Assembly (NCBI GenBank): GCA_007127095.1
Contig: SKZY01000443.1
Coordinates: 1-36,464 of the forward strand
Direction of reading: 5' to 3'
DNA length: 36,464 nt
Source of the DNA: Planctomycetaceae bacterium
GTDB lineage: Bacteria > Planctomycetota > Planctomycetia > Pirellulales > Pirellulaceae
Below the pieces are notes generated by a model, which was not told the DNA's origin, did not search any database, and saw nothing but the letters and a program-made list of their open reading frames with translations. The translations under genes and the position numbers were made by a program. Positions 1 to 36,464 of this stretch are shown here, one piece after another. The stretch's first letter is position 1. Every line of letters starts with the position of its first letter.

Positions 1-881
1 ACGGTGTAACCACGCTTCATCCGTTTAAGGACGTCATCGTGGCCGCTCTGCGCCGGGACGTGGAGGTAGGGCGAGCATTTTGGCAGGTCATGGATCGTCT
101 GCAGCAGCTCGGCCGTCATGTCCTTGGGATAGCTGGTGACGAACTTGAGTCGTTCGAGCCCTTCGATGTCGTGAAGTTGTTCGAGCAGGTCGGCGAGTCG
201 CACCGTCCGCTCGCCATCGGAATAGCGGTAACTGTTGACGGTCTGGCCGAGCAGCGTGATTTCTTTGCAGCCTTGATCGGCAAGGATTTGCGCTTCGGCA
301 AGGATTTCGGCTGGGGAGCGTCCCTGTTCGGGGCCGCGGGTCATCGGGACGATGCAATAAGTACAGAACTTGTCGCAACCGATCTGGATCCGCAGGTAGG
401 CTTGGAACGGCGTCGGCCGCATCGTCGGATCGCGGAGCGGGTCGAAGGTTTCGTGGCTGCGGCGGATCGAATCCTGGCTGCCGTCGCTGCGTGCGAGCGA
501 CACCGCCAATTGCCGCCCTTCGCCGCCGCGGACCTTGTCGAGCAGAGTCGGGATCTGGTGGAGTTGGCCCGGCCCGACGACTAGGTCGACATAGGGAGCG
601 CGGTTGAAAACGATCTGTTGGTCCTTTTGGGCCATGCAGCCCATCACCCCGATCGTCATCCCTGGCGTCCGTTCCTTGATCTGCCGGACCTTGCCGAGCG
701 CGCTGTAGATTTTCTCCTCAGCGTGCTCCCGCACGCTGCAGGTGTTGTACAGAACCGTGTCGGCCGAGCGGGGCGAATCGACGACCTCATAGCCATGGCG
801 TCGCAGGTCAGCGATCACCATTTCGCTGTCAAGCACATTCATCTGACAGCCGACCGTTTCGATATAAACCCGTTTTGTCAT
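1..881 (-). CDS. miaB: tRNA-2-methylthio-N6-dimethylallyladenosine synthase MiaB (3' end beyond window)
   Basis: Radical-SAM methylthiotransferase that converts i6A37 to ms2i6A37 in tRNAs reading UNN codons, using two [4Fe-4S] clusters in the cytoplasm. The frame is open to the left edge, so it is missing from the ORF track; about 293 residues are visible. It begins MTKRVYIETVGCQMN, the typical MiaB start, then shows the other cysteines of the N-terminal domain (NTCSVRE, GCMAQ) and the radical-SAM CxxxCxxC as CDKFCTYC. The C-terminal TRAM domain must lie outside the window. An AAGGGA ribosome-binding site precedes the ATG. It lies about 100 nt downstream of the glycosyltransferase on the same strand, so read-through from the carotenoid-type genes is possible but not shown. 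Family assignment is near certain; MiaB rather than MtaB or RimO is supported by the N-terminal sequence. Confidence 0.95.
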   Translation of the reverse strand, partial: MTKRVYIETVGCQMNVLDSEMVIADLRRHGYEVVDSPRSADTVLYNTCSVREHAEEKIYSALGKVRQIKERTPGMTIGVMGCMAQKDQQIVFNRAPYVDLVVGPGQLHQIPTLLDKVRGGEGRQLAVSLARSDGSQDSIRRSHETFDPLRDPTMRPTPFQAYLRIQIGCDKFCTYCIVPMTRGPEQGRSPAEILAEAQILADQGCKEITLLGQTVNSYRYSDGERTVRLADLLEQLHDIEGLERLKFVTSYPKDMTAELLQTIHDLPKCSPYLHVPAQSGHDDVLKRMKRGYT

Positions 882-983
882 GGTCCCTTGCTGGCTCGAT
901 GATACGACAACGGCAGAGGTCACCCGACGCTCACCGCAGTGCAACGATAACGGCCTTGGCCGAAAAATGCCATGGTCCCGCCG

Positions 984-2147
984 TCACTCGGTCCGCCCTC
1001 GCCAGGCGACTTGCCGGCCGAGCGAGCGGTTGACCAACGCGATCCACTGGAGGGCGACGAACAGCGTCAACGCGGCCGGGTGGAAGACGACACCGAGCCA
1101 CGATTGGTCGAACCGAGCCGCGGCGAGTACGCGAGGCAGGTAGGAGATGGCGATCGCTAGCGTGGCGATCACGGCAGCGAGCCACTGAGCGGTTCCGACG
1201 GCGGCCAGCAGCGTGATCCAGGGCAAGCAGGCTCCACCCAGCAAAATCGTCGTGAAGGGGATGATCAACCGTGGCGACGCGATCCCCTCGGTAGCGTTTT
1301 TCAGCAGTCCGCGAATCACCTCGCCGGCCCGCTGATACATCCGACAAGACGCGATCGGCGTACCATCGACGACGTCGGTCGCCAACCCCGCAGCTCGGTA
1401 GGCGGCGGGCAACTTGAGCCCGTCATGCCGCGAACCACGGATCGCCCGATGGGTGCCGGCGGCGTCGTAATCGGGCCGCCGAGTCAGGAACAGCTGGCCA
1501 CAACCGGCGGCGTAGGCCGGCAACCGGCTGGCACGCATCCGGTCAATCGGCAAAAAACCGAGCAGGATAAAGTGCATCAACGGAATCAACCAGCATTCCA
1601 GCCAGCTGCCAGTCAGCTGTTTCGGAAAGGCACTCAACAACGCCACATCAACCGTATCTTGATAAGCGACCAGCCGTACCAGCGCGTCCGGTTGCAATCG
1701 GACGTCGGCATCGATGAACGCGAAGCGATCGTAGCGGGCGGCAGCGGCGAGTTGATAGCAAGCAAACTGCTTACCGTTCCAGCCTTCCGGTAACGCTTCG
1801 CCGGCGATTCGACGGACACGGCGGTCTCGAGCAGCGATCTCGTCGACGATCGCCGCGGTGGCATCAACGCTGTGATCATCCAACACGACCACTTCGATCT
1901 CGACCCCGCGGCTGGCCAACGCCGCCGCCACCGAAGCGGCGATCCCGGCCGCTTCGTCCCGCGCCGGGATCAGCAGCGAGACCGCCTGCCGCTGATCGGT
2001 CGTATCACCAGAATCGTCTGCGGAGTGGGTGAGTTCCCGGATCGGGACTTCGGGCGGCGGCAAGAACCGGCCGAGGTTGCGGAGAAACATTGCGGCGGGG
2101 ATCGCGGCCGACACCAATGCAGCCCAGGCCAGAGTCGTGACGAGCAT
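984..2147 (-). CDS. Family 2 glycosyltransferase, CrtQ/HpnB-like, membrane-associated
   Basis: A GT-A glycosyltransferase expected to move a sugar from a nucleotide donor to a lipid acceptor at the membrane. An N-terminal hydrophobic segment is followed by the GT2 signature (LLIPARDEA, VVLDDHSVD, and a DxD-like FIDADVRL). The C-terminus holds hydrophobic helices, as in 4,4'-diaponeurosporenoate glycosyltransferase (CrtQ) and the hopanoid-associated HpnB. The track starts at a TTG at 2204. I prefer the ATG at 2147, whose first base is also the last base of the upstream acyltransferase stop (TAATG), a typical translational-coupling junction; this gives 387 aa. It sits with a desaturase and an acyltransferase, which supports a glycosylated and acylated carotenoid product. 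That product is inferred from context; a hopanoid or other lipid acceptor is possible. Confidence 0.85.
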   Translation of the reverse strand: MLVTTLAWAALVSAAIPAAMFLRNLGRFLPPPEVPIRELTHSADDSGDTTDQRQAVSLLIPARDEAAGIAASVAAALASRGVEIEVVVLDDHSVDATAAIVDEIAARDRRVRRIAGEALPEGWNGKQFACYQLAAAARYDRFAFIDADVRLQPDALVRLVAYQDTVDVALLSAFPKQLTGSWLECWLIPLMHFILLGFLPIDRMRASRLPAYAAGCGQLFLTRRPDYDAAGTHRAIRGSRHDGLKLPAAYRAAGLATDVVDGTPIASCRMYQRAGEVIRGLLKNATEGIASPRLIIPFTTILLGGACLPWITLLAAVGTAQWLAAVIATLAIAISYLPRVLAAARFDQSWLGVVFHPAALTLFVALQWIALVNRSLGRQVAWRGRTE

Positions 2148-3049
2148 TAAAATCGCTGCCCATGTTCGGGTCGGAAGGACTGCCGAGTGATCCAACTCTT
2201 GCAACGCCGCATCGAATCATACAAGCCACCGGCACCGACCCGGCCGAGCAGCAGTGATTCGAGACTCGCTGGGTCACGGGCGATCACCGTAGCAGCCAAC
2301 TCGCCCTGGTTATCACGAAGCCGCTGTGTCAGCAGTCGGTTCCACTCCGCTTTACTATCGCGACGCGTGCCACGGTCGGCGGCTTGAACATCGTCGCTGC
2401 TGACAGCAGGTGAAATCGACGTATCGAGCGGTTGGCCAAACCGGACCGCACAGATCGGCAACCTTTCGTCCCAAAAAGCGTACTCCAGTGACATCGGGAT
2501 CACGCGGGCCGAACCGAGTTTGGCACAGAGATGCGCAAGGCCTGGCATCAGCACCGCCGACTGATCGCGAACGTCACAGAACCGACCTTCGGGAGTCACC
2601 CACAGCGCCGTCGCGGGGGCTGTCACGATCGCCGTACTGGTCTTCAGAAAGGCGGCGGCACCGGAGGTTGAAGTTAAGTCGATCCCATAGAAGCCGAGCT
2701 TTTCGAAGACGCCGTATTGCTTGAGAGCCACAGCATCGATCGGGGCATAAAACTGGCGCGGAGAAAAAAGTTGCAGGTTTAAGAAATGGGCGATCAGCGG
2801 GTCCCACCACGACGGATGATTCGCATACACAATCACCGGCGAGTCGGACGAAAGTTGTCTCGGATCGAAGCCGTCGCGGTCGAGTCCGATGCAGTGGAAA
2901 TGACGTCGTAAATAAGGCCGCAGAAACGAATGGAACCCACCTTGCATGAATCGCGACACCGGAGGCGGAGAGACCGTCAACGCGGACGGCAACGGTGCGG
3001 CCGGCGAGCTTCCAGTCGGACTCGGATCGGAACTGACAGAACGATTCAT
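2147..3049 (-). CDS. PlsC-family acyltransferase, probably carotenoid-tailoring (CrtO-like)
   Basis: Membrane-bound acyltransferase of the lysophospholipid acyltransferase superfamily, 300 aa. It has the catalytic NHxxxxD box as NHPSWWDP (about residues 77-84) and a substrate-binding block TPEGRF (about 152-157). The first 30 residues are Pro/Ser-rich and disordered-looking. The ATG lies 2 nt after the stop of the desaturase gene and the stop overlaps the next glycosyltransferase start, so the three genes are probably one transcript. In C30 carotenoid pathways a glycosyltransferase adds a sugar and an acyltransferase then esterifies it. The gene order here fits that pair, and that is the basis of the inference. 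On sequence alone it could equally be a phospholipid acyltransferase, but a second, more canonical PlsC lies at 34095-34700. Confidence 0.82.
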   Translation of the reverse strand: MNRSVSSDPSPTGSSPAAPLPSALTVSPPPVSRFMQGGFHSFLRPYLRRHFHCIGLDRDGFDPRQLSSDSPVIVYANHPSWWDPLIAHFLNLQLFSPRQFYAPIDAVALKQYGVFEKLGFYGIDLTSTSGAAAFLKTSTAIVTAPATALWVTPEGRFCDVRDQSAVLMPGLAHLCAKLGSARVIPMSLEYAFWDERLPICAVRFGQPLDTSISPAVSSDDVQAADRGTRRDSKAEWNRLLTQRLRDNQGELAATVIARDPASLESLLLGRVGAGGLYDSMRRCKSWITRQSFRPEHGQRF

Positions 3050-3051
3050 GG

Positions 3052-4650
3052 TCAGCCGGCGACCACCGCTGCGGTAGCGGTCAATTTCCCGTCTCGGGCG
3101 TCCTGATCGAGTGAATCCGCGGCGATCCAGCCGCTCATCATCACCATCGGCATGCCCGGACCGGGGTGGGCGGCGCCGCCGGCGAGGTAGAGTCCGGAGA
3201 TGTCCTTTCGGCGGTTTCCCGGTTTGAACGCCCCCAGGAATTTACCATGGCTGGCGAGACCGTAAATCGCACCGTTGAGGACCCGGTAGCGGTCATGAAT
3301 CCCTTGTGGGGTCAACGACGCTTCGTATCGGATCGCGCTGCGGATTCCATCGAGTCCGGCCGCCCGCTCGAGCTTGTCGAGGATCACTTCGCGATACTTG
3401 GGCAACAGGGTGGTCCAATCGTGGTGCGGCCGCAGGTACGGCACATGGACCAAAATGTAGAGTGCTTCACAGCCGTCCGGGGCGACCGCCGGTTCGCTGA
3501 TCGACGGTGCGCAAACGTAGGCCGAAGGGTCGGGAGCCGGTTCACCACGCCGATAGATGTGATCGAACTCCTCTTTGTGGTCTTGGGAGAAGACAAAGTT
3601 GTGATGCAGAAGTTGTTCGTAGCGGCGATTCAGACCGAGATAAAGGACGACACCACTGCAGGCCGGTTCACGGTTGGGGTTTTGCTTCGCGAAGCGAGCC
3701 GATTGTGGCGTCCCGGAGAGCAATTCGCGGTAAGTGCGGACTGAATCGCAATTGCTGATCACCGCGTCACATTCGATCCGCTCGTCGCCGACGGTTTGGA
3801 CAGCCACCACGCGGGTCTGCCCACTGTGAGACTCGGTCTCGATCCGTCGCACGTCACAACCGGTGCGGACATCGACGCCGAGTTCGATCGCCAATGAATG
3901 CAGCGCTTCGGGAACGGCCCGGGTACCGCCGATCGGATACCAAATGCCTTCCTCGGTTTGCATGTGGGCGATCCCGCAGAGGACAGCGGGCGATGCCAGC
4001 GGTGATGAGCCGACATATTGGGTGAAGTGATCCATCATTTGGGCCACACGATGGTCGGGCACATGCGAGCGAACGACCGAGGCGACGCTACGGCCCATCC
4101 GCAGCGACAGCACATCCTTGAGGACCGCGGCGGAGAAGGCACCGCCAAGTTCCATCGTGTCGGCCAAGCCGCCAATCGATCGCCAGAAAAAGAAGCGGTC
4201 CGAGACGCCGTGCAGCTGTTCGCTCAGCTTGATGAAGCGTTCGTAACCGGCCCCTGCGGTGGGCGACCCGGTGAAGGCGTCGAGGTTCTTCCGCATCGCC
4301 GGGACGTCGGCGACCAGGTCCAAAACGGCGTTATCCGCTGGCGTCTTCCCTTCGAAAAAGCACCGCCACTGCGGATCGAGCGGGACCATTTGCAGGTAAT
4401 CGTCGAGCGAACGATCGGCCTCGGCGAAGATCCGCTTGAGGACGCTGGGCAAGGTCAGGATCGTCGGCCCCATGTCGAAACGATAGCCTTCGGCGGCATG
4501 TTCGGCAGCCTTCCCACCGACCCATTCGTTTTTATCGACCAGAGTCACCAAGTGTCCGCGGGCAGCCGCCGTACAGGCTGCACCGAGCCCGGCCAGGCCG
4601 CCGCCGACAACAACGATTCGCAGCGGGTGGGAAGCTTGATTGGCGATCAC
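3052..4650 (-). CDS. FAD-dependent carotenoid desaturase/oxidase (CrtI/CrtN/CrtP family)
   Basis: Flavoprotein of the phytoene-desaturase superfamily that oxidises a linear C30 or C40 polyene at the membrane. The N-terminus has the dinucleotide-binding fold VVVGGGLAGLGAAC followed by VDKNEWVGGKA. The C-terminus carries the bacterial phytoene-dehydrogenase signature, GLYLAGGAAHPGPGMP with the following MVMMSGWIAAD. Length (about 532 aa) fits the family. The track start at 4683 is a TTG. An in-frame GTG at 4650 has an AGGA nine bases upstream and begins just before the FAD fold, so I use it. It heads the run desaturase-acyltransferase-glycosyltransferase. Desaturase (CrtN) and terminal-methyl oxidase (CrtP) cannot be separated by eye; the downstream tailoring genes favour CrtP/CrtN-type C30 chemistry. 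No squalene or phytoene synthase lies in the window. Confidence 0.87.
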   Translation of the reverse strand: MIANQASHPLRIVVVGGGLAGLGAACTAAARGHLVTLVDKNEWVGGKAAEHAAEGYRFDMGPTILTLPSVLKRIFAEADRSLDDYLQMVPLDPQWRCFFEGKTPADNAVLDLVADVPAMRKNLDAFTGSPTAGAGYERFIKLSEQLHGVSDRFFFWRSIGGLADTMELGGAFSAAVLKDVLSLRMGRSVASVVRSHVPDHRVAQMMDHFTQYVGSSPLASPAVLCGIAHMQTEEGIWYPIGGTRAVPEALHSLAIELGVDVRTGCDVRRIETESHSGQTRVVAVQTVGDERIECDAVISNCDSVRTYRELLSGTPQSARFAKQNPNREPACSGVVLYLGLNRRYEQLLHHNFVFSQDHKEEFDHIYRRGEPAPDPSAYVCAPSISEPAVAPDGCEALYILVHVPYLRPHHDWTTLLPKYREVILDKLERAAGLDGIRSAIRYEASLTPQGIHDRYRVLNGAIYGLASHGKFLGAFKPGNRRKDISGLYLAGGAAHPGPGMPMVMMSGWIAADSLDQDARDGKLTATAAVVAG

Positions 4651-4799
4651 GACGGAGGTTCCTGGATGACCGAGGTGGAGCAAAAGTTGTGGTCAGTATC
4701 CGAGGCCGAAAAGGGCGATCTCGAACAAGCAGTGCAATCTGACGCTCAGCCCTCAGCGATGCAAGGGCGGCAGCGGCGTATCGATTTGCAATGGCGTAT

Positions 4800-6074
4800 T
4801 CAGAGCGACGCGTTGAAGCTGATTTTCTGACCGTCGACCAAACGGTCCGACTCGATCGTCAGCCGCGGCTGATCGCCACCGGCAGCGACCGAGAACGTGA
4901 TCGCCTCGCCGGGTAGTAGACCGCGGAGGCTTCCGGCGGCTCGTACGCCATCGACTGCGACAAAAGCATCATGATAAAGCGGTGCGATTCCCTCGTTGAG
5001 CACCGTCACCTCGCTACGGCCCGCGGTCGAACGGAATCGCGTCACACGGAAACGGTATCCGAGCGCCGTTCCGGCCGCGGCGATCCGAGCGGCCGATTGG
5101 TAGTGTGGCTGGCCGTCGGCGATCATATAGGTAACGTGAAAGCGAGCCGCCAAATCCTCGAATGCGATCCCATGAGGCCCATCGGCTGCCAACGCCAAAC
5201 GCTGGTCGTGGTCGGTGTAGTAGCTGATTTCGCCGCCGGCGGGCGACGTTTGCCAACGATTGGGACCGAATGCCCGCCAACTCTTTGCGTTGTATCCGCT
5301 GTGGTTCTGCGACAAAAACGAATCGTCGAAAAGCCCAAACCGTAGGCTGCAGAGCGACGCGTCGGAAGCCAACGGTGAGCGGGAGCGGTCGGCAGCATCG
5401 ATCGACACCGACCACGGCGTAGCGACAAAAGCGGCGTCCAGGTGACGGACGAAGCGAGCTTGAAAAGCCTTGTCGGGAAACGTTTTTCCCAAAGTCATCG
5501 GACCGTCGTAGATGTGGTACTCGGCCCACAAACCGAACCCGGTCTGCAAAAAGGCGAGTCTGCGGTCGTGGTCGTAACGCCGCGCGAAGGCGGAATAAAA
5601 GTCAAGCGTCGTCTGCTGAAGCAGTTCGCTGCCCCAATCACAGAACGTCGTCGGTTTCCCTTCGCTGGTTCCCGCCGTCTCCTCGTAGCCATCGCCCGCC
5701 TTGATGAATGCGGGTACCGATGACTCTTTCCCAGGATAGACAAAGTAAAATCGCAACACGGCTTGATGGCTTCGTGACGCGATCGAATCGAGCGTCGACT
5801 CGACGAATTGCCAATCAAAATCATCCGGACCACGTATGACGTCGTCGTAGCGCAGGTAAGCGTATTCGAGTTGGATCGGGAGATCGCGGTTGCGGTCGTT
5901 GGTCGACCAGAGAACTAAACCCGTCATCGGCTGCACTTCGGTGATCGATTGTCGCAGCGGGATATCGCGAAAAACCGTCTCATCTGCCGACAACGAAGCA
6001 GCGGTCGCCGTCAGAACGACAGCGATCGCGGCGAGTCGGACAGCACCGATTCGATCACCACAGCCGAGCGGCAT
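4800..6074 (-). CDS. Secreted DUF4832/DUF4874-type protein (glycoside-hydrolase-like)
   Basis: A 424-aa exported protein of unknown function. Residues about 10-30 form a signal peptide (RLAAIAVVLTATAASLSA). The N-terminal half resembles DUF4874, with LEYAYLRYDDV and VLRFYFVYPG reading like strands of a TIM barrel. The C-terminal half resembles DUF4832 (a YNAKSWRAFGP block, then PAGGEISY, ending in a beta-sandwich-like tail). Related proteins look like glycoside hydrolases, but no catalytic pair can be named here, so carbohydrate action is inference. The ATG has AGGA six bases upstream. The gene lies upstream of the carotenoid-type cassette with about 150 nt between, and downstream of a 570-nt gene-free stretch, so it is probably transcribed alone. 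Family placement is from memory of motifs and is moderately sure. Confidence 0.65.
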   Translation of the reverse strand: MPLGCGDRIGAVRLAAIAVVLTATAASLSADETVFRDIPLRQSITEVQPMTGLVLWSTNDRNRDLPIQLEYAYLRYDDVIRGPDDFDWQFVESTLDSIASRSHQAVLRFYFVYPGKESSVPAFIKAGDGYEETAGTSEGKPTTFCDWGSELLQQTTLDFYSAFARRYDHDRRLAFLQTGFGLWAEYHIYDGPMTLGKTFPDKAFQARFVRHLDAAFVATPWSVSIDAADRSRSPLASDASLCSLRFGLFDDSFLSQNHSGYNAKSWRAFGPNRWQTSPAGGEISYYTDHDQRLALAADGPHGIAFEDLAARFHVTYMIADGQPHYQSAARIAAAGTALGYRFRVTRFRSTAGRSEVTVLNEGIAPLYHDAFVAVDGVRAAGSLRGLLPGEAITFSVAAGGDQPRLTIESDRLVDGQKISFNASL

Positions 6075-6124
6075 ACGATGTCCTGTTTAATCGCGACTCA
6101 CCAGTGATGCGCGAGGGTTCGCGA

Positions 6125-6145
6125 CCGGGTGCCTCCTGCACCCGG
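6125..6145. repeat. Perfect 8-bp inverted repeat upstream of the DUF4832-type gene
   Basis: CCGGGTGC, a 5-nt loop CTCCT, then GCACCCGG. It lies about 50 nt before the ATG at 6074 on the strand of that gene, so it could form in the 5' leader or serve as a protein-binding palindrome. No T-run follows on either strand, so an intrinsic terminator is not favoured. Confidence 0.45.
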
Positions 6146-6519
6146 CCCGTGAGTGACCCGAATAAGCCTTTCACGAAGAAAAACTGACTCGGATCATCGC
6201 CGGACCAGCCCGTGGCCGTAAGCTGGTTCCGCCTTGACTCACGCTAGGCGAACTCGCGGAAGATCGATCGATTGCCTGACAATGGAAAGCATACCCGTAA
6301 GAAAGTCTCAAACCAGGGCTTGACGCGGTTCGATCGATTAATTTTCGAAGAGCGACCGAGTGTTATCGCGCAAGTCGTTTACCAGAAAAAACTTGCGTCT
6401 TCTTGTGCTAGCAAACCACGCCTTGCATAACATCCCCAACGTGGCCGCTTCTGCTTACACCATCCGTGGTAGACACGGCATTGTCAGTTCTCCGTTCGCG
6501 GGCAAGGCATCGTGCTGCG

Positions 6520-6614
6520 CCCCCTTTCGGGGTCGGTTATCTGTCGGGCAATTCCCCTCCGGGGGTGGTCGCTGCGATCCAACCCCCGGCTAATGGCTTG
6601 TATCCCGAAGGGAT
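6520..6614. repeat. Cluster of short GC-rich hairpins, possible planctomycete intergenic repeat element
   Basis: Three stem-loops lie within about 95 nt: CCCC-TTTC-GGGG (6521-6532), CCGGGGGT with a 15-nt loop and ACCCCCGG (6559-6589), and ATCCC-GAA-GGGAT (6602-6614). Read on the minus strand the block contains ACAAGCCATTAGCC. I have an unverified recollection of such tracts recurring between genes in Pirellulaceae. It begins about 30 nt downstream of the stop codon of the family 4 glycosyltransferase, so it may end or protect the 3' end of that long minus-strand operon. Confidence 0.45.
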
Positions 6615-6643
6615 GCTCACCGTCGAATCGATTCCGATCTCAT

Positions 6644-7750
6644 TCAATCGGTGAACGAGCGATAGAGTTGGCGGTAGCGATCGATCATCGCCTCGAGATC
6701 ATGATTCTGCTCCGCCCGGCGTCGATTCTGGTCAGCCAGATCGGCCAGCCTTTGGCGGGGGGCCTTCCAGAGTGATTCGATCAGTGCCGCGAGGGCGACG
6801 GAATCATCGGGGCGACAGGTCTGGTGGTCGGTGGTGTCGCCGAGTAATTCGGACACCCCTTCGACCAGGCTGACGGCGACCACTTTGCCGGCCGCCATTG
6901 CCTCCAGCACCACGTTGGGCATCCCTTCATAGCGGCTGGGCAACACCAGCAGGCGGCTCGCCTTGAGGAATGAATCGGAATCGCTCCGCCAACCGACGGC
7001 GCAAACGCGTGCCGCGCCGAACCGTGATAAGGCTTGGCCAATCTGTGGTCGCAGCGGGCCTTCGCCGACGAAACAGCACCTCAGATCCGGCAATCGGGCG
7101 AACAATTCGGGCATCGCGTCGAGCAGCACATCGATTCCTTTTTGGTAATCGAGGCGGCCGATGAACAGCAAAACCTCCGCGTTGGCGGGCCAACCGAGAT
7201 CGGTCCAATCGATGGCTGACGCCGCAGCGATACGACCGCTATCGATCGAGTTGGGGATCACCAGCGTCGGCGGCAGCGGGGCGGAGAACGATCGCTCGGC
7301 AAACCTCGCTACCGAATCGCTGACACAGACCAAGGCATCCATCCGCGAGATCGCGGTCTGTTCGATCCAGAGCCGCCCACGGGAGGTATCGGCGACACGG
7401 ATTCCGCCGACACAGGTAGCGACACCGGCTGATCTCGCCGCCCAAGTGCCGAGGACATTGGCATGGAACAGCATCGTTTGGACCACATCGGGCCGATCGG
7501 TCGTCAGCCAGTGTCGCAACCGAGCGAAGGCTTGAACTGCCCGCAGTGGTGAATCGCACTCGGTGGTGACGACGTCGATGCCAGCGTCGCGCAATCGCCT
7601 CAGCAGTACCGCTTGGGGACCTTGCGGCAGGCTACCGATCGAGGCGACGCGAACCCGATCGCCGTGATGTTGTAGGCCGAGGGCGAGTTCGGTCAGGCAA
7701 CGTTCGGCGCCGCCGACGAACAATTCAGTGATGATCAGGTCGACCCGCAT
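6644..7750 (-). CDS. Family 4 glycosyltransferase (GT-B fold)
   Basis: Retaining glycosyltransferase of 368 aa that transfers a sugar from a nucleotide-sugar, probably to a lipid-linked or surface polysaccharide. The N-terminal Rossmann domain opens with MRVDLIITELFVGGAER. The C-terminal domain has the GT4 pattern LLFIGRLDYQKGIDVLLDA and the E-x7-E nucleotide-binding motif in YEGMPNVVLEAM. The track start at 7777 is a TTG inside folP. The ATG at 7750 has GAGGA overlapping the folP stop, ten bases upstream, and starts directly at the first strand, so it is preferred. It is the last gene of a compact minus-strand operon with folP and two outer-membrane lipoprotein genes. Acceptor and sugar cannot be read from sequence. 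Confidence 0.87.
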   Translation of the reverse strand: MRVDLIITELFVGGAERCLTELALGLQHHGDRVRVASIGSLPQGPQAVLLRRLRDAGIDVVTTECDSPLRAVQAFARLRHWLTTDRPDVVQTMLFHANVLGTWAARSAGVATCVGGIRVADTSRGRLWIEQTAISRMDALVCVSDSVARFAERSFSAPLPPTLVIPNSIDSGRIAAASAIDWTDLGWPANAEVLLFIGRLDYQKGIDVLLDAMPELFARLPDLRCCFVGEGPLRPQIGQALSRFGAARVCAVGWRSDSDSFLKASRLLVLPSRYEGMPNVVLEAMAAGKVVAVSLVEGVSELLGDTTDHQTCRPDDSVALAALIESLWKAPRQRLADLADQNRRRAEQNHDLEAMIDRYRQLYRSFTD

Positions 7751-7757
7751 CGCCGTA

Positions 7758-8756
7758 TCATCCTCGATTCCGAGCAAAACCGCCGGCGGCGGCGAACAGC
7801 CGCAGGGCGTCGACGGTCGGTTTGACCGCGTGGACTCGGATTATGTCGGCCCCGGCAGCGGCGACGGCGAGTGAAACGCCGATCGATCCGGCGTCCCGGT
7901 CAGCCTCTCGGTCACCGAGCAGTTTTGCGATGAAGCCTTTGCGGGAATGCCCGATCAAGATCGGGCGACCGATGTCCGCGAATCGGCGGGTCGCCCGGAG
8001 CAATTCGAGGTTGTGAGCATGGGTTTTGCCAAAGCCGATTCCCGGGTCGAGGCAGATCCGTTGGGCGTCAATGCCATGGCCGATGCACCAGTCGAGCCGT
8101 TGTCGGAGGTAATCCTCGATTTCGGCGACTACATCGGTGTAGCGAGGATCGTCTTGCATCGTTTGGGGGTTACCCCGCATGTGCATCACGCAGACACCGG
8201 CCCGAGTCGTGGCGGCGACTTCGACCATTGCGGGATCGCCTTCAAGTCCGGTCACGTCGTTGATGATTTCCGCGCCAGCCTCGATCGCGGCTCGGGCGAC
8301 ATTCGCCTTGCTGGTGTCGATGCTGATCGGCACATCGACCGATGTCGCGAGCGCTGCAATCACCGGGATGACGCGGCGGAGCTCTTCGGCTTCGTCGACG
8401 GGAGTGCTGTAGGGCCGAGTGCTTTCCCCGCCGACATCAAGGATATCCGCGCCGTCACGGGCCAGTTGAACTCCGGCTGCGATAGCGGCGATGGTTTCGA
8501 CATGCCGACCGCCGTCGGAAAAGCTATCGGGTGTGACGTTCAGAATCCCCATCACCAGCGGACCGGATACAGGCGGAGGCCCAAGTGATTCAGGCCAAGA
8601 CGATGTCGACCGACGAGCCGAACTCGCATCGCCAGTGGTAGACGAACGGTTCAGATCGGGACAGACCAAGGTCCGCCGGCACAATTCCCAAATTCGCTCG
8701 GGACATCGCTCGGGGGCGGGACTTGGCTCAGCTGGGCTCGACTCGGGGGCACTCAC
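7758..8756 (-). CDS. folP: Dihydropteroate synthase FolP
   Basis: Joins p-aminobenzoate to dihydropterin pyrophosphate in folate synthesis; cytoplasmic TIM barrel. All family blocks are present: GILNVTPDSFSDGG (about 70-83), DVGGESTRP (about 107-115), ISIDTSK, EIINDVTG, LDPGIGFGKT, IGHSRKGF and the closing IRVHAVK. The start is a GTG whose bases overlap the stop of the upstream LptE-like gene (GTGA), so the TTG three bases earlier in the track is not needed. An N-terminal strand RIWELCRRTLVC, usual at the start of the enzyme, is separated from the first catalytic block by about 30 Ser/Pro-rich residues, and about 20 further residues precede it, making the protein (332 aa) longer than the usual 270-290. 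Identity is very sure. Confidence 0.95.
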   Translation of the reverse strand: MSAPESSPAEPSPAPERCPERIWELCRRTLVCPDLNRSSTTGDASSARRSTSSWPESLGPPPVSGPLVMGILNVTPDSFSDGGRHVETIAAIAAGVQLARDGADILDVGGESTRPYSTPVDEAEELRRVIPVIAALATSVDVPISIDTSKANVARAAIEAGAEIINDVTGLEGDPAMVEVAATTRAGVCVMHMRGNPQTMQDDPRYTDVVAEIEDYLRQRLDWCIGHGIDAQRICLDPGIGFGKTHAHNLELLRATRRFADIGRPILIGHSRKGFIAKLLGDREADRDAGSIGVSLAVAAAGADIIRVHAVKPTVDALRLFAAAGGFARNRG

Positions 8757-9310
8757 CAACGCAATTCCATTTGGGCGACGATCCGATCGGCGAGATCATC
8801 GATCGACTCCTGCAGCGCCGTCTGCACCGATTGGCCGGCTTCGGGTACGTAACGGGTGCCCTGTTTCAGCATCGTGCCGAGTTGATCGGGGATCGCGACT
8901 TCGTTCTGCAACAGCGGCCCGCCGCCACGGTCGGACCAGCGAACGGTCGCCGTGATCACCGCATCGAGCGCCCGCGGATCATCGCTTTCCGATTCGGTCA
9001 GGACCCGTTTCCACTGATCGACGACACGGATCTGCAACATGCTATCGGCGGCAGGATCCCCCGTCACCTTGTAAGGGGTTCTCAGTTCTATCTGGCGGAT
9101 GACCGCTTCGGTCAGTCGTGGACCGAGATCATGCCGAAAGGTCTCGTTGCGGGCGACCGGCACGTAGATGGTGCGGATATCGTCACGGAACATCGACCGC
9201 GATCCGAACTGATAGGCGGCGCAGCCACCGGCGAACCACAGCGCCACCAATACAATCAGCCAGCCGTTAGCGGCACCATGGAAGGCAGCGGACGGGCGTG
9301 AATACGACAA
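8753..9310 (-). CDS. lptE: LptE-like LPS-assembly lipoprotein
   Basis: Outer-membrane lipoprotein of 185 aa expected to plug LptD and help insert lipopolysaccharide. The N-terminus has a hydrophobic stretch ending in the lipobox FAGGC, followed by AYQFGSRSMF and IRTIYVPVARNETFR, the pattern of the LptE family (a GYxF-like start and a conserved strand of predicted IPxFxN type). The only plausible start is a TTG at 9310. It has an unusually strong ribosome-binding site, GAGGTGA, six bases upstream, which overlaps the stop of the BamD-like gene. It overlaps folP by four bases. The neighbouring BamD-like lipoprotein strengthens an outer-membrane role. LptE proteins diverge strongly, so the exact function is less sure than the family. 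Confidence 0.78.
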   Translation of the reverse strand: MSYSRPSAAFHGAANGWLIVLVALWFAGGCAAYQFGSRSMFRDDIRTIYVPVARNETFRHDLGPRLTEAVIRQIELRTPYKVTGDPAADSMLQIRVVDQWKRVLTESESDDPRALDAVITATVRWSDRGGGPLLQNEVAIPDQLGTMLKQGTRYVPEAGQSVQTALQESIDDLADRIVAQMELRW

Positions 9311-9316
9311 CGCCGG

Positions 9317-10543
9317 TCACCTCAGCAGCGTGGGGGAATCGTTCGTGATCAACGGCTTGGCCCGTCGGCCTTCAGGAAAGATCTTCGTCAACCACTGCAA
9401 GGGTCGTTGGGTCGTGTCGGGATAGGGTTCGATTGCGGTCAATCGATCACGGGCCTGATCGGCGTAGGGAGTTCGATCGTAGTTGGCCAGCAGTTGTTGG
9501 TAATAGACGCGAGCTGCCCCATATTCACGACGCTTTTCGCGGTACTGAGCACGTACAAAGAGCCGTTCGGCTTGCCGGAAGTCGACCTCGGCTGAAGCCC
9601 GAGCGACCATTTCGCTGACCTCCGGGTCGCGCATCTTATCGGGGAAGCGGGTGCGGGTTTGTCGGATCAACTTGTCGGCCTCCTCCAGCACCAATTGGCT
9701 GTATTTGGGCCCGGCGTACATCTCCAACTTGCAGCGGATGCCGAGCAGGTGAGCGTTGAACAGATGCTCGCTGTCGGAGAACGTCTCACGTAAGTCGGTC
9801 AAGAATTCATCGGCCGCCAGGAACCGCCGTTGGCGAAAGTGCTCAACCGCGGCGGCCATGGTGGCGTCATCGGCGAGGCGACCGGTCGGGTCGTCATAGC
9901 GGATTTGGTCAAGCATGCGGATGCCGTGGCCATCGGGGTCGAGCCAAGGCCGTTTTTCGTCGGTGAAGTTGACCGGGATCACGCCGCTGCCGCCGGCCCG
10001 TTCGGTTTCGATCCAATATTGAGCGATCGAGAACAGCCGGGCCGCCGCGCGGTCGCTGTGACGTGAATTGGGAAACTCCTTCTGCAACTTGCTGTACGCT
10101 TCGCCCGCCTTGGGTAGGCGATCGGCAAAGAACAGACTTTCGGCCTGCATGAACAACGCGTCCTGGGCGATCGCCGAGCCGGGATGGGCTTTGGCCGCCT
10201 TTTCGAATTCCTTGGCCGCTTTGGTGAAATCTTTGGCTGCCGCATCACGACGCTTTCTCGATCCGGCACGAAACGCTTCATCACCAGCCTGGTAGTGACC
10301 TTGGGCCTTGGCCAGCCGCTCTTCGCGTTCCTGGGCAGTCAGATTGGTGTTATCCGTCCCGTGCAGGACGCGGTGGGTCCGGTTCTGTGCCGACCGCATC
10401 CAGTTCGGTGTCTGCAGGCTTGAGCAGCCGCCGATCGTTATCGCGGCAGCGCAGAATAGCCCGACAAGCGCCAGTAAGCGGTGGCGGCCGGTCCGGGGGA
10501 CGGGCAAAAAGCGGTCGACGGCGGACGGATCGGGAAGCAACAT
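9317..10543 (-). CDS. bamD: BamD/YfiO-like TPR outer-membrane lipoprotein
   Basis: Lipoprotein of 408 aa with tetratricopeptide repeats, similar to BamD of the outer-membrane protein assembly machine. The track ORF begins at 10807, inside recO, and its first 88 residues look non-native. The ATG at 10543 has AGGA ten bases upstream and yields a signal sequence with lipobox ITIGGC (Cys at about residue 40). TPR-like helices follow, for example DALFMQAESLFFADRLPKAG and LFVRAQYREKRREYGAARVY, and the family's 'YYQQLLANYDRTPYADQAR' type ending. At about 400 aa it is longer than proteobacterial BamD (about 245), with an insert between the repeats. It lies six bases before the LptE-like gene. A general TPR lipoprotein is the alternative. 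Confidence 0.78.
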   Translation of the reverse strand: MLLPDPSAVDRFLPVPRTGRHRLLALVGLFCAAAITIGGCSSLQTPNWMRSAQNRTHRVLHGTDNTNLTAQEREERLAKAQGHYQAGDEAFRAGSRKRRDAAAKDFTKAAKEFEKAAKAHPGSAIAQDALFMQAESLFFADRLPKAGEAYSKLQKEFPNSRHSDRAAARLFSIAQYWIETERAGGSGVIPVNFTDEKRPWLDPDGHGIRMLDQIRYDDPTGRLADDATMAAAVEHFRQRRFLAADEFLTDLRETFSDSEHLFNAHLLGIRCKLEMYAGPKYSQLVLEEADKLIRQTRTRFPDKMRDPEVSEMVARASAEVDFRQAERLFVRAQYREKRREYGAARVYYQQLLANYDRTPYADQARDRLTAIEPYPDTTQRPLQWLTKIFPEGRRAKPLITNDSPTLLR

Positions 10544-10640
10544 CGTGCGGACATCCTGGTCGCGACTGGCGCAATGGCGACGGCAAGCGGTACCGGCGCG
10601 GACCCGAATCGGTGAGCCCGGAGCCATGGGAAACGCATAC

Positions 10641-11399
10641 TTAGTGCGCAACCCAGTTCGCTGGCAACAGCGATTGTGTCCGAGGCGCCATTCCCAGCGT
10701 GGTGCAGACGTAGCGACCGACGACGGCCCGCAAATCGCGGTAATCGCTGGCTGCAAGCGGCCCCGACAGTGGCTTTTGGGAACGTTGTCGCACGGCGATC
10801 TGGTCAATCACACCGCGGCGGACCGACGCCACCTCGCGTTGGCCACCGCGGCAGGCCGGACAAAGGACTCCGCCGAGTTGGTAGGCGAACGGTACTCGGG
10901 CACCGGCAGACTCGATCGCTCCACCACAACCGACACAGGCATCGGTCGCCGGAGCGTTCCCGAGCAGTCTCATCGCTCGCAGTTCGAAATCGAGTACCGC
11001 CGTCAAGGCGTCTCCATCGCCATCGATGGTTTCGATCGTCCGCGTCATCAAGTCGAACAATTCCTCACTGGCGACTCCGTTTTCGGTCCACATCCGCAGC
11101 AGTTCGGCGACGTAGTAGCCACAGTGCAGTCGGATCAGACTCGTCTGACCGGCCCGAAAGCGTCGTTGCAACTTGGCTTCGGTCAGCAAATCGAGGGCGT
11201 CGGATGATTTGCAAATGACCACGATCCGCGAGCAGGCCAACAGGTCGAGCGCCCCTTCGAACGGACCTTTGGGACGCCGCGCTCCTTTGGCGAGCGCCGA
11301 CAAGCGGCCGAAGTGTCGCGTGTAGAGCGTCACGATCAGACTCGTTTCGCTGAACTCGACGACCCGCAACACGATCGCCTCGGTCTGCTCGGTAGACAT
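10641..11399 (-). CDS. recO: DNA repair protein RecO
   Basis: Recombination mediator that works with RecR to load RecA onto SSB-coated single-stranded DNA. The 252-aa protein begins with the OB-fold strand TEAIVLRVVEFSETSLIVTL and contains GRLSALAKGARRPK, both diagnostic of RecO. A four-cysteine zinc site is intact (CVGC at 155-158, CPAC at 180-183), as in the Deinococcus-type protein. The ATG is preceded by a 5-nt gap from the upstream TPR gene, so the two are co-transcribed; the BamD-like gene starts about 97 nt downstream. Identity is very sure. Confidence 0.95.
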   Translation of the reverse strand: MSTEQTEAIVLRVVEFSETSLIVTLYTRHFGRLSALAKGARRPKGPFEGALDLLACSRIVVICKSSDALDLLTEAKLQRRFRAGQTSLIRLHCGYYVAELLRMWTENGVASEELFDLMTRTIETIDGDGDALTAVLDFELRAMRLLGNAPATDACVGCGGAIESAGARVPFAYQLGGVLCPACRGGQREVASVRRGVIDQIAVRQRSQKPLSGPLAASDYRDLRAVVGRYVCTTLGMAPRTQSLLPANWVAH

Positions 11400-11404
11400 C
11401 GTGA

Positions 11405-11743
11405 TCAGAGTTCGTCGTGATCGGCCTCGCCGTACTCGCCGAGCTGTGAGAGCAATTCGCTCATCTCGGCCGCCGCGTGCGAGTCGCCTTGCCGGCGGGC
11501 CTCCTCGATCCCGTCACGCAGAAACTGGCGGGCCCGATCGATCTGGTCGAGATCAGCCAATTGCTGAGCCGCCATGAAGAATGCCGGAACGTAGGGCGGC
11601 GAATCCCGGGTTAACGCTTCAAGTTTCGCAACGCTGGCGGCATGATCGCCTTCACCACGCAGTTCCATCGCCAAACTGTATCGCAAAAACGTGTCGCCGG
11701 GATCGTCGGCCAACATCGCTTCGATTTTTTCTCGCCGGTTCAT
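11405..11743 (-). CDS. Small TPR-like cytoplasmic protein
   Basis: A 112-aa protein with two or three helical-hairpin repeats (DTFLRYSLAMEL, YVPAFFMAAQQLADLDQIDR, ARQFLRDGIEEARRQGD) and an acidic C-terminus. The ATG at 11743 gives MNRREKIEAMLADDPGD, which I recognise as the usual start of a small planctomycete TPR protein found beside housekeeping genes; the ATG/TTG further upstream in the track adds ten unsupported residues. There is no signal peptide. It heads the run recO, BamD-like, LptE-like, folP. The TPR fold suggests protein binding; no partner can be named. Confidence 0.75.
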   Translation of the reverse strand: MNRREKIEAMLADDPGDTFLRYSLAMELRGEGDHAASVAKLEALTRDSPPYVPAFFMAAQQLADLDQIDRARQFLRDGIEEARRQGDSHAAAEMSELLSQLGEYGEADHDEL

Positions 11744-11975
11744 TGGGATAGTTCTCTTCCAAGGTGTGGCCATATCGACCCGCAGGAACTCTCGAGCCGG
11801 GCAGTTTAACCCGTTTCGGAAAACGCTTGAATCGACCGAATTGATTCAATTGATGCAACCCGCCCAGCCGATACCGAACGAGACCGCAGAGAGCTTTCAG
11901 CGGCCCCGACCTGGCCGGGCGTCCTTGGCTGACGTCCTAAGGTTTGTCCCTTCCGTTAAATACGAGCATCCATCG

Positions 11976-14492
11976 ATGGCTAACGGTTTGCCCCCCGCAC
12001 GAATTCGCAGCCGCCAAACGCCGGTCCAGCAACCGCCCGTCCAACCCACCACGTTCGACAGTGCGACGGTTCGCCTGTCCCGACGCCGCGTATTGTCCTG
12101 GGCCCTGATCGCCGCTTCGGGTTTTCCCATCAGCGGCTTGGCGATGGCGTCCGATCCGGGGCAACCCGCTGCGTCCCCGACCACCGCGACAACTCCCGCT
12201 TCCGATCAGGGAACGGTGGAACAAGCGGTCCTGCTCGACAATCCTCAGCCGGGCGACGTGATGCAGACCTCCGGCGGTCTACTCGGAACTCTGTTCTCTG
12301 GCGATTCGGATTCCAAAGACGACGGCCGTAAGGCCTACCCGTTGCCACCGCCCGATCCGTCATCAGTCGATTGGAGCGGCGTGCCGTACCACCGTGCGAA
12401 TCCGTCGTTGCCGCCGCAGTCAGGGCCGGCGAACGTACAACCGATCCGCGATCCCAACCGACGATCCGAACTGGCCGCGTCAGCCCCTTCCAAGCCGCTT
12501 TCGGCGAACGCGGGTGGAACCGTGTTGCGATCAGCGCCGTCGGCGACCGCGAAGCCGATTGCCGCGAAGCCGAGCGTTACCAAGCCGTCGGCTACGGAAC
12601 AGGCCGAATTGTCGTCGGTCAAGAGCAGCCGTCGCAGCGGGCGTCGACAATTGGAACCACTCGCCCCCGAGCAAGCGTTGCCATCCTTACCTCAGCGTTC
12701 GAGCGACTTGACCGCAGCGAGCGAGTCGAACGTGCCGCAGGTCGCTCGCCGAGTCTTGGCACCGCAAACGGTCCGCCCGCCCGCACGGGTCAGCGACTTG
12801 GCCGGGAAAGAAGAGGCGAAGTCCGGTGCGGCCGCGACGCTGCCCGAAATTCCGAGGTCGCTGGTGGACCAACCGGCGAAGGAGTCGAAAGCGACGGCGT
12901 CCGCCGTGGCTACGCCGTCGCCGGCTACGCCGAGGCCCGCTCGCGATGCGGTCGAATTACCGACGATCCCACAGATGTCGTTGGACAGTGCGGCCGAGCG
13001 GCTGGCGAAGAAGGCTCCGGTCGCTCCGGAAGTCGTCGGCGAGACCGAGTCGAAAATCGAACGAAACTCCGGGACGGAGGGTCAGCGACTCGCCGGATCG
13101 GAACAGCCCGGAATTCGGGTCGTCACCGAGGGGCCTGCGGAAGTATTGCTCCGCGAGACGACACGGTACGAAGTACGGGTCGAGAACCGCGGCTCGATCG
13201 ATGCTAGCGGCGTCGTCGTCCGCACCAGTTTGCCTCCTTGGGCTGAGATCGAAGGACACGACGCATCGCAAGGAGCGGTCAAAGCGATCGACGTTGAAAA
13301 AGACCGCCAACTCGAGTGGTCGCTGGACAAACTGCCGGCGGGCTCGGTGGAACGTCTGTTTGTCCGGATCAAGGCGGTCAAGCCGGGAACGTTCGACGTC
13401 GCCACGAACTGGACGACCCTGCCGCAGACGCAGACCGCGGAAGTCGTCGTCCGCGAACCGAAGCTGGTGGTGGAAATCGACGGTCCCGACGAAATCGTTT
13501 TCGGGAAGTCACAGTCGTACCGTGTACGAGTGCTCAATCCCGGTGATGGGACCGCGTCGAACGTCGTCTTCTCACTGACCAACGGTTCGGGTAAAGCCGT
13601 CCGTCAAGAACTCGGTAATCTGCCGCCTGGCAAGGAATCGAGCTTCGAGGTCGAGCTGACCGCTCGCGATGCGGCCGACTTGAAGATTTCGGGATCGGCC
13701 GCTGCCGATGCCGATTTGACCGCAACCGGCGAAAAGACGGTCAGCGTCGTCGCGGCCAAGCTCGAAGCGGTACTCTCGGGCCCGGCGGTCAAATTCCAAA
13801 ACACCGCCGCGACCTATCAGGTGCAGATCACGAACAGCGGCCGAGCGAGCAGCGAGTCGGTCGTCGCCGAAGTCCGCTTGCCGGCCGGCGTCCGCTACCT
13901 CGGCGGGATCGAGGGAGCCCGCATTGTCGACGATCGCTTGACCTGGAAAGTCGAAAACCTCCCAGCCGGCGATTCACGCGACTACGAATTCAGTTGCCAG
14001 ATGGAGCGGACCGGCGACCAACAACTCGTCTTCAACTGCTCCGGCGGTGCTGGAGGCCAGGCATCGGTCGGACTCGAAACGGTCGTTCAAGCGATCGTCG
14101 ATCTCAAATTGAGTGTGATGGATCCGCCCGCCCCGGCACCGGTCGGCTCTGAGGTGACCTATGAAGTGCTGATCAACAATCGTGGCAGCAAGGCGGCCGA
14201 GAACGTTCGCGTGGTCGCCCAGTTCGGTCATGGGATCGAACCGCTGCGGGTTGCGGGTCAGCCCGGCGAAGTCGTCACTGGCCAAGCGATCTTCAGCCCG
14301 ATCGCCCGTGTCGAAGCGGGACAGCAGGTGAAGTTGCAGGTGATCGCCAAAGCCGAAGTGGCCGGCGACCATCGGTTCCGGGTCGAGATTCGCAGTGGCG
14401 AATCGGTACTGGTCGCCGAAGAGGCGACCGTATTCGTCGACGTGCAGAACCAGCGGATCAGCCGCAGCAGCAGCGACCCGACAGCTCGCTAG
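11976..14492 (+). CDS. Exported DUF11-repeat protein with Tat-like signal
   Basis: A secreted or surface protein of about 838 aa. After a short lead the sequence LSRRRVLSWALIAASGF resembles a twin-arginine signal (SRRxVL), with likely cleavage after LAMA. Residues to about 380 are Pro/Ala/Ser-rich and low-complexity, probably a wall- or periplasm-spanning linker. The C-terminal half holds four beta-sandwich repeats of the DUF11/CARDB kind, each with a strand like TRYEVRVENRGSIDASGV, SQSYRVRVLNPGDGTASNV, ATYQVQITNSGRASSESV or VTYEVLINNRGSKAAENV, followed by an LPAG-type turn. Such repeats are common in planctomycete surface proteins. The track start at 11691 lies in the oppositely oriented TPR gene; I use the ATG at 11976, with 11853 as the alternative. 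Function is unknown, probably structural or adhesive. Confidence 0.8.
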   Translation: MANGLPPARIRSRQTPVQQPPVQPTTFDSATVRLSRRRVLSWALIAASGFPISGLAMASDPGQPAASPTTATTPASDQGTVEQAVLLDNPQPGDVMQTSGGLLGTLFSGDSDSKDDGRKAYPLPPPDPSSVDWSGVPYHRANPSLPPQSGPANVQPIRDPNRRSELAASAPSKPLSANAGGTVLRSAPSATAKPIAAKPSVTKPSATEQAELSSVKSSRRSGRRQLEPLAPEQALPSLPQRSSDLTAASESNVPQVARRVLAPQTVRPPARVSDLAGKEEAKSGAAATLPEIPRSLVDQPAKESKATASAVATPSPATPRPARDAVELPTIPQMSLDSAAERLAKKAPVAPEVVGETESKIERNSGTEGQRLAGSEQPGIRVVTEGPAEVLLRETTRYEVRVENRGSIDASGVVVRTSLPPWAEIEGHDASQGAVKAIDVEKDRQLEWSLDKLPAGSVERLFVRIKAVKPGTFDVATNWTTLPQTQTAEVVVREPKLVVEIDGPDEIVFGKSQSYRVRVLNPGDGTASNVVFSLTNGSGKAVRQELGNLPPGKESSFEVELTARDAADLKISGSAAADADLTATGEKTVSVVAAKLEAVLSGPAVKFQNTAATYQVQITNSGRASSESVVAEVRLPAGVRYLGGIEGARIVDDRLTWKVENLPAGDSRDYEFSCQMERTGDQQLVFNCSGGAGGQASVGLETVVQAIVDLKLSVMDPPAPAPVGSEVTYEVLINNRGSKAAENVRVVAQFGHGIEPLRVAGQPGEVVTGQAIFSPIARVEAGQQVKLQVIAKAEVAGDHRFRVEIRSGESVLVAEEATVFVDVQNQRISRSSSDPTAR

Positions 14493-14499
14493 TGGAGTA

Positions 14500-15516
14500 T
14501 CAGTTCGGCGGCAGGCCCGCGATCGGCATCGCCACACGGTAGAGGCCGGTCCGGGCCGTGATGTAGAGCGTCTTCAGGTCGGGACCGCCGAACGTCACAT
14601 TGGCGGGTTGTTCGGCGACTTCGATCAAGCCCCGATATTCACCCGCGGGCGAAAAGATCTGCACGCCCAGGTTCGACGTGATGTACAGGTTGCCCTGTTC
14701 GTCGACGACCATCCCGTCGCCACCGGTATCGGTCTGTCCTTCGGGCTGGACCAAACGGCAAAAGACCTCGGCTTCGCCCAACATGCCTGGCCCGTTGATG
14801 TCGTAAACGAGCATCTCGGCCTGCCGGCTGGGGATCAGATAGAGCCGTTGTCCGTCGGGTGAGAGGGCGACACCGTTGGGTGCAGCCAGCGGGCCGGTCA
14901 ACCGCGACACGGTCCCGTCGGCCGCGCGATAATAGACCGCCTGAAAACCTTGCGGCAGCGGATCAGGCGCGCGGAACAGCGGATCGGTGAAGTAGATCCC
15001 GCCGTGGGCGTCGACGACCAAGTCGTTCGGCGCATTGAACCGTTTGGCTTCGTAGGTGTCAGCCAAAACATCGACCTGACCACTGGTCGGGTCGTAAATC
15101 ACCACGCGGCCGTCCATCTGGCAGGCGACCAGTTTCCCGGCGAACTTCCCGGTGGGTGAATAGACGATCCCGTTCGTGTGGCCGGAATCGTCACTGAACA
15201 CGGAAAACTCACCGTCGCTATCGAAGGCGTAGATCTTGTTAGCGGGAATGTCACTGAAGTAGAGCACACCGGATGAGGAGTCGTAGGCAGGTCCCTCGGT
15301 GAATTCGAATCCGCCGCGGACCAACTCCACCGCGCCGAGCGGTTCAAGCGGTTCAGCCGCGAGAGCCGCACGAGGCGACGCGACGCTGCCGATCGCAGCG
15401 ACCGCAAGGGTGATCGAAAGCGGGAGAACGAACCGGCGGAGACCGCGACGGTGAGACCGGGTATCAACGGAGCGATCAAGGACGTCTCGACGTTGAAAGG
15501 CATGCAGGCTGGGCAT
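14500..15516 (-). CDS. Exported SMP-30/gluconolactonase-like beta-propeller
   Basis: A 338-aa exported six-bladed propeller of the SMP-30/gluconolactonase/LRE family, which hydrolyses sugar lactones or related esters with a divalent metal. A basic N-region and hydrophobic core (RRFVLPLSITLAVAAIGSVA) end in a cleavage site near AALAAE. Family blocks follow: GFEFTEGPAYD with the metal-binding Glu, HTNGIVYSPTGK, FNAPNDLVVDAHGGIYFTDP with the Asn, and LAAPNGVALSPDGQRLY. A final Asp lies in TGGDGMVVDEQGNLYIT. The ATG at 15516 has GGAG about ten bases upstream and replaces the TTG at 15522. It converges with the DUF11 gene, with only 7 nt between stops. The periplasmic substrate is unknown. Confidence 0.85.
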   Translation of the reverse strand: MPSLHAFQRRDVLDRSVDTRSHRRGLRRFVLPLSITLAVAAIGSVASPRAALAAEPLEPLGAVELVRGGFEFTEGPAYDSSSGVLYFSDIPANKIYAFDSDGEFSVFSDDSGHTNGIVYSPTGKFAGKLVACQMDGRVVIYDPTSGQVDVLADTYEAKRFNAPNDLVVDAHGGIYFTDPLFRAPDPLPQGFQAVYYRAADGTVSRLTGPLAAPNGVALSPDGQRLYLIPSRQAEMLVYDINGPGMLGEAEVFCRLVQPEGQTDTGGDGMVVDEQGNLYITSNLGVQIFSPAGEYRGLIEVAEQPANVTFGGPDLKTLYITARTGLYRVAMPIAGLPPN

Positions 15517-15767
15517 CGGCAAGAAACTCCGGGGGGGAATCGGCGGGAAAATCGACCCCGCAGTTTAACCCAACGCCATCCAAGCCGCTGGCAACCGCCA
15601 CCGATATCGGCACGTTGGGGTGGTTCGTAGTGTAGTTCGCTTCTGTCCCTCGCCACTCGCCACGTACACCTCGGTTTCAGACCACTCGGGCCTGCATCAT
15701 TGCTCAAACGCTCGGTGCCTGCGGGTGATCCGGCGGCGAACCTGCTGACGATGGCGGGAAAACTTCG

Positions 15768-15806
15768 GCGGATGGTTTTTCCCCGTGGGATTCGGGTGAG
15801 ATCCGC
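15768..15806. promoter_or_regulatory. Inverted repeat just upstream of the ECF sigma gene
   Basis: GCGGAT (15768-15773) pairs with ATCCGC (15801-15806), and between them CCCG (15782-15785) pairs with CGGG (15793-15796). The outer repeat ends about seven bases before the AAAGG preceding the sigma start. It may be an operator, part of the autoregulated promoter region, or a leader hairpin able to mask the ribosome-binding site. This is inference from position; no clear -35/-10 pair was recognised. Confidence 0.35.
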
Positions 15807-15819
15807 TTAAATAAAGGTG

Positions 15820-16359
15820 ATGGATGAAATCAGTCGCCACGAACCGCCTACTTTGCGTTACCTGGAACTGGTAACGCAGTCGCAGCGGACGCTCTACAGC
15901 GTTCTCTGGTCGTTGTTGCGCGATCTGCACGATGTGGACGACGTGTTGCAAGAGACCAATGCGGTTCTGTGGCAGAAAGCCGCCGAATTCGATCCCTCAC
16001 GCGATTTTCTGCCCTGGGCGCTACGGATTGCTCAATTGCAGGTGATGGCCTTTCGCAAGCGACAACAGCGAAGCCGGCTGGTATTTGACGACGAGCTGGT
16101 CGCGGCGCTGGTTGATCAGAGCGTTGCCGAAGCCGGCAGCGTCGAGCCGCGGCGGCGGGCCTTGGCGGAGTGCCTGCAGAAGCTGAGCTTCGAGCAGCGG
16201 CGGTTGGTCGTACGGCGGTACGAGCCGGGCGGGTCGGTCAATGACTTGGCATCCCAGCAGGGGCGCTCGCCGAAGGCAGTCTCCGAGGCGCTACGCAGGA
16301 TTCGCGCAGCACTGCTGGACTGTATCGAGAAAACACTGGCGCGGGAGGCCCATGCATGA
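15820..16359 (+). CDS. ECF-type sigma-70 factor, Rhodopirellula/Verrucomicrobium family
   Basis: A 179-aa alternative sigma factor that directs RNA polymerase to a small regulon. Region 2 is visible as LYSVLWSLLRDLHDVDDVLQ (core-binding helix and DDVLQET), then FLPWALRIAQLQVMAFRKRQ. Region 4 is LQKLSFEQRRLVVRRYEPGGS followed by the helix-turn-helix VNDLASQQGRSPKAVSEALR. The GTG at 15817 and ATG at 15820 are adjacent in frame; the ATG is chosen, although AAAGG is rather close to it. The stop overlaps the FecR gene start by four bases (ATGA), the classic arrangement of a sigma factor with its membrane regulator. In planctomycetes such pairs precede DUF1501/DUF1553 or, as here, DUF1552 genes. 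No signal or membrane segment. Confidence 0.92.
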   Translation: MDEISRHEPPTLRYLELVTQSQRTLYSVLWSLLRDLHDVDDVLQETNAVLWQKAAEFDPSRDFLPWALRIAQLQVMAFRKRQQRSRLVFDDELVAALVDQSVAEAGSVEPRRRALAECLQKLSFEQRRLVVRRYEPGGSVNDLASQQGRSPKAVSEALRRIRAALLDCIEKTLAREAHA

Positions 16360-17765
16360 GTCGAACGTCCGATGGGGAACTGGAACGGCTGTTCAGCGCT
16401 AGCGTTGACGGGTTGCTAAGCGAGCCCGAAGAGTCGGCGCTGTCCGAGCGACTACGCAATGACGCCGCGGCTCGACGGCTGTATTTGCGGTTCATGCAGT
16501 TGCACGCGGAGCTTCACTGGGATCATGGTGTTTCGGCCGCCCTGCTGGTCGAATCATCGTTCGAGGCCGGTGCGACACCTGCAGATGGTCCTTCGCGGGA
16601 TGACGTGCGGAGGGCCAATCGTGCGACGTGGTACGTACTGGCCTTGATGAGCACGGCCGCGGGTGTGCTGTTGGCCATTACGATTTCCCTCCTGCGGGAC
16701 CGTGCGACGCCAGCGGTAGTGCCGTCGACGATTGCCACGGTCGAATCGGTACAGGGAGCGGTCATATTTCGATCGGCTCACGAAGAACAACTCTTGGTTG
16801 ATCGTGAGTCGCAGGCGTTGTCGGCCGGAACGCTGCTGCTGGAGGGCGAGGATTCGGCCGTGCAGTGCCGGTTGTTGGACGGGACGCTGATCATGCTGAC
16901 GGGCGATGCCGAGGCGCACATCGCGGACGACGGCCGGAAACGGATCCGGTTGTCGCGCGGCTTGCTGACGGCTGAAGTTCAGCCACAGTCGGCCGCCGCA
17001 CCGATGTTGGTCGAGACCCCGACCGCGAGGGTCGAGGTGTTGGGGACGGTGGTCACGCTATCGGCCGAGCCGGACCGAACCAGTGTGCGCGTCGATTCCG
17101 GCCGTGTGCGTATGGCTCGGCTGGTGGACGGCCGCGAGGTCGAAGTGGCCCGCGATCATGCCTGCGTCGCGTCGTTGGACGCCCGTGAAGAGCTGCGTCC
17201 GCATCGCACCTCGGCCGCCGCTAGCCACTGGCGGCAAACATTTGTCGAACCGCCTCCATCCCGCTGGAAGGGCCAATGGCAGGCTCCCGTGGGTGACGAG
17301 CCGGGCCGGATGCGAGCGGTTCCCTGCGTCGTAGGACGCAAGGATGAAGCGATGCCGGTGGTCCATTTCGGCGTCTCCGTCCGCCGTGTCGAGGGCGTCG
17401 ATTTGGGGCAACTGCCGGCCGACGGCACACTGTGGATCAAGTATCGCCTCGAGCGGCCGAGTCCACTGCGGATCATGCTGGGCGTCAACCGTGGCGACGG
17501 CCGCTTCGGAGGCAACTTCGAGGTCAAGCTGGGATCGAAGACGACGGTCGTGGCCGAGGACCGCTGGCAATGGCTCGAGATTCCTCTGTCCCGATTGAAG
17601 CCGCTGGTGTCGCGATTTCCGGAAATGGCCGAGGGTGACCGGCCGTACTTGATTCTGTTTACCACGTTTGAAGACGACGGCGGTCTGGAGATCGCCGAAC
17701 TCGGCATTACCGAAACGGGCATTACCGAGCTGGGCATTACCGAACCGGAGGACAACCGCCGATGA
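16356..17765 (+). CDS. FecR-type transmembrane regulator of the ECF sigma factor
   Basis: A 469-aa single-pass membrane protein, probably the anti-sigma/sensor partner of the preceding sigma factor. Residues 1-60 form a cytoplasmic helical region (ELERLFSASVDGLLSEPEE) of the kind that binds ECF sigma factors. A membrane helix lies at about 92-113 (WYVLALMSTAAGVLLAITIS). The FecR domain follows (about 126-260), with LSRGLLTAEVQ and TARVEVLGTVVTLSAE. A C-terminal beta-rich domain (about 290-450) resembles a carbohydrate-binding or LamG-like sandwich (LWIKYRLERPSPLRIMLGVN). The last 20 residues contain three copies of a G-I-T-E unit encoded by a 15-bp repeat. It overlaps the sigma and DUF1552 genes by four bases each, so expression is tightly coupled. 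The ligand is unknown. Confidence 0.86.
   Translation: MSRTSDGELERLFSASVDGLLSEPEESALSERLRNDAAARRLYLRFMQLHAELHWDHGVSAALLVESSFEAGATPADGPSRDDVRRANRATWYVLALMSTAAGVLLAITISLLRDRATPAVVPSTIATVESVQGAVIFRSAHEEQLLVDRESQALSAGTLLLEGEDSAVQCRLLDGTLIMLTGDAEAHIADDGRKRIRLSRGLLTAEVQPQSAAAPMLVETPTARVEVLGTVVTLSAEPDRTSVRVDSGRVRMARLVDGREVEVARDHACVASLDAREELRPHRTSAAASHWRQTFVEPPPSRWKGQWQAPVGDEPGRMRAVPCVVGRKDEAMPVVHFGVSVRRVEGVDLGQLPADGTLWIKYRLERPSPLRIMLGVNRGDGRFGGNFEVKLGSKTTVVAEDRWQWLEIPLSRLKPLVSRFPEMAEGDRPYLILFTTFEDDGGLEIAELGITETGITELGITEPEDNRR
17703..17747 (+). repeat. Three 15-bp tandem repeats inside the 3' end of the FecR gene
   Basis: The units GGCATTACCGAAACG, GGCATTACCGAGCTG and GGCATTACCGAACCG follow each other without gaps. 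They are in frame (15 bp = 5 codons), so copy-number change would lengthen or shorten the C-terminus without breaking the gene. They end 14 bases before the coupled DUF1552 start. Confidence 0.85.
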
Positions 17766-19054
17766 TTCACTTTGACACGATCCGTCGCCGCAGTTTCTTT
17801 TACGGGGCCGGAGTGACGGTTGCGTTGCCGTTCCTCGAGTCGTTGGCCCCGTGCACCGGCCTGGCCACCGAGCCTTCGGCAGCGCCGCCGCGGCGGTTTG
17901 CCTTCATCTACACGCCCAATGGCTACTGGCAGGAAACGTTTCTTCCCGCACCGGTCGTCGGCGACTGGACCGCGACGCCGACGCTCGGGCCGCTGGCGCC
18001 GGTTCGCGAGCACGTCACGCTCGTCACCGGCCTGGATCGCCAGTTCGTCCCCGGCACCGGCGTGCATGCCCAGGCCGGTTGCTGCTGGCTGACCAGTTCA
18101 GCTCCTCAAGAGACGCTCGACGGCGGCTTCCCCACCAACATCACGCTGGATCAACTACTGGCGAAGGAACTGGGCCGGCAAACGCTGCTGCCGTCGCTGG
18201 AACTGAGCTGCAACGACTTCGTCGACAACCGAGAGACGAAGTATTTTGAATCGATCTCCTGGTACGGCCCCGGCTATGCGGCCAACACGGAGAAGGACCC
18301 GCGCGCGGTGTTCGAGCGGCTCTTCGGCAAGCCGCAGTCGGCGGCGACGCGAAGCGTCTTGGACGTCGTGCTCGCCGACGCCCAAGCGCTCCACCGGCGT
18401 CTGGGACGAGACGACCAGGCAAAGCTCGACGAGTTTCTCGGCAGCGTCCGCGAAGTCGAGCAGCGCATGGAACGGGCCGAGAAGCTGGCCGCTTCGCGTG
18501 AACAATCGCCTCTGACCCAACCGGCCGGAATTCCCGAGAAACGCGGCGATTACCTGCGGTTGATGGCCGACCTAACGATCCTCGCGTTTCAGCAGGATCT
18601 GACGCGTGTTGTCACGCTGGTCGTCGATCCGGAACGCTGGGACTCGCCCCGCATGTACCACGACCTGTTCGATTCGCCGCAGAACCACCACGTGCTGACG
18701 CACACCAAGGGGGACGAGGCGAAGGAGAAACTGGCCCGCATCGATCGCTTTCATGTCGAGTTTTACGCCGACGTCGTGAGGCGGCTGGCGGCGATCCCTG
18801 AAGGCGACGGCACGCTGCTCGATTCGTGCTGCGTCGCCATGGGCAGCGGTCTGAGCGACGGCGATTCGCACAACTACCGCGATTTGCAGGTGCTGCTGGC
18901 CGGCCGAGCCGCCGGAGCCGTCGCGCCGGGGCGGCATCTGCACTACGAGGGGCACCGCCCCCTGGCGGACCTTTGGCTGACGCTCGGCAAAATCGGCGGG
19001 ATGAAGCAAACACGGTTTGCGGACAGCACAGCGTTATTGGACGAATTGTCATGA
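17762..19054 (+). CDS. Tat-exported DUF1552 protein
   Basis: A 430-aa protein of the DUF1552 family, abundant in planctomycetes and some myxobacteria and biochemically uncharacterised. The N-terminus DTIRRRSFFYGAGVTVALPF is a twin-arginine signal, implying export after folding, possibly with a cofactor. The typical family blocks follow: RRFAFIYTPNGYW, TLVTGLDRQFVPG, HAQAGCCWLTSS, LPSLELSC, and later DYLRLMADLTILAFQQDLTRV and CCVAMGSGLSDGDSHNYRDL. The ATG overlaps the FecR stop by four bases. In most planctomycete genomes the family is paired with a DUF1592-family gene, which is also present here but two positions downstream, after an esterase. It resembles DUF1501 (sulfatase-fold) proteins in genomic role, but a catalytic site cannot be named. 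Confidence 0.9.
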   Translation: MIHFDTIRRRSFFYGAGVTVALPFLESLAPCTGLATEPSAAPPRRFAFIYTPNGYWQETFLPAPVVGDWTATPTLGPLAPVREHVTLVTGLDRQFVPGTGVHAQAGCCWLTSSAPQETLDGGFPTNITLDQLLAKELGRQTLLPSLELSCNDFVDNRETKYFESISWYGPGYAANTEKDPRAVFERLFGKPQSAATRSVLDVVLADAQALHRRLGRDDQAKLDEFLGSVREVEQRMERAEKLAASREQSPLTQPAGIPEKRGDYLRLMADLTILAFQQDLTRVVTLVVDPERWDSPRMYHDLFDSPQNHHVLTHTKGDEAKEKLARIDRFHVEFYADVVRRLAAIPEGDGTLLDSCCVAMGSGLSDGDSHNYRDLQVLLAGRAAGAVAPGRHLHYEGHRPLADLWLTLGKIGGMKQTRFADSTALLDELS

Positions 19055-19100
19055 ATCGTCGTGAGCGACGGCATCGTCAAGCCGCTGGTTTCCGTATGAA

Positions 19101-19313
19101 ATGTCAGCCGATCTGGGACAATCAGATAAACACCAAGTGCAACGCGAATAAACGCACCTGGCGGCAATCATTGACCAATTTCACTCCGTGGAGCAGTTCG
19201 AGGAATACGGCTTGCGGCATCTGGTCAAGCTCAACCGCATTGGATTCGATCAAATGTTCCAACGTCTCGGCAGGCGTGGGCTTTCGCCGTGGAAAACTCG
19301 AAGTGTTTATCGC
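19101..19313 (+). pseudogene. Decayed short reading frame between the DUF1552 and esterase genes
   Basis: About 260 nt separate the DUF1552 stop from the esterase ATG in an operon otherwise joined by four-base overlaps. In the esterase frame an ATG at 19101 reads MSADLGQSDKHQVQRE, hits one TAA, then continues THLAAIIDQFHSVEQFEEY and GLRHLVKLNRIGFDQMFQRL without a further stop into the esterase. The second part looks protein-like (amphipathic, normal residue mix), so this may be the remnant of a gene broken by one stop, or the debris of an insertion. I do not recognise the family. The ORF track's 19188 start for the esterase uses this remnant and should not be taken as its N-terminus. Confidence 0.35.
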
Positions 19314-20300
19314 ATGTTAAAGCACATTTCATTCTTGCTTGTCTCGGTGAGTGTTTGGCCGTTGTACGCCGACGCGCTGCCGCCTGCGGAGCCGTTGGTT
19401 GTCGGACTTTGGCCGAAAGAACCGCCGGGTCCACCCGCCGTGACTAACGGACCGGAGCAGGATCTGACGAAGCCTGAAGATCGGCTGATCGCGGGACGGC
19501 GGATCATCAAGCTGGGCAACGTCAGCGACCCGGAGATGCACGTCTTCCTGCCGCCGGCCGAGCGAGCAAACGGCGGTGCGGTCGTTGTCTGTCCCGGCGG
19601 CGGGTTCAGTATCCTGGCTTGGGATTTGGAAGGGACAGAGGTGGCCGAGTGGCTCAACAGCATCGGTATGGCCGCGGTGGTCGTCAAATACCGCGTGCCG
19701 ACTCGGCAGCACGGGGTGCCCGGCAAATGGCAAGGTCCGGTGATGGATGCTCAGAGAGCACTGAGTCTCACGCGCCACCGAGCGGCCGAGTGGAACATCG
19801 ACCCGCAGCGTATCGGCATTCTCGGCTTTTCTGCGGGTGGCGAGACGGCGGCGCTAACGGCGGTAAAGAACGGCCGGCGGCTGTACGAGCCGACCGACGA
19901 GGCGGATCGGACGCCGTGCGTGGCGAACTTCGCGCTGCTGATCTATCCCGGCGGGATTGCCGAGAAAGACGGCGTTCTCAAGGAGGATTATCGTGTGGAC
20001 AAGCAGACGCCGCCGATGTTCTTCGTCCATGCAGCCGACGACAATGTCACTTGCCAAAGCAGCGTCGCATTGTTCTCGGCGCTGCAAAAGGCCGGAGTGC
20101 CGGCCGAGCTGCACATCCACACCAGCGGCGGCCACGGCTACGGACTGCGTGCCACAAACCTGCCGGTTACGCATTGGCCGCACCATGCCGAGACGTGGCT
20201 GAAGCAGTTGGGCTTGACGGCGTCATCCGCATCGGTCGCCAGTGAACCGCGGGACGGCAACCCCGTCGATCAGCTGCCGATCAAAGGAGAAAATCAGTGA
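19314..20300 (+). CDS. Exported alpha/beta-hydrolase, acetyl-xylan-esterase/lipase-like
   Basis: A 328-aa exported serine hydrolase. From the ATG at 19314 it has a signal peptide (MLKHISFLLVSVSVWPLYADA); the track's longer start would place a charged stretch in front of it. The fold shows an oxyanion block VVCPGGGFSILAW (about 91-103), the nucleophile elbow GFSAGG (Ser about 173), Asp in HAADDN (about 242-243) and His in SGGHGYG (about 274), so the triad is complete. PMFFVHAADD and the spacing match the planctomycete 'alpha/beta hydrolase' group that includes acetyl-xylan and related sugar-ester esterases. Its stop overlaps the GTG of the DUF1592 gene. Location in the sigma-FecR-DUF1552 cluster suggests ester removal from a polymer outside the cytoplasm. 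The substrate is not known. Confidence 0.85.
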   Translation: MLKHISFLLVSVSVWPLYADALPPAEPLVVGLWPKEPPGPPAVTNGPEQDLTKPEDRLIAGRRIIKLGNVSDPEMHVFLPPAERANGGAVVVCPGGGFSILAWDLEGTEVAEWLNSIGMAAVVVKYRVPTRQHGVPGKWQGPVMDAQRALSLTRHRAAEWNIDPQRIGILGFSAGGETAALTAVKNGRRLYEPTDEADRTPCVANFALLIYPGGIAEKDGVLKEDYRVDKQTPPMFFVHAADDNVTCQSSVALFSALQKAGVPAELHIHTSGGHGYGLRATNLPVTHWPHHAETWLKQLGLTASSASVASEPRDGNPVDQLPIKGENQ

Positions 20301-22438
20301 AATCATCGCGGATTCGTTATCCTATCGCCGCCTGGCTGTGGCTGATGGTTGGTATCGCTGCCGCGGCGGATCGGGGTCAATACGCTCGCGACGTTCGACC
20401 AATTCTGCAAAATTACTGCTTCGACTGCCACTACGACGGCGACGATGCCGAAGGGGGCGTGAACCTGGAGCGGTTCGAATCCGAAGAGCAGGTGCTCAGC
20501 GACCGCGGGATCTGGAAATACGTTTTTGACAAAGTCGAGTCGCGGCAGATGCCGCCGCCGAAGGAATCGGCGTTGCCCACCGACGCCGAGCGGCGGCGGA
20601 TTCTCGACTGGATCGCAGGCATCGCTGCGGCCCCCGACCCGGCGCTCGGTGCGATCGATCCGGGTAAGCCGATTCTGCGTCGACTGACGCGGCTGGAGTA
20701 CAACAACACGGTCCGCGATCTGCTGGCACTTGATATCGACCTGTTCATGTTCCCGGAACGGCTTCCTTTGGCCAACAAGAACTACTTCCAGCCAGAAACG
20801 GGAAAACTCGAGTCGCCGCTGACCGTTCGCGTCCGGGAGTATGGCGGCAAATATCCGGTGCTGCTCCCTGCCAGCGGCCTGCCGGGTGACAACCGGGCCG
20901 AACACGGTTATCGCAATCGGGGCGATGCGATGAATGTCTCGCCGCTGTTGCTGGAGAAGTACGTAGCCCTGGCGAGCGAGATCGTCCATCATCCGGATTT
21001 GCCCCGGCACAGTGCGGTGTTTGCCTGGTTGCTGGGGATCGATGCGGAACCGGCACAGGCTGCCCCTGCAGTTGGACCGCGTGAACGTCTGATCGTCTTC
21101 TTAAGACACGCTTTTCGCCGACCGCTAACCGACGACGAAATTGTGCCGTACGTTGAATTGTTCGAATCCGCTCGGCAATCCGGCCGGTCGGAAGCCGACG
21201 CCATCCGCGTCGCCGTACAAGCCGTCTTGTCATCGCCCAGCTTTTTGTTCCTGGCCGAATCCGCCAATCCCAGCGGCACCGAGTTACCCCTTCCCGCGGC
21301 GAGCCACTCACCAACGGTTCGTCCGCTGACCGACCATGAACTGGCCAATCGTCTGAGTTACTTCCTCTGGTCGTCGATGCCCGACGAGGAACTGATGAAG
21401 TTGGCCGACAGTGGGGAGCTGAGTGACGAAGCGACACTGACCGCCCAGACGCTGCGGATGCTCCGCGATCCCAAGTCGCGCGAGCTGAGCGAATCGTTCG
21501 CGGTCCAGTGGCTCAGGCTCGATCAGTTGTACACCTCCCAGCCGGACCGGCGGCTGTTCAAGCAGTATTATTCGGGCCCGCAGGGGAAGAACACGCTGCA
21601 CGCCTCGCAGCTTGTCGAGGCCCTGCTGCTGTTTGAAACCGTGCAGGTTGAGAATCGCAGCATCCTCGATTTGATCGCAGCCGATTACACCTGGGTCAAT
21701 CCTCGGCTGGCCCGCCTGTACGAATTCGATCTGGACCAGCAACTCGATCCTCCAGAGGCTGGTAGAGCCGTAGGCAATCGCGAACAGCCCCCCTCCGACC
21801 GTAGCTCGAACAACCTCTGGTGGCGGCTGCCACTGGCCGACTCCTCGCGGGGCGGCTACCTGACCATGTCCGCCCCGCTGACGGTCACGTCGCTGCCGTT
21901 TCGCACCAGCCCGGTCAAACGCGGCGCGTGGATGTTGGAGACCATCTTCAACCGCCCGCCGACCGAGCCGAAGGTGGCATTCGCGTTTGATGACGACACT
22001 CAGGAATCTGCCGCGGCCGAGAGCATTCGTGCCCGTTTCGAGGCCCACCGCAGCCAGGCGGCCTGCTATTCGTGCCACATTCGGATCGACCCGCCCGGCT
22101 TCGCCCTAGAGCATTTCGACGCTATCGGCGCCTGGCGCGAGTTCGATGGCGGTCAGGCGGTGGACGCGCGGGGCGAGTGGAACGGCCGCGTCTTCGACGG
22201 TCCCGCCGAGTTCAAAAGCCTGCTCCGCCATGACCCACACGAGTTCACCCGCGGATTCATCGAGCACCTGCTCAGCTACGCCCTGGGCCGAAAATTGGAA
22301 CTGGCCGATCTGCCGATCGTCGAGCAGATTCAGCAAAAGGCTCAAGACTCCGATTATCGGCTACAACAGATCGTCTGTGAGGTCGTGGCTTCTTACCCGT
22401 TTCGTCATCTGCGGAGCGACATTGGACGACCGGATTGA
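20297..22438 (+). CDS. DUF1592/1588/1585/1587/1595 protein with cytochrome-like CxxCH motifs
   Basis: A 713-aa exported multi-domain protein. After a signal peptide, a cytochrome-like (PSCyt1) segment has CFDCH at residues 41-45. DUF1587 follows (RRLTRLEYNNTVRDLL, about 128-145), then DUF1595 (RERLIVFLRHAFRRPLTDDE, about 263-285), DUF1592 (LTDHELANRLSYFLWSSMPD, about 345-370), and DUF1588 (GGYLTMSAPLTVTSLPFRTS, about 525-545), with a second haem-type motif CYSCH at 590-594 followed by IDPPGFALEHFD. DUF1585 closes the protein (about 635-705). It starts at a GTG with AAAGGAG seven bases upstream, overlapping the esterase stop (GTGA). Two CxxCH motifs suggest covalent haem and electron transfer. 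The substrate is unknown; a role with DUF1552 is inferred from recurrent pairing. Confidence 0.92.
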   Translation: MKSSRIRYPIAAWLWLMVGIAAAADRGQYARDVRPILQNYCFDCHYDGDDAEGGVNLERFESEEQVLSDRGIWKYVFDKVESRQMPPPKESALPTDAERRRILDWIAGIAAAPDPALGAIDPGKPILRRLTRLEYNNTVRDLLALDIDLFMFPERLPLANKNYFQPETGKLESPLTVRVREYGGKYPVLLPASGLPGDNRAEHGYRNRGDAMNVSPLLLEKYVALASEIVHHPDLPRHSAVFAWLLGIDAEPAQAAPAVGPRERLIVFLRHAFRRPLTDDEIVPYVELFESARQSGRSEADAIRVAVQAVLSSPSFLFLAESANPSGTELPLPAASHSPTVRPLTDHELANRLSYFLWSSMPDEELMKLADSGELSDEATLTAQTLRMLRDPKSRELSESFAVQWLRLDQLYTSQPDRRLFKQYYSGPQGKNTLHASQLVEALLLFETVQVENRSILDLIAADYTWVNPRLARLYEFDLDQQLDPPEAGRAVGNREQPPSDRSSNNLWWRLPLADSSRGGYLTMSAPLTVTSLPFRTSPVKRGAWMLETIFNRPPTEPKVAFAFDDDTQESAAAESIRARFEAHRSQAACYSCHIRIDPPGFALEHFDAIGAWREFDGGQAVDARGEWNGRVFDGPAEFKSLLRHDPHEFTRGFIEHLLSYALGRKLELADLPIVEQIQQKAQDSDYRLQQIVCEVVASYPFRHLRSDIGRPD

Positions 22439-22595
22439 ATTCGCGTCGAACCGGCTCCAATCAACGATTCCCGACACTCAAAGCCGCCTGGGCGGAGAAG
22501 TGGTTCGAATCAAACTCACCGACGACCTGCCCCGAGGGCTCGCGTTTCAGGCAGTAAACCGTTTCGGCCAGTGACTGCGGGGCCATTCGCGGTGC
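22439..22595. other. Convergent intergenic gap without a clear terminator
   Basis: About 157 nt between the stops of the DUF1592 gene (plus) and the kinase (minus). I see no RNA gene and no strong terminator hairpin. A GGTTCGAATC string at 22502-22511 resembles a tRNA T-loop but lacks a pairing arm. Confidence 0.5.
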
Positions 22596-24968
22596 CTAAC
22601 GGACCGTGATCGTCGGTTCGTTTCCCGGATCGATCGGCGGCAACGCGTCATCGAAGCGGGTCGGGTCATTGATCCGGTTGACGTATCGCCACATCGCTAC
22701 GGTCAGGATGAAGATGATCGCCAATGTCACCGCGCCGTCGACCAATAGCCGGCGTTTGAGTTCACCGACCGGGGCGAACACCTTCGACAAGCGGTATTGC
22801 ACCAACACGAGCAACTCGGTCGTCGGTACCGTCGAGCGGTCTTTGGCGGCGACACGGTCATCTTCGGTGGTCGTCGGCGTGCCATCGGTCCCCGTGCGGG
22901 TAGCGTCGAGTGGGACGACCGATGAAAACGAGCCGCTGGGGGTGAATCGCCCGTTGGGGCCGACGATTTCTCTCGGCAGCGACACGGGCGCGACCGCGGC
23001 GAGCCATTTGCCGGCGAACAGTTCGCCACCCGGAGCGGCCGCCATCGGGTCGTGGTAGTCGACATCGCCGCCGGCGAGCAATTCATCGAGTACTCGAGGT
23101 TCGACCTGAAAGTGTTCTTCTCCTAACGGTGAAACGCTGTCGGCATGGCGATCCATCAACGGGTGCTGCAAGACCGTTCCTCTCAGTGGGCCTTCTCGAA
23201 CATCGACAACCACGGCCAATTGATCACTCAGTTTGCCATCGCTGGTCGATTCGAAATCGCCCAGGTTGGTCGTGATCACGAAGACGCCGTCGGGCGGTCG
23301 CAGTTCGGTTTCCGGGTCGCCGGCCGCCCGCTCGGGGGTGAGGTAAATCGGCATGCTGAAAGCCAATTTCCACAACCCGGTGGCGGTGCTTTGGAAGGCC
23401 CGTGAAACGTGCGGCCCGGTCAACGGGGTGATCGACCTAGGCGGCGTATCGCGAGGCAATTCGTTCCGTTCGCCGTGAAAGTAGGTACGGAAGGCAAAGT
23501 TCATACCGGTACTCAGCTGCGCCTCCTCGACATCGGTGTCGAACGCGATCGCTACGATCGTCCCTTGGGCGTCGGTGATGAACATCGTCGAAATATCGGG
23601 CAGCAAATTGTCGGGGTCATCGAGGTAGTCGGTTAAACGCAGGCTGAGTTGGGCATCGAGCGGGAGGCGATCGGCGTGCCGCAGGAAGTTTTCTCGATCG
23701 CCGGCCGCTTCTGCGGGGGCATCGATGATCCGTTGTCGCATTTGAGTCATTTCGTCCGACGCCAGTAGGTCACGAAAGACGGCACGAGTGGCGCCATCAG
23801 CCGCTTCACGGGCCAAGACGTGAAAGTAGCTCTGCAGTTCGTTTTCCAATGACCGGGCCGCAAACCGGGCGGCCATCTGGTTGCTGGCCCGCGCCTCGGT
23901 TCGCAACGCTTCGGTCGCGCGGCTGCTGGTTTCGAGAATGCTGTAGGCGGCGAAGCCGCCGCTGAACAGCATCAACAACAGCGGGCCGACGATGCCCAAC
24001 AGCATCAACGGACGCCGGGCCCGCGCTTGGTCTCTTTGGTCGAGCGCCGCCAACACCTGTTGAACGTTGGCGAAACGTTGCGCCGGATCGGGGGCGAGAC
24101 AGCGATCGACGATCGCCGCCAACGACCGGTCGACGCCACGACGACCGCGATGAGCGATCGGACGGACGTCATTCACGATCGCGGTGCGATAATGTTCGAG
24201 CCGCTTGGGCAGCGACCCGGCGGTGTCGATCCGACCGAGGAGCGATTCGTCACGGTGGGGAATTTTGCCGGTCAGCATTCGGTACAGGATCACGCCCAAG
24301 GCATAGACGTCCCACCGCGCATCCGGGGCTGCGTCGAGGTTCGCTTGCTCAGGAGCCATGTAAAACAAGGTGCCCAGCGAAGGCGATTGGTCGTGTGACA
24401 TCCGGCTCTGACCAAAATCGGCCAGGCGTGGCGAATTGTCGGAATCGAGCAGGATATTGCCCGGTTTGAGGTCACAGTGCAGCACCCCGCGACCGTGGCA
24501 ATGGTTCAAACCGACACAGATCTTGCGAAAGATATCGACCGATTGGCTGACCGGCAGTCGGCCGGTCGCCTGCAGCAAATCCTCCAGCGATCCGTTGGGT
24601 AGGAACTCCATCACGTAGAATGGCGGTTCGGCATCCCAGCCGACATCCAACACCTGCACGATCGACCGTTCGGCCGACAACTGCACCAGATTCTTCACCT
24701 CACGGGACAGCAGCGACCAATTGACGCCGCCACGGTGCAGGTAGAATTTGACGGCGACCGGGCGTCCCGTGTTCAAGTCATGGCCAAACCAGACCTGGCC
24801 GAACGTCCCAGCCCCCAAGAAACGATCGAGCCGATAACCCGGCAGCACCGCCGGTGGAGCCGTCGGCCGACGACTCAATTCCTCGGCTTGCAGCTGTTCC
24901 CCCAAGCTTTGCTGTTCTGTCTGATCGCCAATCACAAGTTCCGTATTCCTCTCAGCATGCTGCCCCAT
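22596..24968 (-). CDS. Transmembrane Ser/Thr protein kinase with extracytoplasmic sensor domain
   Basis: A 790-aa Hanks-type kinase. Glycine loop GAGTFGQVWFG (about 52-62), ATP lysine in VAVKFY (74), catalytic loop VLHCDLKPGN (164-166 is HCD, not HRD, so a non-RD kinase), DFG (184-186) and MAPEQ (about 204-208) are all present, so activity is likely. A membrane helix at about 321-343 (LLGIVGPLLLMLFSGGFAA) leads to a region of about 400 residues outside the membrane, with a long helix and PAS-like folds (DISTMFITDAQGTIVAIAFD, FRTYFHGER) like a double-Cache sensor. A second helix lies near the C-terminus (LAIIFILTVAMW, about 741-762) with a short inner tail. I use the ATG at 24968, which overlaps the divergent amidohydrolase ATG; the track start at 25055 lies inside that gene. 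The ligand is unknown. Confidence 0.9.
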   Translation of the reverse strand: MGQHAERNTELVIGDQTEQQSLGEQLQAEELSRRPTAPPAVLPGYRLDRFLGAGTFGQVWFGHDLNTGRPVAVKFYLHRGGVNWSLLSREVKNLVQLSAERSIVQVLDVGWDAEPPFYVMEFLPNGSLEDLLQATGRLPVSQSVDIFRKICVGLNHCHGRGVLHCDLKPGNILLDSDNSPRLADFGQSRMSHDQSPSLGTLFYMAPEQANLDAAPDARWDVYALGVILYRMLTGKIPHRDESLLGRIDTAGSLPKRLEHYRTAIVNDVRPIAHRGRRGVDRSLAAIVDRCLAPDPAQRFANVQQVLAALDQRDQARARRPLMLLGIVGPLLLMLFSGGFAAYSILETSSRATEALRTEARASNQMAARFAARSLENELQSYFHVLAREAADGATRAVFRDLLASDEMTQMRQRIIDAPAEAAGDRENFLRHADRLPLDAQLSLRLTDYLDDPDNLLPDISTMFITDAQGTIVAIAFDTDVEEAQLSTGMNFAFRTYFHGERNELPRDTPPRSITPLTGPHVSRAFQSTATGLWKLAFSMPIYLTPERAAGDPETELRPPDGVFVITTNLGDFESTSDGKLSDQLAVVVDVREGPLRGTVLQHPLMDRHADSVSPLGEEHFQVEPRVLDELLAGGDVDYHDPMAAAPGGELFAGKWLAAVAPVSLPREIVGPNGRFTPSGSFSSVVPLDATRTGTDGTPTTTEDDRVAAKDRSTVPTTELLVLVQYRLSKVFAPVGELKRRLLVDGAVTLAIIFILTVAMWRYVNRINDPTRFDDALPPIDPGNEPTITVR

Positions 24969-26232
24969 GACACGTTCGTTTTCGTTCCTGTTGATTCTAT
25001 CGCTGATCGTCAACCGAGGAGTCATTCCGACCGCGGCAACCGCGGCTGACGACATCGCGGCCGACCGAAAAACCGACGATCAAGCTACCGACAACCAGGG
25101 CGCCGACGTGCCGCTCCCGCTCGACGGCGAAGCGGGGCGCGACCTGTCGGTTCGACTGTTCACCCCCCGCAGTCGGCTGGTCACGCCGCGGACCGAGATC
25201 AGCGGGGCGAAGTTTCCGGTCGTCGACGTGCATACCCATTTTTTCTACAAGTTACGACACAATGAGCAGGCGTTGGACGATTTTGTCAGGTTGATGGACC
25301 GTAACGACATTCGCGTCTGCGTCTCGCTCGACGGGCGGCTCGGCGGACAATTAGACAGTCACATCGATTTTTTACATCGGCGATATCGGGACCGATTCGT
25401 GATTTTCGCCAATATCGACTGGCAGGGTGATGGCGACCCTCAAGACCCGGCCACGTGGGACTGCCTCCGCCACGGATTCGCTGACCGCACCGCCGCCCGC
25501 TTGAGCGCCGCCGTCGACCGCGGGGTTGCCGGGTTGAAAGTCTTCAAGCGATTGGGCTTGGAATACAAGGATGCCGAGGGGGAGTTGCTGCGGATCGACG
25601 ACCCGAGGTGGGACCCGATCTGGGCGGCCTGCGGACGATTGGGAATCCCGGTATTGATCCACAGCGGCGATCCGGCGGCCTTCTTCGACCCGGTCGATCG
25701 CTTCAACGAACGCTGGGAGGAACTCAGCCGCAACCCGAGTTGGAGCTTTCACGGCCCTGAGTTTCCGGCGCTGGACGAACTGCTGCAGGCCCGCAACCGC
25801 GTGATCGCTCGCCACCCGCAAACCCGCTTCATCGCCGCTCACCTGGCCAGCAGTGAGCACGACCTAGAGACGCTCTCGGTTTGGCTGGACACCTATCCCA
25901 ATCTGTATCTCGACATCGCATCGCGGATCAGCGAATTGGGGCGGCAACCTTATTCGGCACGCAAGTTTCTGATCCGACACGCCGACCGCGTCCTCTTCGC
26001 CACGGATGGCCCGTGGCCCGAACAGCGGTTGCACGCCTATTGGCGATTCTTGGAAACACGGGACCAAGCCTTCGACTACAGCGAGAAAACGCCTCCTCCA
26101 CAGGGTTTGTGGCAGATTCACGGACTCGGTCTGCCCGATGATACGCTGCGAAAAATTTATTACCGCAACGCCGCCGAATTGATACCTGGCATCGCAGACA
26201 GGCTGGGCGACGTCGAGACGGAGGTCGATTGA
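24967..26232 (+). CDS. Exported amidohydrolase-family (amidohydrolase_2) metalloenzyme
   Basis: A 421-aa exported TIM-barrel hydrolase or decarboxylase of the amidohydrolase superfamily. The N-terminus is a signal peptide (MTRSFSFLLILSLIVNRGVI, cleavage near ATAAD). The metal site is visible as HTH (89, 91), then a Lys in GLKVFKR (191 or 194), LIHSGDP (His 232), AAHLASS (His 292) and FATDGPW (Asp 347), the order of amidohydrolase_2 proteins. Its ATG shares two bases with the kinase start on the other strand, so both promoters probably lie inside the opposite gene or the messages are nearly leaderless. A lipoprotein gene follows after 63 nt. Related planctomycete proteins are annotated only as amidohydrolases, and the substrate cannot be read. 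Confidence 0.88.
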   Translation: MTRSFSFLLILSLIVNRGVIPTAATAADDIAADRKTDDQATDNQGADVPLPLDGEAGRDLSVRLFTPRSRLVTPRTEISGAKFPVVDVHTHFFYKLRHNEQALDDFVRLMDRNDIRVCVSLDGRLGGQLDSHIDFLHRRYRDRFVIFANIDWQGDGDPQDPATWDCLRHGFADRTAARLSAAVDRGVAGLKVFKRLGLEYKDAEGELLRIDDPRWDPIWAACGRLGIPVLIHSGDPAAFFDPVDRFNERWEELSRNPSWSFHGPEFPALDELLQARNRVIARHPQTRFIAAHLASSEHDLETLSVWLDTYPNLYLDIASRISELGRQPYSARKFLIRHADRVLFATDGPWPEQRLHAYWRFLETRDQAFDYSEKTPPPQGLWQIHGLGLPDDTLRKIYYRNAAELIPGIADRLGDVETEVD

Positions 26233-26295
26233 TCCGAACGCGGCGGTTGGAGGAGTCTGACGGTTGTATCGATTATCTCGGCGTCGTCCCTGTCG

Positions 26296-27273
26296 ATGGC
26301 CGGACAATCGTTATTGGCCGATTCAACAGAACAGTCCCTTCCTCCGACGCATGAAGCCGTGTTTGTGAAACCGAGTTCAGGAAAGCCGCTACGGTTCCTC
26401 TGGTCCATCGGACTGGTCGTCTTGCTGACCGGATGCGGTGCGACGCGGTTGACCGATACTTCACGGAGCGCTTCGGAAGAATTGTTGCTCTCCCACGCGA
26501 TCGATCGGGCGGTCGGTCAGCTCAATCTGACGGTGCTTGCCGGACAAGACGTCTATCTCGACACGACCAACTTGGGCGACGTCACCTACAGCGGCTACCT
26601 GACCGGCGCGTTGCGCCAGCACCTGCTGGCCAGCGGGGCTCGGCTGGTTCCCGAACTTGAACAAGCCGCGGTCGTTGTCGAGGCCCGGGCCGGTTCGGTC
26701 GCGACGACGCGTCACGATTCGATGATCGGGATTCCCGAGACTCAGGTTCCGGCAGTTCTCGTCGGCGGTTCGGGGACGTTGCCCGAGATCGCGTTGATCA
26801 AAAAGGCGATCCACATCGGCGTCGCCAAGGTCGGCGTGTTCGCTTATCGGACGGTCGACGGTGTCGGGGTTTGGCAATCGGGGATGCGGGAAACCCAAAG
26901 TATCAGCGAAAGCAATTGGTACTTCGGCACGGGACCGTTTCAAACCGGTGACGTGGTCATCAACGGGACTCCCGACGTCCGACGCGGTTTGCGTCCGACA
27001 CGTCGTTCGCATCGTCGCAACAGCCCTTTGGAATACGAAAATTGGTTTGGCGAAATGCCGATCGACCAACCGCGGGACCGGGCGGCAGCGAGCGACTCGT
27101 CGGCGGGAATCTCGGACACCGAAGATGCCGACTCGGCAGGCCAGGCGGACGGTTCAGCGCCCGATGGCGACGAAACGCTCCCGGAGCCGATCGAACCGGG
27201 CACCCCCGAAGCAGCGCCGGGTGAGGAACCACTTTGGCACTGGGTCACGCCGGCGGCGTTTCGTCAGGATTGA
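26296..27273 (+). CDS. Lipoprotein of unknown function, DUF6655-like
   Basis: A 325-aa lipoprotein: a hydrophobic run LRFLWSIGLVVLLTGC ends in the lipobox LTGC and is followed by GATRLTDTSRSASEELLLS. The N-domain (about 55-215) has the pattern of a planctomycete family I recall as DUF6655 (SEELLLSHAIDRAV, LAGQDVYLDTTNL, and a conserved NWYFGTGPF). The C-terminal 90 residues are acidic, Pro/Ser-rich and look disordered. The start is uncertain: the ATG at 26296 gives a long signal region, and GTG codons about 21 and 23 codons later would give a more usual length. The last 29 bases overlap the end of aroK on the other strand. No function is known to me. Confidence 0.65.
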   Translation: MAGQSLLADSTEQSLPPTHEAVFVKPSSGKPLRFLWSIGLVVLLTGCGATRLTDTSRSASEELLLSHAIDRAVGQLNLTVLAGQDVYLDTTNLGDVTYSGYLTGALRQHLLASGARLVPELEQAAVVVEARAGSVATTRHDSMIGIPETQVPAVLVGGSGTLPEIALIKKAIHIGVAKVGVFAYRTVDGVGVWQSGMRETQSISESNWYFGTGPFQTGDVVINGTPDVRRGLRPTRRSHRRNSPLEYENWFGEMPIDQPRDRAAASDSSAGISDTEDADSAGQADGSAPDGDETLPEPIEPGTPEAAPGEEPLWHWVTPAAFRQD

Positions 27274-27859
27274 TCAGGCTGGGCGGCAACGGCGCGGCCC
27301 GGTCGGCTCGAATCGCCGCCAACGTTTGCTGGGCGATCTCGTCGATTTCGCGACCGACGGTGTCGATTCGGTAGCGGGCGACCTGATCGTAGAGCGGTTG
27401 TCGCTCCGCCAATAGCTTTTCGATCTCTTCTCGCTGTGGCAGTCCGGTCAGTGCGGGTCTTCGTTCGGCGGTACTGGCGTCACGTTTCAATCGCTCCAAA
27501 ACGGTGGTGGCGTCGACTTGCAACCAGACGCAGACGCCGGTGTCAGCGATCAATCGGCGGTTGTTCGGCCGCAACACGGCACCGCCACCGAGCGAAATCA
27601 CGGCTGGCGGTTGGCTGGCGATCGCCGCCAGCGTCGCCTCCTCCCGATCGCGGAACTCGGCTTCACCGCCCGACGCAAAAATCTCTCGGATCGAACGGCC
27701 CACGCGTGACTCGATCGCATCATCGAGATCGATCCATGGCCGACGTAGCCGGGTCGCAAGCAGTTGACCGACGGAGCTTTTTCCCGAACCTCGGTAACCG
27801 GCCAGATAGAGATGGCATGCAGATCGGGAAATATCGGTGCGGTCGGGATCACGGTTCAT
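27245..27859 (-). CDS. aroK: Shikimate kinase
   Basis: Phosphorylates shikimate at O3 in the chorismate pathway; cytoplasmic P-loop kinase of 204 aa. Walker A is GYRGSGKSS (21-29), the shikimate-binding Asp lies in IDLDDAIE (about 43-50), the Gly-rich block is SLGGGAVLR (about 89-97), and the LID arginine lies in RRPALTG. The ATG at 27859 overlaps the stop of the dihydrouridine synthase gene by four bases (ATGA), which fixes the start; the track's 16 extra residues come from the upstream gene in another frame. The 3' end overlaps the convergent lipoprotein gene by 29 bases. aroK and aroL cannot be told apart by eye. Confidence 0.93.
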   Translation of the reverse strand: MNRDPDRTDISRSACHLYLAGYRGSGKSSVGQLLATRLRRPWIDLDDAIESRVGRSIREIFASGGEAEFRDREEATLAAIASQPPAVISLGGGAVLRPNNRRLIADTGVCVWLQVDATTVLERLKRDASTAERRPALTGLPQREEIEKLLAERQPLYDQVARYRIDTVGREIDEIAQQTLAAIRADRAAPLPPSLINPDETPPA

Positions 27860-28902
27860 GATCCACCTTCTTGTTGCGCCCCGTGGACTTCCGGACCGAC
27901 GTAGCATCCCGGGCGATCATCGGCGTAATGGGTTTGCAGAACCGACTCAACTTCGGCCATCGAGCCGACCCCGACCAAGGCCGCCCGGACGGTGGCATGA
28001 TCGGGATGACTGGCCGAGTACTTGATGCAGAACTTGCGCATCATCACGGTCGAGCGTTTTTCACCGTAGGTCTGCTGACAGAGTCGGTAGTGTTCACGGA
28101 TCACCTCGGCCTGTTCGGCGAGTGTCGGTGGCGGCGGCATCGGTTCGCCCCGCCAAAGTGCATCGACCTGACGAAAGATCCACGGATTGCCGATCGCACC
28201 GCGCGCGATCGTCACCCCGTCGACACCGGTTTGATCGATCATCCGCAAGCAATCATCGGCGGTGAACAGGTCGCCACTGCCGAAGATCAACCGCTGCGGG
28301 CCGACGTGGCGTTTGACTTCGGCCAAAAACGGCCAACTGCTGGGACCGACATAGCGTTGTTGGACGGTCCGGCCGTGAACCGTGACGGCGGCGACACCGA
28401 GAGAGAACGCGCCATCGAGGATCCGGAAAAAGTGGTCGAGAGCTTCGGCGGTATCGTCGATCCCGCGGCGCATCTTGACCGTCACCGGGCGGTCAGCCGG
28501 GACGGCATCGCGGGTCCGAGCGACGATTTCGAGCGCCACCTCGGGTTGAGAGAGATGAAAACCGCCACGGCACCGACCGAGCACCTTTTTCACGGGACAG
28601 CCGAAGTTGATGTCGATGACATTGAACCCGGCAGCGGCCAATTTGACCGCGCCGGCGGCGAATTGTTCGGGTTCACTGCCCATCAGTTGCCCACCTACCG
28701 GGCTTTCCTCTGGCGATATTTCCAAGAAATGTCGGGTCTTGGGGCGATCGGTCAACTGGACCAAAAACTGGTCCAGCATCACCTCACAGAGCGTGTAAGC
28801 GGCGCCGTGTCGACGGGCGAGTACCCGCATCGGCAGGTCGCTGTAACCACTCAATGCGGCTTGAAAAAACGGGCTGGCGATCGACACGTCACCGATTTTC
28901 AA
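27856..28902 (-). CDS. dusB: tRNA-dihydrouridine synthase (DusB-like)
   Basis: Flavin enzyme that reduces uridine to dihydrouridine in the D-loop of tRNA. The 348-aa protein has the FMN TIM barrel start SPFFQAALSGYSDLPMRVLA, CEVMLDQFLVQ, the catalytic Cys block INFGCPVKKVLGRCRGG, VTVKMRRGID, VTVHGRTVQQRY and FGSGDLFTADDC, followed by GVTIARGAIGNPW and a C-terminal helical tRNA-binding domain. The track extends to 29166 through non-native sequence. A TTG at 28902 has AGGGGG six bases upstream and begins SLKIGDVSIASPFF at the usual position, so it is chosen. It is coupled to aroK by an ATGA overlap and divergent from galM. DusB is the likeliest subgroup. Confidence 0.92.
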   Translation of the reverse strand: MKIGDVSIASPFFQAALSGYSDLPMRVLARRHGAAYTLCEVMLDQFLVQLTDRPKTRHFLEISPEESPVGGQLMGSEPEQFAAGAVKLAAAGFNVIDINFGCPVKKVLGRCRGGFHLSQPEVALEIVARTRDAVPADRPVTVKMRRGIDDTAEALDHFFRILDGAFSLGVAAVTVHGRTVQQRYVGPSSWPFLAEVKRHVGPQRLIFGSGDLFTADDCLRMIDQTGVDGVTIARGAIGNPWIFRQVDALWRGEPMPPPPTLAEQAEVIREHYRLCQQTYGEKRSTVMMRKFCIKYSASHPDHATVRAALVGVGSMAEVESVLQTHYADDRPGCYVGPEVHGAQQEGGS

Positions 28903-29082
28903 CGATCGCCCCCTGTCGGCGACGGCAACGCCATGGCACGATTTCGAGAAGGGGTCGTCCCCCCGAGCGAGCTTCGCCGGAAGCCGTCCGCTCTCGGTCG
29001 AATGACGGTCATCGTGTCGGTCGCCGCTCGTTACTTCCGCCTGATTCACGCGGACACTCCGAAATACAAGTCTGGAAAGGCC
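28903..29082. promoter_or_regulatory. Divergent promoter region between dusB and galM
   Basis: About 180 nt separate the two divergent starts and must hold both promoters. Apart from the AGGGGG box serving dusB and a GGAAAGG box serving galM at its ends, no sigma-factor consensus or palindrome was recognised. Confidence 0.35.
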
Positions 29083-30120
29083 ATGCAGATTCAATCGGTC
29101 CCCTTCGGACAGACGCCCGACGGTGAACCCGTCGCCCTGTTCACGCTCACCAATCACCGCGGCCATTCGGTCCGGTTGACCAACTACGGCGCCGTCCTGA
29201 TGGACGTGAACGTCGCTGATGCCGCCGGCAAGATCGATAACGTCAATCTGTCGTTCGACTCACTGCCGCCCTATCTCGATCGCCATCCCCATTTCGGATC
29301 GACGATCGGCCGGTTCTGCAACCGGATCGGTCACGGCCAGTTTACGATCGACGGCGGATCGTACCAGGTGACCAAGAATCTCGGCAAACACCATCTGCAT
29401 GGCGGGACGATCGGTTTCGATCACCTGCTCTGGCAGGCCGAGATATACAACGACGGCGACGTCGCCGGGGTCCGGTTCGAATTGGTCAGCCCAGACGCAA
29501 TGGAAGGCTTTCCGGGAACGCTCAAGGCGACCGCCGATTACAGTTTCAGCAATGACGACGAGCTGTCGATGACGTTTTCCGCCACCACCGATGCGCCGAC
29601 TCACGTCAACCTCTGCAACCACAGCTACTGGAACCTCGGCGGCGCCGGCAGCGGTCTGGCTACCGATACGGTACTCACGATCGAAGCCGATGAGGTGTTG
29701 GATGTCGACGCCGACCTGATCCCGACCGGCCGGATTAACTCGGTCGATGGCAGCGGACTCGACTTCCGGCAAGCGACGCCGCTGGCCGAACGACTCGATC
29801 AGTTCGCGGCAACCAAAGGTTACGACCACTGTTTCGTGATCCGTGGGAATGCCGGTGAACTGCGTTTAGCGGCCCGGGCCGAACACCCGGGGTCGGGGCG
29901 AGTGATGGAAGTCTGGACCACTCAGCCGGCGATGCAGTTGTACACGGGCAATCACCTACCCGGAAACGCTCTGTCGGGCGGTTATGGAGCGCACGAAGCG
30001 TTCTGTTTGGAAACGCAACATCATCCCGATGCCCCGAACCATCCGCATTTTCCGTCGACTTTGTTGCGGCCTGGCGAGACGTATTCGCAGCGGACCGTGC
30101 ATCGCTTTCTAACCCGTTGA
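29083..30120 (+). CDS. galM: Aldose 1-epimerase (galactose mutarotase)
   Basis: Interconverts alpha and beta anomers of galactose or glucose; 345 aa and no signal peptide, so cytoplasmic. Catalytic blocks are intact: HHLHGGTIGF with the first His (106), NLCNHSYWNLGG with the second His (180), and FCLETQHHPDAPNHPHFP with the catalytic Glu, followed by STLLRPGETY. The track reports one 749-aa ORF from 27871, but its first 404 codons are the antisense of dusB. The ATG at 29083 (MQIQSVPFGQ) has GGAAAGG just upstream and starts at the first beta strand. It is convergent with the lactonase gene, with about 50 nt between stops. Confidence 0.95.
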   Translation: MQIQSVPFGQTPDGEPVALFTLTNHRGHSVRLTNYGAVLMDVNVADAAGKIDNVNLSFDSLPPYLDRHPHFGSTIGRFCNRIGHGQFTIDGGSYQVTKNLGKHHLHGGTIGFDHLLWQAEIYNDGDVAGVRFELVSPDAMEGFPGTLKATADYSFSNDDELSMTFSATTDAPTHVNLCNHSYWNLGGAGSGLATDTVLTIEADEVLDVDADLIPTGRINSVDGSGLDFRQATPLAERLDQFAATKGYDHCFVIRGNAGELRLAARAEHPGSGRVMEVWTTQPAMQLYTGNHLPGNALSGGYGAHEAFCLETQHHPDAPNHPHFPSTLLRPGETYSQRTVHRFLTR

Positions 30121-30171
30121 CGGAATTCGTCATCCCCGACCCACGTCATCAGCGGCACCCGTGATTCGGTG

Positions 30172-31356
30172 TCAGTGAACGAACTTGATGCACATCGGTT
30201 TGGCGACAGTAATGCTGTGGCCGGTCGGTTCGAGGTCGCCGTTGCGGGGGTCGACACGAAAGACGGCGATGTTGTCCGAATCTTGGTTGGCGACCAAGAG
30301 GAAGTTGCCATCGGGCGTCAACCGGAAGTTCCGCGGCGTCTTCCCGCCACACGGCAAGCCGCTCCGTCGAATCAGTTGCCCACTGCCGGGGTCGTAGTCA
30401 AAGATCGCCATTTCGTGAGGGCCTCGGTTACTGCAATAAACGACCGGAAGGCTCGGGTGAAACAGGATTTCGGCGCACCAGCGATTGGCATCGTCAGGGG
30501 TCCCCGGGGCCATCGTACTGACGGTCGACAGAGGTTCGATTCCCGCGGTTGGATCCTCCGCCGAGTCGGCGTCAGCGTCTACCGGTCCGAAGGCAAAGGT
30601 CGAAATCGTTCCCGAAAGTTCGCCCAATGAGAGCACGAAACGGTTATCGGGTGAGAACACAAAGTGGCGTGGTCCGCTGCCCGGAGGATTGATCAGACTC
30701 GGTGGCCGAGATGGGGTCAATTCGCCCGACTTCGAGACGTCGAAGACGAAGATGTCGTCGGTGCCGAGGTCGGCGGCCAGCAACCGGGAACCGCTGGCGT
30801 CGAAGCGAACGCTGTGGGCGTGCGGGCCGGCTTGCCGGTTGGCGACCGGGCCGCTCCCTTCATGCTGGACGGTCGCCGACGCCGGTGAAAGGCGTCCGTC
30901 GGCAGCGAGTGGATAGATCGTCGTGCTGCCGCTGCCATAGTTGGCGACTGCGGCGAAGCGGCCATCGTCGCGGACGGTAACGAAACAGGGACCGCTGCCG
31001 CCGGCGTGTTGGTAATTCAGCAGCGATAGCGTTCCGTCGGTCGGGTCGCGTTGCCAAGCGACGCAAGCGGGGTGCTTTTCTTCACCCGGTGGCTCGACTT
31101 CGGCAACGCTGTAGAGCACATCCAACGTCGGATGAAGCCAGATGAACGAAGTCCGCTTGGCCGGAGTGGCGAGTTGAGGCGGTGCGAGACTGCCATCGTC
31201 CAGATCGATTTGGCTGTAGTGAATCCCGCCCTCATCATCGCTGGTCGCGGTCCCGATATAGAAAGCGAGTTTTTCACCGGCAGATGCGGGAAGTGAATGA
31301 TTCGCGGAGGCGGCAAGCAGGGTGAGCAAGGCGAGGCGGGGGCTGAGCGGCCACAT
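30172..31356 (-). CDS. Exported 6-phosphogluconolactonase-like beta-propeller (lactonase family)
   Basis: A seven-bladed propeller of the YbhE/Pgl lactonase family, 394 aa. From the ATG at 31356 there is a signal peptide (SPRLALLTLLAASANHSLPA), so it is exported and unlikely to serve the cytoplasmic pentose-phosphate pathway. Blades show the family repeats FYIGTATSDDEGGIHYSQID, PCFVTVRDDGRFAAVANYGS, GPHAHSVRFDASGSRLLAAD and GPRHFVFSPDNRFVLSLGEL, with the PRNFRLTPDGNFLLVANQDSD block near the end. The track start at 31431 adds 25 residues that do not look native. It lies 84 nt downstream of the cyclophilin gene on the same strand. Lactonase activity on a sugar lactone is likely, the exact substrate open. 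Confidence 0.88.
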   Translation of the reverse strand: MWPLSPRLALLTLLAASANHSLPASAGEKLAFYIGTATSDDEGGIHYSQIDLDDGSLAPPQLATPAKRTSFIWLHPTLDVLYSVAEVEPPGEEKHPACVAWQRDPTDGTLSLLNYQHAGGSGPCFVTVRDDGRFAAVANYGSGSTTIYPLAADGRLSPASATVQHEGSGPVANRQAGPHAHSVRFDASGSRLLAADLGTDDIFVFDVSKSGELTPSRPPSLINPPGSGPRHFVFSPDNRFVLSLGELSGTISTFAFGPVDADADSAEDPTAGIEPLSTVSTMAPGTPDDANRWCAEILFHPSLPVVYCSNRGPHEMAIFDYDPGSGQLIRRSGLPCGGKTPRNFRLTPDGNFLLVANQDSDNIAVFRVDPRNGDLEPTGHSITVAKPMCIKFVH

Positions 31357-31440
31357 AATCAATCTCGTCGGCGGGTGGTCGAAACAGGCCGCCGCCCGCG
31401 CTGGGCGATCGGCGACCGCCCAGCATACCAAAATCCTCGG

Positions 31441-31872
31441 TCACTCCTCGCTGATCGTGACCGTTTTCATCTGGTCACCCTGCCGGATCGCGTCGACGAC
31501 ATCTTGGCCTTCGATCACCTTGCCGAAGACACTGTGCTTACCGTCGAGCCAAGGCGTCGGCAGGTGGGTGATGAAGAACTGGCTGCCGTTGGTGTTCGGC
31601 CCCGCGTTGGCCATCGAGAGGACACCGGGGCTGTCATGTTTGAGATCAGGGTGGAACTCATCTTCGAACTTGTATCCCGGACCGCCGGTGCCCCGTCCCT
31701 CGGGGCAACCACCCTGGACCATGAAATCGGGGATAACGCGGTGAAAAATCAAGCCGTCATAGAAGTTCGACGAGACCAATTTCTCGAAATTAGCGACCGT
31801 CTTGGGCGTTTTGTCGGCAAACAATTCGATCCGGATCGTGCCCTTATCGGTGTCAAAGGTGGCAACCTTCAT
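31441..31872 (-). CDS. Peptidyl-prolyl cis-trans isomerase, cyclophilin type
   Basis: Cyclophilin of 143 aa that catalyses proline isomerisation during protein folding. It has no signal peptide, so it is cytoplasmic. Active-site blocks are intact: [20 protein letters not shown] (the catalytic Arg in FHRVI), [19 protein letters not shown], and [18 protein letters not shown] with the binding Trp and His. The ATG at 31872 is chosen over a TTG three bases upstream. It is a short, single-domain form like bacterial PpiB. The lactonase gene follows at 84 nt. Confidence 0.95.
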
Positions 31873-31962
31873 CAATCAGATTCTCTGGAGTTTCGAGTCG
31901 GCGTTCGCTTCCAAGTCGTGAAGCGCAGGGGCTGAGACGACCGCCGCCTCGACCCTTCATGA

Positions 31963-31980
31963 TCGCGTCAGGAGACGCGA
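31963..31980 (-). terminator. Perfect 7-bp hairpin downstream of the Coa1-like gene
   Basis: TCGCGTC-AGGA-GACGCGA, 15 nt beyond the stop of the Coa1-like gene on its strand. The stem and position suit transcription termination, but no T-run follows, so it may instead be a stabilising 3' hairpin. Confidence 0.4.
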
Positions 31981-31994
31981 CAGGCTGGGCGTCG

Positions 31995-32618
31995 TCAAGC
32001 CACGTGGGTCAAGATCCGACCATTGTTAGCCTCATTCTCAGCAGGCGGGTCGATTTCCGACGGCGCCGCAGGCACCGGTGCGTCGGACGGCAGCGACGCG
32101 TCTGGCGGTGGTTCACTTTCGACCTCTCGAGCGGTTCCGCTCAGACCGGTCAGCGGGATTCGCTGGCCATCGGGGAGAATCAGTAGATAGGCCTCGGCCT
32201 GATCGGGGCGATCGAGACTGCTCATATCGACCGCCAGTTGGGCCGACCCGCGGCTACCTTGAACGTCGAAGACCATCTTTCCGGGCTCGTTCGACCGCTG
32301 CGTGGCCGTCAGATTAATCGCCACCGATTCGACGTCGCCGACGTGTTCCGCGATTTCCGGGGAGCCGGCGATCTGTTGACGGACCTGTTTGGCAAGTTCT
32401 TGGCGGGCAATTGTCCAAGCAAAATAGCCGGTTCCGCAGCAGACGGCGATCCCGGTAAAACCGATAGCCGCCAGGATGCCAATCACCCACAACAGTGTGC
32501 GCCCGCCCGATTTCGACCCCGACTGGTTGTCCAGTTCGTACTGACTCGGTGGGTAACTTTGGCCCGACTGTGGGGTTTCAGGCCGAGAACGGGGCTCCCA
32601 ATCGTTATCGTAAGACAT
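31995..32618 (-). CDS. Single-pass membrane protein with Coa1/Tim21-like domain
   Basis: A 207-aa protein: a Ser/Gln-rich cytoplasmic lead (about 1-40), a membrane helix at about 42-68 (LLWVIGILAAIGFTGIAVCC), then an outside domain (QQIAGSPEIAEHVGDVESV, MVFDVQGSRGSAQLAV) that resembles the cytochrome c oxidase assembly factor 1 (Coa1) domain, and a Pro/Glu-rich tail. The ATG has GGAG five bases upstream. It lies 59 nt after the SUKH-like gene and before the cyclophilin. No oxidase genes are nearby, so a role in oxidase assembly is not claimed; Coa1-like domains occur in many bacterial proteins of unknown role. Confidence 0.6.
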   Translation of the reverse strand: MSYDNDWEPRSRPETPQSGQSYPPSQYELDNQSGSKSGGRTLLWVIGILAAIGFTGIAVCCGTGYFAWTIARQELAKQVRQQIAGSPEIAEHVGDVESVAINLTATQRSNEPGKMVFDVQGSRGSAQLAVDMSSLDRPDQAEAYLLILPDGQRIPLTGLSGTAREVESEPPPDASLPSDAPVPAAPSEIDPPAENEANNGRILTHVA

Positions 32619-32677
32619 GATCTCTCCCCGGCGGTTCGCCAGGCGTGTGTAAGGATCGGTTGGAAAAAAATGTCCGT

Positions 32678-34063
32678 TCAGCCGAACAGATAACGGGCAC
32701 GGAGGCAGGCTTGGTGCGTCCGCGCCAGCGATGCGCGACCGAGTTGCCGAGCGGCTTCGGCAGCCTCAGCCAATTCGCCCAACAGCTGACAGTATCGCCG
32801 GATCGAATCGCAACCGACATCCCACCCGGCCCGATAAAGCGTCTGATAACGCTGGGCCGCAGCTAGCTCGGTCGACGCTTTGGGTGATGACCGGTCGGTG
32901 GTGGCGCTCGCGGCGTCGGCCGAACGGGCGTGCCTGAGCCAGTAATCAGAGACGCGATCACGCCAGCCCGGCGATTCCGACTCCATCGCGCCTTGGGCCA
33001 TCCGCAGGTGGGAAACGTATTCGGCGTCGAGTTGGTCGGCGGCGTTGAGTTGAACCAATCGAGCGACCGAAAACTTACAGACCCGATCACTCTCAAAGTG
33101 GGTTCGAAAACGGACCGCTTGATCGGAAAATACCGAAGTCAACGCGCCGTGGCGGTAATGGCTGATCGCGGTTGTAAGATCGCCATCGCGTTCGGCCGCC
33201 CAGCCGAGAATATCGTGGGCCCAGGCCAAGTCGTCTCGCCGATCGGCCACCTGGCGACAATGGACTCGCGCGGTCTCCCAATCCTGCGTTCGCCAATCGG
33301 CAGCCGGCAGGGCCCAAAGGACTGCTAGCCGCTGGGCGATCTCCGGCGGCAGGTTTCGCGTGTCAAACATCCAACGGACCACGTCGTGTTCCCAGCGAGC
33401 CTCCAATAACGCGGCGGTTTGCGGCGTCATCCGGCGCAGTAACTCGTTGTCGAGCGCCGCTAGCGTCAAGTCGCAGCAGAGTGGGACGACGGCGATTCCG
33501 AGCCCGAGCAAGTGGTGCGCGGTATCGGCGACAGGAAAATCGGCTCGCAACACTTCGCCGGCCTGGGGCGGCAAATGGTTGGTCGCCCAGCGTAGCGACG
33601 GCGTGGTTCTCAAGCTGTCGGTCGTCGGTTCGAGCTGATCGGTCGCCGGGACCGCCAACCGCCGCGCTTTGCCCGGGAACCGGGAAGCGAGAGCGTCGTA
33701 CAGGATCGCCTCGGCGATCGTGTCGCCATAGGGCAAACAATCGCCACCACCGTGGTACCAATGCACCACTTCGACAATCGTGTCGTCGGCACCGACACGA
33801 CCACAAAGCCAATCGCCCATCGAATTACCGATCAACGGGAGCAGGTCGGGCGGCATCAATCCCGGCCAAATCGGCTCAGGCGATTCCTCCAGCAATGACT
33901 TCGGGTCGACCACCGACGAAAACTCTCCGACCAATCCGCTATCCGCTGCCGGTCGATCGAACCAGTCGATCCACTGGGGCGTCAGACGCAACCGATATCG
34001 CTCCGCCAAAGCGGACGAATACCGCGGGTCGTGAACGTCGGAGCAGGTGACGGGTCGGTCCAA
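32678..34063 (-). CDS. SUKH (SMI1/KNR4)-like protein with helical repeat C-terminus
   Basis: A 461-aa cytoplasmic protein. Residues about 70-120 (PPDLLPLIGNSMGDWLCGRV, VVHWYHGGGDCLPYGD) match the SMI1/KNR4 core, where a hydrophobic strand pair carries GD/GxxL and WYHGGG. The second half (about 230-460) is helical with TPR-like pairs (DLAWAHDILGWAAERDGDLT, TAISHYRHGA). The start is a weak TTG at 34063 without an obvious ribosome-binding site; a TTG 18 codons on is an alternative. SUKH domains occur in immunity proteins of toxin systems and in general regulators. No toxin gene is adjacent, so immunity is not inferred. It lies 31 nt downstream of a PlsC gene on the same strand. Confidence 0.6.
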   Translation of the reverse strand: MDRPVTCSDVHDPRYSSALAERYRLRLTPQWIDWFDRPAADSGLVGEFSSVVDPKSLLEESPEPIWPGLMPPDLLPLIGNSMGDWLCGRVGADDTIVEVVHWYHGGGDCLPYGDTIAEAILYDALASRFPGKARRLAVPATDQLEPTTDSLRTTPSLRWATNHLPPQAGEVLRADFPVADTAHHLLGLGIAVVPLCCDLTLAALDNELLRRMTPQTAALLEARWEHDVVRWMFDTRNLPPEIAQRLAVLWALPAADWRTQDWETARVHCRQVADRRDDLAWAHDILGWAAERDGDLTTAISHYRHGALTSVFSDQAVRFRTHFESDRVCKFSVARLVQLNAADQLDAEYVSHLRMAQGAMESESPGWRDRVSDYWLRHARSADAASATTDRSSPKASTELAAAQRYQTLYRAGWDVGCDSIRRYCQLLGELAEAAEAARQLGRASLARTHQACLRARYLFG

Positions 34064-34094
34064 AGCGGTGCCGGATCAGAGTCGAGTTTACGGA

Positions 34095-34700
34095 TCAGAG
34101 GTCTTTTAAACGTTTGACCGCATTGCGGGCTCGGTTGAGAAACGCGGTTTTCGATTCCCCCGATTCCAACCAAATCGGGGGGCCGATCGTGATGCAACTC
34201 AACAACGGCACCGGCAATACCTCGCCTCGAGGCAAAATCCGATTGACGTTATCGATGTAGACCGGAACCAATTCCAAGTCCGGTCGCTTCTTACCCAAAT
34301 AGTACAATCCACTCTTGAAAGTTCCCATCTCGTCGCCGTCGGCGCGACCGCCCTCGGGAAATACGATCAACGAATAGACGTCACCCATTTGGCGAATCAT
34401 CAGGTCAATCGGACTCTGGTGGACCTTGATCTCTTGGCGATCGATCAACAGCGCATTGAACGATTTCGCGATGTGGGGACGGAGCCACCCGGTCGACCAA
34501 TAATCCTTCGCCGCGACCGGACGGGTCAGCGTACGGACACCTTTCGGCAAGGCAGACCAGAGCACGACCGCATCGAGATGGCTGGTGTGGTTGGCGAAGT
34601 AGATCCGCTGGCAGGTGTCCGGTGTACAGTCGATCCACCGCACCGTGAAGCCGCTGAACAGTTTGGCGAGCATCACGATCGCGTGGCTGGTCAACGTCAT
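34095..34700 (-). CDS. 1-acyl-sn-glycerol-3-phosphate acyltransferase (PlsC family)
   Basis: A 201-aa membrane-associated acyltransferase that makes phosphatidic acid from lysophosphatidate or acylates a related lipid. It has NHTSHLD (about 37-43, the NHxxxxD catalytic box), VAAKDYWSTGWLRP, LLIDRQEI, and FPEGGRADGD (about 114-123, the EGxR block). It is shorter than many PlsC proteins (about 240), lacking a long N-terminal membrane hairpin; only one N-terminal hydrophobic stretch is present. The ATG is the natural start. The SUKH-like gene follows after 31 nt. It differs from the acyltransferase of the carotenoid cassette in size and motifs, so the two are not recent duplicates. Confidence 0.87.
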   Translation of the reverse strand: MTLTSHAIVMLAKLFSGFTVRWIDCTPDTCQRIYFANHTSHLDAVVLWSALPKGVRTLTRPVAAKDYWSTGWLRPHIAKSFNALLIDRQEIKVHQSPIDLMIRQMGDVYSLIVFPEGGRADGDEMGTFKSGLYYLGKKRPDLELVPVYIDNVNRILPRGEVLPVPLLSCITIGPPIWLESGESKTAFLNRARNAVKRLKDL

Positions 34701-34820
34701 GGATGTGTACAGAGAGGCACGACAAGTAGGTAGCGAGTGAAATCCGAACGATCGGCCCGCCCGCGAACGGGACTCGATCTAGTCTAACGCCCTCAACGAC
34801 GACGTCGAGCCTAAGTTCAA

Positions 34821-34860
34821 CACCCTCCGAGCCGTTTTTTGCAACCGGCTCAAAAGGGTG
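34821..34860. promoter_or_regulatory. 12-bp interrupted hairpin in the PlsC / Pro-Ser protein gap
   Basis: CACCCT-cc-GAGCCG, an 11-nt loop beginning with six T, then CGGCTC-aaa-AGGGTG. Both 6-bp stems are perfect, with a small 2/3-nt internal loop. It lies about 180 nt upstream of the ATG at 35042 and about 120 nt upstream of the PlsC start. It could be a leader structure, the core of a small RNA, or a terminator for an unseen transcript. No known riboswitch was recognised. Confidence 0.5.
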
Positions 34861-34863
34861 GAA

Positions 34864-34876
34864 CTGGTGGCACCAG
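34864..34876. promoter_or_regulatory. 13-bp palindrome, possible operator
   Basis: CTGGTG-G-CACCAG, four bases after the 12-bp hairpin. Perfect dyad symmetry of this size suits a dimeric regulator site, but chance cannot be excluded. Confidence 0.35.
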
Positions 34877-35041
34877 CAATCGTTCGAGCCGATTCGACAT
34901 CGCTATCTCTTTGGTCCCAGCGACGTCGCTGCCGCCGTTCACGCTGCCGATGCCGCGCTTTTGGCATTGGGGTTGCACCTCAGAGCGTTTATGCCAGATA
35001 CCGAAATTGCCCGAAAAGTGTCACGCCCCCAGGGATTCGAA

Positions 35042-35983
35042 ATGGACAACCACATCAATCACGTTGCCGCGATCGTCGTCGCGCTGACCGGCGTCCTCGC
35101 CCCCATACCACGGTCGGCGTTTGCCGAATCGCCGACATCACCGGGTGTTGAGGACTGGGAAACGCCACAGACGCGGTTGCGACCGATCGGGGCAGCTTCA
35201 GCGGTCGACGCCTATCGGGACGACACTGCGGGGTCGGTCCGTCCATCTACCGCCGTGGGGGAAACGTCGTACGTGCGTCAAGCGGTGATGATGCAAGCCG
35301 ACAATTTTTCGATGCCTGCGCCGTCACAATCGCCGTCAGGACCGAACTCGTTGCCGCAACAACTCGACTCGTCACAATCGCTCGGTCCGATCACGACGCC
35401 TCCGCCGAGTAGTGATAACACGCCGCTGCCGCGTCCTGATCTGATGCCGTCACCGAGCGGGCCGACATCGCCGAGCGGACTATCGCCAAACGGGCCATCG
35501 TCGAATGGGTCAGGGCTGACGCCGGTGCCCCGGTCGGGAAGCTCAGCCGGGTCCTCACTGCCGGCCGGTCAAAGTGGCGACTATGCGCCGCTGGCCCAAC
35601 CACGGCTCGGTGACCGATTCGCCACCCTCGGCAATTGCCGGAATGTATCGGGACCCTCTTCGTATCGATCCGACCGGATCCGCTGTGCCCCGCCGACCGG
35701 CTACGTGACGACGGTCGGGGCGACATCGTCACCGCCAGTCTACGCTCCGCCCCCGGCGCAACTCGGGCCGCCGACGATTTTGCCGCCCACGTACGACCCC
35801 TCATTGGGGATGCCGATGACCGCAGGACCGACGGTGATTCCGGGCTCACCCGGCTATCGTCCGCTCGTTTCGTTCGGCCAAGACCGTTTCCCGGTGCAAG
35901 TCGGCCAGGGGATTCTCGGTCAACCGGTCGCCTACGTACCCGGGCAGCCGGTACGCAACGTGATCCGCTATCTGACCTGGTAG
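35042..35983 (+). CDS. Secreted Pro/Ser-rich protein of unknown function
   Basis: A 313-aa exported protein. From the ATG at 35042 there is a signal peptide (HVAAIVVALTGVLAPIPRSA, cleavage near AFAES); the track start 27 codons upstream adds a charged lead and is rejected. An AGGG lies eight bases upstream. Residues about 80-190 are low-complexity (Pro, Ser, Gly, Asn), including short SPSG/SPNG repeats. The C-terminal part has a Cys pair (LGNCRNVSG, IRCAPPTGY) and ends in a more ordered block, QPVAYVPGQPVRNVIRYLTW. Similar Pro/Ser-rich exported proteins are common in Pirellulaceae and probably interact with the cell envelope, but I recognise no domain. Confidence 0.7.
   Translation: MDNHINHVAAIVVALTGVLAPIPRSAFAESPTSPGVEDWETPQTRLRPIGAASAVDAYRDDTAGSVRPSTAVGETSYVRQAVMMQADNFSMPAPSQSPSGPNSLPQQLDSSQSLGPITTPPPSSDNTPLPRPDLMPSPSGPTSPSGLSPNGPSSNGSGLTPVPRSGSSAGSSLPAGQSGDYAPLAQPRLGDRFATLGNCRNVSGPSSYRSDRIRCAPPTGYVTTVGATSSPPVYAPPPAQLGPPTILPPTYDPSLGMPMTAGPTVIPGSPGYRPLVSFGQDRFPVQVGQGILGQPVAYVPGQPVRNVIRYLTW
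35450..35512 (+). repeat. Degenerate 15-18-bp in-frame repeats in the Pro/Ser-rich gene
   Basis: Successive units TCACCGAGCGGG, TCGCCGAGCGGA, TCGCCAAACGGG and TCGTCGAATGGG recur every 15-18 bp and encode S-P/S-S/N-G steps. All are whole codons, so length can change without frameshift. Confidence 0.7.
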
Positions 35984-36003
35984 TGATTACAACCGATTTG
36001 TCA

Positions 36004-36111
36004 GAATTGCAATCCTCCGTCGGCTGAATGCAATTCGTGGGGAAAAAATATCAGGCTCTTTTTGCGAAGCACTCGTCCTTCGCCGCTTCGCAGAAAAGGT
36101 TCCCAACCTTT
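36004..36111. terminator. Three consecutive hairpins between convergent genes
   Basis: GAATTGCA with a 17-nt loop and TGCAATTC (36004-36036); an 11-bp stem TTTTTGCGAAG with CTTCGCAGAAA and one G-T pair (36059-36096); and AAAGGTT-CCC-AACCTTT (36095-36111), which competes with the second by two bases. They fill the gap between the stop at 35983 (plus) and the stop at 36136 (minus), so a two-way termination region is the simplest reading. Confidence 0.55.
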
Positions 36112-36135
36112 CATTTCTCCGCTCGATCCTCAACA

Positions 36136-36464
36136 TCACCGGCAATCCTTCATCGTCAAATCTTCGGGGCGATTGACGTTCCGCGATGCCTCGGCAGGCA
36201 GTGCAACCGGGTCAAACGGTTGGCCGGCCAGCCAGCCACGGAGCCCGCGGTGGTCTGAAGCAGCCAGAATTTCGATCTCATCGGTATAGCCAGCCGGATA
36301 GATCGCCGGCATCGGCTCGGGGCGACCGGTGGTGAACTCGGCACAAACCACTCGCTGAGTCTGGGCCCAGCGAGCGATCAATCGGGCCAGGTGGTCGGTG
36401 GTCAAATCGGGCATGTCGATCGGCGTCACCAAGACCGCCTGATACCCCAATCTGATCGCCTGTC
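36136..36464 (-). CDS. MobA/MocA-like nucleotidyltransferase (5' end beyond window)
   Basis: C-terminal part (about 109 residues) of an NTP-transferase of the molybdenum-cofactor guanylyl/cytidylyltransferase family. The frame is open to the right edge; the track's start at 36450 is an internal TTG. Visible blocks are AVLVTPIDMPDLTTDHLARL, the family's second acidic motif in the form of PIDMP, then PAIYPAGYTDEIEIL and DHRGLRGWL, which matches the Pro-x-x-(F/Y) and GDxGxR-type elements of MobA/MocA. The N-terminal LAAGxSxRMG loop would lie outside. It probably activates the pterin cofactor or a related small molecule with CTP or GTP. Subfamily is open. Confidence 0.75.
   Translation of the reverse strand, partial: QAIRLGYQAVLVTPIDMPDLTTDHLARLIARWAQTQRVVCAEFTTGRPEPMPAIYPAGYTDEIEILAASDHRGLRGWLAGQPFDPVALPAEASRNVNRPEDLTMKDCR

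Follow-up and report, generated by a model that had tools for sequence, protein, structure and literature searches.

The locus and its two genes

In the window, the whole stretch of 36,464 nucleotides that was analysed, a transmembrane Ser/Thr protein kinase gene and an exported amidohydrolase gene lie back to back (Table 1). The source organism is a planctomycete, and the two genes form a fairly ordinary compact divergent gene pair. Very probably this Pirellulaceae pair is read from GTG 24935 (-) for the kinase and from ATG 24967 (+) for the amidohydrolase, so that a 31-bp gap separates the start codons. The kinase-strand frame, which also contains ATG 24968 (-), ends at 22596. Next to the pair, positions 15817-22438 (+) hold a co-directional run encoding an ECF sigma factor, a FecR-domain protein, an HXXSHH (DUF1552) protein, a BD-FAE/prolyl-oligopeptidase-like hydrolase and a PSD/PSCyt planctomycete cytochrome protein.

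Table 1. Positions of the genes, start codons and spacer of the divergent pair in the window
Feature	Position	Strand	Basis or remark
Transmembrane Ser/Thr protein kinase	22596..24935	-	779 aa from GTG 24935; PF00069, orthologue start motif
Probable true kinase start codon, GTG	24933..24935	-	V-I-G-D-Q-T-E-Q-Q-S; orthologue comparison
Spacer between the two start codons	24936..24966		31 bp
CATG palindrome	24966..24969		Letters read and ORF frames
Coincidental in-frame ATG on the kinase strand	24968-24966	-	2 bp in common with the amidohydrolase ATG
Amidohydrolase start codon, ATG	24967-24969	+	2 bp in common with the kinase-strand ATG
Exported amidohydrolase (Amidohydro_2)	24967..26232	+	421 aa; frame of 421 codons from ATG 24967, end 26232; PF04909

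The kinase matched PF00069 (Pkinase) with 146.4 bits against a curated cut-off of 31.7. Its layout comprises an N-terminal kinase domain, a transmembrane segment, a dCache-like extracytoplasmic domain and a C-terminal transmembrane segment. The Pfam dCache_1 cut-off (PF02743) was not reached by the protein (14.1 bits versus 45). An AlphaFold2 model of the ectodomain (pLDDT 79.6) found its best PDB matches mainly among dCache chemoreceptor ligand domains (PctA, CtaA, Mlp37), with E values of 3e-5 to 1e-3 and TM-scores by target of up to ~0.6. The model thus predicts a dCache-like fold between two transmembrane segments, which makes it reasonable to call the protein a sensor kinase. It resembles a PknB-type Ser/Thr kinase with a dCache sensor in its PF00069 domain and in its dCache-like C-terminal extracytoplasmic domain, but differs in that the kinase domain precedes the sensor and a second transmembrane segment stands at the C-terminus. 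Of the whole protein, only the kinase part matched the PASTA-kinase model NF033483, at a score below the model cut-off.

The amidohydrolase matched PF04909 (Amidohydro_2) with 100.9 bits against a curated cut-off of 26.4 (1.4e-28). The metal-ligand-type residues H89, H91, H232, H292 and D347, together with K191/K194, were invariant among 17 relatives, as would be expected if the protein is an active PF04909 member. The enzyme thus shares its family and such residues with Amidohydro_2 enzymes such as 2,3-dihydroxybenzoate decarboxylase; unlike them, it carries a signal peptide, and its similarity to solved members is distant and weak (E ~7e-4). Searching solved structures with a profile from the amidohydrolase alignment returned nothing at 1e-5.

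The start assigned to the amidohydrolase in the earlier note, ATG 24967, is well supported. It is the first start after an upstream in-frame stop, it is followed by a Sec-type signal peptide, MTRSFSFLLILSLIVNRGVIPTAATA/ADD (residues ~1-26, read by eye), and the ATG is aligned in all three same-genus genomes compared (the window, G002 and G003). No Shine-Dalgarno (SD) match was found upstream of it, and in a 0.43-Mb sample of contigs SD matches were barely above those of shuffled sequence. In Planctomycetes, few genes are reported to have an SD, and the reported bias upstream of genes fits leaderless or S1-assisted initiation (PMC5397173). Lacking an SD match, the amidohydrolase would initiate in a leaderless or SD-independent manner.

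The kinase start codon

The kinase start had been placed at ATG 24968, on the ground that no other plausible start lay between it and the kinase domain. This was an error, as GTG 24935 and TTG 24902 follow in frame, and both precede the domain, which begins near residue 45 when numbered from ATG 24968. GTG 24935 lies 33 bases downstream of the ATG chosen in the earlier note. Three further starts lie upstream of ATG 24968 in the same frame: TTG 25013, ATG 25025 and ATG 25055.

We compared the start with those of relatives of the pair taken from whole genomes and named contigs, and in each we followed the kinase frame into the stretch upstream of the alignment. The opening residues of nearly every relative follow M/V-x-x-[D/E]-x-T-[E/Q]-x-Q, exactly or with slight variation. 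In 45 of the 66 kinase loci, at least 8 of which duplicate another (the same place fetched twice), a start codon stands exactly 5 residues before the T of T-[E/Q]-x-Q, as it does for GTG 24935; ATG 24968 is 16 residues away from that T. Among the same loci, 29 have no alternative start upstream. When the window kinase was searched against the relatives with tblastn, alignments mostly began between residues 8 and 17 of the long form, which indicates that its 11-residue extension is not conserved.

Within the genus, the junction is intact in three genomes only, including the window (two more genomes assigned to it, G001 and G004, yielded no intact junction). In G002 (UBA6172, DITY01000296) the aligned GTG is the sole possible kinase start, with none upstream, and in G003 the aligned GTG is kept. 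The GTG of the window is preceded by a weak purine stretch, AGAGGAATACGGAACTT, offering a weak SD of 4 matching bases (AGGA at long spacing or GGA close by); the SDs of its congeners, GGAAG and GGGAG, are stronger. Comparing start positions across orthologous pairs thus puts the kinase start downstream of ATG 24968, most likely at GTG 24935, for a predicted protein of 779 aa.

Conservation, spacing and promoters of the pair

The divergent pairing of the two genes proved to be conserved well beyond the genus. Matches were collected with the extracytoplasmic part of the kinase, a query that usually gave one match per genome, and with the amidohydrolase, and the comparison covered the 106 Pirellulaceae genomes present in both match tables. 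The two genes are adjacent and divergent in 73 of these (27 genera), far apart on one contig in 4, and on different contigs in 29, some of which may be assembly breaks. In genus g72 both genes are present yet unlinked in all 13 genomes, including two in which they share one chromosome-size contig. The kinase stands beside the amidohydrolase in Stieleria, in planctomycete TBK1r and in other records titled Rhodopirellula, and it is missing from that place in several records under the names Rhodopirellula, Neorhodopirellula and Bythopirellula. The divergent pairing is old. Loci of the pairing are found at 22596-26232 of the window and in relatives L056-L146. A stop flagged inside the g7 amidohydrolase match turned out to be the normal gene end (checked in one genome, L006).

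The gap between the start codons measures 31 bp in both the window and G003, and 30 bp in G002, although the spacer sequence itself has diverged among the three. Three genomes of genus g7 have a gap of 34 bp. Estimates for other genera range from tens of bp (~30) to more than 500 bp and are approximate, the amidohydrolase starts there having been chosen by a crude hydrophobicity rule.

On account of overlapping start codons, the promoters and leaders of both genes had been proposed to lie inside the opposite gene, unless the messages were leaderless. The overlap itself does not stand, and the proposal survives in a weaker form, because a 31-bp spacer is too short for two core promoters, which must either reach into the opposite gene or leave very short leaders. 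The most likely arrangement, inferred from this spacing, is one in which two face-to-face promoters would each lie partly within the 5' coding end of the opposite gene, and both genes would have short leaders. Polymerase competition or antisense pairing could follow from such a layout, and antisense or competitive control of the kinase and the amidohydrolase is possible. A promoter scan of positions 24750-25200 found no sigma-70-like site. One hexamer picked out by eye, TAGAAT (-) at 24999-24994, matches TATAAT at 5/6 positions; it has no -35 element, lies at chance level and was discarded.

The near-constant gap in the three congeners and in genus g7 would suit a reading in which the close spacing is itself a regulatory device, with overlapping promoters or antisense 5' ends making expression of the two genes mutually exclusive or co-tuned. 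Many bacterial promoters are bidirectional (PMC10268837), and like close divergent pairs with such promoters, the present genes stand back to back with too little room for independent promoters; unlike those pairs, this one yielded no recognisable promoter in the scan. We regard a regulatory role of the spacing as improbable, since gaps elsewhere are estimated to be so much wider, roughly one in three of the compared genomes has the genes non-adjacent, no motif was recognised, and genome compaction also yields close spacing. Other genera have estimated gaps of hundreds of bp, and some have the genes unlinked, so overlap is not required for the role of the pair. Somewhat less likely again is the notion that the genus-specific spacer of ~31 bp, wider in relatives, is a kept bidirectional element, whose two face-to-face promoters would tie expression of the sensor kinase to that of the exported enzyme, either by competition between polymerases or by antisense 5' ends.

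The CATG between the genes

The letters at 24966-24969 are as the earlier note described them: a CATG with antiparallel ATGs in both frames, overlapping by 2 bp. The overlap of start codons fell in two respects. Judged by the orthologues, which assign the kinase start to GTG 24935, the two start codons very probably do not both lie within the CATG; and the overlap is not kept in orthologous pairs, where the aligned site reads GATG in both G003 and G002. Overlapping CATG starts were therefore rejected on the evidence of orthologue N-termini.

We gauged how often such a quartet arises in a baseline sample of 0.43 Mb from the same genome (40 contigs plus the window), using a crude longest-ORF caller. 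Since CATG reads the same on both strands, every ATG after a C carries an antiparallel ATG, and a C precedes 42% of the 115 ATG-first longest ORFs in the sample. A CATG common to both frames near both ends occurred in 3 of 46 divergent longest-ORF pairs, the present pair counted, which, together with the palindromic nature of CATG, makes the coincidence unremarkable. The other two such pairs, from the same genome, are L189, 537-1079 (-) / 1078-2016 (+), and L178, near 6252. About 20% of the 46 divergent pairs overlap under the longest-ORF rule, and this figure shows how frequently the rule over-extends genes at 61% G+C. Elsewhere in the window, the longest ORFs for a shikimate kinase (27245-27907, -) and a dihydrouridine synthase (27856-29166, -) overlap by 52 bp; the true start of the shikimate kinase is probably further in, since its domain begins at residue 39.

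A kinase that does initiate at ATG 24968, through a recent N-terminal extension, would give start codons overlapping by two bases in the present species. The frame is open, ATG starts are stronger than GTG starts, and G003 likewise has an upstream in-frame ATG, at another position, forming another CATG. That quartet lies 6 bp upstream, at a different site from the aligned GATG, and we rejected it as a case of the CATG being kept. The codon aligned to the window ATG is ATC in G003; the extension MGQHAERNTEL of the window is wholly unlike MASVGRRKL of G003, so that the second CATG looks like recurrence rather than conservation; and no such extension is possible in G002. Kinases of other genera begin at the motif, and ATG 24968 is preceded by a 3-base SD match only. 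Initiation at ATG 24968 therefore appears very improbable as the regular start. Given the upstream in-frame ATGs of the window and G003, a longer kinase isoform is compatible with the sequence and conceivable beside the shorter form. Starts still further upstream, at ATG 25025 or 25055, which would make the kinase overlap at length, antiparallel, with the part of the amidohydrolase gene that encodes its signal peptide, can be practically dismissed: the frame is open up to a stop just beyond 25055, but the extension is conserved in no relative and no start exists there in G002 and many others.

Initiation at GTG 24935 leaves the CATG as the amidohydrolase start codon after a C, with an antiparallel ATG falling by chance in the upstream open frame of the kinase, and the apparent overlap of start codons is best regarded as an artefact of start choice. 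Rhodopirellula baltica belongs to the same family as the source organism. It has been reported to hold the most misannotated divergent overlaps, and start misprediction to be the chief cause of false overlaps (PMC2478687). The present case resembles those in that the ORF is extended 5' of its orthologues and a downstream start restores the orthologous length. It differs in that the published work dealt with longer overlaps and with over-use of weak starts, whereas here the weak codon, GTG, is the probable true start and ATG the false one.

For annotation, the kinase should run from GTG 24935. The more useful by-product of the analysis is the conserved pair itself, a Ser/Thr kinase with a putative dCache sensor and an exported amidohydrolase. 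Pirellulaceae have many uncharacterised Ser/Thr kinases, and the pair suggests that an external signal may be linked to an enzyme of the periplasm.
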